Assembly: GCA_947588965.1 (NCBI GenBank)
Contig: CANQAN010000008.1
Location: forward strand, 1-64,000
Length of the DNA stretch: 64,000 nucleotides
Source: an uncultured Helicobacteraceae bacterium
Lineage (GTDB): Bacteria; Campylobacterota; Campylobacteria; Campylobacterales; Helicobacteraceae
Direction of reading: 5' to 3'
The notes beneath the pieces are model-generated. The model made no database searches and was not told where the DNA came from. It saw only the letters and a program-made list of their open reading frames with translations. Below are positions 1 to 64,000 of this stretch, piece by piece (within the stretch, counting starts at the first letter, position 1; each line of letters begins with the position of its first letter). Position numbers and translations under genes: made by a program.

Positions 1-56
1 AAAAAAAAAAAGAAACTCCAAGAAAATAGATATAATTCTAAAAGACGAGGAGTAAA

Positions 57-986
57 ATGTCAAAGACAACTGAAAAACAAAGCAAAAGTACGGAATTTGG
101 GGCACAAAATTACAAGATTTTCAAGCAAGATTGTCGCAGTGGTTTGCGGGAATTAGAGGATTATAGTATTGATTTTATCGTTACAGATCCGCCCTATTTT
201 ATTGATGGAATGAATGATGAGTGGAATGACAGAGAGCTTGAAAACAAGGTGGCAAAGTCTGGTGTCATAGGAGGTTTGCCTGTAGGTATGAAATTCCATA
301 GACAGCAAGGTGAGAGATTGCAAGAGTTTATGAGTCCCTTAGCAAAAGAATTTTATAGAATCCTCAAGCCGGGCGGATTTTGTGTCGTGTTTTCTCAAGC
401 AAGACTCTATCATAGAATGGCTATGAGTTTGGATTTAGCGGGGTTTGAAATCAGAGATATGCTTGCTTGGAAATATGAGGGACAAGCAAAGGCATTTTCG
501 CAGACGCATTTTATCAAAAAAGACAAAAAGCTAAGCACAGCACAAAAGCAGAGCTTGATACAAGAAATGCAGGATTTAAAAACTCCGCAGCTCAAGCCAC
601 AAATTGAGCCTATGGTCATGGCACAAAAGCCAAAAGAGGGGACTTTCGTGCAAAATTGGCAAAAATACAAATTGGGCTTGATTAACACCAAAGAAAGCCT
701 CAATGGAGGTTTTCCAAGTAATGTTATGGAGCTTTCAAAACATGCAAGAAAAGCGGAGAGCAAGGAAAAGATAGAGCATTTGACAAGAAAGCCTATTTTG
801 CTCATAGCACATCTTATTAAGCTATTCACACAAGAAAATCAAGTGGTGCTTGATCCCTTTATGGGAAGTGGCTCTCACGCCTTAGCAGCCTTGCAAACTC
901 ACCGCAAATTCATCGGTTATGAGATTTGTGAAAAATATTTTGAAATCACAAAAAGAAGAATTGAGCAAGAGTTTGGACATGAATGA
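57..986 (+). CDS. Site-specific DNA methyltransferase, beta-class-like (DPPY motif N-terminal, FxGxG motif C-terminal)
   Basis: IDFIVTDPPYF near the N-terminus and VVLDPFMGSGSHALAAL near the C-terminus; ATG preceded by GAGGAG. Confidence 0.9.
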   Translation: MSKTTEKQSKSTEFGAQNYKIFKQDCRSGLRELEDYSIDFIVTDPPYFIDGMNDEWNDRELENKVAKSGVIGGLPVGMKFHRQQGERLQEFMSPLAKEFYRILKPGGFCVVFSQARLYHRMAMSLDLAGFEIRDMLAWKYEGQAKAFSQTHFIKKDKKLSTAQKQSLIQEMQDLKTPQLKPQIEPMVMAQKPKEGTFVQNWQKYKLGLINTKESLNGGFPSNVMELSKHARKAESKEKIEHLTRKPILLIAHLIKLFTQENQVVLDPFMGSGSHALAALQTHRKFIGYEICEKYFEITKRRIEQEFGHE

Positions 987-1080
987 AAAGCAAATTTTAG
1001 AAACTTTTGAGCTTGTGAGTGGGTATATGAAAAAATATGAAAGATATTTAAAGCAAAGCCAAATAAATATGATAAACTAA
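979..1080 (+). other. 33-aa mini-ORF overlapping the methyltransferase stop (MNEKQILETFELVSGYMKKYERYLKQSQINMIN); possible remnant of a partner gene
   Basis: Read directly from sequence; ATG at 979 overlaps the methyltransferase 3' end by 8 bp; TAA at 1078-1080. Confidence 0.4.
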
Positions 1081-1087
1081 TGTATAT

Positions 1088-1546
1088 TTATTGCTCTCCC
1101 ATGTTTTCTTTTTTCAAAAATTCCATAAAATTATCCATCATATTATCACGACATTTTTTTGTCAAATTTTTCATTTCTTTCTCTAAGGATTTATTTTTTT
1201 CTTGAAGTGCAAGAACTTCCCTTTTTAATCGTTCATTTTCGCGTATGAGGCTATTTGCCTTGCAGAGATCTTCATATCTCTTGGAATTAATCAGAGCGTT
1301 CATGAGTTGCTTTGCATAATGGGGGAATTCAATGCCTGTACCCCAATTATTGACACTCATCTGATGCATTCCCATAAACTCGGCAAATTCTTTTTTTGTC
1401 TTAAAACCCGCCTCATGCAAGAGTTGTAAGAATTCCTCTTTCGTCAATCTCGCTTTGTTTTGTGATTTTGTCTTTGTTTGAGCTTTGATTTTTGCTTGAG
1501 TTTTTTCTTGTACCTTTGCTTTTGTCTGTGTTTTTGCTCTTTTCAT
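1088..1546 (-). CDS. Helix-turn-helix DNA-binding protein with Lys/Gln/Thr-rich N-terminus and C-terminal coiled coil
   Basis: KKEFAEFMGMHQMSVNNWGTGIEFP resembles an HTH; charged heptad-like C-terminal segment. Confidence 0.65.
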   Translation of the reverse strand: MKRAKTQTKAKVQEKTQAKIKAQTKTKSQNKARLTKEEFLQLLHEAGFKTKKEFAEFMGMHQMSVNNWGTGIEFPHYAKQLMNALINSKRYEDLCKANSLIRENERLKREVLALQEKNKSLEKEMKNLTKKCRDNMMDNFMEFLKKENMGEQ

Positions 1547-1591
1547 ATATTTTCCTTAGATTCTCCTTGTGAAAGCTATAGAATTATTATA

Positions 1592-1639
1592 TCACAAAAG
1601 TCTAAAATATAATGCATTATATTTGTGTTTATTTTGTGA
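1592..1639. promoter_or_regulatory. Nested inverted repeat and divergent -10 elements (TCACAAAA...AAATATAATGCATTATATTT...TTTTGTGA)
   Basis: 20-bp perfect palindrome 1605-1624 containing TATAAT on both strands; outer 8-bp inverted repeats 1592-1599/1632-1639. Confidence 0.6.
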
Positions 1640-1712
1640 ATTCTTGATTCAAAGTTTATGTTTTTAAAGCTGTGGAATGTTTTTTGCTGTATAAAAGACA
1701 AAGGGGTGCTCT

Positions 1713-2522
1713 ATGAGAGTTTTATGTTTGATTTTAATGTTTGTTTCTTGTGGTTTTGCGCTTTCTGTGGATTTTAAGAATGCGTGTGTGCCTTTGGAAC
1801 AGTTTAGCACTTCGCAAAAAGAGGTTTTAAGACGATCTTATCTTGCAGGCAAGAGCAGTGGATTAGGATTGACACTTGCTGCAATTGCGTGGAAAGAATC
1901 TTGTGCGGGTGTGTATAAAATGAATTTTCAAGATCCAAGTGCAGGGAATTTCCATGCTTACATTCCCGGCGTGATTAACAGATTCCCTCAACTCAAGCAA
2001 AATGGCTTCACACAAAACATGGTTGGTGCGCTCTTAGTGCAAAATGATAATTTCGCAGAAGAAATAGCAATTTCAGAGCTTAAGTTTTGGGAGAGGGAAC
2101 ACAAGGGTGATTGGAAAAAGGTTGTTAAATCCTATAATAAGGGTTATAGTTGGCAAAAGGATGCCTCCGCAAACGCTCTGGCTGAAAAATATTATCAAGA
2201 AATAGCATGGCGCGTAAGACAGCTAGAATCCTATTTTGACACCTCCTCCTTTGTCATAAATGCCACGAATGTCGCAATGCCTTCTAAGGTGGGGAATTTG
2301 CAACCACACACATCTCCTGTGAATCCCTCCTCTTCACCTAAGGTGCAGAATCCTAGTATTCCTAAGAAGTCCCAAAAATATGATTATTATGCTTATGGAG
2401 AGGATCATTTGCAGAAAGATTCTAGTTTTTTGCCCATTTATCAAATTGGGAATGAGTTTGCTATGCCCTATGAACCTAAAAAGACGATTATTAAGGAATT
2501 TGAACTTATGGAAGTCTATTGA
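1713..2522 (+). CDS. Lytic-transglycosylase-like secreted protein
   Basis: Signal peptide; AAIAWKESCAGVYKMNFQDPSAGNFHAYIPGV pattern typical of SLT-like domains. Confidence 0.6.
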   Translation: MRVLCLILMFVSCGFALSVDFKNACVPLEQFSTSQKEVLRRSYLAGKSSGLGLTLAAIAWKESCAGVYKMNFQDPSAGNFHAYIPGVINRFPQLKQNGFTQNMVGALLVQNDNFAEEIAISELKFWEREHKGDWKKVVKSYNKGYSWQKDASANALAEKYYQEIAWRVRQLESYFDTSSFVINATNVAMPSKVGNLQPHTSPVNPSSSPKVQNPSIPKKSQKYDYYAYGEDHLQKDSSFLPIYQIGNEFAMPYEPKKTIIKEFELMEVY

Positions 2523-4549
2523 TGTTTTGCTAATAAACCCGCTTCATAGAGGAATGTAGAGCCCTCATAGGCTATTTTTTTGAGGTGATCATTTTTGGCA
2601 TAGCTCAAAAAGAGATTCTCTTTAGCGCGTGTAACAGCGACATAGAACAAGCGCCTCTCTTCTTCTAGGCTTCCGCCTTTTTGGATGAGTGTTTTGTTTG
2701 GGAAACGTCCTTCCATTAAATCCACAATATACACTTCTGCAAACTCTAACCCCTTGCTTGCATGAATGCTTAGCAGATTGACACCACTCCCTTCGCTCAT
2801 TTCACTAGAGCCTAAAATCATGGTATGCAAGAATTTCTCAAGATTCTCATAATGACTTGCAAGTTCTTTGAGTGTGGAAACTCTACGTTCAATGCGCTCT
2901 TTGGCATCTAGGAGCTTTTCTTCTAGTAAGATTCCACTTTTTGATATGGAACGTTCTTTAGCGAGTTTTTGTGCGACATTTGTAAATATCGGAAGTGTTT
3001 GTAGTTTTGCGATGATTTGAGCGGGTTTGTCATGGGAGTGAAATGTCTTAAAGAAGTGATAGAGAGCATTGAGAGATTCTGCGCCCTCTTCTGTGAGTTT
3101 GGGGTGATTTAAAATAGGATTTTTTAAGAGGGATTGTTCTAGGGGGAGCTTGTGGAAACGGTGAGGGCTGCTGAAGTCCATAAAGTCATCAAAAAGCCCT
3201 AATTGTATGTTTTGAGGTTGTTTTTTATAGGGATTTTTAATGCTTTCATCAGGTTTAAGCAATCCTTGTGCTAAGTTGCCATGCCCTAAGAACAATAAGC
3301 CCTCGCAAATATCCTTTGCGATGACATTTCCGATTCCTTTTGCATAGCTTAGAATGTGTACAAAGGACATCATATCCTTTGGATTCAACAAAAGAGTGCA
3401 TAAGTCAAGCAGATAAATGATTTCTTTAGAGTCAAAAAAGCTGATTCCGCCCCTGCGCTTTGATGGGATTCCAAGCTCCCTAAGATGCGATTCAATCCCA
3501 TCGGCACTAGAATTATTGCGGAAAATCACTGCAATGTCTTGATAGGGTCTGCTTGAGAGTTTAATTTTGTTTGCGATTCCGCTATATTGTGAGGGTAAAT
3601 CTTCATAGGTGAGCAAAGAGGGTGTGCCAAAATTTTCTGTTTTCACCACTTCTAGTTTCTTTGGATAAATGCGCGGATTCTTTTCTATCACGCGATTGGC
3701 AAGATTCAAAATGGGCTCTGTGGAGCGATAATTCTTTGTCAGATTAAAGACATTGCCGTGGGGATAACGTTCTTTGAAGTTTGCAATAATGCTAATGTCC
3801 GCGCCATTAAATGCATAAATGCTCTGATCGTAATCGCCGACACAAAAGAGCGATGGTGGATTTAGAGCGCATAAAATAGAATCTTGCAGAGGGTTTGTGT
3901 CTTGATACTCATCAACAAGTACTTCTTTGTAGAGTGTAGAGGGATTTTCTAAAAGCGCACTCTTGTAGTTTAAGAGCAGATCGTTGTAATCTGCATAGTG
4001 ATATTCTTGCTTGAGTGCGTTAAATTCCTCCCAAATATCTAAGTAAATGTTTGCATGTTGTAATTGTTGTGGATTTTTGCGCTCCAGCCATTGTGTGAAA
4101 TTCTCATTAATCGTTGCATTAAAATAAAGGGAAAAAATATCATAGAGATAGCTTGCGCCATAGGGTTCTACTTTAGAATCCCCTAAAAAAACGCGCCGAT
4201 CATAGAGACTCTTAAACAGCACTTTAAGCTCTCTTGGTTGCTTGAGAGTGATGGGTCCTTTGGATTTGAGATAGCGATAGGCGACGGCATGAAATGTTCC
4301 CGCTTCAATGGATGTAACGACTTTGGTATCAAACTTTATGCTCAGTCTTGTTAGCATTTCTTGAGCGGCTTTGTTGGTGAAAGTGAGCAACAAAATCTCG
4401 CTAGGAGAGACACCACTTGCGAGTAAGTGAGAGATTCTGCCCACAATCGTGGAAGTTTTCCCTGTCCCCGCAGAAGCGATGATGAGATTGTAACCGCTTG
4501 GGGCTAGGGAAGCTTCTTTTTGTTGAGGGTTGAGATTTGAGAGAGGCAA
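2516..4549 (-). CDS. uvrD: UvrD/Rep-family DNA helicase
   Basis: LNPQQKEA..IIASAGTGKTSTIVGRI, VDEYQDTNPLQ, NYRST, LLSIHASKGLEF, RRLFYVAVTRAKENL. Confidence 0.92.
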   Translation of the reverse strand: MPLSNLNPQQKEASLAPSGYNLIIASAGTGKTSTIVGRISHLLASGVSPSEILLLTFTNKAAQEMLTRLSIKFDTKVVTSIEAGTFHAVAYRYLKSKGPITLKQPRELKVLFKSLYDRRVFLGDSKVEPYGASYLYDIFSLYFNATINENFTQWLERKNPQQLQHANIYLDIWEEFNALKQEYHYADYNDLLLNYKSALLENPSTLYKEVLVDEYQDTNPLQDSILCALNPPSLFCVGDYDQSIYAFNGADISIIANFKERYPHGNVFNLTKNYRSTEPILNLANRVIEKNPRIYPKKLEVVKTENFGTPSLLTYEDLPSQYSGIANKIKLSSRPYQDIAVIFRNNSSADGIESHLRELGIPSKRRGGISFFDSKEIIYLLDLCTLLLNPKDMMSFVHILSYAKGIGNVIAKDICEGLLFLGHGNLAQGLLKPDESIKNPYKKQPQNIQLGLFDDFMDFSSPHRFHKLPLEQSLLKNPILNHPKLTEEGAESLNALYHFFKTFHSHDKPAQIIAKLQTLPIFTNVAQKLAKERSISKSGILLEEKLLDAKERIERRVSTLKELASHYENLEKFLHTMILGSSEMSEGSGVNLLSIHASKGLEFAEVYIVDLMEGRFPNKTLIQKGGSLEEERRLFYVAVTRAKENLFLSYAKNDHLKKIAYEGSTFLYEAGLLAKHQ

Positions 4550-4552
4550 TCC

Positions 4553-4942
4553 CTATGCTTTAATGTAATTTTTAATGGATTCTGCGACACCAAATGTCGG
4601 ATAGTCTTTGTTGTTTAAAACGACTTGTGCTAATGTATTGTTGTCGCAATTAAGAATGATTGGCGCAAGGAAATTGATAAGAATTTCTGTCTCTTTATCG
4701 CGGACGAAAACGCAAAAGACTTTTATCTTAGAGCTTGCCTTAATGTCAAGCAATGTCTGAATCGCTGCGGGAACTTCAAAGGAATATTCGCGTACTTTAT
4801 AGGGATTAATCAAAAGCAACTCTGCCTTATCACCCATACCTAAGAATGCTAAGGCACCATCATCCACTTCTGCAAAATTCACATCTGCAACGTCCTCAAA
4901 TCCTAAGATGGGGGATTTTACTTGGAACTTTTCACTTTTCAT
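4553..4942 (-). CDS. fliW: Flagellar assembly factor FliW
   Basis: FQVKSPILGFEDV..., LLINPYKVREYSFEVP; internal ATG at 4942 has an AAGGAG-type RBS, so the listed upstream start is probably too long. Confidence 0.88.
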   Translation of the reverse strand: MKSEKFQVKSPILGFEDVADVNFAEVDDGALAFLGMGDKAELLLINPYKVREYSFEVPAAIQTLLDIKASSKIKVFCVFVRDKETEILINFLAPIILNCDNNTLAQVVLNNKDYPTFGVAESIKNYIKA

Positions 4943-5174
4943 CTTAACTCCTTTTGTGTAGTTTCGTGATTCTACCATATTTTTATAAAATGTTTCTACA
5001 ACTAGAGCCTTATTTTGTCCAATTAGCAACATCTTTTAAAACGCTTCTTTGCGTATTTCCCGCATTTTGCATTTTTTTTGCGTTTTTTATTTTTTTTGGT
5101 AGAATTATGAAATCCTAAATTGTTATCACAAGTAGTTAAAGCAAAAAATATTCCAATTTCAAATAAGGACTTTT

Positions 5175-7835
5175 ATGCAAGAAAATTTGCAAGACAAAGA
5201 AATGCCAAAAACAAATGCTTATGAGCCAAAGGAAATTGAAAAAAAATATTATCAATTCTGCGAAAAGTCCGGTTATTTTGAGGTTGATGGAAATAAAGAG
5301 ATTCAAAAAGAGGGCAAGAGATTCTGCATCATGCTTCCCCCGCCTAATGTAACGGGAAGTTTGCACATAGGGCATGCCCTCAATCACACACTCATTGACA
5401 TTATGGTACGCTATAAGCGCATGGATGGTTATAAGACACTCTGGCAGCCCGGACTTGATCATGCAGGAATCGCCACGCAAAATGTCGTAGAGAAGCAACT
5501 CCTTGCAAAAGGAATCAAAAAAGAAGCATTAGGCCGCGAGAAATTTGTAGAAAAAGTGCAAGAATGGAAAGAGGAGAGTGGTGGGGTCATTTTAGATCAA
5601 ATGCGAAGACTTGGCAGCTCTCCTGCTTGGAGTCGGACACGTTTTACTATGGATGCAGGATTGCAAAATGCAGTGAAAGAATCCTTTGTGCAACTCTACG
5701 AAGAGGGGTTGATTATTCAAGGCACATATTTGGTGAATTGGTGTACACATGATGGTGCGCTTTCAGACATTGAGGTGGAGTATAAAGAAAACAACGGCAA
5801 ACTCTACTATCTGCGCTATTATTTGAGCGATTCTAGAGACTATGTGGTGGTTGCTACGACACGTCCTGAAACGTATTTTGGCGATACGGCGGTTATGGTG
5901 AATCCGCAAGATTCACGTTTTGCGCATTTGATTGGCAAAAAGGTGGTTTTACCACTCTTAAATCGCAAGATTCCGATCATTGCAGATTCCTATGTGGATA
6001 TGGAGTTTGGGACGGGGGTTGTGAAAGTAACTCCCGCGCATGATGTCAATGACTATGAAGTTGGAGAACGTCATCATTTAGAACAAATTGTTGTTTTTGA
6101 TAAACACGGAATCCTCAATGAGCAAGCAGGAGAGTTTGCGGGATTGGAGCGATTAGAAGCGCGAGAAAAGATTGTTCAAAGGCTGCAAACAGAGGGTTTT
6201 GTAGAACGCATTGAGGATTATAAGAATCAAGTTGGACATTGTTATCGCTGTGGAAATGTCGTAGAGCCTTACATTTCTAAGCAATGGTTTTTGAAAAAAG
6301 AAATTGCAAAAAAAGCGATTGAAAAGATTAATGCAAACGAAAGCAATTTTTTCCCTCCTCAATGGAAAAATAATTATAATGCTTGGATGAGAGAGCTGCG
6401 CGATTGGTGCATTTCGAGACAACTTTGGTGGGGACATCAGATTCCTGTGTATGATTGCGAGGATTGCGGGGGACAGTTTGCAAGTGTGGAATCCCCTCAA
6501 GCCTGCAAACATTGTGGCTCACAAGCCATCAAGCAAGATCCCGATGTGCTGGACACTTGGTTTAGCTCGGCACTTTGGCCATTTTCTACGTTGGGGTTCA
6601 AAAATGGACAATGGGGAGAGGGAGAAGTGTGGCAAAAGAGCGATATGCAGGAGTTTTATCCTAATTCCTTACTCATTACAGGATTTGATATTTTGTTTTT
6701 TTGGGTGGCAAGAATGTTAATGATGGGAGAGTATTTCCTCTCTCAACTGCCCTATCCCGATATTTATTTACACGCACTTGTGCGCGATGAGCATGGCAAT
6801 AAAATGAGCAAATCTAAAGGAAACATCGTCAATCCTTTAGAGGTGATTGATAAATACAGCGCCGATGTGTTGCGCTTCACCCTAGCGATTCTTTGTGCGC
6901 AAGGTCGCGATGTGAAGCTCTCACCAAATCAGCTAGAGATTTCAAAAAACTTCACAAATAAACTCTACAATGCGACAAATTTCCTGCTTTTAAATGCGGA
7001 AAAATTTCCTCATTTAGAATCTTTAGGGACAATCAAAACATCTCTTGGGCAGTATTTTGCGCATCTCTTTTCAAAAACCGTGCTTGAAGTGCGCGAAAAT
7101 TTGGATTCCTATCGCTTTAATGATGGTGCAAATGCATTGTATCGCTTTTTGTGGGGAGAGTTTTGTGATTGGGGGATTGAGTTAAGCAAGGCAGACAAAG
7201 ATTCCATTATTGAGCTTGGAGCAATTTTCAAGGAAGCGCTCAAATTGCTTCATCCTTACATGCCCTTTTTGAGCGATTATTTGTGGCATAAACTTGATGG
7301 GAGTTGCTTAGAAGAGAGCGGATCTATTATGATTCAGAAATATCCACATTTCAGATATGAGAATAACGAAAATTCTGCAATTTTTGCGTTAATTGTGGAT
7401 TCTATCATCTCTATACGACGTGCGAAAACAACGATTGAACTTGCCAATCAAAAAATCGCAAAGGCCTATGTCAATGTGGAGATTCCACCTGCTATGCAAG
7501 AGCTTTTTGTGAGTTATGTCTGCAAAATGGCAAAGGTGGAATCACTAGAGATTGTATCAGAAAAGATTCCAAACTGCATTGTGGATATTACAGAAAAGCT
7601 TGAGGTGTATTTGCCAATTTCAGAGATTGATCTCTCTCCTATCGTTTCTAGACTAGAAAAACAAGCACAAAAGACGCAAAAGGAAATTGACAAGCTAGAA
7701 TCCATGCTAGGCAATGAGAAATTTCTCTCTTGCGCACCTCAAAATGTCTTAGAGTCCAATCAAAAGGCTCTTAAAGAACAGCAACAAAAGCTCACAAAAA
7801 TCATGCAAGAATTGCACACGCTCAAAAATCACTAA
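5175..7835 (+). CDS. valS: Valine--tRNA ligase
   Basis: PPPNVTGSLHIGHALNHT, KMSKSKGNIVNPLEVID, C-terminal coiled coil. Confidence 0.97.
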   Translation: MQENLQDKEMPKTNAYEPKEIEKKYYQFCEKSGYFEVDGNKEIQKEGKRFCIMLPPPNVTGSLHIGHALNHTLIDIMVRYKRMDGYKTLWQPGLDHAGIATQNVVEKQLLAKGIKKEALGREKFVEKVQEWKEESGGVILDQMRRLGSSPAWSRTRFTMDAGLQNAVKESFVQLYEEGLIIQGTYLVNWCTHDGALSDIEVEYKENNGKLYYLRYYLSDSRDYVVVATTRPETYFGDTAVMVNPQDSRFAHLIGKKVVLPLLNRKIPIIADSYVDMEFGTGVVKVTPAHDVNDYEVGERHHLEQIVVFDKHGILNEQAGEFAGLERLEAREKIVQRLQTEGFVERIEDYKNQVGHCYRCGNVVEPYISKQWFLKKEIAKKAIEKINANESNFFPPQWKNNYNAWMRELRDWCISRQLWWGHQIPVYDCEDCGGQFASVESPQACKHCGSQAIKQDPDVLDTWFSSALWPFSTLGFKNGQWGEGEVWQKSDMQEFYPNSLLITGFDILFFWVARMLMMGEYFLSQLPYPDIYLHALVRDEHGNKMSKSKGNIVNPLEVIDKYSADVLRFTLAILCAQGRDVKLSPNQLEISKNFTNKLYNATNFLLLNAEKFPHLESLGTIKTSLGQYFAHLFSKTVLEVRENLDSYRFNDGANALYRFLWGEFCDWGIELSKADKDSIIELGAIFKEALKLLHPYMPFLSDYLWHKLDGSCLEESGSIMIQKYPHFRYENNENSAIFALIVDSIISIRRAKTTIELANQKIAKAYVNVEIPPAMQELFVSYVCKMAKVESLEIVSEKIPNCIVDITEKLEVYLPISEIDLSPIVSRLEKQAQKTQKEIDKLESMLGNEKFLSCAPQNVLESNQKALKEQQQKLTKIMQELHTLKNH

Positions 7836-7845
7836 GGAGGCACAA

Positions 7846-10800
7846 ATGGGACAGACACCGAAATTTACGCATTTACATTTTCACACGGAGTATTCTTTTC
7901 TTGATGGCATAGGAAAGGTTAAAGATCTTGCAAAGGCGATTAAAGATTGTGGAATGGACAGCGTGGCTGTTACGGATCATGGAAACATGTTTGGGGCGAT
8001 TGAATTTTATAAGGTTATGAGAAAAGAGGGGATCAAGCCGATTTTGGGGATTGAAACATATTTGCATAATGCAGAGGATTTGAGCGACAAAAATCCGCAG
8101 AGATTCCACTTATGTCTGTATGCGAAGAATTTAGAGGGCTATCAAAATCTCATGTATTTAAGCTCACAAGCTTTTTTGCATGGATTTCACAGTAAGCCAC
8201 GTATTAATAAAAAAATCTTGCGTGAGCGCAGCGCGGGACTTGTTTGTAGCAGTGCGTGTTTGAGCGGCGAAGTACAATGGCATCTCAATGCTAAAATAAA
8301 TGATGGTAAGGGCAGAGGGGGATATGAGAGGGCAAAAGAGGTTGCGCTTGAGTATAAGGATATTTTTGGAGATGATTTTTATTTGGAACTTATGCGCCAT
8401 GGGATTGAAGATCAAGAGTATATAGACAAGCAGATCTTGCGATTATCGTTTGAAACGGGCATTAAAATTATCGCTACAAATGATACACATTACATAAAAC
8501 AAGCTGACGCAAAAGCGCAAGATGTCGCATCATGCATTGGGTTTGGACGCAAGATTAATGATCCAGATCGTAAGCCCCATACGGTCTATGAGTTTTATAT
8601 TAAGACTCCAGAAGAGATGGCAAAGCTCTATGCAGATTTGCCAGAAGCCCTAGAAAATACGCAAGAGATTGTCAATAAATGCAATTTAGAACTTCATTTA
8701 GGGAATCCAACACCACCAAGCTTTAAATTCACAGCAGAATATGCAAAACGTGAGAATCTCCCCTACACGCAAGATAGCGAATATTTTATGCACAAATGCC
8801 GCGAAGGGTTGAAAAAGAGGTTGCTTGATGTTGAAAAGCATAAACACAAAGAATACGAAGAGCGCCTAGAATACGAAATGGAAGTGATTAACAAAATGAA
8901 ATTTCCGGGCTATATGCTCATTGTATGGGATTTTGTACGTGCCGCAAAGGAACGTGGAATCCCTGTTGGTCCGGGACGTGGAAGTGCGGCAGGGAGTTTG
9001 GTTGCCTTTTGTTTAGAGATTACCGATATTGATCCGCTGAAGTATGATTTGCTCTTTGAGAGATTCTTAAATCCTGAGCGCGTGAGTATGCCCGATATTG
9101 ATATGGATTTCTGCCAAGCCCGACGTCAAGAGATTTTGGACTATATGTCCGAAAAGTATGGACAATACAATGTCGCACAAGTTGCCACATTTGGGCAAAT
9201 GAAAGCAAGGGCTGTGATTAGAGATGTCGCTAGAGTTATGGAAATGCCCTATAGTGATGCGGATAATTTCGCAAAATTAATTCCAAAACAAACTGACATT
9301 ACACTCAAGGAAGCCTTTGAGCAAGAGCCAAAAATCGCAGATTTAATCCAAAGAAATGCACTTGCAAAAAAGGTGTGGGATTTCGCTTTGTCCCTAGAGG
9401 ATACGAAGCGCCAAGCGGGGATACATGCCGCTGCAGTTGTGATTGATTCAGAGCATGAGTTGTGGCATAAGGCTCCCTTGTATGTTTCACAGCGCGATAA
9501 TATTGTTGCTGTGCAGTACTATAAGGACCTCCTTGAAGACGTGGATTTGATTAAATTTGACTTTTTAGGACTCAATACGCTCACAGCCATAAATCACGCC
9601 TTAGAACTCATCAAAAAGCAACATGGCGTGAAACTTGACTTTTTGAAGGTTGATTTGAATGATAAAAAAGTCTATGAAACTTTGCAAGGTGGAAATACGA
9701 TAGGGATTTTTCAGATAGAATCTAGAATGTTTCAAGAAATGAATCGTCGCATACAACCCAATCAATTTGAAGACATTATTGCCACAATTGCACTTGGACG
9801 TCCCGGTCCTATGAAGTCTGGAATGGTGGATGACTTCATTAATAGAAAGCACGGTAAAGAGCCTATTGTCTATATGTTTCCGGAATTAGAACCCATTTTG
9901 CGCTCCACTTATGGGACGATTGTCTATCAAGAGCAAGTGATGCAAATCGTTCAGCGAATCGGAGGATTCAGCTTAGGAGAGGCAGATTTGATCCGTCGTG
10001 CAATGGGCAAAAAAAACGAAAAAATCATGGCAGACAATAAGGTTAGATTTGTAGAAGGAGCGCAAAAACAAGGCTTTAATAAGAAAAAATCCGAGGAACT
10101 TTGGGATTTGATTGTCAAATTTGCTGGATATGGATTTAATAAATCACATTCTGCTGCTTATGCGATGATTACCTTTGAGACAGCCTATTTAAAAACATAC
10201 TATCCTGTGGAATTTATGGCAGCTCTCCTCACTTCAGAAAAAAGCAATTCAAAGAAAGTTGCAGAATATGTTGGAGATGCGAAGAGAATGGGTATTAAAG
10301 TCTTACCTCCCGATGTTAAAAAATCGGAATTAGAATTTGCAACCATGAAGAACAATGGGGAATCTTGCATACTCTTTGGGCTTGGTGCGATTAAGGGCGC
10401 GGGGGAAGTTGCGATTGATATGCTGTTATCACTTAGAAAGATAGATGAATCAGGCCGTGATTTTGATAAGACAAAGAGTTTAGAGGATTTTCTCTCATCA
10501 ATCAACCCCACAGTTGTTAATAAAAAATCACTTGAAGCCTTTATTAAAAGTGGTGCGATGGATTGCTTTGGCTATTCGCGAAAGACACTTTTGCAGCAGG
10601 TAGAATCTCTCACAGAATATGCAAAAAGGGCTCGAGATATAAAAGAACAAGACAAAGATTCTCTTTTTGCTGCTTATTTTGATTGTTATGACACCTTACC
10701 CAAGTTGGAACTTGAGGATTTAGGGGAGTTCAGTCAAGCTGAGATTTTGGAATTTGAAAAAGAAAGCTTAGGATTCTACGTCTCTGGGCATCCACTAGAT

Positions 10801-11361
10801 TCTTATAGAGAGATTTTGGATGAGATTGATTATGTGGAGAGCAAGTGTAGTATTGAGGAAGTGCAAGAGGGCAGCAAGATGCTCATTGTTGGATTGATCG
10901 AGGATGTGAGCGTGAAGACCTCAAGGAGTGGAAAACGTTATGGAACCTTAAAAATCCAAGATTTTTATGGAAGCTTAGAGTTGACGATTTTTGAGCAGAT
11001 ATTAGCACAGGTAGAATGTTTAGACAAGAGGATTCCAATTGCCGTAAAATGCCTCGTCCAAGAGCAAAATGACCACAAAAGCCTCAAGGCAGAGAAAATC
11101 TTAAGCCTAGAGGAAGCAAAGAATGAAAAGACAGATGTTTCTTTCATAGAGGCTGAACGTGGGTTAATTTTGTTGCTTGATGATGAATTACCAGTGGGCA
11201 TGATGCAAAAGTTGCGCTTGAGTGCTATGGAAAATAGTGGCGATAGAGTGTTTAAGATTGTTTTTAAGACAAAAACGCAAGAATTGGAAATGGTGAGTGA
11301 TTTTAGAGTGAGTCCCAGCTTCAAGCAACACTTTAATGAATTGCAGTGGCGCGAATATTAG
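7846..11361 (+). CDS. dnaE: DNA polymerase III subunit alpha
   Basis: PHP domain [63 protein letters not shown]. Confidence 0.97.
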   Translation: [1171 protein letters not shown]

Positions 11362-11374
11362 GAGATTTTAGAGG

Positions 11375-11749
11375 TTGAGAAAATCAGAAATATTGGAAGG
11401 CTTTAAAATTGAGGCACGATTTGAAGAGTCTGTTGATTGTCTTTGTAAGAAATGTGGGGAATTGCAAAGCTCTTGCCGATGCAAAGAAAAAGAGATTCTA
11501 AAGAATAGAGGAGATTATTTCCTAAGAATCAACGAAGAAAAGGCATCGGGGAGAGATGTAACGCGCTGTGGAGTGTTCTATGAAGATTTTCAAACAATGC
11601 AGAATTTTCTCAATCACATCAAAAAGCAATGTGCAAGTGGTGGGGGATTAGAGATAAAAGAGGGTGGAATCTGGCTTTTTGTGCAAGGAAAGCATAGGGA
11701 GTTTTTAAAGCAATTTTTTAAAACAAATCACTTCAGATTTAAACACTAA
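11375..11749 (+). CDS. Small protein with Cys-rich N-terminus and SUI1/YciH-like C-terminus
   Basis: TTG start; CKKCGELQSSCRC; NHIKKQCASGGGLEIKEGGIWLFVQGKHREFLKQFF resembles GGTVKDG.IEIQGDHR. Confidence 0.55.
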   Translation: MRKSEILEGFKIEARFEESVDCLCKKCGELQSSCRCKEKEILKNRGDYFLRINEEKASGRDVTRCGVFYEDFQTMQNFLNHIKKQCASGGGLEIKEGGIWLFVQGKHREFLKQFFKTNHFRFKH

Positions 11750-12501
11750 TGCGTCTCAATCAGTACATAGCTCATCATTCTCAATACTCAAGGCGTGAGG
11801 CTGATAAACTCATTAGCGCAGGAGAGGTGAGTATCGATCATAAGGTGGTGAGGGACTTTGCGCTTCAGATTAAAGAGGGGGCTAGAGTCTATTTGCAGGG
11901 CAAACTTCTAAAAGAGCGAGAGAATTACACTGTGATTGTCTATCACAAGCCTAAGGGCGAGATTGTCAGCAAGAGAGATGATAGGGGTCGTAGAGTGATT
12001 TTTGACTCAATTCCAAAGAAGTTTTCGCATTTTATGCCTGTAGGGAGATTGGATTTTGCAAGTGAGGGGTTGCTTCTGCTTAGTGATAGCACGAAAGTCG
12101 TACGCGCACTTATGGAGAGCAAGTTAGAGCGCGTGTATTTATTGAAACTATCGGGCAGGATTCAAGATGAAGTGTTTTCTGCTATGGAATCAGGAATATA
12201 TCTAGATGATGCGCGTAAAGGTGGGCATCATAAGAGCAAAATCACAGAAATGGAAATCGCCCCCTTTTTAGGCTATACATGCATCAAAAATACTCAAAAA
12301 TACTCAAAAATCAAAGTAAGGATCGCAGAGGGCAAGAATCGAGAATTGAGGCGTTTTTTTGCGCATTTTGGATTAGAGGTTTTGGATTTGCGTCGCATTG
12401 AATTTGGATTTGTGCGTCTCAATCAACTCCCTGTGCAAAAAGTGCGTTTTTTAGAAAAAGGTGAATACAAAAAGCTCCACGCACTCATGCAAGGAGATTG
12501 A
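11749..12501 (+). CDS. RsuA/RluB-family 16S/23S rRNA pseudouridine synthase
   Basis: S4 domain MRLNQYIAHHSQYSRREADKLI; PVGRLDFASEGLLLLSD; EGKNRELRRFF. Confidence 0.92.
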   Translation: MRLNQYIAHHSQYSRREADKLISAGEVSIDHKVVRDFALQIKEGARVYLQGKLLKERENYTVIVYHKPKGEIVSKRDDRGRRVIFDSIPKKFSHFMPVGRLDFASEGLLLLSDSTKVVRALMESKLERVYLLKLSGRIQDEVFSAMESGIYLDDARKGGHHKSKITEMEIAPFLGYTCIKNTQKYSKIKVRIAEGKNRELRRFFAHFGLEVLDLRRIEFGFVRLNQLPVQKVRFLEKGEYKKLHALMQGD

Positions 12502-12581
12502 TGTCCTACTGTCAAGATTCTAAAAGAGGCTTTGCAGACTAGAGAAAAATGGGAAAGTTCAGAATTGGTTCTGTAAGGGCT

Positions 12582-12600
12582 CTTAGGCTAAAAGCCTAAG
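12582..12600. repeat. Perfect 8-bp hairpin (CTTAGGCT-AAA-AGCCTAAG) between convergent genes
   Basis: Direct reading; no U-tract, so only possibly a terminator. Confidence 0.5.
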
Positions 12601-12604
12601 ATTC

Positions 12605-13720
12605 TTAAGACTTTGCATCTTCTACGATATTAATAATCGTGTTTGCCACTCTTCTTGCGGTTTTATCAAGGAATTCTGCAGGTGAAGTGAAGCCGACGCA
12701 AGAGCAGTTAATCTCGCCTAAGACATATTTGTCTTTGCCATTTTCATCGGTATCAAGGATAAAATCCGCTGTCCAAATGAGCGGTAAGTCGTAGTTACCG
12801 AGTTTGCTTTTAATCTCGGGCAAATTAGAGAGGAAGTAATCCACAAGTTTGCTCCATTGTTCAGGCTTATCATAGCGGTATTTTGCTCCGCTAAAAAGAG
12901 TCGCAGAAAAGGCGTCTGCACCTTCGGCTGGTTTTTTATGCACCACATAAATAGGGTCTTTATAGAGCATAAGAATACGAATCTCACCCTCTTTAATACG
13001 TGGCAAGAAAGTCATATCCACGAGCATACCATTATCGCCTTTAAGATATTTTTCACAAAAATCCATAAACTCGCCAAGTTTGCGTTCCTCTACGTGATTA
13101 TCCACCGCTTCTGTGCAGCGAATCTCTGCATCAAGAGGCAACTCACTCACGCCTTTGTATTTATCGGGATTTTTGATTTGCACACGCCAAATTCCCTCGC
13201 CGGTTGAACCACGATTTTGTTTTAAAACCCTCTCGCCCTTTGCAAGTGTTTTAGGGAAATTCTTTTTAAAATCATGCTCACCACCTGCTTCCCATTTAAC
13301 TCCGATTCTCTTTGCTTCTGCAGGGTCATAATATGCCAAAGTATCCGTTGGGACAAGTTCTGTGTTGCGCAGTTTTGTAAGAGCGTCCTTTGCCCCATAG
13401 CCTATCATGGCATCCGGATGAGGCATACCAATCACGCCATTTTCGCAAAGTTTGCGCAAAACATCAAAATAGAGTTTTTCCTCTTTAAGATTTCCCGGAT
13501 TAACACGTGAAACATACGCATCGGCAGACTTTTTTACATATTCGTAAATTTCATTTTTTTTGCTCTCATCGCGTAAAATTTCATCTGTGAAAAACACAAC
13601 TTCTGCATTCCAACCAAGTTTCTTAAGATAGTCCATCATAGGCACAGTGTCTCTTCTGTGTCCATCGCGACCCTTATCGCTACCACCTACTGCTTCAAAA
13701 AACACGACATGCTTTTTCAT
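12605..13720 (-). CDS. Cj0069-family-like ATP-grasp-type protein
   Basis: VLKQNRGSTGEGIWRV, GEIRILMLYKDPIYVVHKKP, IWTADFILD...YVLGEINCSCVGF resemble ATP-grasp motifs. Confidence 0.65.
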   Translation of the reverse strand: MKKHVVFFEAVGGSDKGRDGHRRDTVPMMDYLKKLGWNAEVVFFTDEILRDESKKNEIYEYVKKSADAYVSRVNPGNLKEEKLYFDVLRKLCENGVIGMPHPDAMIGYGAKDALTKLRNTELVPTDTLAYYDPAEAKRIGVKWEAGGEHDFKKNFPKTLAKGERVLKQNRGSTGEGIWRVQIKNPDKYKGVSELPLDAEIRCTEAVDNHVEERKLGEFMDFCEKYLKGDNGMLVDMTFLPRIKEGEIRILMLYKDPIYVVHKKPAEGADAFSATLFSGAKYRYDKPEQWSKLVDYFLSNLPEIKSKLGNYDLPLIWTADFILDTDENGKDKYVLGEINCSCVGFTSPAEFLDKTARRVANTIINIVEDAKS

Positions 13721-13815
13721 CTATGCTCCTTTAGAAAATAAATGTTTAATTATAATAGAAATAGCCTTATAAAAAAGAAAAAGATTCAAAACTTCGCGTT
13801 TTAAAGGGAGTCTTG

Positions 13816-14304
13816 TTACAAATGCGCCATTCGTGGAGACTTAAAATGTCCGCTCTTCCCTCCGCTTTTTTCAAGCAAATAGATTTCATCTAAACACATC
13901 GTTTTATCAATCGCCTTAACCATGTCATAAATCGTTAGCAGTCCGATATTGACACCCATTAACGCTTCCATTTCAACGCCTGTTTGTCCGCAAGTCTTTG
14001 CGCTCACTCTTAGGATAAAGGCATTTTCCTCTGTGATTTCTTCTATCTTGCATTCTATATTTGTAAGATACAGCGGATGGCACATAGGGATTAATTCTGA
14101 AGTGCGCTTTGCACCCATGATTGCAGCAATGATGGCTGTTTGCAGCACGGCTCCCTTTTTTGTACGTTGTTCCTTGATAGCCAAAAAGGCTTCTTTGGAC
14201 ATTGTGATTTTTCCTTGAGCGATAGCCTCGCGCTCTGTGGAATCCTTGCAAGACACATCAACCATTTTAGGATTCTTTGCTTCATCAAGATGGGTGAGTT
14301 CCAT
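13816..14304 (-). CDS. moaC: Cyclic pyranopterin monophosphate synthase
   Basis: [61 protein letters not shown]. Confidence 0.96.
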
Positions 14305-14312
14305 GTTAGTCC

Positions 14313-16334
14313 TTAGAGTAGTTTGTAAATTATAATTTTGTCATTTTTTAAGACTTTTTGGAATAAGTTTTTGTCAAGTTTTTCAAAAAATAATCCCTGA
14401 AAATAAAAACTTTCTAAATAAGAAATATCACACAGCACGATTCTGTCATCTAAGAGGCGCAGAGCTACTAGAGAAGAGTTGTGATTAAAAGTTTTTGTCT
14501 CTCCGTCTTTTAGGTTAATGAATCTGTGGATTTGTATTTTGGAATCCCTTGCGGAGAGGATTCCGTTGGATGGTTCTAAGGAGAGATTGTCTTTAAAAAT
14601 AGCTTGATTGGAGTTTGCGTGCTGTGAGATGGCAAAGAATTTTGGAGATTTGAGTTTGTTTTCTCTCAAATCAAGTGTGCTAAAGGCGACGACATTAGGA
14701 AAAATCTCTAGTAAGCTTAGGGGTAAAATGACATAAATTGTTCCGCTAGAGCTGATATTAAGAGGCTCTGATTGCAAAATCTCTAGAGATTGCTTGAATC
14801 CTAATTTTTCAAAATATTCTTGCTTTAAAAAATCTTTGTGAGATTCTTGATAGAGCAGGAGTTTTGCAAGATTGTAGCTTAGAGTGTTGTTGGAATGGCT
14901 TAAAGCTAGGCTGATTGGGAAATTCTGCTTTCCTGAATGCTTTCCGCCATCAATAAACACATTGAGATCGCTAAAATAATTAATCAAATAGCCATAGTCC
15001 CACCAAGAGAGCGCAAAATCTCCCTTTTTTGCAGGAATGTTCTCTAGAATTTGTGCTTCAGAGCTTTCTAAAATAGGTCGCACAAGGTAGTTTTTGATAT
15101 GCAAAAGATGGGGAGTGATAGCAAGGAATGCTAATAATATCATAACCATATATTGTGTGGATTGTTTTTTGAATAGACATGAGCATTGCAGAGCGAAAAA
15201 TCCAAATCCTATAGCGGCAATGGGAATCGCATAAAAGCTGAAACGTAATCCCTGCAAGAGCGCAAAGAATCCTAAACACAAAAGAGGCAGAAAAATCAAA
15301 AAATTTCTGTGTTTTAAAATGAGCCAAAAGTACCCCACCAGACTTAAAGCAAATAACGCAGAATTCCCACTTATACGATAGGCAAGGGTTGTGAGATCGA
15401 TTTTTGAAGTCTCCGCGATAGAGTGAAGTGTGTTGAGGTAAGAAAAGGATTCTGTGTGTGTGGAAAATAAGGATTGCAAATAGGTTGTCTGAATAGCTAG
15501 GGGAATGACGAAACCAAAGAGGATTCCTAAAAACAGCGCAAAGGAAATGATTGGCATTGATTTGAATCTCTGCAAAAAGGGCAGTAAAAGTCCAAGTAGG
15601 AATCCTAAAGGAATCCACAAGAATTTTGAATCTAAAAGGAATGAGAGACAGAGGATTAGGATTAAGCCTAGATTTGCGGTTTTGTGGCTCCTTAGAATCC
15701 ATAGAATCAAACAATAGGCAATGAGAATGTAACGTGAGTTTGCGTAATAGCCTAGTGCAAATGCGCTAAGGGTTGTAAGAAGTGCAAAATGTAAGGGCTT
15801 CTTAGCATAAATTGCAAGAATGGCTATACAAACATCAAATGTTACGAGCAACATGTCGGTATCATAGTATCCAAACATCGTGCGATTGTAGTAGCTGATT
15901 CCTATTCCGCTTAAGATTCCACTAAGAGTGCAAACAATCATGCCAAAATTTCTTGTTGCAAATATCACGGGAAAGACAATGAGGCTTCCTAAGAATCCGG
16001 GTAGGAAAAAGAGAATCTTTTCTAGACTTAAGGGCAACAAAAAAGCAAGAGAAGCCGTGAGTATTGAGAGATATTCAAACATGGGAGCATTGAATGTGGT
16101 TTGGAAAGATTCTAGAGATTCTAATGTTAAGAGATTTGCAGAATCGGATTTGAGGAATTCTAAGAGATTTTTTGCACCTTGGGCATAAAAATAGCCATCG
16201 TGTGTGTTGAGGAGAATCGCGCTTTTGTGAAAATATTGCGGAAAGGATTCTAAACAATAGGGATAATAAAAGCGCAATATTACACAAATGCAATACACGC
16301 ATAAAGCAAGAATGAAAAACGCTCTCATATGCAT
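14313..16334 (-). CDS. pglB: PglB/STT3-family oligosaccharyltransferase
   Basis: [51 protein letters not shown]; multiple TM segments. Confidence 0.92.
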
Positions 16335-16503
16335 CCCAGATTCAGATTGTAAAGTTTAGATTGATAGAATCAACGCTAAGCTCTTACTTAATCTCACTTT
16401 GCGCCCATGCTTTTGTCATTGAGGGATTCTTAGTCATATCAAGAAGGTGCATAAAAGCCAATGAGACTCAAAATGTTTGAACGTTAATTGAGGGAAATGA
16501 TTT

Positions 16504-16568
16504 AAAAATGCTCAAATAAGGGCAACAAGTCAAATTTGATAACCATGCACCCTTATTGAGACATTTTT
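16504..16568 (-). terminator. Long imperfect hairpin downstream of porB (AAAAATGCTCAaaTAAGGG / CCCTTAtTGAGaCATTTTT)
   Basis: About 17 paired bases with A/T flanks, immediately 3' of the por operon. Confidence 0.7.
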
Positions 16569-16584
16569 AGGTTATATTTACTTT

Positions 16585-17529
16585 TTATACCTTTGCCTCT
16601 TCGCGTCTTTGTAAATATTCCCAATATTCATCGACCCTTTTTTGCCATTCTGTGATTAAATACTCATTTTCGGGTTTAAATAAATGCTTAAATCGTGCCT
16701 GAGCACCTAAGTAATCGCGCACAGGAATGATATTTTTGGGACGATAGGTGATTTTTAGCTCACGTCCATTGATGATTTCAAACAAAGGGAATACTAACGA
16801 ATCTACAGCCAAATCGCTTATTTCTATGGTTTGATTTGCAGGAAATCTCCATTCAGTCGTGCAGGCACTCATCGCATTAATGAAAGTTGGTCCCTCTGTT
16901 TCAATGGCTGTTTTGATTTTTTTGCTCATGTCTTTCCATTTATTTGGAGCCACTTGTGCGACATAGGGGGCACCGTGCGCAGCCATAATGAATAGCAAAT
17001 CTTTCTTTTTGTCTTTTTTGCCATAGCTCACACGTCCTGATGGGGTTGTCGTGGTGGAAGCACCAAGCGGTGTAGAGCCACTTCTCTGTCCTCCTGTGTT
17101 CGCATAGACTTCATTATCCAAGCAAACATAAGTGAAGTTATGCCCCCTTTCAAAGCAGCCACTAATAAATTGGAATCCAATGTCATATGTTGAGCCATCG
17201 CCACCAAATGCTACAAATTTCGGCTCTTTTTCGCTATAGAGTCTGCCCTTTCTTTTGAGTGCCTTATACATTGCCTCTGCGCCAGCGATTGCAGTAGAGC
17301 TGTTTTCAAAGCCAATATGGATCCATGGCACATCCCAAGAAGTGTAAGGATAGACGGCGGTGCTGACTTCCAAACAGCCTGTGGAAGTTGCAATAAGCAA
17401 AGGGTGGTCTGTCGCATTGAGGACTTCGCGCACAATCATTCCATGCGCACAGCCCGGACACAAAAGATGCGAACCCTCAAAGCGTTCGCTTGATTTTGAA
17501 TATTGTTTGAGATTCTTAATTTCGCTCAT
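16585..17529 (-). CDS. porB: Pyruvate:ferredoxin/flavodoxin oxidoreductase, beta subunit
   Basis: LCPGCAHGMIVREVLNA, FGGDGSTYDIGFQ, LDNEVYANTGGQRSGSTP; ATG at 17529 has an AAAGGAA RBS. Confidence 0.93.
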   Translation of the reverse strand: MSEIKNLKQYSKSSERFEGSHLLCPGCAHGMIVREVLNATDHPLLIATSTGCLEVSTAVYPYTSWDVPWIHIGFENSSTAIAGAEAMYKALKRKGRLYSEKEPKFVAFGGDGSTYDIGFQFISGCFERGHNFTYVCLDNEVYANTGGQRSGSTPLGASTTTTPSGRVSYGKKDKKKDLLFIMAAHGAPYVAQVAPNKWKDMSKKIKTAIETEGPTFINAMSACTTEWRFPANQTIEISDLAVDSLVFPLFEIINGRELKITYRPKNIIPVRDYLGAQARFKHLFKPENEYLITEWQKRVDEYWEYLQRREEAKV

Positions 17530-17552
17530 GTTCTTTCCTTTGTCATTACCTT

Positions 17553-18770
17553 TCAATTAAAGCCAAGCTTAGGACCTCTAAGTCCGATGAACTGCTGTGT
17601 TGGATGTGTGAGTTTGCCAGATTTTGCATTATTTTGCAATTCTTTGAGAATCTCTTGCAAATGCCCTTGAGTCAAATCTCTGCCACCAAGCCCATAGATA
17701 TAATTGCTTGCAATGGGCTTATTAGAGCCACGATAGAGTGCGGCAACGCCCTCATTAAACAACATTCCCATAGCTCCAGCAGGCAAACTTCTGTCTAAAA
17801 ATGCCACAGCTCTAACCTTGCTTAATGCTTGAGAAAGTTCTGAATAAGGGAATGGTCTAAGGACATGAATGCTCACCACACCTGCTTTGATGCCATTTTT
17901 CCGCGCTTCCTTAACAGCAACGCGCGCAGATTCCACAGTTGTTCCAAGTGCCACAAGCGCCACCTCTGCATCATCCATATCGTATTTTTCTACGATATTG
18001 TATTTTCTGCCCGTGAGTTTTTCAAACTCCTTAAACACTTTTTCAATCACGGGCATGGAATTCATAATGGCATTATGCAATTGAGCTTTGTGTTCAAAGT
18101 GCCAATCTTCTTCTGTTTGAGAACCATACGTTGCAGGACGTTCAAAGTCTAGCATGGCGTTTTTTGGTTTGTAGTCCCCAATGAACTTATAAGCCTCGCT
18201 GTCCTTTAGCGGACGCACACTTTGTGCTGTATGTGAGCAAATGAAACCATCTTGATGTACCATAACGGGCAGCCTCACATCATAATCCTCCGCGATTTTA
18301 AAAGCCATAAGATTGAAATCATAAGCCTCTTGAGGATTATATGTGCATAGATTAATCCAGCCCGCATCGCGACCGAGATACATATCAGAATGGTCTCCAT
18401 TGACATTGAGCGGACTTGCAAGCGCACGATTGACGACATTAAGTACAATGGGGAGTCGCATACCGCTTGCTTGATAGAGTACTTCGACCATAAGTGCGAA
18501 ACCTTGCGAGCTTGTCGCAGTTGCGACACGTCCACCAGCGGCGGCAGCCCCGACACAGCCACTCATGGCCGCATGTTCAGATTCTACCATGACAAATTCG
18601 CCATCAATATAGCCATTAGAAAGAAAAGAGGCGTAATTTTGCACAATTGGTGTCGATGGAGTGATAGGGTATGCGGAGACAACGTCAATTTGTGCTTGTC
18701 GCATTGCGTGGCTTGCCGCCATATTTCCATCCCATACTTCTATTTCTTGTAACTCATAAACATCTGCCAT
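17553..18770 (-). CDS. porA: Pyruvate:ferredoxin/flavodoxin oxidoreductase, alpha subunit
   Basis: DGNMAASHAMRQAQIDVVSAYPITPSTPIVQ, SSQGFALMVEVLYQASGMRLPIV. Confidence 0.94.
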   Translation of the reverse strand: MADVYELQEIEVWDGNMAASHAMRQAQIDVVSAYPITPSTPIVQNYASFLSNGYIDGEFVMVESEHAAMSGCVGAAAAGGRVATATSSQGFALMVEVLYQASGMRLPIVLNVVNRALASPLNVNGDHSDMYLGRDAGWINLCTYNPQEAYDFNLMAFKIAEDYDVRLPVMVHQDGFICSHTAQSVRPLKDSEAYKFIGDYKPKNAMLDFERPATYGSQTEEDWHFEHKAQLHNAIMNSMPVIEKVFKEFEKLTGRKYNIVEKYDMDDAEVALVALGTTVESARVAVKEARKNGIKAGVVSIHVLRPFPYSELSQALSKVRAVAFLDRSLPAGAMGMLFNEGVAALYRGSNKPIASNYIYGLGGRDLTQGHLQEILKELQNNAKSGKLTHPTQQFIGLRGPKLGFN

Positions 18771-19171
18771 TATTTATCCTTTTTGCTCTCTTCTTTTTTA
18801 GGCCACTTTGCAAGTGCATTTTCCTCGCTCTCATAATCATTGAACATTAAAAGCGATTTTGGATTGGTCGGACAGACATCAACACACACGCCACAGCCCT
18901 TGCAATGCACATAATCAACGCCACTCATTTTTTCATCCCTCACCAAAATAGAGGAATCTGGACAATACACCCAGCAAAAATAACAATTAATGCAATGATC
19001 ATGGTTAAATACAGGCTTTTCTACGCGCCAATGTGCGACACTTGCTGTATAAGAACTATCATCACGATACTCCCTAGCATCCGCGTGTTTTTCTAACATC
19101 TTTTCCCCATTTTTTTCAAAGGGAAACAACACCGAACCCGCTTCAAACTCATTCCAGCCTTTATATTCCAT
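18770..19171 (-). CDS. porD: Pyruvate oxidoreductase, delta (4Fe-4S) subunit
   Basis: CINCYFCWVYCPD and CKGCGVCVDVCPTNP ferredoxin motifs. Confidence 0.92.
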   Translation of the reverse strand: MEYKGWNEFEAGSVLFPFEKNGEKMLEKHADAREYRDDSSYTASVAHWRVEKPVFNHDHCINCYFCWVYCPDSSILVRDEKMSGVDYVHCKGCGVCVDVCPTNPKSLLMFNDYESEENALAKWPKKEESKKDK

Positions 19172-19180
19172 ACTTGCCTC

Positions 19181-19741
19181 CTATTTTACCGCATTATAAG
19201 CTTTTCTTATGACTTCCATATTGGCATCAATGACTTTTTGTGGGAGTTTTTTGCCTAAAACCTTTTTGAAAGATTCTAAGAAAAAATCCAAATCAAGCGC
19301 ACCCGAAATTTTCAAAAATGCGCCAAGCATTGGGGCATTAGGAATAGATTTGCCAAAAGCCTCAAGTGATAGAGCAATGCAGTCTAAAAGATACACTTCT
19401 TTATCTTTTAACTCCGGTTTACTGTCTAGAAATTCCTTTTTGCTCAAATGTGTCGTAATGATATATTTTGTCGTATTTTTTGCATTTGCGCAAATGTCAG
19501 TAATATAGACAAGTCCCGGGTCAATCACCAAAATATAATCGGGATTCATAAATTTCTCATGATTGAGAATAGGATTGTCATCAATCCTGTTGTATGCAGT
19601 CATTGCCGCGCCTCTTTTTGCTGAACCATAAAATGCAAATGCTTGCACTTCCTTACCTGTGCCTGCAATAACATCCGCTAAACCTTTCGCTCCAGTTACT
19701 GCGCCTTGTCCTGCACGGCTATGCCATCTGATTTCAAGCAT
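19181..19741 (-). CDS. porC: Pyruvate oxidoreductase, gamma subunit
   Basis: IRWHSRAGQGAVTGAKGLADV, FYGSAKRGAAMTAYNRID. Confidence 0.92.
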   Translation of the reverse strand: MLEIRWHSRAGQGAVTGAKGLADVIAGTGKEVQAFAFYGSAKRGAAMTAYNRIDDNPILNHEKFMNPDYILVIDPGLVYITDICANAKNTTKYIITTHLSKKEFLDSKPELKDKEVYLLDCIALSLEAFGKSIPNAPMLGAFLKISGALDLDFFLESFKKVLGKKLPQKVIDANMEVIRKAYNAVK

Positions 19742-19949
19742 AACGGTCTCCTCAATTAATTTTGTTACGGTTTGATTTTAAAAAAAACGCACTTAAAAAT
19801 TCTATTTTTGTTACAATAAGACAAAAATTATTGCTTTAAATGTGTAAAAATAACCCAACTTAAGTTGTTGCTTTTTGCGTCTGTATTTTCTTTGAGAGAT
19901 TTTAGGGGGTTTGAGTGAGAATCTCTCGCTTTAGGCTTATCTAGGAAAC

Positions 19950-21236
19950 TTATATCCCTACAATAACCAATGCGCAAAGTGCTGCTAAAAGCACGGGCAA
20001 GGTTACAACAATAGCCACGGCTGTGTAATGTAAGAATCCAATGGAGATTCCATAACGTTTGAGATTACTCAACCATAATAATGTCGCTAGAGAGCCTATT
20101 GGTGTGAGCTTTGAGCCGATATTGCAACCTAAGAGATGTGCAAAAGTTAGAATCTCATGGCTTTGCATATCTAAGAGTGCAAGATTCCCCAAAACAACCA
20201 TGGGTAAGTTATTAATGAGACTTGAACCAATGCTTGAGAGGATTCCAACCCAAAACACTTGCTCCCATATTTGCAGATGCCCCTTTAATTCTAAAAAGGA
20301 TTCATGTTTTAAAATCTCCAAAAGTCCGGCATTTTTAAGCCCAAAGACGACAATAAACAAACCCAAACTAAAGACAACAATACTAAAAGGAGACTCTCTT
20401 AAGAGTACAAAGAGACGTATTTTGCCTAAGAGGATTCCATAAAGCGCACAAACAAAAGCAATAAAAAGTGTCCAAAGGCTCAAAGGAATCTTAAGGGATT
20501 CACCACAAACGATTCCAAGCAATAAACAAAACACGAGAAAAAAGCAGAAAATAATGACATTCTTAGAGGGCAAAATATTGTGTGTCAGGGAGATTTCAAG
20601 CTGTTGAGGGAGTTTTCTACCAAAAATTATCCAAAACATTATAAAAGTGGCTAATACAGCCAAAATTTGTGGCGCAATCATTAAAAGGGTGAATCTCAAA
20701 AAGGAAATTTTGAAAATGTCTGCTGTGATGATATTTGTGAGATTAGAAAAGACAAAGAGATTTGAGGCAAAATCGCTCAAAAAAACCATAAAGAGCAAGA
20801 AAATAATCAAAGGATTGCGCACAAAAGAAGCGTTCTTGAAGCCCTGTAGAAGCGCAAAAACAAGCGGTGTGAGAATTAAGATAGCTCCATCATTTGCAAA
20901 GAGTGTTGCTAAAGAACTTGCAAAGATTCCAAAGAATAGGTAGAATCTCCAGACCTCTAGTGTATGTGTTCCTAAAGAGAGAGAAAAGCGCAGAATCCAA
21001 TGTGCTAAAACCTCAAAAAAACCCAATTTTTCTAAAGAGAGGGCAAATATGATAAGCCCTATGAGTGTCAAAGTGCTGTTTTGTACCATCTCCCACACAA
21101 GTGCAACATCGCTGAATGTTACACTTCCAACTAAGAGGCAAACAAAAGCCCCCGCAATACTAGAGAACCAAATAGGAATCCCAAAGGGACGTACATAAAT
21201 AAGCAACATAACGACAATAAAGACTGCAAAAGACAT
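19950..21236 (-). CDS. ArsB/NhaD-family transporter (arsenite-efflux-like)
   Basis: 12-TM-like hydrophobic protein; WSSIAGAFVCLLVGSVTFSDVALVWEMVQNSTLTLIGLIIFALSLEKLGFFE; ATG at 21236 coupled to the ubiE stop (TAATG). Confidence 0.72.
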   Translation of the reverse strand: MSFAVFIVVMLLIYVRPFGIPIWFSSIAGAFVCLLVGSVTFSDVALVWEMVQNSTLTLIGLIIFALSLEKLGFFEVLAHWILRFSLSLGTHTLEVWRFYLFFGIFASSLATLFANDGAILILTPLVFALLQGFKNASFVRNPLIIFLLFMVFLSDFASNLFVFSNLTNIITADIFKISFLRFTLLMIAPQILAVLATFIMFWIIFGRKLPQQLEISLTHNILPSKNVIIFCFFLVFCLLLGIVCGESLKIPLSLWTLFIAFVCALYGILLGKIRLFVLLRESPFSIVVFSLGLFIVVFGLKNAGLLEILKHESFLELKGHLQIWEQVFWVGILSSIGSSLINNLPMVVLGNLALLDMQSHEILTFAHLLGCNIGSKLTPIGSLATLLWLSNLKRYGISIGFLHYTAVAIVVTLPVLLAALCALVIVGI

Positions 21237-21955
21237 TAGGAATTTTTGGCGATAAAAAGTGTGCAAACACCTGCAGAGAAGGACTTCGTATAGAGTGGAG
21301 TGAAGCCGTTTCCTTGAAGTTCTGCATTGAGCTTTTTTGCTGTGAGGAATTCTTCAATAGAATCGGGTAAATAGCGGTATGCGCGATAATTTTTAGAAAT
21401 GATTCCGCCAATGAAAGGCAAAATGTGCTTCGTGTAAAATCCCATAATGTGCTCTAAGAGGCTTTTGTCTTCACATTTTGTGAATTCTAAAATCACTAAA
21501 ATCCCTCCCTTTTTAATCACTCTTGCAAACTCCTTTAATGCCCGATCTCTCTCTATGACATTGCGGATTCCATAGGCTATGCTTAACACATCTGTGCTTG
21601 CATCTTCTATGGGGATAGAAGTTGCTTCAGAGCGGATAAATGTGACATTTGGAAGTTTTTTACGTGCGATCTTTAGCATCTCTTCACTTGGATCAAGCCC
21701 GATAATATCCTCTATAACGACATTTTCTTTTGTGGCATTTTTCTGCCAATGACTTATCATATCCCCCGTGCCACACGCAACATCAACGATTCTTAGATTT
21801 TTTAGTGTCTCTTCAGAAAGATTGCAAAAGGCAAGTTTGCAAGCCTTTTTTCTCCATGCAATATCAATGCCACAACTCATTATGCGATTGGCTAAATCAT
21901 AACTCTCCGCAATCTCATCAAACATCGCGATAATTTTTTGTTGTTTGCTTTCCAT
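21236..21955 (-). CDS. ubiE: Demethylmenaquinone methyltransferase
   Basis: MFDEIAESYDLANRIMSCGIDIAWR, VDVACGTGDM, AYGIRNV, KGGILVILEFTK. Confidence 0.94.
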   Translation of the reverse strand: MESKQQKIIAMFDEIAESYDLANRIMSCGIDIAWRKKACKLAFCNLSEETLKNLRIVDVACGTGDMISHWQKNATKENVVIEDIIGLDPSEEMLKIARKKLPNVTFIRSEATSIPIEDASTDVLSIAYGIRNVIERDRALKEFARVIKKGGILVILEFTKCEDKSLLEHIMGFYTKHILPFIGGIISKNYRAYRYLPDSIEEFLTAKKLNAELQGNGFTPLYTKSFSAGVCTLFIAKNS

Positions 21956-21963
21956 TGCGTTCC

Positions 21964-23409
21964 TTAAGATTTTTTGTCTGCAGAGTTTTGTGAGTTTTTA
22001 ACAAGAGAATTTTGCGCTAAGATGAGCCAAGCGCGTAAGCTTTCAATCTGCTCTAAAGTCGCTCGTGTGGAAGTGCCACCATAGGAATTGCGTTGATTCA
22101 TGGAGCGCTCTAAATTAAGACTCTGATGGGCATCGGGTGGAATCCTAGAATCCACACTGCAAAGCTCGTTTTCGTTGAGTGCGCTTAAATCTTTCCCTAA
22201 AGATTCTGCATGGGCAACCGCCTTGCCCGTTATATGATGGGCTTCTCTGAAGGGAATCTTACAGTGTAAAACGAGGAAATCCGCCAAGTCTGTTGCTGTT
22301 AAATGTCCAATTTGGCACGCTTTTAGCATATTGTCTGCGTGGATTGTCATAGTCATGAGAGCTTCTTTGAGGATTCTTAGGGAAATTTCTAAGGTTTCAA
22401 AGCTGTCAAACACACATTCTTTGTCCTCTTGTGTGTCTTTATTGTAGGCAAGGGGAAGCCCCTTTAGAACGACTAAAAGCGAGATGAGATTGCCATAAAT
22501 GCGCCCACTTTTACCACGTAAGAGTTCGGGTACATCGGGATTTTTCTTTTGTGGCATGATGGAGCTTCCTGTGGAATAGGCATCGCTTAAGGTGATGAAT
22601 TTGAACTCATAGCTACTCCATAGTACGAGTTCTTCGGCAAGTCTTGAAATGTGCATAGCAATCAATGAGCAATCATACAAAAAATCAAGCGCAAAATCCC
22701 TATCACTCACAGAATCCATAGCGTTGAGAGTGGGAGCTTCAAATCCTAATTTCTTCGCACTAAAGAATCTGTCTATCTCATAGGGTGTTCCTGCAAGGGC
22801 TGCTGCGCCTAGAGGACAATAATTATTGCGCTTAAAAGAGGATTCTAACCTTTCAAAATCGCGCATAAACATATTGGCATATGCACACATTACAAAGCCA
22901 AAATTCACGGGTTGTGCATGTTGCAAATGCGTCATTCCGGGAAACATACTCTGTGTGTGTGCTTGAGCGATCTCCAAAAAAGCTTCAATGAGTTCTAAAA
23001 CAAGCCTACGCAATGTGCAGTTAGAATCCAGCACAAAGAGTCTAAAGTCTAGTGCGACTTGATCGTTGCGACTGCGGGCGGTATGGAGCTTTTTGCCTGT
23101 TTCACCAATGAGTTGTGTGAGGCGCTTTTCTAGTGCCATATGAATGTCTTCATCGCTGAGTACAAAGGAAAATGCGCCCGATTCTATCTCGGTTTGAATC
23201 TGTGCGAGGGCATCGCAGATTTTTTGAGATTCTTCTGCGCTTAGGATTCCACATTTTGCGAGCATTTGCGCATGGACTTGTGAGCCAAGAATGTCTTGTT
23301 TGTAAAGTTTGCGATCAAAAGGCAGAGAAGCATTAAAGACATCTAAAATCTCTGCAGTATCGGATTTGAAGCGCCCTCCCCAAAGCTTTTGATGAGAATC
23401 TTGTGTCAT
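21964..23409 (-). CDS. argH: Argininosuccinate lyase
   Basis: [43 protein letters not shown]. Confidence 0.97.
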
Positions 23410-23418
23410 AGGATTCCT

Positions 23419-23847
23419 TTAAAATGGTCTTAAGACGGCAAGAATTGCAATGACAATCAATACAAGCGTTGGAATCTCATTATAAGCGCGGAAAAATTTT
23501 CCACTTTTATTGCAACGATCTTCCCTTAAACTGATTAAAAAGCGATACAGGCTGTAGTGATAGAGTGCTAAGAGGATAACAAGGAGAATCTTGACATGCA
23601 GCCAACCCGACTTCAGTAAGCTCGGCTCTAAAAGCACCAACCACACTCCCGAAAGCAGTGTGCAAACAAGCGCAGGATAGCCGATGAACTTAAATAGCTT
23701 TTCTTCTTGGATTTTTACAACTTCAACAAATCCCGCATTCTTAATGTGTTCGCTGTGATATACAAACAGACGCGGCAGATAAAAGAGCATCGCCATCCAC
23801 GAGACAAGCGCGACAATGTGAAAGATTTTGACATACAAATAGACCAT
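23419..23847 (-). CDS. hemJ: HemJ-family protoporphyrinogen oxidase / UPF0093 membrane protein
   Basis: LYVKIFHIVALVSWMAMLFYLPRLFVYH; four TM segments. Confidence 0.85.
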   Translation of the reverse strand: MVYLYVKIFHIVALVSWMAMLFYLPRLFVYHSEHIKNAGFVEVVKIQEEKLFKFIGYPALVCTLLSGVWLVLLEPSLLKSGWLHVKILLVILLALYHYSLYRFLISLREDRCNKSGKFFRAYNEIPTLVLIVIAILAVLRPF

Positions 23848-23953
23848 TGCAAACCTTTAAACTAAAGTGCAATTGTAGCAAAACAGACTTAAAAGTGAGA
23901 GAAAATCATTAATTTTTGCGTATAATTCGGAAATTTTTTAAAAGGATTCCTAT

Positions 23954-24613
23954 TTGCTGTCCCTTGATTTTTCGTTTATACAAAGTGCGTTTCCAATTTT
24001 TATGAAAGCCCTTGGACTCACATTGCATCTTTCATTTTTTGGAATCGTGTTTTCAATCCTTTTGGGGGGATTGATTGCCTGTTTGCAGCATTTAAAGAAT
24101 CGCTTTTTAAACGCATTGATACAAGGATACATTGAGCTTTCACGTAACACACCCCTTCTCATTCAAATTTTCTTTTTGTATTATGGATTGCCACAAATGG
24201 GGCTTAAGCTTGAGGGCTACACTTGTGCGCTTTTAGGTGTTGTGTTTTTAGGAGGGAGTTATATGTCTGAATCCTTTCGTGCAGGAATAGAATCGGTTGA
24301 GAGGATTCAGCTAGAATCTGGGCAGAGTTTAGGGCTTAATGAGCAACAGCTTATGCGCTTTATTATTTTGCCACAGAGCTTAATGGTGAGTTTGCCTTAT
24401 ATCGCTGCAAATGCGATTTTCTTGCTTAAAGAGACTTCTGTTGTGAGTGCGATTGCTCTTGCTGATGTGCTGTATGTTAGCAAAGATCTCATTGGGAGTT
24501 ATTATAAGACAAGCGAAACGCTCTTGCTTCTTGTTTTGTGCTATTTGGTGGTTTTGTTGCCTCTGTCTTTCTTGTTTGCTCTCTTAGAGAAAAGATATAA
24601 GAGATTTCTTTAG
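23954..24613 (+). CDS. Polar amino-acid ABC transporter permease
   Basis: GLTLHLSFFGIVFSILLG, IELSRNTPLLIQIFFLYYG, EAA-type loop ESGQSLGLNEQQLMRFIILPQS. Confidence 0.93.
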   Translation: MLSLDFSFIQSAFPIFMKALGLTLHLSFFGIVFSILLGGLIACLQHLKNRFLNALIQGYIELSRNTPLLIQIFFLYYGLPQMGLKLEGYTCALLGVVFLGGSYMSESFRAGIESVERIQLESGQSLGLNEQQLMRFIILPQSLMVSLPYIAANAIFLLKETSVVSAIALADVLYVSKDLIGSYYKTSETLLLLVLCYLVVLLPLSFLFALLEKRYKRFL

Positions 24614-24629
24614 ATTTTTAGGGGTTTAT

Positions 24630-25283
24630 GTGGAGATTCTTTTTTTGCCTCAAAACGTCCTAAGGATTCTGCAAGGAATGTTTGTAACATTCCAAATTGC
24701 GCTTATTGCGATTGCTTTTTCCTGTGCGTTTGGTTTTGTCTTAGGATATTTAATGACTTTGCGCTCTAGAAGTGTGCGCTTTATTTGCCGGGCTTATTTA
24801 GAATCCATTCGTATCATTCCGATTTTGGCATGGCTGTTTATTGTGTATTTTGGATTTGCGAGTGTGGTTAATTTGAGTGGTTTTTGGGCATGTGTTGTAA
24901 CATTTAGCTTTTGGGGGATTGCAGAAATGGGCGATTTGGTGCGCGGAGCAATTTCAAGCTTGGCAAAGCATCAAGAACAAAGCGCAAGGGCATTGGGCTT
25001 GAAAGAATGGCAAGTGCAGGTTTTTGTGATTTTTCCACAAAGTTTTAGGAGGCTTCTCCCCGGACTTGTGAATCTCTTTACAAGAATGATTAAGACCACT
25101 TCTTTGGCTGCTCTCATTGGAGTGAGCGATATGTTGAAGGTCGGACAGCAAATCATTGAGGTCAATCTCATTGATTATCCTGCGGCAAGCTTTTGGGTCT
25201 ATGGCGGAATCTTTGTGCTGTATTTTGTGCTGTGCTATCCGCTATCGTTCATGAGCCGTCATTTAGAGAAAAAACTCGCTTAA
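24630..25283 (+). CDS. Polar amino-acid ABC transporter permease
   Basis: Permease fold with EQSARALGLKEWQVQVFVIFPQSFRRLLPGL loop; GTG start. Confidence 0.92.
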   Translation: MEILFLPQNVLRILQGMFVTFQIALIAIAFSCAFGFVLGYLMTLRSRSVRFICRAYLESIRIIPILAWLFIVYFGFASVVNLSGFWACVVTFSFWGIAEMGDLVRGAISSLAKHQEQSARALGLKEWQVQVFVIFPQSFRRLLPGLVNLFTRMIKTTSLAALIGVSDMLKVGQQIIEVNLIDYPAASFWVYGGIFVLYFVLCYPLSFMSRHLEKKLA

Positions 25284-25294
25284 AGGATTTGTGT

Positions 25295-26032
25295 ATGATG
25301 TTGTTAAAAGTAGAAAATCTTACTAAAAAATATGGCACAAATCTCGTATTGGATAGGATTAATTTAGAGATTCCAAAGGGTGAGGTTTGCGCGATTTTAG
25401 GTCCTAGTGGTTGTGGGAAAAGCACATTTTTGCGTTGTATTAATGGGTTAGAATCCATACAGGGAGGCAAGATATTCTTTGAAGAATTGCAAATTGCGGG
25501 TGAAAATGTGAAAACAAAGTGGTCGCAAGTGCGCCAAAAAATTGGCATGGTTTTCCAAAATTACGAACTTTTCCCGCATTTGAGTGTATTAGAAAACATC
25601 ATTTTAGCCCCAATGAAAGTGCAAAAACGCAAGAGAGAGGAGGCGACCGAAGAAGCCTTAGGGCTTCTCTCTCGTGTGGGTTTAGAGGATAAAAAGAATA
25701 TGTATCCTAGAAGTCTAAGCGGCGGACAGAAGCAACGCGTTGCGATTGTGCGCTCACTTTGTATGCATCCTCAAATGATGCTTTTTGATGAGGTGACGGC
25801 TTCACTTGATCCTGAAATGGTGAAAGAAGTCTTAGAAGTGATTAGGGAATTGGCAAATGAGGGAATGACAATGTTGCTTGTAACGCATGAGATGAAGTTT
25901 GCAGAAAATGTCGCGGACAAAATTGTGTTTTTTGACAATGGAAAAATCGCTGAAATTGCTACACCACAAGAGTTTTTTAAAAATCCAAAGACGCAACGCG
26001 CCAAGCGTTTTTTGAGTGTTTTTGAATTTTAG
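25295..26032 (+). CDS. glnQ: Polar amino-acid ABC transporter ATP-binding protein (GlnQ-like)
   Basis: LGPSGCGKSTFLRCINGLE, LSGGQKQRVAIVRSL, MMLFDEVTASLDPE; ATG at 25295. Confidence 0.93.
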   Translation: MMLLKVENLTKKYGTNLVLDRINLEIPKGEVCAILGPSGCGKSTFLRCINGLESIQGGKIFFEELQIAGENVKTKWSQVRQKIGMVFQNYELFPHLSVLENIILAPMKVQKRKREEATEEALGLLSRVGLEDKKNMYPRSLSGGQKQRVAIVRSLCMHPQMMLFDEVTASLDPEMVKEVLEVIRELANEGMTMLLVTHEMKFAENVADKIVFFDNGKIAEIATPQEFFKNPKTQRAKRFLSVFEF

Positions 26033-27507
26033 TCACTCATATAATGCGCACCTATGGAAAAATCGCGCTTGAGGGCAGATTCTATGATGTTTTTTGCACT
26101 CATTAAACGCAAACGCAACAGACGTCCCACTCCGCTTTGCAACATCACTTCAACACCGCCTAATGCCTCATTAAGTCCCGATTTTTTGCGGATGATTCCA
26201 ACTTTATTCCACATAAGATTCCTTAGGATCTTTTTGAGATTCTCATCTTGCTCATTTTGTAAAGGCTCTGTGTGGAGCAAAAACTCTCTTGTTTTTTTGT
26301 TTTGATGGCTTTTTCCTAAAATGTCTTGTGCGCTACGTCTTGAAAAGACTAAGCCCTCTAAGAGAGAGTTTGAGGCGAGGCGATTGGCACCATGGACTCC
26401 TGTGCAAGCACATTCACCCACGGCATAGAGATTCTCCATGCCAACGACTTTTCCGACATAGTCTGTTTGGATTCCTCCCATAGAATAGTGAAATGCAGGG
26501 GAAATCGGAATCTTATCTTTGGGCAAATCAAAGCCAAAGGCACTAAGATTGCGCGCGATGTTTGGAAAACGTTCATAAAAAAAATCCTTTGAAAAGGCAC
26601 TAAGATCCAAATACACTTCTTTGTATTCTGGCGCGGAATCTTTATATTGGGATTCTAGTGCGAGCTTGTATTCAAAGATGCTCCTTGCGACTTTGTCACG
26701 TGGTGCGAGTTCGCCTTGTGCATCATAATCAAACAAAAAGCGTTTGCCAAAATAATCCACAATCTGCGCCCCCTCTCCGCGCAAGGCTTCGCTTAAGAGC
26801 ATTTTACGCGCATAGGGCGTTTTGACAAATACGGTGGGATGGAATTGCAACATTTCCATATCTTTGAGTTTCAGCCCATTTTCTAAAATCATTCCATGCA
26901 ATTCGCTAGAAATCGTGTAGGCGTTTGTGTGATATTCAAAGAGCGCACCAACGCCACCATTTGCAAGAATGATGTGGTTGGCATAGAGATTGTAATTGCC
27001 CCTTTTTGTTAAAACACTCACGCCATAGCAATGCCCATCTTCAATCAAGAGTTGTGTGACTGTGGCGTTTTTCCACAATGTATGCGAGACTTGCGCGATG
27101 AGATGCGTATGCAGTACGCGTCCTGTGGAATCTCCACCTGCATGAATGATTCGTGAAGTGCTGTGTGCAGCTTCTTTTGTGAATAGTAAATTTCCTTGTG
27201 CGTCTTTGTCAAAGGGAATGGCACGTTCAATCAAATCATCTAAAATCTCTAAACTCTCTTTGCTAAGAGCCTTCACTGCCTCAATATCGCACAATCCCGC
27301 TCCAGCATTGAGTGTATCTTCTATATGAGAGGTAATATCTTCTGTATTTTTTGCAACAGCGATTCCTCCTTGCGCATAGAATGTGTTGCATTCCCAAGGC
27401 TGATCTTTACAGAGAATGAGGACTTTAAGGTGTTTGGGGAGATTCAAGGAAGCATATAATCCCGCAACACCGGCACCGACAATAATCACATCAAAATTCA
27501 TGGTCAT
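26029..27507 (-). CDS. nadB: L-aspartate oxidase
   Basis: DVIIVGAGVAGLYASL, FYAQGGIAVA, GALFEYHTNAYTISSELHGM, HYSMGGIQTD, CTGVHGANRLASNSLLEGLVF. Confidence 0.95.
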   Translation of the reverse strand: MTMNFDVIIVGAGVAGLYASLNLPKHLKVLILCKDQPWECNTFYAQGGIAVAKNTEDITSHIEDTLNAGAGLCDIEAVKALSKESLEILDDLIERAIPFDKDAQGNLLFTKEAAHSTSRIIHAGGDSTGRVLHTHLIAQVSHTLWKNATVTQLLIEDGHCYGVSVLTKRGNYNLYANHIILANGGVGALFEYHTNAYTISSELHGMILENGLKLKDMEMLQFHPTVFVKTPYARKMLLSEALRGEGAQIVDYFGKRFLFDYDAQGELAPRDKVARSIFEYKLALESQYKDSAPEYKEVYLDLSAFSKDFFYERFPNIARNLSAFGFDLPKDKIPISPAFHYSMGGIQTDYVGKVVGMENLYAVGECACTGVHGANRLASNSLLEGLVFSRRSAQDILGKSHQNKKTREFLLHTEPLQNEQDENLKKILRNLMWNKVGIIRKKSGLNEALGGVEVMLQSGVGRLLRLRLMSAKNIIESALKRDFSIGAHYMSD

Positions 27508-27653
27508 TGTCCTGCAGATTCTTGTGTGTTTTGTTTGGCTCTGAAGGGATCGTCTTTAAAGCCACAGCCTGTGCTGAAGATTGCAAGAAATAAAAGGAAT
27601 AAAATCTGTGCTATAATAAGGACATGAAAAGTGCTTCGGAAGTCTTGGGACAT
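27504..27653 (-). CDS. Predicted 49-aa lipoprotein-like small protein (MSQDFRSTFHVLIIAQILFLLFLAIFSTGCGFKDDPFRAKQNTQESAGQ)
   Basis: Not in the ORF track; AAAGGAG 10 nt before ATG; hydrophobic segment then STGC; stop TGA overlaps the nadB ATG. Confidence 0.6.
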   Translation of the reverse strand: MSQDFRSTFHVLIIAQILFLLFLAIFSTGCGFKDDPFRAKQNTQESAGQ

Positions 27654-28097
27654 GTTTTAGAATCTCCTTTGTTTGAGAAAATGAATGATTACAGAGCGAT
27701 AGCGTATTTTATCCGCTTAATGCCCCCTAGCATAAAGATGGGAATCGCATTTGGTTATCGCAAAAATAATGTATTGTTTTTCGCCCTTAAACGTTCTGGT
27801 TTTCAGCAAGAATTTTACAATAAAAATAATGTTCTGAATCAAATGCTCAAAAAATATCAAGAAGAAAAAGGAGTTCTTGTAGGGGTTGATAAAATTCAGA
27901 CGTTTGTAAAGCGCTCACTCTATCAAGAGGAAATTAAAAAGAATGCAGCAAACAAGCCTACACAAAATTATGGGGAATTAAGCGCGGGTACATTTGAAAA
28001 TTTAGCCACAGTGGAGAAAATTCATGAGATTTTTGAAGAAATACGAGAGATTATTTTGAGGAATAAAGAGCGCGACGCACAAGAGGCGTCAGATTAA
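27624..28097 (+). CDS. Conserved hypothetical protein upstream of uvrC (HP0820-like position; possibly DUF721/DciA-like)
   Basis: Long ORF abutting uvrC on the same strand; family assignment weak. Confidence 0.6.
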   Translation: MKSASEVLGHVLESPLFEKMNDYRAIAYFIRLMPPSIKMGIAFGYRKNNVLFFALKRSGFQQEFYNKNNVLNQMLKKYQEEKGVLVGVDKIQTFVKRSLYQEEIKKNAANKPTQNYGELSAGTFENLATVEKIHEIFEEIREIILRNKERDAQEASD

Positions 28098-28098
28098 A

Positions 28099-29934
28099 AT
28101 GGATTCTGCTTCACTCCAACCTCTATCACAAGCACTTTTAGAGACGATTAAAAAAGTTCCTAATAAGAGTGGCGTTTATCATTATTTTGACAGCTCTGGT
28201 CGGCTCTTATATGTCGGAAAGGCAAAGAATCTCAAAAATCGCATCAAGAGTTATTTCCGCTTCAGTCCGCATCTCGCTCCCGCTCCAAATTTGAGTTTGC
28301 GCATAGCAAAAATGGTGTCCCAAATCGCACAAATGCGCTACCTTATCGTAGAAAATGAAAATGATGCGCTCATTTTGGAAAATTCCCTCATTAAGCAACT
28401 TAAACCCAAGTATAATATACTGCTGCGCGATGATAAGACTTACCCCTATTTGTGTGTGGATTTGCAAGAGGATTTTGCGCGTATCAATCTTGTGAGGAAA
28501 ATCAAAAAAACACAGGGATTGCGCTATTTTGGTCCCTTTTCAAGCGGGGCTAGGGAGCTTTTGGATTCCCTCTATGAGACTTTTCCGCTTGTGCAAAGGG
28601 AATCTTGTAAAAGGGGCAAAAAAGCCTGTTTGTTTTATCAGCTTAAAAGTTGCTTGGCACCTTGTGAGGGGAGGATTTCTAAGGAAGCATATAATGAGAT
28701 CTTACAAAAGGCTATTGAATGCATTGAGAATCCCAAAAAGATTCTTGTTAAACTTGAGGAAAAGATGCAATCTCTCTCCGATGAATTGCGCTTTGAAGAG
28801 GCGTTGATATTGCGCGATAGAATCGCAAAGATTAAACAACTCAATCCTCTCTCATCTGTGGATTTTGCAGAATTGCTTGATTTGGACATTTTTGCTCTTG
28901 TTTGCGAGGAGAAAAATGCTGTTTTAATCAAGCTCTTTATGCGTAATGGAAAGATTATCTCCAGCGCGACACACAATATTAGAAGCGAAAATGGATTTGA
29001 TGAATGTGCCATCTACAAACAAGCTATTTTGAATTATTATTCAAATTCCCTGCCCATTTTGCCAAAGCAGATTCTTATTCCTCATGATTTAGGAGAACAT
29101 AAAGAAGAATTGGAGAATTTTTTACGCCAACAAACGGGGAAGAAAATTTCTATCGTCTCTCCAAAAAGTGGAGACAAAAAACATCTGTGCGATTTAGCAC
29201 TTCAAAATGCCAGAGAAATTTTGCGACTGGAAAGAGACACAGAAAATGAGATTTTTCAAGCCCTAAAGGATCTTTTTGCATTACAGAATGTACCCTATCG
29301 TTTTGAAGTTTTTGACACCTCGCATCACAGAGGGATGCAATGTGTCGGAAGCATGATTGTTTATGAAGGAAATGCTTTTCAAAAAGATTCCTATCGCCAT
29401 TATATCTTAGAGGGGAGAGATGAATATGCTCAAATGCAGGAAATGTTAGAGCGCAGAATTCGAGATTTCAAACAAGAATCCCCGCCTGATTTATGGATTT
29501 TAGATGGAGGAAGCGGACAAATTAATATCGCCAAAACATTGCTAGAGAGTGTTGGAATCAATCTTCAAGTTATCGGAATCTCAAAAGAGAAAATAGACAA
29601 CAAGGCGCACCGCGCTAAGGGAAGCGCAAGGGATATTTTGCGCGATGAAAGCGCAAGGGTTTATAGGCTTCCTCCGAGCGATAAACGACTGCAGTTTGTC
29701 CAAAAACTGCGCGATGAGGCGCATAGATTTGCCATCACATTCCATCAAAAGCAAAAACAAAAAACAATGCGACAATCAAGAATTCTCGCCATCAAAGGTG
29801 TCGGAGTAGCGACACAAAACAAACTGCTAAGTTTCTTTGGTAGTTTTGAGAGCTTACAAAATGCTTCTTTGCAAGACTTAGAAAAGGTGCTATCAAAGCA
29901 CTTAGCACATGATGTGTTCTTAGCTTTGCATTAA
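28099..29934 (+). CDS. uvrC: UvrABC system protein C
   Basis: GIY-YIG N-terminus PNKSGVYHYFDSSGRLLYVGKAKNLKNRIKSYF; UvrC endonuclease domain FDTSHHRGMQCVGSMIVYE. Confidence 0.97.
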   Translation: MDSASLQPLSQALLETIKKVPNKSGVYHYFDSSGRLLYVGKAKNLKNRIKSYFRFSPHLAPAPNLSLRIAKMVSQIAQMRYLIVENENDALILENSLIKQLKPKYNILLRDDKTYPYLCVDLQEDFARINLVRKIKKTQGLRYFGPFSSGARELLDSLYETFPLVQRESCKRGKKACLFYQLKSCLAPCEGRISKEAYNEILQKAIECIENPKKILVKLEEKMQSLSDELRFEEALILRDRIAKIKQLNPLSSVDFAELLDLDIFALVCEEKNAVLIKLFMRNGKIISSATHNIRSENGFDECAIYKQAILNYYSNSLPILPKQILIPHDLGEHKEELENFLRQQTGKKISIVSPKSGDKKHLCDLALQNAREILRLERDTENEIFQALKDLFALQNVPYRFEVFDTSHHRGMQCVGSMIVYEGNAFQKDSYRHYILEGRDEYAQMQEMLERRIRDFKQESPPDLWILDGGSGQINIAKTLLESVGINLQVIGISKEKIDNKAHRAKGSARDILRDESARVYRLPPSDKRLQFVQKLRDEAHRFAITFHQKQKQKTMRQSRILAIKGVGVATQNKLLSFFGSFESLQNASLQDLEKVLSKHLAHDVFLALH

Positions 29935-30410
29935 AAACCGCCAAAATACCTAACCGCACCGACTTTTTGATTCACTTGATTGAGGAGTTTGAGGCTCTCT
30001 TGCGTGAGATTTTGATTCTGCAAGAGGGTCTTTGTCTGCCCTACATCAAGCTGTGGATTGAAGCGATACAATACATCAAAGCCCGCCTTTTCTTCTTGAC
30101 TTAAGATTCCATTTTCAGCCATGGCATTTCCGAGATTTTCCAAAGTACCACTAAAATTGTATGCAAACTTCTGAAGTGTTTTGAGATCGTTGCTTAGAGT
30201 GAAAGAATCCTCTTCAAGCTGTCTGATTGTCTGGTCTGAAAAATCAAACAAATCCTTGATTTCTTGCGTTTTTTCTGTTTTTTGTGTGTTGAAAATCGCG
30301 CTTGAATCTCTATTGAAATAGCCCGAAATATCTGTCTGATTTGTCGTTGTTTTATCATAAGCTTGACTCAACAATCCCCAAGTTTGATTGCTTTTACTAT
30401 CAACATTCAT
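29931..30410 (-). CDS. Uncharacterised protein, candidate RpoN/flagellar-regulon member
   Basis: Good ORF with upstream AAAGGA RBS and a sigma54-type promoter at 30445-30460. Confidence 0.7.
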   Translation of the reverse strand: MNVDSKSNQTWGLLSQAYDKTTTNQTDISGYFNRDSSAIFNTQKTEKTQEIKDLFDFSDQTIRQLEEDSFTLSNDLKTLQKFAYNFSGTLENLGNAMAENGILSQEEKAGFDVLYRFNPQLDVGQTKTLLQNQNLTQESLKLLNQVNQKVGAVRYFGGF

Positions 30411-30444
30411 TGCTTTTCCTTTAAAGTGAAATCACTTGAGAAAA

Positions 30445-30460
30445 AGCAAATTGCGTTCCA
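30445..30460 (-). promoter_or_regulatory. Sigma54 (RpoN) -24/-12 promoter: TGGAAC-GCAAT-TTGCT
   Basis: Matches TGGCAC-N5-TTGC with one mismatch; -12 element about 35 nt upstream of the ATG at 30410. Confidence 0.75.
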
Positions 30461-30467
30461 AAAACAA

Positions 30468-30830
30468 CTAAAAATTCCGCTTAGAATCCCAACACCATTT
30501 TTGATATTGCTTAGAAACCTTGCATAAAGGGATTCCAATAATTTCTGGAAGAGAGTAAGAGTGATGTGCTAAGATGAGTTTCTGGAGTTTTTTGAAGTCT
30601 TTTTTAAATACTTTAAAATGAAGTAAAATTTCCTCTTCACACACTGCCTTAGGTTTGGAATCTCTGTGCTTAGAATCATTTTGTTTGAGAGATTCTTCAC
30701 ACCAAAAATAATGGCTCTTAATAGTGCTTTGATGGACACACGCGCTCAAATGGCACTCCAAAGCGATTTTAATGAGAGTCTCTGCGTTTTCTCGTGTCGT
30801 TGTGGTTTGTAAGAGCATTAATTTAGACAT
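30468..30830 (-). CDS. cutA: CutA1-like divalent-cation tolerance protein
   Basis: LMLLQTTTTRENAETLIKIALECHLSACVHQ...SHYFWCEE...LPEIIGIPL. Confidence 0.8.
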   Translation of the reverse strand: MSKLMLLQTTTTRENAETLIKIALECHLSACVHQSTIKSHYFWCEESLKQNDSKHRDSKPKAVCEEEILLHFKVFKKDFKKLQKLILAHHSYSLPEIIGIPLCKVSKQYQKWCWDSKRNF

Positions 30831-31114
30831 TAATCTTCTTTGTTGCGCTCACCAAGACGTTTTTTCTTTTCTTCTAGAGCCTTTTTTTTCTCTTCTTGTC
30901 GCATTTTTTCAAGATTGCGTTGGCGTTCTTTGGAATGTCTGTATTTTTCTATAAATTCTTGTCGTTCTGTTTGACTTTGGTAGGCGATAGGGCGGATAAA
31001 AAATATCACAAGCATGAGGACAAAAAAGAATATAGCAGTCTCTTGATTGTTGGTTAGGTGATACCAAGCCATCGCAACAATGAGCGATAAAAAAACCTTT
31101 AATGCATTAACCAT
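30830..31114 (-). CDS. Small two-TM membrane protein with long basic/acidic C-terminal helix
   Basis: Hydrophobic N-terminus, KE-rich tail; overlaps the cutA start. Confidence 0.6.
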   Translation of the reverse strand: MVNALKVFLSLIVAMAWYHLTNNQETAIFFFVLMLVIFFIRPIAYQSQTERQEFIEKYRHSKERQRNLEKMRQEEKKKALEEKKKRLGERNKED

Positions 31115-31122
31115 AGAGAATC

Positions 31123-31941
31123 CTATAACATTAATGGTGGGATTTTATGCTGAGCAAATCGCAACTCTTGTGCGCTTATTTGTGGGAAAAGAGCCAAAAT
31201 GACTTGTGGTATAAACAAAATAGGAATCTCGGCTAAATCCCTTCCTGCTGTGCTTTGTAGTTTCTTGCAATGTCCATCTAGAAGTTCAAATTGACTGATG
31301 TTTTGTGTGAGAATGAAATCCACACCGCAATCCACCATGGCATAATAATCCGTCGCTCCCATTTTGTAGGCAAGATGCGGATTCGTCTCTAGGAGATAGG
31401 CATAGCTCTCTTTAAAAAACGGCAAGATTTTTAATCCCGTGAGATCCTCTATGCGCTCTATGATCTGCGATTCTTTGAGCCCGTTTTCAAGCTCTCTGTC
31501 TATCAAAAATGCACACCTAAAGCCACTCCAGCGACGTGGCTTAATCTCTGCTCTCTTAAGAGAGCTTAGCATGATTTCTGGCGCGAAAGCAAAGGTGTTT
31601 TCTAACTCTAAAATGTCAATTTCTCTTGTGGATTCTTTCATTAAGGATTCCCTGAATTCTGAATTTTCATAGAATAATTTAAAGAAATGGGCAAAGGACA
31701 GAAGTGTCTGTGAATCGCAGACGAATAGTTTTTGTTTGTCATTTAACGCATTTTGAAAGACCCTTAAAAGATTTTTGTGAAATTCTAAGGGCGCAAGAAA
31801 AGGCAAAAACTTCTCTTCTAAGGGGAGTCTTTCTGTCTTTACAAAGGAGATTCCTAGCTTCTCGCACAATAACTTAACATTATGTGTTAAGATTTCAGAG
31901 GATTGATAGAGTGAATTCTGCACTAAAACATAAGATTCCAT
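31123..31941 (-). CDS. HdrB/SdhE (CCG-domain)-like protein lacking canonical FeS cysteines
   Basis: FHKNLLRVFQNALNDKQKLFVCDSQTLLSF...ENSEFRESL and KMGATDYYAMVDCGVDFILTQNISQFELLD...IPILFIPQVILALF align by eye to CCG/HdrB-type proteins; ATG at 31941 has an AAGGA RBS. Confidence 0.6.
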   Translation of the reverse strand: MESYVLVQNSLYQSSEILTHNVKLLCEKLGISFVKTERLPLEEKFLPFLAPLEFHKNLLRVFQNALNDKQKLFVCDSQTLLSFAHFFKLFYENSEFRESLMKESTREIDILELENTFAFAPEIMLSSLKRAEIKPRRWSGFRCAFLIDRELENGLKESQIIERIEDLTGLKILPFFKESYAYLLETNPHLAYKMGATDYYAMVDCGVDFILTQNISQFELLDGHCKKLQSTAGRDLAEIPILFIPQVILALFPQISAQELRFAQHKIPPLML

Positions 31942-31951
31942 TGTCTGTCCT

Positions 31952-32704
31952 TTATTTTGCATATGCTTTTAAGATTTTTGATTTGAAGTTTTGAATCTTT
32001 TTGTCCTCACAAATATCAAACAAAATCATCTTAAACTCTTGGATGCACACATCAAATTTCGCATCTTGTGGGAAAAGGTAGGTTTGCAAATTTTGCGCAT
32101 TGAGGATTCCATTTTCCAGATCGCAAACTTGCTCTAAAATCTCTGTTGTCTTGTGTTTTGCATACAAAGAGGCCGCTAGGATAAAATAGGCTTCACCTAA
32201 ATAATCTTGATTTTCCACACTCAATGGAGTTGCATAGGCAAAGGGCAAAAACGAGAGCAAAAACGTCTCCACCAAGTCTTGAGTGTTCATTTTTTCTGTT
32301 TTGATTTCTTTGAAATTGAAGTTTCTAAAAATACTGTGTGTTTCATCGGCTGCGAGTTCATCAAGCCCTAATCTCCTAAGTGGCGTGAGTTTTTGCAGAA
32401 AATAATCTGTGTTGATTGTCAAATCTTTGAGTGCAAGATGTGGATTGAGTGGCTCTATTTTCCATTCTTTACCAAACCTTTTATACAAGGCATCAATAGG
32501 TAAATCAAAGTCAAAAACCACCACATCGTTAATTTTGAATCCATAGGCACTGTAGTGATACTCATAGAGTTCGTGCTGTATGATTTGTAATAGTTCTAGC
32601 AGGGATTTTTCGAGATCGATTTCAACAGACAATTTCGCAAAATAGGGCAAATAATCTGTTTTAACATCAAAACGAAATAACTCCAAATCAATCTTTTTTT
32701 CCAT
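31952..32704 (-). CDS. SdhB/FrdB-like protein without FeS-cluster cysteines (DUF5644-like)
   Basis: VEIDLEKSLLELLQIIQHEL...KIEPLNPHLALKDLTINTDYFLQKLTPL resembles the succinate dehydrogenase FeS-subunit N-terminus; no CxxC clusters. Confidence 0.55.
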   Translation of the reverse strand: MEKKIDLELFRFDVKTDYLPYFAKLSVEIDLEKSLLELLQIIQHELYEYHYSAYGFKINDVVVFDFDLPIDALYKRFGKEWKIEPLNPHLALKDLTINTDYFLQKLTPLRRLGLDELAADETHSIFRNFNFKEIKTEKMNTQDLVETFLLSFLPFAYATPLSVENQDYLGEAYFILAASLYAKHKTTEILEQVCDLENGILNAQNLQTYLFPQDAKFDVCIQEFKMILFDICEDKKIQNFKSKILKAYAK

Positions 32705-32752
32705 CTTTTCCCTCCTGTCTTGTCAATAAAATGCGCAAAAAAGTGCAGTCAA

Positions 32753-33250
32753 TCATTTTTTAAACCTTTTATTTTTGGGATTAGACAATAATGCACGCAA
32801 GGAATTATTAATGCCATCTTTTTCTTTTTTTGTCGCTTTGGGCAGAATTTCTTGATTGTGCGCAAACATTGCGAGTAGATTCACATATAAGACAAAATCA
32901 GATGACAATTTTTCAACCAAATGATCGGTATTAGGCAACAATATCTGCACGATACATTCTAAAGGCACTGTGACGAAACTGCCCGTATTGTCTTCTCCAA
33001 AACCAGCCTCAAAGTAGAGATTCCCCATGCTTAATTCCAAACTCTCAAAAGTGTAGCCTGCAAGAATAAAAACGGTCAAATCACTAAAAGAGTTGCTAAT
33101 GGATTCTGGCAATAAGGGGTCAAATTTCACGCATTTTAAGTTGCAGAGAATGGAAAAATTGATTTTTTTGCGCATTAAATAGTCCAAAATTTCTTGACAA
33201 TGCTTGGTGCGCATGGTTTGAAATTTTCTGTCTTTTAATAAAGCATCCAT
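32753..33250 (-). CDS. Conserved hypothetical with SspB-like pattern (candidate ClpXP adaptor)
   Basis: LDYLMRKKINFSILCNL...LTVFILAGYTFESLELSMGNLYFEAGFGEDNTGSFVTVPLECIVQIL; basic C-terminal tail NPKNKRFKK. Confidence 0.5.
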   Translation of the reverse strand: MDALLKDRKFQTMRTKHCQEILDYLMRKKINFSILCNLKCVKFDPLLPESISNSFSDLTVFILAGYTFESLELSMGNLYFEAGFGEDNTGSFVTVPLECIVQILLPNTDHLVEKLSSDFVLYVNLLAMFAHNQEILPKATKKEKDGINNSLRALLSNPKNKRFKK

Positions 33251-33268
33251 ATTATCCCTCTAATAAAG

Positions 33269-35020
33269 CTAAGATTCATTCAAGATTGATTTAAAATTTT
33301 CTAACAATAATCTCACTTCACTCATTCCGATCTCCCAAAAATTGCTATCCTCAATATCTAATCCAAAAATCCTCACCAGCTCCTTAGGTGATTTGCTCCC
33401 TCCTAAACTCAAAAATTCCTCGTATTTTTCTATGAAATCTGTCTGATTGTTCCGATAGATTCCAAACAAAGCGCAGACTAGAAGCTGTCCATAGCTGTAT
33501 GCATAGCAATAAAAGGGCGTGTGGATAAAATGTGGGATGTATGACCACCATAGCTTGTAATTGTCTGTTAAAATAACGCTTTTGCCAAACATTTTTTGAT
33601 TTTCTTCTTGCCAAATCGCCTTTATGGTTTCTTTGTCTAATTCTCCTTCTTTTAAATGTATGAGACGCTCAAAATTTGTGAATACGTTTTGACGAAAGAG
33701 TGTGGCGAAAATATCCTCCAGCTTCCCAGAATAAACTTCTATTTTTTCTTCTCTGCTTAAATGTTTTTGAATTTTATCAAACAGCAACATCTCTGCGAAG
33801 ACTGAAGCTGTTTCTGCTGTCGTTAAAGGTGTGTCCGCATTCAAATATCCGACTTTGTAGGAGAGTTTTTGATGGATTGTATGCCCTAGCTCATGAGCCA
33901 TAGTGAATACATCGCGCCTCCTGTTTGTGTGATTGAGCATAAGATAGGGATGGGTACTTGGAGTGGCTCCGTGGCTGAATGCGCCGCTTCTTTTGTATTC
34001 GCGCGGATGGGAATCCACCCACCCCTCTTCAAATGCGCATTTTGCGATATTATAAAATGTCTCTGAAAACTCTCTGAAGGTTTCTAGGACGATATTTTTA
34101 GAATCTTCATAGCCAAAAGTCGCTTTATCTTTGCTAGAAAGAGGCGCATAGCGATCGTAATCATAGAGACAATCAAGTCCTAGAATTTTGGCTTTTAAGA
34201 GATAATATTCTTCTACGATTCCGACATTTTTGTTGATGGTCTCCACCATCGCATCGACACTTTTTTGAGTGGTTTGATTACTGATGTGTCTTGATTCTTC
34301 TAATGTTTTATAGCCACGTAATTGTGCAGTGATTTTGAGATCTTTTCTGATGACATTATAGATATAGGTGAGGAGGTCTAAATTCTCTTCTAGCACTCTA
34401 CTTAGCGATTCTTGCGCCATTTTGCGCACCTCTCTATCGCTTTCATAGAGTAAGCTTAAAACTTCCTCTTCGCCTACAAGCTTAGGAATTCCATTGCTGA
34501 TAATCTCAAAACGTAAGCGACTTAAATGCTCATCAAACAAGCGTTTGAAGCTATCCACACTCACGGGCTGTGTTTTAAGCAGAATTTGCTCTTCTTTTAA
34601 TGTTAATTGATGTTGGGATTCTTTGTCTAAAAGCTCCAAATAATAGCGATATTCCTTAGCGCATTCTATGAAATGGCGCTTGACTTCCGCTTTGATGGTG
34701 TTGAATTCTAGTGTAAAAAAGAGCAAATGTTCTGTGGCGCGATTTGTTTGCATTTCACATTCTGCATAAAACGCACCCTCTCTTGTATCTTGTGCAAAGC
34801 ACAAAAATGCATAGGTCATAATCCTAGAAATTTTTGCACAAAGCTCTTCATAGCGACGCACACTTTGATAAAAGGATTCTGTATTAAGCTCTTCTAAACG
34901 ACCCTTGTATTGCTTCTCGAAAGACTGTGCTTCATTAAGTGTTGTTTGCATGGATTCTTGCAGGGAATGCTTGTTTTGAAAAAGGGCTGTAAGATTCCAA
35001 ATATCTTGCGCATTAGACAT
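33269..35020 (-). CDS. pepF: Oligoendopeptidase F-type metallopeptidase
   Basis: FTMAHELGHTIHQ zinc motif; M3 family architecture. Confidence 0.94.
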   Translation of the reverse strand: MSNAQDIWNLTALFQNKHSLQESMQTTLNEAQSFEKQYKGRLEELNTESFYQSVRRYEELCAKISRIMTYAFLCFAQDTREGAFYAECEMQTNRATEHLLFFTLEFNTIKAEVKRHFIECAKEYRYYLELLDKESQHQLTLKEEQILLKTQPVSVDSFKRLFDEHLSRLRFEIISNGIPKLVGEEEVLSLLYESDREVRKMAQESLSRVLEENLDLLTYIYNVIRKDLKITAQLRGYKTLEESRHISNQTTQKSVDAMVETINKNVGIVEEYYLLKAKILGLDCLYDYDRYAPLSSKDKATFGYEDSKNIVLETFREFSETFYNIAKCAFEEGWVDSHPREYKRSGAFSHGATPSTHPYLMLNHTNRRRDVFTMAHELGHTIHQKLSYKVGYLNADTPLTTAETASVFAEMLLFDKIQKHLSREEKIEVYSGKLEDIFATLFRQNVFTNFERLIHLKEGELDKETIKAIWQEENQKMFGKSVILTDNYKLWWSYIPHFIHTPFYCYAYSYGQLLVCALFGIYRNNQTDFIEKYEEFLSLGGSKSPKELVRIFGLDIEDSNFWEIGMSEVRLLLENFKSILNES

Positions 35021-35033
35021 TAAAATCCTTTAA

Positions 35034-36521
35034 TCAAAACTCAAAAGAAGCGGTAATGAGTGCAGTAACATTTGTTAAAAGTCCATCAACAAAGAATGTA
35101 GAGAGGCACACATAGACCGTTGCGATTCCAATGACAATTTTGAGTGGCAATGTAACATTGCGCAAATAAATGCTTCCATCACTCACCAAAGGCTCCTTGA
35201 GGAACATATAGACGACCAATTTGAGATAGTAGTATGCTGCAATTGCGCTATTGACAGCCATAACAACAACCAAGAATAAATATCCATTATTCATAGCAAC
35301 GCTCATAAGATAGACCTTGCCCCAAAACACAGAAAAAGGCGGAATCCCTGCGAGGGAAAACATAAATAATCCCATAATCACTGCAGCCATAGGACAAAGC
35401 TTGATAAGTCCAGAAAATTTCGTGTAGGTGTGATCGTAACGTTTGTCCCATAATTGTTCTTTTGTGCGCGTGATCCAGAGCATTGCGAAGACTCCAAGAT
35501 TTGTGAATAGGAATAAAAACCAATAGGCAAACAATGCAACAGATTGCACTTCACCGATAAGTATTGCGCTGAATGCAAAACCGGCGTGCGAAATGGAGCT
35601 GTAGGCCAACATCCTCTTAACATCTTCTTGAACGAGAGCGACGAGATTGGGCAATGTGATGGTTAAAATGATGAGCAAATAGACAATATTATGCGCAAAA
35701 ACACTTCCTTCAATAAAAAAACCAAGAATACGTATGGCAACGACAAATGCTGCAATTTTGGGGACAATGGACATAAATCCTGCTAAAAAGGAGTTAGAAC
35801 CCTCATAGACATCGGGAGTCCAAGTATGGAATGGCACCAAAGAAGCCTTAAAACCAAGTGAGGCGACAAAAAACACAAATGCACAAGGCACCAAAAGAGA
35901 TTCTTGTGGCTTCATGGATAAAATATTTTTAACTCCCTCTAGCTCCAGATGTCCTGTAGCTGCATACAGAAGCATTGAGGCAAATGCAAAGCAACCCGCA
36001 GAGAGTGCGCCCATTGTGAAGTATTTTATGGCTGCTTCAAATGCAGTTGCGCGATTATGCATGGCTATGAGCGCATAGAGTGCTAAAGAAGCAGTTTCTA
36101 GCCCTAGAAAAATCACAATCAAATGATCGCTACTCACCATAAATTGAAATCCTGAACACATAAGCAAGAATAGGGCGTAATATTCGGGATATTGAAACTC
36201 ATGGAATCTCTGATAGCTTAGTGTTAAAGGAATAAATAAAATAGCTGCGGTAAGAATAATGAGCTGTCCGAGTATTGAGATTCCATCAATGAGAATTAAG
36301 TCAAAAAATGCCCTTTGAACATCGCTAATGTTAAAGAGCAAGAGATAGCCCAAATCTAAGATTAAAAAGAGAATCGTTAGCATCGTATAGAGCTGTTTAT
36401 TAGGTCTTTTGAGTCCCATATCCACAATCAAAATCACAAGCGCACCCACGATGGCTATGAGCATAGGGAAAATGCCAAATATATTTAAACTCTCCAACGA
36501 TATGTTAAAAGTTTCTAACAT
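35034..36521 (-). CDS. nuoN: NADH-quinone oxidoreductase subunit N
   Basis: Operon position; [17 protein letters not shown]; start at 36521 with GGAGG RBS. Confidence 0.95.
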
Positions 36522-36522
36522 T

Positions 36523-38118
36523 TTATCTTCCCTCCTCTTTAGTGTCTGTTTCATTGAGATTTTCTTCTTGTGGCTCTAAACTTTGCAGTTCCTCTAGTGC
36601 TTCTCCTAGTGGCATAAGTCCAAAGAAATCCAATGCTTCCTGCGCGACAATTCTTGATTGCATGATAGCTATCATATTTCCTACACTCTTATTAATAGGT
36701 TCCAAAATAGGCTTTGGATAGATTCCAAGCCAAATGACGATGGCGACAAGTGGTAATAGGGCGCACAATTCACGTTTATTGAGATCGCGCAATTCACGAT
36801 TTTCTTCTTTTATGACTTGACCAAAAAACGTCCGTCGATATAAATGCAACATATAGGCCGCTCCAACGATAATACTGATTCCAGCGATTGCCGCTATAAT
36901 ATGAGAGACTTGAAAGAATCCCAAGAGGGATAAAAATTCCCCCACAAATCCCATTGTAAGAGGCAAACCAGCCGAAGCCATAGCCATAATTCCAAAGATC
37001 GCTGCATAATTTGGCATAACTTTTGCGATTCCACCAAATTCCACAATCATCTTTGTATGCCTACGTTCATAGAGCATTCCAACCAACATAAACAGCGCAC
37101 CACTAATGATTCCATGACTGAGCATAAAAAACACAGAACCAGAAATCCCTTCAAGATTGAGTGCAAACACACCAATCATAATGACGCCCATATGTGAAAT
37201 GGAGCTATAAGCAATCACCTGCTTAATGTCTTCTTGAGCAAATGCGACAAATGCCCCATAAATAATCATTATGAGGCACAAAATCGCAATAGGTGTTAAA
37301 AGCGCAACACTCGCATCGGGGAAAAGTGGCAGAGAAAAGCGCACAAAGCCATATGTCCCCATCTTTAAAAGCACAGCAGCAAGAATGATAGAACCGATCG
37401 TTGGAGCTTGTCCGTGCGCATAAGGTAACCAAGTATGGAAAGGAAACATTGGAACTTTAATGGCAAATCCTGCAAAAAATGCGAGAAACAACCAGAGTTG
37501 CAAATCTTTTGGAATCGCGCTTAAACTGTACCATTCTAATAAAGAAAAAGTCCAAACGCCACTCACGTCTGCATAATAATAGACTAAAAACAAGATTCCA
37601 ACAAGCATGAGCATTGAGCCCAAAAAGGTGTATAAGAAAAATTTAACCGCCGCATAGATTCTGCTTCCACTTCCCCAAGCACCAATGATGTACAGCATAG
37701 GAATGAGGGATAATTCCCAGAAAACATAAAATAAAATCACATCAAGCGCACAGAAAACACCAATCATAATGCTCTCAAGACACAAGAGTGAAATGATGAG
37801 TTTTTTTGTTTCGTATTTTTCATTAAGGTAAATGAATCCAATCAAACTAATGAACGCACTCAAAAGAACTAAAAATAGAGAGATTCCATCAATACCTACA
37901 AGATAGCTGACTCCAAATGCCCTAATCAAAGGAAACGCGGTGATAAATTGGAACCCGTCTAGAGCTGTAGTGTCAAAGTTGTACCACAGCAACAATGTCA
38001 ATCCAAATTCAATGGAGCTGATGACAACAGCATATGTCTTGAGATTTTCCTTAATGGCAATCGCTAGGATAGCACCTAATAGGGGAAAAAAGATAATTAA
38101 ATTTAAAATATAATCCAT
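36523..38118 (-). CDS. nuoM: NADH-quinone oxidoreductase subunit M
   Basis: [34 protein letters not shown]. Confidence 0.96.
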
Positions 38119-39968
38119 GCGACCTCCCAATAAAAAATAAACAACAATACCAGCAATGCCACGATGCCAAAAAACATAACCTTAAGCATTTTTGATAGAT
38201 TGCCACCCTGTAAAAAGCGCATATTTACGCCACCACCCTGCAGGATTCTTGCAATCATATCCACTATGAAGTCAATGACACTCTTATCAATATTCCATGA
38301 TACTTTTGAGAGCCTGAAATAATTTTGAATGAATAGCCAATTATAAAAGGCTGGAATGTAATATTGATGGCTTAGGACTTTATAGACGAATGTTTCTTGC
38401 CATTTTGGAGAGAATCCTCCGCTCTTGTATTTAAAAATCGCGAATCCGATTCCGCTTAATGCCACAATCAAAGCAACAGCAATCAAAGTCCAAAGTGTCT
38501 GTGATTCTAAATTTGCCTCAAAATTGGGAAGGGTTTGGAGGATAAAATGATGGAAACTCTTTTCAAAAAATCCAGCAAAGACGGCCAAAATGCCAAGGGG
38601 CAACATGGCATAGAGCATGTAAGAATAGGCCTCATGGGGATGACTCTCATCATGTCTTTTGTCTCCAAAAAATACAAGCATAATCAGCCTGAAGCTGTAA
38701 AAAGCTGTCAAAAATGCACCAAGCAATAATGCAACATAAAGCACATAGGCACCACTTCCAAATGCAGCTTCTAGGATTTTATCTTTTGAGAAAAATCCAG
38801 AAAATGGATAGATTCCGGCAAGGGCGATGGAGGCTAGAATCATTAAAATAGCTGTATATTTGAGGGGTGCATACAGGGAACCCATTTTGGTAATGTCTAA
38901 TTTGTCATGCATGGCATGCATGACATTTCCAGCACCTAAGAACAGCAAAGACTTGAAAAATGCGTGTGTTGCGAGGTGGAATAGGGCAATCCAATAAGCC
39001 TCTAATCCTGCGGCAACAAACATGTATCCAAGTTGTGAAAGTGTGGAATAAGCGATAATGCGCTTCAAATCGCGATTGACTAATGCCATTGTTGCGGCAA
39101 AGACAGCAACAAAAGCTCCCAAACAAGCAATCGCAAAGCCAATTTCAGGGATCATAGCATAGAGGGGGTTGGCACGAATGACGAGATAGACGCCTGCTGT
39201 AACCATTGTTGCGGCATGGATTAATGCCGAGACGGGTGTGGGTCCCTCCATTGCATCTGCTAACCAAGTGTGGAGCGGGAATTGTGCGCTTTTACCCATT
39301 GCGCCGATAAACAATAAGACCCCCATAGCAATTAAAATTTCCTTAGGAGCTTCATAGACATTACTGAGAACCTCTTCGTAGTTCAACGACCCAAAAACCC
39401 AATAAATCAAAAAGATTCCAAGCAACATTCCAAGATCGGCTATGCGATTCATAATGAAAGCCTCGTTTGCGGCAAAGGAGGCTGAATTGCGCTCATACCA
39501 GAATCCAATCAACATCCAAGAACACAGACCAACGCCCTCCCAGCCGATAAATAATCCTGCAAAATTATCACTCATCACAAGAATAAGCATAGAGAAAACA
39601 AAGGCACTCAAATAGACAAAAAAGCGATTAAAGCTCCTGTCATGGCTCATATAACCTATAGAATAGACATGTACACATAAAGAGACCAGCGTCACCACGA
39701 GCATCATTGTTGCGCTGACACTATCTACGAGGAATCCAAAGGGAATGTAAAGCCCTCCCGCGCTAATCCAATCCATAAGCGTCACTTTTAATGCGATTCC
39801 ACCTTGAAAGATATAGATAAACAACAGAAGCGATGAAATGAATGAAACACCAAGCATAAGCGAGGCAAACACACCAACACCAATAAATTTTTCTTTAGAG
39901 GCAAAGGGAATCCCAAAACAAGAACCAACAAGAGGCGCAAACAGCGCACTATATAAAATGACTTCCAT
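38103..39968 (-). CDS. nuoL: NADH-quinone oxidoreductase subunit L
   Basis: FPLHTWLADAMEGPTPVSALIHAATMV, NRDLKRIIAYSTLSQLGY. Confidence 0.97.
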   Translation of the reverse strand: MEVILYSALFAPLVGSCFGIPFASKEKFIGVGVFASLMLGVSFISSLLLFIYIFQGGIALKVTLMDWISAGGLYIPFGFLVDSVSATMMLVVTLVSLCVHVYSIGYMSHDRSFNRFFVYLSAFVFSMLILVMSDNFAGLFIGWEGVGLCSWMLIGFWYERNSASFAANEAFIMNRIADLGMLLGIFLIYWVFGSLNYEEVLSNVYEAPKEILIAMGVLLFIGAMGKSAQFPLHTWLADAMEGPTPVSALIHAATMVTAGVYLVIRANPLYAMIPEIGFAIACLGAFVAVFAATMALVNRDLKRIIAYSTLSQLGYMFVAAGLEAYWIALFHLATHAFFKSLLFLGAGNVMHAMHDKLDITKMGSLYAPLKYTAILMILASIALAGIYPFSGFFSKDKILEAAFGSGAYVLYVALLLGAFLTAFYSFRLIMLVFFGDKRHDESHPHEAYSYMLYAMLPLGILAVFAGFFEKSFHHFILQTLPNFEANLESQTLWTLIAVALIVALSGIGFAIFKYKSGGFSPKWQETFVYKVLSHQYYIPAFYNWLFIQNYFRLSKVSWNIDKSVIDFIVDMIARILQGGGVNMRFLQGGNLSKMLKVMFFGIVALLVLLFIFYWEVAWIIF

Positions 39969-39971
39969 GCG

Positions 39972-40274
39972 CTAACCTTCCATAATCTGTAGATTATCTA
40001 AATCCAATGTGTGGTATTTTCTATACCAAGCTATCAGTAGCCCAACACCAACGGCAACTTCACTTGCGGCAACTGCAAGAATAAAAAAGGCAAATATCTG
40101 ACCGTCTAAATCATTTAAATACCTTCCCACAGCGACGAATCCAATGCTCACCGCACTCAAAATAATCTCTGTGGAGAAAAAGAGCATCAGCAGATTTTTG
40201 CGTCTTAATATCCCAAAGACACCAATCATAAACATAAGACTTGACAGAATTAAATAATGATTCAGTGTTATCAT
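39972..40274 (-). CDS. nuoK: NADH-quinone oxidoreductase subunit K
   Basis: Size, operon position, AASEVAVGVGLLIAWYR. Confidence 0.95.
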   Translation of the reverse strand: MITLNHYLILSSLMFMIGVFGILRRKNLLMLFFSTEIILSAVSIGFVAVGRYLNDLDGQIFAFFILAVAASEVAVGVGLLIAWYRKYHTLDLDNLQIMEG

Positions 40275-40831
40275 TCCAAATCCCCCTTAGGTTCTTGTTC
40301 ATTGAGTGTTAAAGAATAACGCATTCCTTTCCCTGCTAAGACGATTCCAGCAATCATAGCGACAAGCAACATAATCGCAGCAATTTCAAAGGGAATCAGA
40401 AATTTTGTGAAAAGTACATATCCAATCATCTGCACATTTCCGACATTTTCTTTAATAGGTGTGGTGGCTGCCAAGTTTTGTGTGAGATTATCAGCAATCA
40501 CAGGGGCAATCACAATCAACACTAGCAATAATGCGCCAAGCAAGGTTAGAGAAAACAACATCTTAGGATTTCCAATCCTTTCTTTTGCCAATTTTTCACT
40601 ATCAAAAAACATCATTGCAAAGGCATACAGAGCAACGACGGCCCCAGTATAGACTGCGATTTGGACAACTCCTAAGAATTCCGCTCCAAGCAAGAAAAAA
40701 AACGCAGAAATAAAAATCATTCCCGCTGCTAATGCGCTTAGAGCATACAGAATATCGCGCGTGGTTACAACCACCAAAAAGGCACTCAAAGTCAATGCGC
40801 TAAAAACATAAAATGCAATCGCTTCAAACAT
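40271..40831 (-). CDS. nuoJ: NADH-quinone oxidoreductase subunit J
   Basis: LSALAAGMIFISAFFFLLGAEFLGVVQIAVYTGAVVALYAFAMM. Confidence 0.95.
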   Translation of the reverse strand: MFEAIAFYVFSALTLSAFLVVVTTRDILYALSALAAGMIFISAFFFLLGAEFLGVVQIAVYTGAVVALYAFAMMFFDSEKLAKERIGNPKMLFSLTLLGALLLVLIVIAPVIADNLTQNLAATTPIKENVGNVQMIGYVLFTKFLIPFEIAAIMLLVAMIAGIVLAGKGMRYSLTLNEQEPKGDLE

Positions 40832-40843
40832 TATCTCTCCCTT

Positions 40844-41458
40844 TTATGCGTTAGATTCTGCATTTTCTAGTGGTTTTTCTAGATATTTTAGAGGTGTCGC
40901 TTTGATGCGTTTGTCTGCATCTTTGCTTATGCTGCCCACACCATCAAATTCACAATCTTTACCACTCAAAACCCTGTCTATTGGTGTGAGCATATCGCTC
41001 TTTAGGGCAAACGAAGCACGTTGCTCACTCGCGTTTTCGTAACGTTTTCCATGTACAATGGCAAGTTCTGGGCAGACCTCTGCACACAATCCGCAATAGA
41101 TGCAACGTCCAAAATTGATTGTGTATTCAAAGATATGTTTGCGCTTATCTTCGCCATAACCCGTTTCCATGCGAATGCAATTTGCAACACAAATTTTTTC
41201 ACAAAGTCCGCATCCTATGCAACGTTCATGTCCGCTCTCTAGCAGTCTTTTGAGCTCATGTACGGCGCGATAACGTGGGCTTAAGGGTAATTTTTCAAAG
41301 GGATAGCAAACAGTAACTTGTGCCTTGCATCCCTCCTTAAATACGAGCCAAAGTCCTACAAACAATTCCCCTTTCAATGCACGTTCCCAAAAACGCACAA
41401 ATTTTTGCGCATGGGTTAAGGGTGCGGTTTTTTCAAAAATCTTAATGTAGCGACTCAT
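40844..41458 (-). CDS. nuoI: NADH-quinone oxidoreductase subunit I
   Basis: [16 protein letters not shown] and [19 protein letters not shown] at 41458 overlaps the nuoH stop. Confidence 0.95.
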
Positions 41459-42453
41459 TGAATCCCTCCTAGACAAACAATGCCCGTGATGAATACATTG
41501 AGAAGTGCCAAAGGAAATAAGACTCTCCAGCATAATCCCATTAATTGATCAGGGCGTACATGTGGGTATGCAGCCCTTGCCCACATAAAAAGAAAGATAA
41601 AAAACGCAACTTTTAAAATGATTGCGATTCCGCCGGGAATGAGCCATAAAGGATTGAATCCCCCTAAAAAAATGAGAGAAACGACAAAGGAGAATGAAAA
41701 CATGCTTGCATATTCACCGATGAAAAACATTCCCCATCGCATTCCTGCATATTCTGTCGCATAGCCCGATACAACCTCTGCTTCATGCTCTAGCAAGTCA
41801 AAGGGCGTACGATTCAACTCTGCATATCCCGCAAATAAAAATAAAAGAAATGCTAAAGGCTGTGAAAATATCAACCAATCCGTGATGCCGCCACTTTGAT
41901 AGCGGTTAATCTCCACAAGAGATAGAGAACCAACGAGCATTAAAGGGGACAAGAGAGACAAGCCAGAAACCACCTCAAAGCTTAAGAGTTGCACAGCCGT
42001 CCTTGCAGCACCTAAAATTGACCATTTGCTGTTTGCACTGATTCCACCAAGTAGAGGACCATACATTCCTGCAGCTCCAACGCTTAGGAAAAACAGAATC
42101 CCCACATTAATGTCTGAAATAATAGGCGTGATTGTGCGACCTAAGAATTCAAAATTTGGCAAAAAAGGAATCGGTGCCATCGCAATAAAGGCCGTCGCGG
42201 CTGTGATAACAGGGGCGATTCTGAATATTAAGCGATTTGCGCCGCTTGGAACAATGTCTTCTTTTGTGAATAGTTTGATCCCATCTGCTAAGATTTGTAA
42301 GAGCCCAAAAGGTCCCACCACAGAAGGTCCAACGCGCTGCTGGAATCGCGCCAAGACCTTGCGTTCTATATATGTCGCAAACCCTCCAAGCATCGAAAAT
42401 ACAAGCACAACAAGTAAAATTTTAACGAGCACTTCAATCACATCCACTATCAT
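41455..42453 (-). CDS. nuoH: NADH-quinone oxidoreductase subunit H
   Basis: [42 protein letters not shown] at 42453 overlaps the nuoG stop. Confidence 0.96.
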
Positions 42454-44921
42454 TTTACAGCCTTTAAGGAAACATTTGCATAGCGCGAATGTGGGAATAG
42501 CAAATGGGCATCCAAGCCACACACGCCAAGTGCGCCAAACTCTCCCTCCATTCCCTCATCAATCACAACATCAACTTCTAAGCTCTCTCCATTTTCAAAA
42601 CACAATTCTACTCTGTCTTTAATCCCTAGCTTTTCTGCGTATTTTGGACTGACTTGAAAGCCATTTTTTGCATCCAAATGCGGACTTGCTAGGGTGCTTT
42701 TTGAGAAATGTGAGACGCTGTCTCTGGCATAGACATTGTAGGGCTTGAGTGTCTCTAATGAGATGTTTTCAGTTTCTGATAAAATCTGTGTGTATTGAAT
42801 GTCTAAGAGATAGCCACGTACCTCTGAACCATCATTTAAGAATCCAAATTCTAAGGAATCATATTCTACATTTTTGAAGCCCTTGTCTATGGGCAATTCT
42901 TTTGTGTAATCGATGGTATTTTCAAACTCTAAGCCTAATGCCTTAGCAATATCATTGAGTTCATAGCCATAATAGGGTGTTGCGGGGGCGATTGGGACGA
43001 CCCTTCTGTCGACATTGACTAATGTTCCCTCTTGCTCGCTCAAATAGGGCATACGCAATGCGCTCTCCTCTGAAGTGCCAATTTTGTATTGTCCATCGAC
43101 ATTATAGCCGATACTGTAGCCTACAGGCTCTTTTTGCAATTCACAAATCAAAGCAATCCCCAAAGCATTCGCAGTCGGCGGCAATAACAGAATCTTAACT
43201 TGGCTCAAAGCTTCGATATAGCCTAGAATCTTAGCGATATTTTGGGCATTCTTCGCACGATATACATCAAATCCAACGACAAGAACAGGATTTTGCGCTC
43301 CTTGTAAAGCTTCTTTGGCTGCGTTGATGGCATTCTCTATGGATTCTCCACAATATGCACTCAAATCACTACATATCACTTCAATTTCTTCGTTAATTTT
43401 TTCAACCTTTTCTGATTTTATCAACTTTTCTTTCCCATTTTCATCTAAAATCACATTTCCATTTTCATCAAGAGCTTTTTCTGTGATGGTCTTTTTCACC
43501 TCTTTTGTCTGTGTTTTTTGAATCTTTTTTTCATGGCTTTCAATCTGCTTTCTTAGGAAGTTTGGCATTTTGTCTCTTTCTATGCAAATGCTTGCTAGGA
43601 GTAGAGCCATAGCCTCTTCGGTATCGGGCTTGTAGATTCCATTAATTGGAGACTTGACGAAGCGATTGGCAATCACATCTTGCATGGTGTGGAAGTAGGC
43701 GAGGTTTGCACCCTTATTCTGCTTCATTGCGTTATTAATAGAATGTGTTACGACAGGCATATCATAGCTCAATGCACCGCCAAAACATATGACAAAAGTA
43801 CTCTCCGTGATTTCTTTTTGATTTGTATTTCCTAGTGTTCCGGATATTTTAGAATAAGTCTGCAAAAACTGCCCAAAAGGATAGACACTCTCGCAGACTA
43901 GATGATAACCAAATTTTTCTCTTAAAAGCTGTAAGATATAAGCCTCTTCATTGCTAATATCACCAGAAAACTTAATTGTCTGCGCTTCTTTGAAAGCGGC
44001 AATGCTCTTATTAAAAGATTCCTTGTCTTTTTGAATGTGCTGATTATTTTGTGTGAAAGCAAAGCGCCCTGCAGGGCATAAAGTGGAGAAATTCCAATCA
44101 CTGATAACGCGATACACCTCTCTCTCATTTCCGCTGATTCCTTTTTGCTTGACTTCATAGGTTAATGCACAGCCATTCCCACAATGTACACAAGTGCTGT
44201 GAATTTTCTCTAATTCCCATGCATTAGAGCGATATTGAAAATGTCCAACACCAAGCGCACCCACAGGACACACGCTGACACATTCTGCGCAGTCTCCACA
44301 AGCACTCGCATCGACACCATTTAAGCCAATGAGAGATTTTTTAAACTTTGTCCAAACGCCATAGGCATCCTTTGGCATGGAATCTTTATAGGCTTTGTCA
44401 GGCATTTCACCATCGCGCTTGATGGCCTTGATGTTTGTTCGTCCGATTTTGTCCTTACAGAGAGTTACGCAACGTTCGCACACAATGCAGAGATTCGGAT
44501 CGTAGAGAGCTTTCCCCCATTGATCAAAAGACTTTGCTTCGTCTTTAATGGCATAGTTTTGCTCTTCTACTCCCACATAATGCACATAGTTTTGTAGTTC
44601 GCATTCTCCGCTCTTATCGCACACACCGCATTGTAAGGGATGATTGACAGCATAAGTTTTCATGATTGCCAAACGTTCCTCTTCAATCTCGGGTGTATTG
44701 ACAATGATTTGCATTCCATCTTTGACTTTTGCATTACAGGCATACACGCGTTTTCCGTCCGCTTCTACCATGCACATTTTACAAGCAAGTGTCGGCGATG
44801 AGCAAGAGAGATAGCAGATTGCTGGGATAAATTTATCATGTGCGCGCGCGACATTAAGGATGCTTTCTCCCTCTAAACAAGAGATTTCGCTTCCATCAAT
44901 TGTTATTTTTATTTCTTCCAT
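42450..44921 (-). CDS. nuoG: NADH-quinone oxidoreductase subunit G
   Basis: 2Fe-2S and 4Fe-4S Cys motifs CYLSCSPTLACKMCMVE, CGVCDKSGECELQ, CIVCERCVTLC; complex-I operon position. Confidence 0.95.
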   Translation of the reverse strand: MEEIKITIDGSEISCLEGESILNVARAHDKFIPAICYLSCSSPTLACKMCMVEADGKRVYACNAKVKDGMQIIVNTPEIEEERLAIMKTYAVNHPLQCGVCDKSGECELQNYVHYVGVEEQNYAIKDEAKSFDQWGKALYDPNLCIVCERCVTLCKDKIGRTNIKAIKRDGEMPDKAYKDSMPKDAYGVWTKFKKSLIGLNGVDASACGDCAECVSVCPVGALGVGHFQYRSNAWELEKIHSTCVHCGNGCALTYEVKQKGISGNEREVYRVISDWNFSTLCPAGRFAFTQNNQHIQKDKESFNKSIAAFKEAQTIKFSGDISNEEAYILQLLREKFGYHLVCESVYPFGQFLQTYSKISGTLGNTNQKEITESTFVICFGGALSYDMPVVTHSINNAMKQNKGANLAYFHTMQDVIANRFVKSPINGIYKPDTEEAMALLLASICIERDKMPNFLRKQIESHEKKIQKTQTKEVKKTITEKALDENGNVILDENGKEKLIKSEKVEKINEEIEVICSDLSAYCGESIENAINAAKEALQGAQNPVLVVGFDVYRAKNAQNIAKILGYIEALSQVKILLLPPTANALGIALICELQKEPVGYSIGYNVDGQYKIGTSEESALRMPYLSEQEGTLVNVDRRVVPIAPATPYYGYELNDIAKALGLEFENTIDYTKELPIDKGFKNVEYDSLEFGFLNDGSEVRGYLLDIQYTQILSETENISLETLKPYNVYARDSVSHFSKSTLASPHLDAKNGFQVSPKYAEKLGIKDRVELCFENGESLEVDVVIDEGMEGEFGALGVCGLDAHLLFPHSRYANVSLKAVK

Positions 44922-45763
44922 TATGCCACCTTGCTAATAAGTTGATAGCAAAAATCCTTTTGCAATTCAAAATCACGCGGAATCCAAAGGATTCCAACCA
45001 TTCCCTTGATGTCTGCATTGCATTTAAGCAGTACATCCACCTCTCTCTTAGAATCCAAAAATCTTATATGTATTGGTAGATTTTCTTGCATTTTCCCGAC
45101 TGTACAAAATTGCTTTGAGGATTCTAATATCATTTGCCCTTGTGTGCTTTTTTGGAGATAGACGACAAGTCCGTCGTAGTTTTCTGGCTCTTCTAGTGTT
45201 TCAATTTCTTCGTTTTTGTCAATAGGCTTGGAGGGTTTAGAGTCTTGTGTGGATTCTAAGAATACAATTTCCACACTATGACTTAGGAATGCTAAGATTT
45301 TTGCGATATTTTTGGATTTTTTGTGTGTGTTTAAATCCGTGCCAATTATAATTGCATGGCGACCCTGCTTGAAGCTGTGAGCGATACTCTCTAATTCTTC
45401 TTCGGAGAGATTGCATTCTGAGCTTAGATGTCCTACATCAAGATTTTCTAGCGTCTTTGAATCTTTTAAGTTTTCGGGGCAGAGGGCATGGGCAAGTAAC
45501 GCACTTATGGATTCATCGCAACCCACTTCATAGAGAAAGTGCGTGATGCAAGGGTAGGGATTGAAATGTAGGGGATGGAGCAAAAACACCTCTCTTTGCC
45601 TATGAATATTATTGCTAGTGAGGTCAATATTGACTGATTTGAGCTTTGTAACAAAATCCTGAATGAATCCGCCAAACAATAGGATGTTTTTGCCCTCTAT
45701 CGCACATGGAAAAAATTTCGCATTTCCGCCATTTTGCAAGAAAGTCTCCACTAAAATACTCAT
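44921..45763 (-). CDS. Helicobacter-type complex I accessory subunit in the NuoF position (HP1265-like)
   Basis: Position between nuoD and nuoG; no NADH/FMN-binding NuoF motifs. Confidence 0.75.
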   Translation of the reverse strand: MSILVETFLQNGGNAKFFPCAIEGKNILLFGGFIQDFVTKLKSVNIDLTSNNIHRQREVFLLHPLHFNPYPCITHFLYEVGCDESISALLAHALCPENLKDSKTLENLDVGHLSSECNLSEEELESIAHSFKQGRHAIIIGTDLNTHKKSKNIAKILAFLSHSVEIVFLESTQDSKPSKPIDKNEEIETLEEPENYDGLVVYLQKSTQGQMILESSKQFCTVGKMQENLPIHIRFLDSKREVDVLLKCNADIKGMVGILWIPRDFELQKDFCYQLISKVA

Positions 45764-46005
45764 TGCTCAACCCTTTTTGTTTCTTTTCTCACAACAATCG
45801 TCCAATCCACTTCGTTGAATCGCAATGAATTAAGGAGTGTATTGCCACTTTCCTCAACAATGTCCGCGCTTTTTTGCACATTGGTAAAATCCAAAACTTC
45901 AAACAAAAAGATGCCGACCTCCCCTTGCTCTAATTCCACATTGAGGATGCTCTGTAAGCGTTGGCAAAAATCGTTTTTCAAATGTCTTAAATCAAAACGT
46001 TTCAT
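45760..46005 (-). CDS. Helicobacter-type complex I accessory subunit in the NuoE position (HP1264-like)
   Basis: 81-aa ORF overlapping nuoD; no NuoE 2Fe-2S motif. Confidence 0.75.
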
Positions 46006-47231
46006 CGATCGATCTCCCCAAATACGATATTTGTGTTTCCGATAATGGTTACGACATCGGCAAGATAGTGTCCGGGCAATAAATCTTGCAAGACTCCTGT
46101 ATGAAAGAAACTTGGAGTGCGCATTTTAAGGCGGTAGGGATAGGGTTCGCCCTCACTTCTAATGAAAAATCCAAGCTCTCCCTTAGGGGATTCTGTGGGG
46201 ACATAAATCTCGCCTACAGGAGGACGCATACCCTGTGTCACCAAGACAAAATGTTGCATTAATGAGTAGTTTTGCGTCATAATTTGCTCTTTTGGCGCAG
46301 AAAAATAGCGCGTGTCTTCACACATTAAAAGCGTGTCAGTTTTAGGGTATTTCTCAATGAGTTGATGGAGAATCCTAATGCTCTGTCGCATTTCTTCCAT
46401 ATAGAGCAGATAGCGACCATAGCTGTCATTGCTCTCGCTAATTGGGATATCAAATTCTAATTCATCATACAATTCATAGGGCTCTTCGCGCCTAATATCC
46501 CATTCAATGCCACTTCCACGTAGCATCACGCCACTCAATCCCCAGCTTTTTGCCATTTCCGGAGTGATGATTCCAACATTTTCTAAACGCATCCTCCAAA
46601 TTCTATTTTCGCTCAAAATTCCCTCATAAGTCTGAATCTCTTTAGGAAGCAACTCCAAATAGGATTTTAACTTCTCAATCCAGCCATCGGGCAAATCCAA
46701 AGGGACACCGCCGATTCTTACACTGGAGTGTGTGAGTCGCGCCCCGCAGTAATCTTCAATCAAGTCGATTCCGTATTCTCTCTCTCTAAAACAATATAAA
46801 AAGATGCTCATCGCACCGACATCAAGGGCATGTGTCGCTAACCAAAACAAATGCGAAATGATGCGATTGAGTTCTAAAAGCATTGTGCGTATAACCTTAG
46901 CACGACGCGGAACGGTCACGTCTAAAAGTCTTTCAACCGATAACGCAAAAGCATAGTTGTTAGAGCTTGCGGCAATGTAGTCCATTCTATCTGTGGTGGG
47001 CAAAAATTCATTGTAGATCATATTTTCTGCCATTTTTTCCATACCACGATGCAGATAGCCAATATCGGGTGTTGCCTTGATGACTTTCTCACCCTCTAAT
47101 TCCAAAATCAAGCGCAATTGTCCATGTGCACTTGGATGCTGTGGTCCGAAATTCACCACCATGACATTGTCATTAATGCGATCAAATGCAACATTTTCAT
47201 AAAAAGGCATAAGTTTGTTTGCTTGTTGCAT
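46002..47231 (-). CDS. nuoD: NADH-quinone oxidoreductase subunit D
   Basis: [42 protein letters not shown]. Confidence 0.97.
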
Positions 47232-47233
47232 TG

Positions 47234-48031
47234 CTATTTCCTTTCTTTGAGTTCTTTTGAATGTTGCAAAGTTGCCTTAGATACAAACAAAACTCCATCT
47301 TCCTCTTGATAAGTGATAGGATGGGGTTTTTCTTCCTTAATCTCTTCTCCATAGCCCACTTCATACCCTAAATGTGAGAAACGTGTAGAATCGTAGCGAT
47401 CAATGCGCGCAGAATCCCTTTGCTCCGCTCCGATAATATCGCGATATTCTTTTCCAAAAATGGTATCCACCTCATACCATTGCGCCGCTTCATCGCCGTG
47501 CAGAGGATAACTCTTTAAAAGCGGATGTCCAACCCAATCATCAGGCATTAAAATACGCTTAGGATAAGGATGATTGAGGGGGAGGATTCCAAACATATCA
47601 TACATTTCGCGCTCACTCCAATTCGCACTGCTAAAGAGTGCGCTCACAGACTCTATGCGCGCTCCTTTTTTGAGAAAAGTCTTCACACGCAATCGCTTGG
47701 CTCTTTTTAAAGAAAGCATTTGATAAAAAATCTCAAATCCCCCCTTGTTTTGCAGATAATCTATGGCACTCATTTCGCTTAAAATATCATATCCCATAGA
47801 TTTTAGCATTTCTAGTGTCTGATAAATGGAATCTTTATCAACCCACAATACAAGTGTTTTGCGCTCAATGTAGGATTCTAAGATGTTAATGTGCGTACTC
47901 AAAGATTTCACATCAAGAGCGTATGTTTCATCGCTCTCTACTGCTTCCTTCGGGATGCTTGATGCGACATAGAATCTGTCTTTGTATGAAACTTGCTTTT
48001 GTGCATTCTTTTGAGGTTTATGCTCTCGCAT
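47234..48031 (-). CDS. nuoC: NADH-quinone oxidoreductase subunit C
   Basis: [40 protein letters not shown]. Confidence 0.95.
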
Positions 48032-48056
48032 GGATTTCCTTTAACTCCAAAATGAT

Positions 48057-48566
48057 TTAAATCAAACGTTTCGCTGTGCTGGAGCGATTTGATTTTTGTT
48101 TGCGAATTTTTTGTTGGAGAACCATTAGGGCGTATTCTAGCGTCTCTGGACGTGGGGAACAGCCGGGCAAGTAAATATCCACAGGAATGATTCTATCCAC
48201 ACCCTGAACAGTGGCGTATGTGTTAAACATTCCGCCCGTGTTTGCGCAACTTCCCATAGATATTACCCATTTAGGTTCGGGCATCTGATCATAGAGTCTG
48301 CGCACAAATTGCGCATGTTTTTTGGTCACCGTTCCTGCAATAATCATTACATCGCTCTGTCTTGGGCTTGCCCTAAATATTGTCCCAAATCGATCGACAT
48401 CGTAGCGACCCGCACCCGTTGCCATCATCTCGATCGCACAGCAAGCAAGACCATAAGTCATAGCCCACAACGAGTTGCTACGTCCCCAATTCAGCAATTT
48501 ATCAACGCTGGTAAGCGCAATGGGTAATCCACCACTTTGTAGGTAATTTACTTCATGCTCTGCCAT
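48057..48566 (-). CDS. nuoB: NADH-quinone oxidoreductase subunit B
   Basis: [52 protein letters not shown] at 48566 with GGAG RBS. Confidence 0.97.
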
Positions 48567-48985
48567 TGTAGGGCTCCTTTTCTCCATGCATAAATAAAAC
48601 CAAATAACAAAAGACCGATAAATAAAAGCATTTCTACAAAACCAAAGACTCCTAAAATTTGGAAATCAATAGCCCAAGGAAACATAAAAATAATCTCTAT
48701 ATCAAAGAGGATAAAGAGCAATGCCATGATATAGAATTGCGATGCGATTCTATTGGGTTGTTTTGTCGGTGCTAAGCCACATTCATAGGGGGCTAACTTG
48801 AGCTTTTGTGTGTTTTTGTTTGCAAATCTCCTTCCGACAAAACGCGAAAGAAAGGTCGTGGCCAAAAATGCCACAAAAGTAAAAATAAATATAGCAAAAA
48901 CGCCAAAATAGGGATGTGAGACACTTAATTGAGATGCGAGAGACACGATTTGAAATCCTCCAAAACTTTTTGCATATCTTAGCAC
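48548..48985 (-). CDS. nuoA: NADH-quinone oxidoreductase subunit A
   Basis: PYECGLAPT...[22 protein letters not shown]; exact start uncertain. Confidence 0.94.
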
Positions 48986-49259
48986 AGTTTGCTTAAAAAT
49001 CTAAGAATTTTAAAACACAAACATGAACTGAGTAACAAAACTGAATAGTTATCTTAAATTCAATAAAAATATTCTTAAAAACAAAGAATTTGCAGAATTT
49101 AAAAGTGTGAGAGTGTTTAGAAAAAATATTTTTTAACTCTCTAAGCTTGTATTTTAGGGCAGTATGATGTTTTGAGTCAAAGAGAGGCTTGTGGCTAGAA
49201 TTTTTTATTAAGTTTTTAAAGGGCATAATAGCAAACCATTTTTGTTTGTAAGGGAAAGA

Positions 49260-51059
49260 ATGCAAGAGATTAGGAATATCGCGGTGATTGCGCATGTTGA
49301 TCACGGGAAAACGACACTCGTGGATGGACTTTTGAGGCAATCAGGAACATTTGCAAGTCATGAGCAAGTTGATGAGCGCGTGATGGATAGCAATGAGATT
49401 GAAAAGGAAAGAGGAATTACGATTCTTTCTAAAAACACAGCCATCCATTACAAAGGCACGAAAATTAATATCATTGACACACCCGGACATGCCGATTTTG
49501 GCGGTGAGGTTGAGCGCGTTTTGAAAATGGTCGATGGCGTGTTATTACTTGTTGATGCGCAAGAGGGCGTGATGCCACAGACAAAATTTGTTGTCAAAAA
49601 GGCTCTAGCCTTAGGGATTCGTCCTATTGTTGTGGTTAATAAGATTGACAAACCTGCCGCTGAACCTGATAGAGTGGTTGATGAGGTGTTTGATTTGTTT
49701 TCTGCAATGGATGCCAATGAGGAACAACTTGACTTTCCTGTCGTTTATGCGGCTGCTCGTGAGGGATATGCGATAAAGGAATTAGATGATGAAAAAAAGA
49801 ATCTGGAGCCTTTGTTTGATGCTATTTTGGAGCATGTGCCATTGCCAAGTGGTGAGGATAAAAATCCCTTACAGATTCAGATATTCACACTTGATTATGA
49901 CAATTATGTGGGGAAAATCGGAATTGCTCGAATATTCAATGGGCATGTCAAAAAGGGTGAAAATGTCATGCTCGCAAAGAGTAATGGAGAGAAAATCACG
50001 GGTAAAATCACAAAATTAATCGGCTTTTATGGACTTGCGCGCACAGAGATTGAAGAGGCTCAAGCAGGTGATATTGTCGCACTTGCGGGATTCCATTCTA
50101 TCAATGTTGGGGATTCTATCGTCGATCCAAATAATCCTATTCCCCTTGATCCTATGCATTTAGAAGAGCCAACAATGAGTGTGAATTTCGCTGTGAATGA
50201 CTCTCCTTTTGCTGGGACAGAAGGCAAACATGTGACAGCAAATAAGCTTAAAGAGCGTCTTGAAAAAGAAATGCAGACAAATATTGCCATGAAAGTAGAG
50301 GAACTTGGTGAGGGCAAGTTTAAAATTAGTGGGCGCGGAGAGTTGCAAATCACAATTTTAGCAGAAAATTTGCGCAGGGAAGATTATGAGTTTAGCATTT
50401 CGCGACCTGAAGTGATTGTTAAAGAGATTAAAGGAGAGAAATGTGAGCCTTTTGAATCCCTTGTTATAGATACTCCACAGGATTATTCAGGAAGTGTGAT
50501 TGAAAAACTTGGGCGCAGGAAGGCGGAATTAAAAGCCATGAATCCTATGGGTGAGGGCTATACGCGTTTAGAATTTGAGATTCCTGCGCGAGGATTGATT
50601 GGCTATCGGAGTGAGTTTTTGACAGACACAAAAGGTGAGGGCGTGATGAATAACAGCTTTTTGGAGTTTCGTCCTTTCAGTGGAAACGTGGAAACAAGAA
50701 GCAATGGAGCGTTGATTTCTATGGAAAACGGAGAGGCGACCCCTTTTTCTTTGGGCAATATTCAAGAACGTGGTGCTTTGTTTATCGCGCCGCAGACGAA
50801 AGTTTATGTGGGAATGATCATCGGTGAGCATAGTCGCGAAAATGACTTAGATGTGAATCCTATTAAAGCAAAACATCTCACAAACATGCGTGCAAGTGGA
50901 AGTGATGAGGCAATTAAATTGACACCACCACGTGATTTGAATCTGGAAAGGGCCTTAGAGTGGATTGAAGAGGATGAGATTTTAGAAGTGACACCAAAGA
51001 ATATTAGAATCCGCAAAAAGATTCTTGACCCAACGCAGAGAAAACGAAAGAAAGGCTAG
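49260..51059 (+). CDS. typA: GTP-binding protein TypA/BipA
   Basis: [50 protein letters not shown] at 49260 preceded by AGGGAAAG. Confidence 0.96.
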
Positions 51060-51074
51060 TCATGGAGGGAAAGT

Positions 51075-51701
51075 ATGAATGAATTTTTGAAATCAATAGA
51101 ATTTCGGCATGCATGCAAGTTGTTTGATACAAACAAAAAGATTCCACAGGAGACTTTTAAAGAGATCTTAGAAGTGGGGAGGTTAAGCCCGAGTTCTTTT
51201 GGTGTGGAGCCTACAAGAATGGTTGTTGTGCGCAGTGAAGCCACTAAGGCTGATTTGAGACCTCTATGCTGGAATCAAGAGCAAATCACAAGCGCGAGTG
51301 AAGTTGTGATTTATAAGACTTTGCAACAGCAAGTTATTCCGCCAAGCGCGTATTTAGAGGGTATTGTAAAAAGAAAAACATCAAAGCAAGAAGTGCTTGA
51401 GAAGTTTTATCAGACATTAAGAGGGCATTTAGAGTCGCGGGGATATTTGAATGGAGATTGCATTAAGCATTGGGTAGCTCTGCAGGCTTACATTATGGCA
51501 ACTTATATGGTTGCCTATGTGAGTTATTTGAATATTGATTCTTGCTATATTGAGGGATTCAATCCGCAAGAAGTGGAGAAATATTTAAATTTAGATACAA
51601 CAAAGGAGCGCGTAGCTCTTATTGTGTGCTTTGGTTATAGAGCAAAGCAACAACAAGAGCGCTATCGTTTGAGCTTAGATGAACTTGTAGAGTACAGATA
51701 A
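51075..51701 (+). CDS. Nitroreductase family protein (RdxA/NfsB-like)
   Basis: RHACKLFDTN...LEVGRLSPSSFGVEPTRMVVV; C-terminal IVCFGYRAKQQQERYRLSLDELV. Confidence 0.88.
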   Translation: MNEFLKSIEFRHACKLFDTNKKIPQETFKEILEVGRLSPSSFGVEPTRMVVVRSEATKADLRPLCWNQEQITSASEVVIYKTLQQQVIPPSAYLEGIVKRKTSKQEVLEKFYQTLRGHLESRGYLNGDCIKHWVALQAYIMATYMVAYVSYLNIDSCYIEGFNPQEVEKYLNLDTTKERVALIVCFGYRAKQQQERYRLSLDELVEYR

Positions 51702-51711
51702 AGGGGCAAAA

Positions 51712-54084
51712 ATGCTAACAGTAATTAAAAGAGATGGGCGCATTGAGCCCTTAGATGTGACAAAGATTCAAAAATACACACATGATGCGGTAATGGGGTT
51801 AGAGGGTGTTTCGCAAAGTGAGCTTGAAGTGGATGCGAAATTGCAATTCCGCGACAAAATCACTACACAAGAGATTCAGCAAACGCTCATTAAAACAGCA
51901 GTAGATAAGGTTGATATTGATTGCCCAAATTGGACATTTGTCGCCGCAAGACTTTTTTTGTATGATTTGTATCATCGCGTGAATGGATTCAATGGTTATA
52001 AGAGTTTGCGCGAATATTTGGAACGTGGAGAGAGGGAGAATCGCATTATTTGCGGTATGAAAGAGAAGTTTGATTTAGATAGATTGGATAAGAAAATTGA
52101 TGCGACAAGAGATTTGCAGTTTAATTATTTGGGAATCAAAACACTCTATGATCGCTATTTGTTAAAGAGCAAAACGGGTGATCCTATCGAGTTACCACAG
52201 CATATGTTTATGGCTATCTCAATGTTTCTTGCGCAAAACGAAAAAGACCCTAATGCTTGGGCAGAAAAATTCTATGATCTCATTTCTAAATTTGAAGTGA
52301 TGGTGGCAACACCTACACTCTCTAATGCTCGTACACCACGACACCAATTGAGCTCCTGCTATGTGGGCAGTACGCCTGATAGTATAGAGGGGATTTTTGA
52401 TTCCTATAAAGAAATGGCTCTTTTAAGCAAATATGGTGGAGGAATCGGCTGGGATTTTTCCAAGATTCGTGGTCTTGGGAGCTTTATTGATGGGCATAGG
52501 AATGCAGCAGGTGGTGTGATTCCCTTTTTGAAAATCACAAATGACATTGCCATTGCAGTGGATCAGTTGGGGACAAGAAAGGGAGCAATTTCTGTCTATT
52601 TGGAGCCTTGGCACAGCGATATTTTTGACTTTGTAGATATTAAGAAAAATAGCGGTGAAGAGCGACGTAGGACACATGATTTGTTTCCTGCGCTTTGGAT
52701 TCCCGATTTGTTTATGAAGCGCGTAGAAGAAGATGGACTGTGGAGTTTATTTGACGCGCTCACTTGTTCAGATTTGACTAATCTCTATGGTGAGCAATTT
52801 GAAGCACGTTATGTGCAATACGAGCAAGATTCTAGCATTGCCAGAGAAACGATTAAGGCAAAGGATTTGTGGAAGAAAATCTTAATGAGTTATTTTGAGG
52901 TGGGTTCTCCCTTTTTATGTTTCAAAGACAATGCCAATCGTGCAAATCCCAATTCACACGCAGGAATCATCAGAAGCTCAAATCTCTGCACAGAGATTTT
53001 CCAAAACACAGAGCCTAATACGATTTTTATCCGTGTAGAATACGAAGATGGAACGATAGAAGATTTTCCAGAGCATCAAGAAGTCATCACAGATTGTGGA
53101 ATCAGAAAGCTATCAAACAAAATCACATCCACAGACACCATTGGCGACAAAAAGGTCTTTATTGCACAAAAGGAATCCAAAGACGGAAAAACTGCAGTGT
53201 GCAATCTCGCTTCTGTAAATCTCTCTAAAATCCACACAAAAGAGGACATTGAGCGCGTCATACCTATTGCTATTAGAATGCTTGATAATGTCATCGATCT
53301 CAATTTTTATCCCAATCGTAAGGTCAAAGTCACGAACCTTGACACACGTGCCATCGGATTAGGCGTTATGGGAGAGGCACAAATGTTGGCAGAATCGCGT
53401 ATAGAATGGGGAAGTGATAAGCATTTAAAAAAGATCGATGAAGTGATGGAAATGATCAGCTATAATGCCATTAAATCCAGCTGTGAGTTGGCGCAAGAAA
53501 AGGGTGTGTATAATAACTTCGTCGGTTCTCTTTGGAGTCAAGGGATTTTTCCGATTGACAATGCAAACAACGAGGCAAAAAAGCTTGTTGATCGGGGCGG
53601 ATTGTTTGGGCTTGTCTATGATTGGGATGCTTTGAGGGAGGAAGTGAAAACAAAGGGAATCCGCAATGGTTATTTGATGGCCATTGCACCGACAAGTTCT
53701 ATTTCTATTTTGGTTGGGACGACACAAACGATAGAGCCAATTTATAAGCGCAAATGGTTTGAGGAGAATTTGAGTGGATTGATTCCTGTTGTTGCGCCAA
53801 ATTTGAGCTTGGAAAATTGGAATTATTATGCTTCTGCCTACGAGATTGATCAGAGATTGCTTGTCAAAGCTGCAGCGGTGCGACAAAAATGGATTGATCA
53901 GGGACAGAGTACAAATATTTTTATGTCCTTGAATCTTGTGAGCGGAAAATATTTGAATGAAATTTATATGCTTGCTTGGAAATTGGGACTTAAATCAACT
54001 TATTACCTGCGCTCACAGAGTGTAGAAGCAGAGAGCGGGACGGAAGCCGTTGATAGAAGTATAGAGTGCGAGGGCTGCCAATAA
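51712..54084 (+). CDS. nrdA: Ribonucleoside-diphosphate reductase subunit alpha
   Basis: ATP-cone N-terminus; TPTLSNARTPRHQLSSCYVG, NLCTEIFQNT, ATP..TSSISILVGTTQ; C-terminal CEGCQ. Confidence 0.96.
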   Translation: MLTVIKRDGRIEPLDVTKIQKYTHDAVMGLEGVSQSELEVDAKLQFRDKITTQEIQQTLIKTAVDKVDIDCPNWTFVAARLFLYDLYHRVNGFNGYKSLREYLERGERENRIICGMKEKFDLDRLDKKIDATRDLQFNYLGIKTLYDRYLLKSKTGDPIELPQHMFMAISMFLAQNEKDPNAWAEKFYDLISKFEVMVATPTLSNARTPRHQLSSCYVGSTPDSIEGIFDSYKEMALLSKYGGGIGWDFSKIRGLGSFIDGHRNAAGGVIPFLKITNDIAIAVDQLGTRKGAISVYLEPWHSDIFDFVDIKKNSGEERRRTHDLFPALWIPDLFMKRVEEDGLWSLFDALTCSDLTNLYGEQFEARYVQYEQDSSIARETIKAKDLWKKILMSYFEVGSPFLCFKDNANRANPNSHAGIIRSSNLCTEIFQNTEPNTIFIRVEYEDGTIEDFPEHQEVITDCGIRKLSNKITSTDTIGDKKVFIAQKESKDGKTAVCNLASVNLSKIHTKEDIERVIPIAIRMLDNVIDLNFYPNRKVKVTNLDTRAIGLGVMGEAQMLAESRIEWGSDKHLKKIDEVMEMISYNAIKSSCELAQEKGVYNNFVGSLWSQGIFPIDNANNEAKKLVDRGGLFGLVYDWDALREEVKTKGIRNGYLMAIAPTSSISILVGTTQTIEPIYKRKWFEENLSGLIPVVAPNLSLENWNYYASAYEIDQRLLVKAAAVRQKWIDQGQSTNIFMSLNLVSGKYLNEIYMLAWKLGLKSTYYLRSQSVEAESGTEAVDRSIECEGCQ

Positions 54085-55476
54085 GTGAAAAAATCCTATT
54101 TGGTGGATACTTCAATCCTTTTAGACGATGTGGAGAATCTTTTCTTTCTCTCTCAAAATGGTGAGAATGTGATTTTTATCTGCGATGTAACCTTGAGTGA
54201 ATTGGATAAAAAGAAAGATTCAGACAGCGAGATGGGGTTTTTTGCACGAGAATTTTTTAGAAATATTCTTAGTGATTCTGCTTGTATTTCGGAATTTAAG
54301 GCCTTGAGAGACGATGTGATTCATACGATATATTTTTGTATCAATCACTCTAAGATTCCTCTACAAATCATTCATCGTCCGCTCTATGCGACAAGAGTGC
54401 AGGATTATGGGCTCAATGATGCAAGGATTCTAGAGATTGCACGAGATTATTCTTTAATTTTACTGACAAATGATATCTCTTTGAAAGTCTATGCGCTCTC
54501 TTTGAGTGTTGCCTCACAATCCCTCATGCGCGACAGAATTGAGAATCTGCAAGAGATCGATTTTTTGACACATTTTGAGATCCATAGGGATAATATCAAG
54601 GAAAATCTAGAAAAACAAGAATCCTTCAAAGCCCTTAAAAATTGGAGTTTGATAGAGATTTCTGAGCTTGATAATACGGAAAATAGCCTCTATTTGACAG
54701 GCAAAAAACATTATGGCTTGAAAGTTGATGACGCGCTAGAAATGCTTGACTTTGACGCACGTTTAGAAGAGGATTCTTTTTATGTTAAGCCCATTAATTT
54801 GGAGCAGAAATTTCTCTATACACTCCTCACACATCCTAAGAATAGAATCACAATCTGTAGCGGAGCCACAGGGAGTGGCAAAACTCTCATTGCACTGCAA
54901 GCGGGATTGCATTTACTGAAAAAGGGAGAGGTGAGCGGAATTGTTTATTTGCGTAACACCATCACGGCAAATGACAAAGAAGCAGAGCTTGGATTCCGCA
55001 AGGGAGATGAAAATCAAAAGTTGAGTTATTTTATGTATCCCCTCTTTAGCGTGATTAACTTTATGATCACAAAGTTACAAAAGGAATCTTTAGCAAAGCG
55101 CATTGAATATCGTGGCAGTGCGGATGGCATAGAGAGTAGGGAGGCGACAGAATATTTTCTCAATAAGCACAATATTGAAATGCTAGACATTGCCCACGCA
55201 AGAGGCGTGAGCATCGCAAGGAAGTTTGTGATATTTGATGAGGCACAAAATGCTTCTAATGCGACAATCAAGCTTATTGGGACGCGTATGGCAGAGGATT
55301 CAAGGATTGTTTTTTTAGGCGATCCTATGCAAATTGATCATCCCTATTTAAGCAAATATCGCAATGGTTTAGTGAGTCTGCTTAAAAAGGCCAAGCAAGA
55401 TCACTTCCTTAGCGGAATCGTCTTACATCAAACGATTCGGAGTGAGATTGCGGGTTGGTTTGAGGAAAATTTTTGA
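54085..55476 (+). CDS. PIN-PhoH-family ATPase
   Basis: PIN-like YLVDTSILLDD..., P-loop ICSGATGSGKTLIALQAGLHLL, FVIFDEAQNAS; GTG start directly after the nrdA stop. Confidence 0.9.
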   Translation: MKKSYLVDTSILLDDVENLFFLSQNGENVIFICDVTLSELDKKKDSDSEMGFFAREFFRNILSDSACISEFKALRDDVIHTIYFCINHSKIPLQIIHRPLYATRVQDYGLNDARILEIARDYSLILLTNDISLKVYALSLSVASQSLMRDRIENLQEIDFLTHFEIHRDNIKENLEKQESFKALKNWSLIEISELDNTENSLYLTGKKHYGLKVDDALEMLDFDARLEEDSFYVKPINLEQKFLYTLLTHPKNRITICSGATGSGKTLIALQAGLHLLKKGEVSGIVYLRNTITANDKEAELGFRKGDENQKLSYFMYPLFSVINFMITKLQKESLAKRIEYRGSADGIESREATEYFLNKHNIEMLDIAHARGVSIARKFVIFDEAQNASNATIKLIGTRMAEDSRIVFLGDPMQIDHPYLSKYRNGLVSLLKKAKQDHFLSGIVLHQTIRSEIAGWFEENF

Positions 55477-55477
55477 A

Positions 55478-56575
55478 TTAGGATTTTTGTGTGTTGATGT
55501 GAATTAAAACACTCTCCAAAAGTGCATCAATATCTCCATCTAAGACTGCATCGGCATTTGTAGAGGTGGCTTTAGAACGTAAATCTTTAACCTGCTGATA
55601 GGGGGTTAGGACATAGCTTCTGATTTGATGTCCCCAGCCAATTTCACTTTTTGTTGCGTTATTGCTCTGCTCCTCTCTTTTTTGACGTTCTAATTCATAG
55701 AGCTTTGATTTGAGCATTTTAAGGGCGCTTGCCTTGTTTTTGTGCTGACTTCTGTCGTTTTGGCATTGCACCACGATTCCCGTTGGAGTGTGCGTGATAC
55801 GGATCGCGGATTCTGTTTTGTTGATATGCTGTCCCCCTGCACCAGAAGCGCGATAAGTGTCTATGCGCAGGTCTTTTTCTTCAATCTCAATCTCGATATT
55901 ATCATCAATCTCGGGTGTCACTTCTACTGCGCAAAAACTCGTATGTCTCTTTGCGTTGGCATCAAAGGGAGAGTTGCGCACGAGGCGATGGATTCCACTT
56001 TCTACCTTTGCATAACCATAAGCATTTTCACCCTTAATGATAAAACTTGCATCTTTGATTCCCGCCTCTTCGCCCTCTTGATAGTCAAGCAATTCTACCT
56101 TGAATCCCCTGCGCTCTGCCCAGCGCAAATACATGCGATAGAGCATACTTGCCCAATCTTGCGATTCTGTTCCTCCTGCTCCTGGTGTTATGGTAAAGAT
56201 TGCGTTGTTTGCATCAAGCGGATCGCTTAACATCACTTCAATCTCTGCATCTTTAATGAGCTTTTCTAGGTCTTTGGAATCTGTAAAGAGCTGCTCTAAA
56301 CTCTCTGTGTCATCTAAGGATAATTCAAAAAGCTCTTCAGTATCGCTCAATGCCGATTTTGCAAGATTGTATTTTTCTAGCTTTTGGAGGCAGAGTTTTT
56401 TTTCTTTTTGCAGTTCCCCAGCCCTTTTTGCATCTTCCCAAAACTCCTTTTCTTGCTCCAATTTTAGAATCTCTTCTATGCGCGTTTGCAGAACGTGAGG
56501 TTGCATAATTTTTTCTATATTTTTGCATTTGGCATTTAGATCTTTAAGCAGTGCGCTGTATTCATAGGTGTCCAA
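55478..56575 (-). CDS. prfB: Peptide chain release factor 2
   Basis: [39 protein letters not shown]. Confidence 0.96.
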
Positions 56576-56584
56576 AGTTTTCCT

Positions 56585-57583
56585 TTATTGATAAAAATTT
56601 TTTGCAAATTCCAAAATCTCTTCGCGAACTTGTTCTTTGGAGTGATAAACGATACTGTGGCAAAAAGATTCCTTTTTATAAACTTTGTCATAATATTGCA
56701 CAAGTAGAATCTCAACGGTGTGACTCAAATTACCACGATAAAAAGAATCTTTTGCTTCTTTCCAAAATTTCTTTTGCATAAAAGGTGCGATTTTTTGCAT
56801 AGAGATTTCAAAAAATTCGGGTGCTATTTTACCATATTGTTGCAAGATTCTTTGTGTGCGTTGTTGCAGGGGGGCGACAATTAGAATCTTCGGGGCATTT
56901 TGGTAGGCTTGATAGAGCTGTGATGGCAAAATGAGTTTTCCGATTTTCTTTCCCTCACCCTCTACCAAAACAAAAGGGGCATTTTCTAGGGATTTTAGTC
57001 GTGCAAAGAGGAGATTTTGGAACATCTTAACGCTTGGCTGTTCTCCATAGATTCCGCCAAAGTTTGAGCCACAATGATTGGCCATCTCCTCCAAATTGAG
57101 CGCATTTTCAAAGGTTTGCAGAATCTCACTTTTGCCACTTCCTGTTTGTCCAACAAGAGTGATAAAGCGGTGTTTAGGAGGGATTTGCAGATAGTCTAAA
57201 ATATATTTGCGATAGGATTTGTAGCCTCCATCTAGGATTGCGACTTGATAGCCGATTTTATCAAGCACGACGGCAAAGGCATTGCTACGCATTCCACCTC
57301 TTGCGCAATGGATTCCAAAGGGCTTTTTGGGACTTATAAGATCTTTGAGATTCAATAAATGTTGAGAGATATTTTTTGTGATAAAGCTTGCTCCTAAGAC
57401 TTTTGCTAAAAAATGATTTTGCTTATAAAGTGTGCCAATCTCTTCAAATTCTTCGTTGTTTAAAACAGCGCAATTTAGGGCATTTGGAATGTGAGATTCT
57501 GCAAATTCTCTTGGGGAACGTACATCAAAAACATGGGAAAAATCCATTTGTAAAAATGTTTCAATGGGAAGTGTTTTTATCAT
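56585..57583 (-). CDS. mnmH: tRNA 2-selenouridine synthase
   Basis: Rhodanese domain FDVRSPREFAESHIPNALNCAVLNNEEFEEIGTLYKQ, CARGGMRS, P-loop VGQTGSGKSEIL. Confidence 0.9.
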   Translation of the reverse strand: MIKTLPIETFLQMDFSHVFDVRSPREFAESHIPNALNCAVLNNEEFEEIGTLYKQNHFLAKVLGASFITKNISQHLLNLKDLISPKKPFGIHCARGGMRSNAFAVVLDKIGYQVAILDGGYKSYRKYILDYLQIPPKHRFITLVGQTGSGKSEILQTFENALNLEEMANHCGSNFGGIYGEQPSVKMFQNLLFARLKSLENAPFVLVEGEGKKIGKLILPSQLYQAYQNAPKILIVAPLQQRTQRILQQYGKIAPEFFEISMQKIAPFMQKKFWKEAKDSFYRGNLSHTVEILLVQYYDKVYKKESFCHSIVYHSKEQVREEILEFAKNFYQ

Positions 57584-57613
57584 CTAAAGACTCTAAGGGA
57601 TTTTAAAAGATTT

Positions 57614-57726
57614 CAAAGAAACCCTTTTTAAGATACTTGCGGCACACAAATTTTCCAGAGGCTCTGCTGTGTTCCCACCCTGAAGCATTATCCAAAAAAC
57701 TCATTGCACAAGTCTCAAAAAGGGCG
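57614..57726 (-). ncRNA. ffs: Signal recognition particle RNA (4.5S, small bacterial type)
   Basis: Minus strand: CCCUUUUUGAGA-CUUGUG...UUCAGG-GUG-GGAA-CAC-AGCAGAGC...CGCAAG...AAAAAGGGUUUCUUU; canonical CAGG-NNN-GGAA-NNN-AGCAG hairpin, matching closing stem, TATAAT just upstream. Ends approximate. Confidence 0.9.
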
Positions 57727-57770
57727 TTGAAATTATATTTTATTCTCGCAAAAAAAGCAAATCCTAGTCT

Positions 57771-58292
57771 CTAAGGAGACAGGAGTGCAAGAGATTCTAA
57801 TTGTTCTAAAAGTCCAACGAGAATCAATCCTAACAATCCCGCAAAGAATCCTGCCAACAAATCATCGCCCATCACCCCCAATCCTCCTTGTATTTCGCGA
57901 TCGATTTTTCCAATGACAGAGGGCTTCCAAATATCAAAAAGCCTAAAGAGTACAAAAGCTAAAATAAGCTCTAGCATTCCATGCCCAATCATAGAAATAC
58001 TCATCCAAACCCCCGCCAATTCATCAATGACAATCTCGCTTCTATCATGTGCTAAGCCCTCTTTTTCGTAGGCATTAATGACTTTAATAGCGATTACACT
58101 CACAAGCAAAGAGCTTAGAAAAAGTGTGTTAGGAGCGATATAGTGGGCAATAGCCCAACCAAAGGGAAGGGCTACAAGCGTACCAACGGTGCCGGGCGCG
58201 ACTTTAGAGATTCCGCTAAAAAAGAGCGTTAAAAACATTTTTTTAAAAAAATCACGACTGTCTTTGAATGTTGTGAAAAAAGAATCCCTCAT
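57771..58292 (-). CDS. pgpA: Phosphatidylglycerophosphatase A
   Basis: KVAPGTVGTLVALPFGWAI, IVIDELAGVW, GVMGDDLLAGFFAGL. Confidence 0.92.
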   Translation of the reverse strand: MRDSFFTTFKDSRDFFKKMFLTLFFSGISKVAPGTVGTLVALPFGWAIAHYIAPNTLFLSSLLVSVIAIKVINAYEKEGLAHDRSEIVIDELAGVWMSISMIGHGMLELILAFVLFRLFDIWKPSVIGKIDREIQGGLGVMGDDLLAGFFAGLLGLILVGLLEQLESLALLSP

Positions 58293-58299
58293 AGTGTGC

Positions 58300-59499
58300 C
58301 TAGCTTAAAGAATGGATTTGATAGAGGGCAATGAGTTTGAGATAGAAATCCTCATCATCTTTTTCTTCTATCATTCCATGGTTTGCAAACATCGCTCCAA
58401 ACTGCTTAAGAAGCGGACTGAAACGTTTAGGAAAGAGTGAGCTAAGAATCTTTGCAGAGATTTCTTTGCGAATCAGAATTGTCGGCGGAATGAGCCCTGC
58501 ACGCAAAATTTCTTGCAAGAATCCAGAATTATAGCGAATGTGATGATGGCTCCCATGTGGGCAAGTTTTAAAGCTTACAATCGTGCTGCATTGACTGCAA
58601 TAGACAAACTCATGCAATAATTTGACATTGATTTTAATATCCTTAATGGTGTCAAAAATAGAATAAATTTTCTGATTGTCATAATAGAGTGTGAGATTAG
58701 GATAATTTTCTCCAATGATAATTTTATCACAGCCAAGATTCTGCGCCAAAATCGCATCCAAAATAATCCCATGTGCCCCTGCAAAGAGATAAATATCATC
58801 AAGGGGGTAAATGACAATGCGACTTGTTGGCAGGTAATTTTCTACGACAAACTGCAGACACATTTTACGCAAATTAAAATCCAAAAGCCTCTCATTTTGA
58901 TGTCTTAAAAGCAGAAGGACGAGCAAGTCACTCTCATCAAGTGCGAATCTAAAAATCCTCTCATGAATGCGCGTTACAGGTGAGGCGTCAATGACCATTG
59001 CGGTCACATTTTCGGCTTGCATATGTTTTTTAGTGTGCAAAATAGCGTCTTTGTTAATGTGTTGCATAAAGGGAAATTCTGAAAGCTCTAATGTGTATTC
59101 TCCACAAATTGCGTAATTTCCAAGCCTTTGATTGATGTTTTGTGCTTTTTGTGAATAGACATCTCCGCCCATAATCTTAAAGAGTCGCTCTTGCTTATTA
59201 ATCGCAAAGGTTGAATCCACAAGCAATTCTCCACATGGCTTACCTGCACAAATGAGTGTGATGTGCTCACCTTTTTGCGCACTCTTAATAACTTCTTCGT
59301 TGCGCCTTCCCGCAGGGGCTAAAATGAAAGAAAAAGGAAAGCTCTGTCCTCTAAAGATTCCCGTTTGATCTACTTCTTTCATCTCCTCTTCGTTCATCAA
59401 ATGTGTAACAGGAGAGAGCAATTTCTCTTGACACAAAAGGAGTGCAAAAACCGCTTCTTGATCGATAAATAAGGTGCTATTTTTTCTTTGTGATTCCAT
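58300..59499 (-). CDS. ATP-sulfurylase-like protein with degenerate active site (Cj1609-like)
   Basis: LLSPVTHLMNEEEMKEV, AGAHGIILDAILAQNLGCDKIIIGENYPN, CSQCSTIVSFKTCPHG; QTRNP...HRAHE motif not conserved. Confidence 0.78.
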   Translation of the reverse strand: MESQRKNSTLFIDQEAVFALLLCQEKLLSPVTHLMNEEEMKEVDQTGIFRGQSFPFSFILAPAGRRNEEVIKSAQKGEHITLICAGKPCGELLVDSTFAINKQERLFKIMGGDVYSQKAQNINQRLGNYAICGEYTLELSEFPFMQHINKDAILHTKKHMQAENVTAMVIDASPVTRIHERIFRFALDESDLLVLLLLRHQNERLLDFNLRKMCLQFVVENYLPTSRIVIYPLDDIYLFAGAHGIILDAILAQNLGCDKIIIGENYPNLTLYYDNQKIYSIFDTIKDIKINVKLLHEFVYCSQCSTIVSFKTCPHGSHHHIRYNSGFLQEILRAGLIPPTILIRKEISAKILSSLFPKRFSPLLKQFGAMFANHGMIEEKDDEDFYLKLIALYQIHSLS

Positions 59500-60370
59500 A
59501 TTTTTTACGCTTTTCCCATAAACTTTTTCTTGACATTCCTAAACGCTTACTCAGCTCCGTGTCAGGATATCGGTCTTCAAATTTCAAAATCATAGCCTTA
59601 ATGTATTCATCAACACTTAAAATGTTATCTTGAAGTCCGTGTGAAACCTCTTTGACATTAAGCTCAAAGACATTTTTGAAATCACTCAAATCGCCGCTAA
59701 GGCAAGAAAACACGACGGGAATGTTTTTTAATCTTTTCATGCAATCTTCCTTGTCTTCTTTAGAGAGGATTTCAAAGCCAATGACATAAGTAAGCTGTGT
59801 CTTGGGGAGATCTTTTAAGAGCTGTACGTGGTTTGTAGAATCCTTGTAGAGCGAAATAAAATTGATTGTGAATTTTTTATGAATGGCGTAATTCACAACA
59901 CACATATCAATGGACTTTTGAGAGATGCTCTTAATAATGAGTGGAAAAGAGACTTTTGTATTAATCGTATAGGTGGGCAGCAGGAGGGAGTTGCAAAAAT
60001 AATCGCGATAGAAAGCAATTTCTTTTTTGAGTTGGTGGAATTCTATGTAATGCTTGATTTTTCTCACAAGCTCATCAATCATAAAGGGCTTGACAATATA
60101 ATCGCTTGCCCCCGCTTTTATCGGATTTGTAACCATATCATCATTGACATAGGGAATCATCATTATGATAATGGAATTTTTGAATTTCTCAATCACGGGA
60201 TAAAAGTTTTGTCCGGGAATGTTTGCAGATAAAAGGATAATGTCGGCATTTTCAAAATGAAGTGCCTCATCAATGCTAGAAGTACTCTCGCAAGTGAAGC
60301 CAAATTGTCCGAGTTTAGAAGTGATACTCTGTGCCAAATAAATTTCATTTTCAATGATTAAAATTTTCAT
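59477..60370 (-). CDS. Atypical orphan response regulator (HP1021/Cj1608-like)
   Basis: REC-like N-terminus MKILIIENEIYLAQSI..ADIILLSANIPGQ with no Asp at the expected phosphoacceptor position; C-terminal LSKRLGMSRKSLWEKRKKYGI HTH; overlaps ispDF. Confidence 0.85.
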   Translation of the reverse strand: MKILIIENEIYLAQSITSKLGQFGFTCESTSSIDEALHFENADIILLSANIPGQNFYPVIEKFKNSIIIMMIPYVNDDMVTNPIKAGASDYIVKPFMIDELVRKIKHYIEFHQLKKEIAFYRDYFCNSLLLPTYTINTKVSFPLIIKSISQKSIDMCVVNYAIHKKFTINFISLYKDSTNHVQLLKDLPKTQLTYVIGFEILSKEDKEDCMKRLKNIPVVFSCLSGDLSDFKNVFELNVKEVSHGLQDNILSVDEYIKAMILKFEDRYPDTELSKRLGMSRKSLWEKRKKYGITKKK

Positions 60371-61577
60371 GAAACAATCCTTTCTGCAATCTTTTCCAAT
60401 TAAAATATTCTAAAACCACATTTGCCTGCGCCAAAATCCCCTCTTCTCTGCCAATAAAACCTAATTTTTCTGTGGTTGTCGCTTTGAGATTAACCTTAAA
60501 GGATGGGATTCCTAAAATCTTTGCGATATTTTTTTCTATGGCAGATTTGTAGGGAGCAATCTTTGGTTTTTGCGCAAAAATTGTAATGTCTGTTTGCAAG
60601 ATAGCATAACCCACTTCTGTGCTAAAGGATACAATGGTTTGAAGCAACTCTTTAGAATCTGCCCCCTTATAATTGTCATCATTATCGGGGAACCACTCTC
60701 CAATGTCTCCTGCGCCTATCGCACCAAGAATCGCATCGCAGAGGGCATGCAAACAAACATCGCCATCGCTGTGTGCAATAAGCTTGAAAGGACAAGGAAT
60801 GGGAATCCCGCCTAAGATGATTCCATCCCCCTTATCTAATGCATGAATGTCGCTCCCTAAGCCTATGAGAGTTTTTCTGCTTGGGGATTGTAGGCGCATT
60901 CCTTCTAAATCTTCTAAAAAGGTGAGTTTTTTTGCCTCTTTATCTCCTAAGACAAAGCCGATTTGTCCTCCATGCGCAGAAATGGCACTACTCTCATCGG
61001 TGAAATCTCCCTTATCTAAGGCGGGTTTGAGTATGGAAAGTCTGCTTAGTTGCGGCGTTTGAATAATTTTGAGAGAATCTCTTTTGAGATATTGTAGTCC
61101 GTCATTTTCTTGATAGGCGATAGTGTCGCATAGAGACAAGTATGGTACGACACAATCATAATTTCCGACTTCTTTGAGAATTCTTTGGCATAATGCTTCA
61201 GAAACAAGACAACGTGCAATGTCATGCACAAGAACAAAATCAACATCTGCATTTAAGGCGTTAATGGCATTTTGTAGGGATTCCTGCCTTGAAGCGCCAC
61301 CCTCTATGAGCTTGTAATCTAGGGCGTAAGAGTCCAAATACTTGTGCATATAGGGGATTTCATTGCCCTTTGCAGTCAGAATGGATTGAGAGAAGGGATA
61401 AACATTGTGTAAATCTATTGCAACCTTGAGCCACAGAGGAATTGCGCCGATACGAATCCATTGCTTTTTGGGTAGTTTGGTAACATTTTTTGTGTGGTTG
61501 CAGAGAGATTCTTGTGTAGAATCTCTAAAGCGACTGCTATCACCCGCACCCAAAAGAATTAAAGCAATTTTTAACAC
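60351..61577 (-). CDS. ispDF: Bifunctional IspD/IspF isoprenoid enzyme
   Basis: LVHDIARCLVS (IspD) and GSDIHALDKGDGIILGGIPIPCPFKLIAHSDGDVCLHALCDAILGA (IspF). Confidence 0.96.
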   Translation of the reverse strand: MLKIALILLGAGDSSRFRDSTQESLCNHTKNVTKLPKKQWIRIGAIPLWLKVAIDLHNVYPFSQSILTAKGNEIPYMHKYLDSYALDYKLIEGGASRQESLQNAINALNADVDFVLVHDIARCLVSEALCQRILKEVGNYDCVVPYLSLCDTIAYQENDGLQYLKRDSLKIIQTPQLSRLSILKPALDKGDFTDESSAISAHGGQIGFVLGDKEAKKLTFLEDLEGMRLQSPSRKTLIGLGSDIHALDKGDGIILGGIPIPCPFKLIAHSDGDVCLHALCDAILGAIGAGDIGEWFPDNDDNYKGADSKELLQTIVSFSTEVGYAILQTDITIFAQKPKIAPYKSAIEKNIAKILGIPSFKVNLKATTTEKLGFIGREEGILAQANVVLEYFNWKRLQKGLFHENFNH

Positions 61578-61646
61578 AGAATATCCTCATAAAAAACTGC
61601 CTTCATTGTATATAAAAAGCCCTTTAGAATCCATTAAGGATTCTTA

Positions 61647-63290
61647 TTAAATCTTAAAGTTTCCAATATGTGTTTTTAAGACACTGGAAATATCCTTGAG
61701 TATTTTTGCGGCTTCAGTGTTGCTCTCCATAGACTGCGCGGTATTTTTGGAATCTTGCGTAATTTCATTAATCTCTTCTGCGAGTTTTTGCATGTTTTCT
61801 GTCTGGTTGTTTGTCGCCTCTACAACTTCCTTTACCTTTGTGAGGGAATCGCTTGCCTGTGCTTCAATCTGGTTGAGGAGCTCACTTGCTTCATTGGCGA
61901 GTTGCATGCCCTTTTCTACTTGTGGGACGGCATTTTGGATAGCTTCTACTGCTGTTTGTGTTTCGTTTTGAATCACGTCAATCATTCTGGCAATTTCCGC
62001 CGTTGCAACACCTGTGCGCTCGGCAAGTTTGCGAATCTCATCAGAGACAACGGCAAATCCACGTCCTGCCTCTCCTGCACGGGCTGCTTCAATGGCGGCA
62101 TTAAGAGCTAAGAGATTTGTTTGATCGGTGATTTCTTTAATCAATTCCGCACTGCCACCAATTTCTTGAGAATGTCTCTCTAGCATACGAATGTGTTCAG
62201 AAGATGATGTGACTGTTTGTGTGATTTTTTCAATCTCTTCAATGGTGACGCGCATAGCCTCTATACCCTTATTAGAGAGTACTGCTGTGTTTTTTGAGTT
62301 TTCTTCGGTTTGCTTAGCGATATCAGAGACTTGATTGACTCCCTCAACGACTTCTTTAATGCGCACCGCAGAATATTCGGAGCTTTGGACTTGACGTTGA
62401 GAGGACTTTTTGGATTCCTCTGATCTTTGAGTGACTTCATTGGCACGTTCATTGAGACTTTCAGAAGACTTCATAATCTCCAAAACAATGGAACGTAATT
62501 TTTCTTGCATTTGTGCAACGGATGCCAACATACTTCCTTGAAATTTCGTTTGAACATGCGTGTTGAGATTTCCGCTTGCTATGCTTAAAACAGCCTTGAT
62601 TGCGTCTTTTGGCTCTCCGCCTAGATTGGAAACAATGAGGCGCGTGATGTAGATCACATCAAAAATGGCTAAAATCAACGCAACGACAGAAAGCCATAAG
62701 GTGATATCAAGGTAAGAGGTCAGTTCTTTTCTTGCTGTAACTGTGAGATTGTGATTTTTTTCTTCTTGATAATCAATAAATTCATTAATCACATTGAGCC
62801 ATTCTACAAACGCACCACGTGCCTGTTGAATGAGAATTTTATGTGCATTTTGTATATCGCCTTGCGCCTTTTTGTTGATAACTTCCGCAATCATTGGCAT
62901 AGTTTTGGATTCTATGGATTTGATACGTCCGAGAATTTCGTTGTCTTTTGTGTCAAAAAGAGCAGGGTTTTTAAAGATTTCATCCATTTTAATAGCGGAA
63001 TCTGCATAGAATTCTTCAAGTGTTTTTATGAGCCGCAAGGTTTTTTCAATCTCTCCTACATCCTCTAGTATGACAACATCACGTAGGGCAATCGCGCGAT
63101 CATGTACACTTCCGCGAAAGTTAATGGCATAACGTTGTTTGACGGCATTGACATCGGTCACAGTGGAGATTGTTTTATCAACAAAGCTTATCTTGCTGTA
63201 TCCCACAAATGCAATGACCAAAATAAGGACAAAAAGAAGCCCAAAACCAATTAAAAGTTGAGATTTCAACGACAAATTTTTTCCAAACAT
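61647..63290 (-). CDS. Methyl-accepting chemotaxis protein
   Basis: Two TM segments; signalling hairpin [43 protein letters not shown]. Confidence 0.96.
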
Positions 63291-63592
63291 AGCATACCTT
63301 TCATAGAATTTCCTAAAATGAACCCAACAAATGCTTTATTTAATGGAACTATTTTTTTGCATTAAATAACCGCGCGAATTCTACTATGATGAAAATTAAA
63401 AAACAATAAGAAAAGCTTTTGTGCGGTTTGTCTTGGTTTTTGTCTTTTAATGCTTACAAAGTCTGTGCGCTAGGAATGCAAAGAGGAATCCTGTGGAGAT
63501 TCTTTTGAGGATTTAAGAGTTTTTTTGAATATTTTAGAATAGAATTTGTGCGATGAATGTTTAAATAATCTCTATCATAAAAAGGAATCAAA

Positions 63593-64000
63593 ATGAGCGC
63601 AATAGATCTACTCAAACAACTCATTGCCTATCCGACAATCACTCCTAAAGAATGTGGAATCTATGAGCTTGTTTGTGAGATTTTGCCTGATTTTAAAGTC
63701 TTAAGATTAGACAAAGATGTAGTGCGGAATCTTTTTTTATATAAGGATTTTTCTCTTCAAAATGCGCAGTCCTTGAGGGATAAAAAAATGCATTTGTGTT
63801 TTGGTGGGCATATTGATGTCGTTCCTGCAGGAGAGGGTTGGGATAGCGATCCTTTCAGTCCGACAGAAAAGGATGGTTTCCTCTATGGGAGAGGCGCACA
63901 AGATATGAAGTCGGGAGTTGCGGCATTTTTAAGCGCGATTGCCCATTTTAATCACAGTGCAAAAAACTTCAATGGAATCCTCTCTGTCTTATTGACAAGC
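63593..64000 (+). CDS. dapE: Succinyl-diaminopimelate desuccinylase, 5' portion (truncated by window edge)
   Basis: LCFGGHIDVVPAGEGWDSDPFSPTEKDGFLYGRGAQDMKSG; open to the window end. Confidence 0.92.
   Translation, partial: MSAIDLLKQLIAYPTITPKECGIYELVCEILPDFKVLRLDKDVVRNLFLYKDFSLQNAQSLRDKKMHLCFGGHIDVVPAGEGWDSDPFSPTEKDGFLYGRGAQDMKSGVAAFLSAIAHFNHSAKNFNGILSVLLTS

Follow-up and report, generated by a model that had tools for sequence, protein, structure and literature searches.

The window, a 64,000-nucleotide stretch of a contig from an uncultured Helicobacteraceae bacterium, encodes two neighbouring proteins, pseudo-SdhB (B) and pseudo-SdhE (E), which are well supported as homologues of SdhB/FrdB and HdrB/SdhE, respectively, with the corresponding folds, and which lack the cysteines that bind iron–sulfur clusters in those subunits ("Cys-free" below refers to these ligands). 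The family to which they belong is old, monophyletic, and order-wide rather than a case of Helicobacter-specific decay. Already known are the Pfam family DUF5644, together with HdrB-like_C, and the crystal structure of an H. pylori member (3KWL); what appears to be new, in that no description was found in the literature searched, is an order-wide, cofactor-free SdhBE paralogue derived from the sdhABE locus. Electron-transfer subunits seem here to have been turned into a non-redox protein, with their clusters stripped, selection acting across the order, and the intact enzyme alongside in several families.

Table 1. Positions in the window of the gene pair, its altered cluster sites, and other features discussed
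Feature	Position	Strand	Basis
NadB, SdhA-family flavoprotein	26029..27507	-	
Small membrane protein, 94 aa, directly downstream of the pair	30830..31114	-	ORF, locus comparison
Pseudo-SdhE, Cys-free HdrB/SdhE-like protein, 272 aa from the most likely start (ATG at 31941)	31123..31941	-	Pfam, AF2, Foldseek, tree, profile
E, once the second CxxC, now N221-I-S-Q224	31291..31302	-	
E, once the second CCG, now S186-Y187	31402..31407	-	
E, once the first CxxC, now VCDSQ (residues 81-85; ligand columns D83 and T86)	31708..31722	-	
E, once the first CCG of HdrB/SdhE, now P47-L48	31819..31824	-	
Pseudo-SdhB, Cys-free SdhB-like protein, 250 aa	31952..32704	-	ORF, Pfam, SdhB model, AF2, Foldseek, tree
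B, once the second cluster motif, now GILNAQNLQTYLFPQ (residues 199-213)	32066..32110	-	
B, once CxxCxxCxxxCP, now FLLSFLPFAYATP (residues 148-160; L149, F152, F155, and T159 at ligand positions)	32225..32263	-	
B, deletion point of the genuine SdhB [2Fe-2S] Cys loop, after A53	32545..32546	-	Alignment
Upstream neighbour, 165 aa, weakly similar to SspB (conserved context only)	32753..33250	-	
pepF-like M3 peptidase, conserved operon neighbour	33269..35020	-	
Small SRP RNA (RF00169), ordinary	57623..57720	-	

Genes and parental folds

Both open reading frames are intact and lie next to each other on the minus strand. The first-pass annotation had described them as adjacent and slightly overlapping; the adjacency stands, whereas the overlap depends on the first ATG of the pseudo-SdhE frame, which opens at 31962 and would give 279 aa (31123-31962, minus strand). 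The second ATG, at 31941, has an AAAGGA Shine–Dalgarno-like sequence just before it, and orthologues begin at the same MES; judged from sequence, this ATG is most likely the start, and with it the two genes lie 10 nt apart.

In Pfam, the 250-aa product matches DUF5644 (PF18712) at 1.8e-8, with 34.8 bits against a cut-off of 25, and the 279-aa reading of its partner matches HdrB-like_C (PF22196) at 1.2e-27 (96.2 bits; cut-off 33.4); neither protein matches PF03937 (Sdh5/SdhE/SDHAF2). Pseudo-SdhB also matches the SdhB model PRK12385 at 6.9e-5, and as a single sequence gives a sub-threshold match to Fer2_3 (0.043), as would be expected if the resemblance to SdhB and HdrB were superficial, convergent, or due to chance. 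That explanation can practically be discarded, however, since Fer2_3 rises above its cut-off in orthologues from three genomes (G007, G018, and G028) and profiles built without genuine members reach the Cys-bearing proteins. A profile of 41 Cys-free SdhB-like orthologues, from which genuine SdhB was excluded, recovered 3KWL (2.2e-70) among PDB chains, followed by E. coli FrdB (9.1e-8) and SdhB (4.5e-5), and in related genomes reached E-type SdhB at up to 3.5e-34; the equivalent Cys-free E profile found HdrB 5odc_B, over its full length, at 8.6e-20. In genomes whose sole PF13085 protein is FrdB, the B profile did not list it. By this profile evidence, the closest Cys-bearing relative of B is the E-type SdhB of SdhABE, and descent from the fumarate reductase subunit FrdB is disfavoured; the pair had first been described as fumarate-reductase-like.

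Structure prediction with AF2 gave a mean pLDDT of 93.6 for B and 93.5 for E, and 3KWL was the top Foldseek match in the PDB for both. It is followed, for B, by FrdB/SdhB chains (probability 1.0, TM-score 0.5-0.64), with a large rmsd that, in the predicted model, is consistent with shifted domains, and, for E, by HdrB chains (TM-score about 0.7-0.75). Matches to amino-acid racemases and sugar-binding proteins (TM-score below 0.45) were set aside as generic Rossmann-like similarity. The residues that frame the SdhB N-domain (F10, F12, D17, N59, P85, and D94) are common to B and genuine SdhB. The SdhB-like and HdrB/SdhE-like assignments, originally made by eye, are thus borne out by Pfam, profiles, predicted folds, and Foldseek, with the parental folds kept in both proteins.

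Loss of the cluster ligands and its age

Eleven alignment columns are cysteine in all 31 genuine SdhB/FrdB sequences and in none of the eleven does the window's B carry one; across 73 Cys-free homologues, these columns are essentially never cysteine, and when 49 of the proteins were re-aligned, seven showed one cysteine at such a column and no member showed two. The [2Fe-2S] loop, which carries two of the four [2Fe-2S] cysteine columns, is deleted in all 73. At the [4Fe-4S] ligand columns, Cys-free B proteins have L/Y/F/I, F/Y/L, and I/F/L/Y, with T/S at the fourth, and the refilled sites look like a repacked core. The alignment pairs GILNAQNLQTYLFPQ with GxWxCxxC...CP, exactly as had been done by eye. 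Among Cys-free HdrB-like proteins, CCG and CxxC are missing as sets, and hence no noncubane clusters are expected in E. The absence of cluster-ligand cysteines from both window proteins, the central claim of the first-pass annotation, is therefore upheld.

The cysteines that do remain (B 194, 220, and 232; E 33, 82, 150, 212, and 232) were considered as relocated ligands and rejected, none being invariant family-wide, although C82 of E is nearly so within the genus-centred set. Electron transfer through the parental clusters is impossible for the Cys-free pair, and a non-redox role is the natural reading. A further alternative is a novel enzyme or sensor, in which the HdrB-like cavity would now bind another cofactor or a small molecule, and the (near-)invariance of D211, D215, F225, R241, and H272 of E across very divergent members could be taken in that sense. 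Most of these residues are, however, also common in genuine SdhE and so look structural, hydrophobic residues fill what were the [4Fe-4S] sites of B, and no new invariant catalytic cluster was seen, which together leave this alternative rather improbable.

That cysteines were lost, as opposed to never having been present, is favoured by a solitary CGF/CGY, in place of the CCGF of genuine proteins, found in a few deep-branching HdrB-like members (L063, L069, L070, and L076) and apparently vestigial. The polarity otherwise follows from the distribution of the proteins in 14 control genomes, in which Cys-bearing SdhB (11/14) and CCG proteins (12/14) are widespread and DUF5644 is absent (0/14). 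The original reading was that both partners of an electron-transfer complex had lost their cofactors, with the proviso that orthologues in which the cysteines had never existed would speak against it. A loss within Helicobacter is not supported: the ligand set is missing from the orthologues of every family examined, which dates the loss before the radiation of the order Campylobacterales; the proviso thus applies to the orthologous family itself, but not when that family is set against its paralogous outgroup.

In unrooted trees, the Cys-free proteins form one group with 100/100 support, both for B and for E. Of 250 genomes drawn from the class, 153 carry HdrB-like_C (PF22196) above its cut-off, a count that omits sub-threshold matches because these include genuine SdhE; for DUF5644 the figure is 95 of 200 genomes drawn from the phylum. 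Three architectures occur: split B and E genes in the window's genus and in Wolinella-type and Arcobacter-type genomes; a long fusion of about 495-560 aa in H. pylori and others; and a short fusion of about 340-410 aa, without most of the first HdrB half, in Campylobacter and several other families.

As the window's genus is too divergent for the purpose, dN/dS was taken on the fused orthologue of the H. pylori group, where the pairwise median is 0.098 (59 pairs; B half 0.063, E half 0.131). The pair is thus under strong purifying selection, in agreement with the initial impression that it is intact, paired, and retained. Recent decay within the species or genus is ruled out, given that low ratio and a ligand set present in no orthologue. 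Decaying relics without function are a very improbable explanation more generally: the cofactor ligands are completely lost, in one congener (G014) a truncated E and a remnant of B are all that is left, and several genera are without the pair, but a dN/dS of about 0.1, frames that are open in nearly all carriers, high-confidence folds, and retention across the order all disfavour decay. Among Helicobacteraceae, the pair was not detectable in genera g9, g12, and g13. Examined members of g9 and g12 still encode FrdB, which indicates that the pair is dispensable there and not generally needed for Frd.

Gene neighbourhoods and the sdhABE locus

In most Helicobacteraceae loci examined, pepF is followed by an SspB-like gene (155-185 aa) and then by B and E, or by fused BE; a small membrane protein often comes next, and a TerB-domain protein is present in some genera. 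None of these neighbours is a redox gene. The 94-aa protein downstream of the window's pair resembles, by eye, the small transmembrane protein that follows the fused gene in an H. pylori-type locus (L080). In 28 loci, the conserved 165-aa protein is encoded downstream of pepF and ahead of the pair; it has a strongly conserved C-terminal tail, NPKNKRFKK. SspB is a ClpXP adaptor, and a 28-member profile of the 165-aa family scored 32.0 in hhalign against E. coli SspB, compared with a maximum of 21.5 over 50 shuffles; one member matches PF04386 at 0.077, and a search for PF04386 in the window's own genome gave nothing. Two damaged loci were also seen. In G014 (locus L185, 4375-4956), a natural remnant, E is cut to 193 aa and B is down to a 28-residue match with stops, and the SspB-like and pepF genes are still present; in a draft genome of H. 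bizzozeronii (L172), pepF and E lie in several fragments, through frameshifts or sequencing errors.

Such a neighbourhood invites the view that the pair has been neofunctionalised as a scaffold or adaptor with no tie to complex II, and that it takes part, together with the pepF, SspB-like, small transmembrane, and TerB-domain proteins, in an envelope process or in protein quality control. The conserved gene order (with the last two partners in a subset of loci) speaks for it, as do a dN/dS that indicates a maintained function and the persistence of the pair where E-type sdhABE was not found, namely in the window's genome and the f20 members examined. Outside the Helicobacteraceae, however, this neighbourhood is absent, and the Cys-free gene is mostly found at thiL/truD and, in eight genomes, next to sdhABE; we regard the scaffold as a serious possibility, only slightly less probable than the flavoprotein partner proposed below, though it too falls short of an even chance. 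A role through NadB, which lies about 3.6 kb from the pair, was also considered and is weak, as the proximity is kept only in close relatives.

The eight genomes in which a Cys-free gene stands beside genuine sdhA-sdhB-sdhE come from five families. The gene is directly upstream of sdhA and co-directional in G048 (where it overlaps sdhA by 4 nt), G145, G161, G223, G238, and G242; in G206 it is adjacent and divergent, and in G092 it is in the same block. These eight are among 13 genomes examined in which both a Cys-free gene and E-type SdhB were found, and in them the genes are within about 6 kb of each other; of the other five, G024 has them at a great distance, and G036, G039, G045, and G058 have them on different contigs. 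The order in G161 (L184) is truD, thiL / Cys-free BE, sdhA, sdhB, sdhE, and a desulfoferrodoxin-like gene, with a similar order in G238 and G242; the names thiL, truD, and desulfoferrodoxin are putative, assigned by eye from the sequences. In several Arcobacter-type genomes (f20: L062 and L068; also L066, from a genome coded f11), B-E lies between thiL and the desulfoferrodoxin-like gene, the position that sdhABE has in G161. The simplest reading is an ancestral locus thiL / BE-sdhABE whose sdhABE genes subsequently disappeared or were relocated. Adjacency to sdhABE, with the profile tie to E-type SdhBE, makes the pair look like an ancient sdhBE paralogue, which appears to have outlived sdhABE in the Helicobacter, Campylobacter, and Arcobacter lineages. 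The adjacency itself can reflect tandem origin rather than function.

Possible role and comparison with known systems

With relatives throughout the order, often beside the genes of the working enzyme, the pair may well serve that enzyme, or its flavoprotein, in a non-redox capacity. The proposed course is that an sdhB-sdhE paralogue of the E-type (SdhABE) complex II would have lost all iron–sulfur ligands and the [2Fe-2S] loop before the Campylobacterales families diverged, with both folds kept, and that the resulting cofactor-free mimic of the SdhB/SdhE module would act as a non-redox protein partner. It may bind a flavoprotein of the SdhA/FrdA type, on or close to the face where the iron–sulfur subunit sits, and there hold it, help it to mature, or regulate it, either ahead of the redox-active subunits or in their place. 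By analogy with known assembly partners, such docking for assembly or regulation is put forward tentatively, as a reading that falls short of an even chance. The [2Fe-2S] loop of complex II is on the flavoprotein-facing side, and its deletion could alter docking, which counts against a mimic. In the window's genome, no E-type SdhB was detected and the one PF13085 protein lies next to FrdA. Since no E-type sdhABE was found there, the client would be FrdA (C17, match at 14601-15812) or another member of the family, such as NadB; one further FAD_binding_2 protein is the remaining candidate.

The assembly factor SdhE/SDHAF2 occupies the same FrdA surface as FrdB (PMC5773532). PF03937, the family of this factor (SdhE/SDHAF2/Sdh5), was found in none of 50 genomes (the window's own and 49 relatives) and was found in the E. 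coli and Caulobacter controls. It is an unrelated small protein, and the likeness to it is a proposed analogy only, that of a non-redox flavoprotein partner at the FrdB site; on that analogy, a Cys-free copy of the iron–sulfur module is a plausible stand-in for it. The more specific proposal, that Campylobacterales without SdhE/SDHAF2 use a cofactor-stripped SdhB-SdhE paralogue as a "pseudo-subunit" at the iron–sulfur site of SdhA/FrdA for flavoprotein maturation or regulation, is doubtful at present. Should the pair serve complex II, it would point to a way in which Campylobacterota achieve flavoprotein maturation in the absence of that factor.

The E-type SdhB/SdhE and MfrABE of Wolinella and Campylobacter have the same two folds as the window's pair, in the same order, B then E. 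In contrast to the pair, the E-type complex has its clusters; the pair lacks the three cluster sites of SdhB and the "10-cysteine motif" of genuine SdhE (PMC2680327). HdrB of heterodisulfide reductase (5odc and 8rvu) shares its fold with the window's E at a TM-score of about 0.75. TfrB, of the CoM/CoB thiol:fumarate reductase, carries iron–sulfur clusters and is an SdhB-HdrB fusion, as in the fused H. pylori form; its model is a weak match (0.063), and the window's genes, split and Cys-free, differ from the single fused, Cys-bearing chain of the TfrB type.

The closest counterpart is 3KWL, an uncharacterised H. pylori protein that is a one-chain fused version of the same pair and the best PDB match for both window proteins, in sequence and in fold. 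It differs in being the product of a single gene, and identity is only about 20% over the E half and 26% over the B half. At locus L080, the fused product aligns with 3KWL across residues 20-514 (phmmer, 1087.8 bits), and we take 3KWL to be the same protein as HP0468, which is listed as the H. pylori DUF5644 protein (PMC9570263). No literature on the function of DUF5644 was found; HP0468 has been described as an unknown protein that is upregulated by H2 and has variants associated with gastric cancer risk (PMC6090961). It is also listed as under-represented in Helicobacter with unsheathed flagella (PMC9570263). Divergent split orthologues are nevertheless present in H. pullorum, H. rodentium, H. 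mesocricetorum, H. apodemus, H. valdiviensis, and H. burdigaliensis (L156, L158, and L161-L164), at least some of which are cited in that study, and as these are split and about 20% identical, the flagellar association may reflect blastp misses. Through the comparison with E-type SdhBE, HP0468, which is conserved and structurally solved but has no assigned function, can for the first time be placed in an evolutionary setting.
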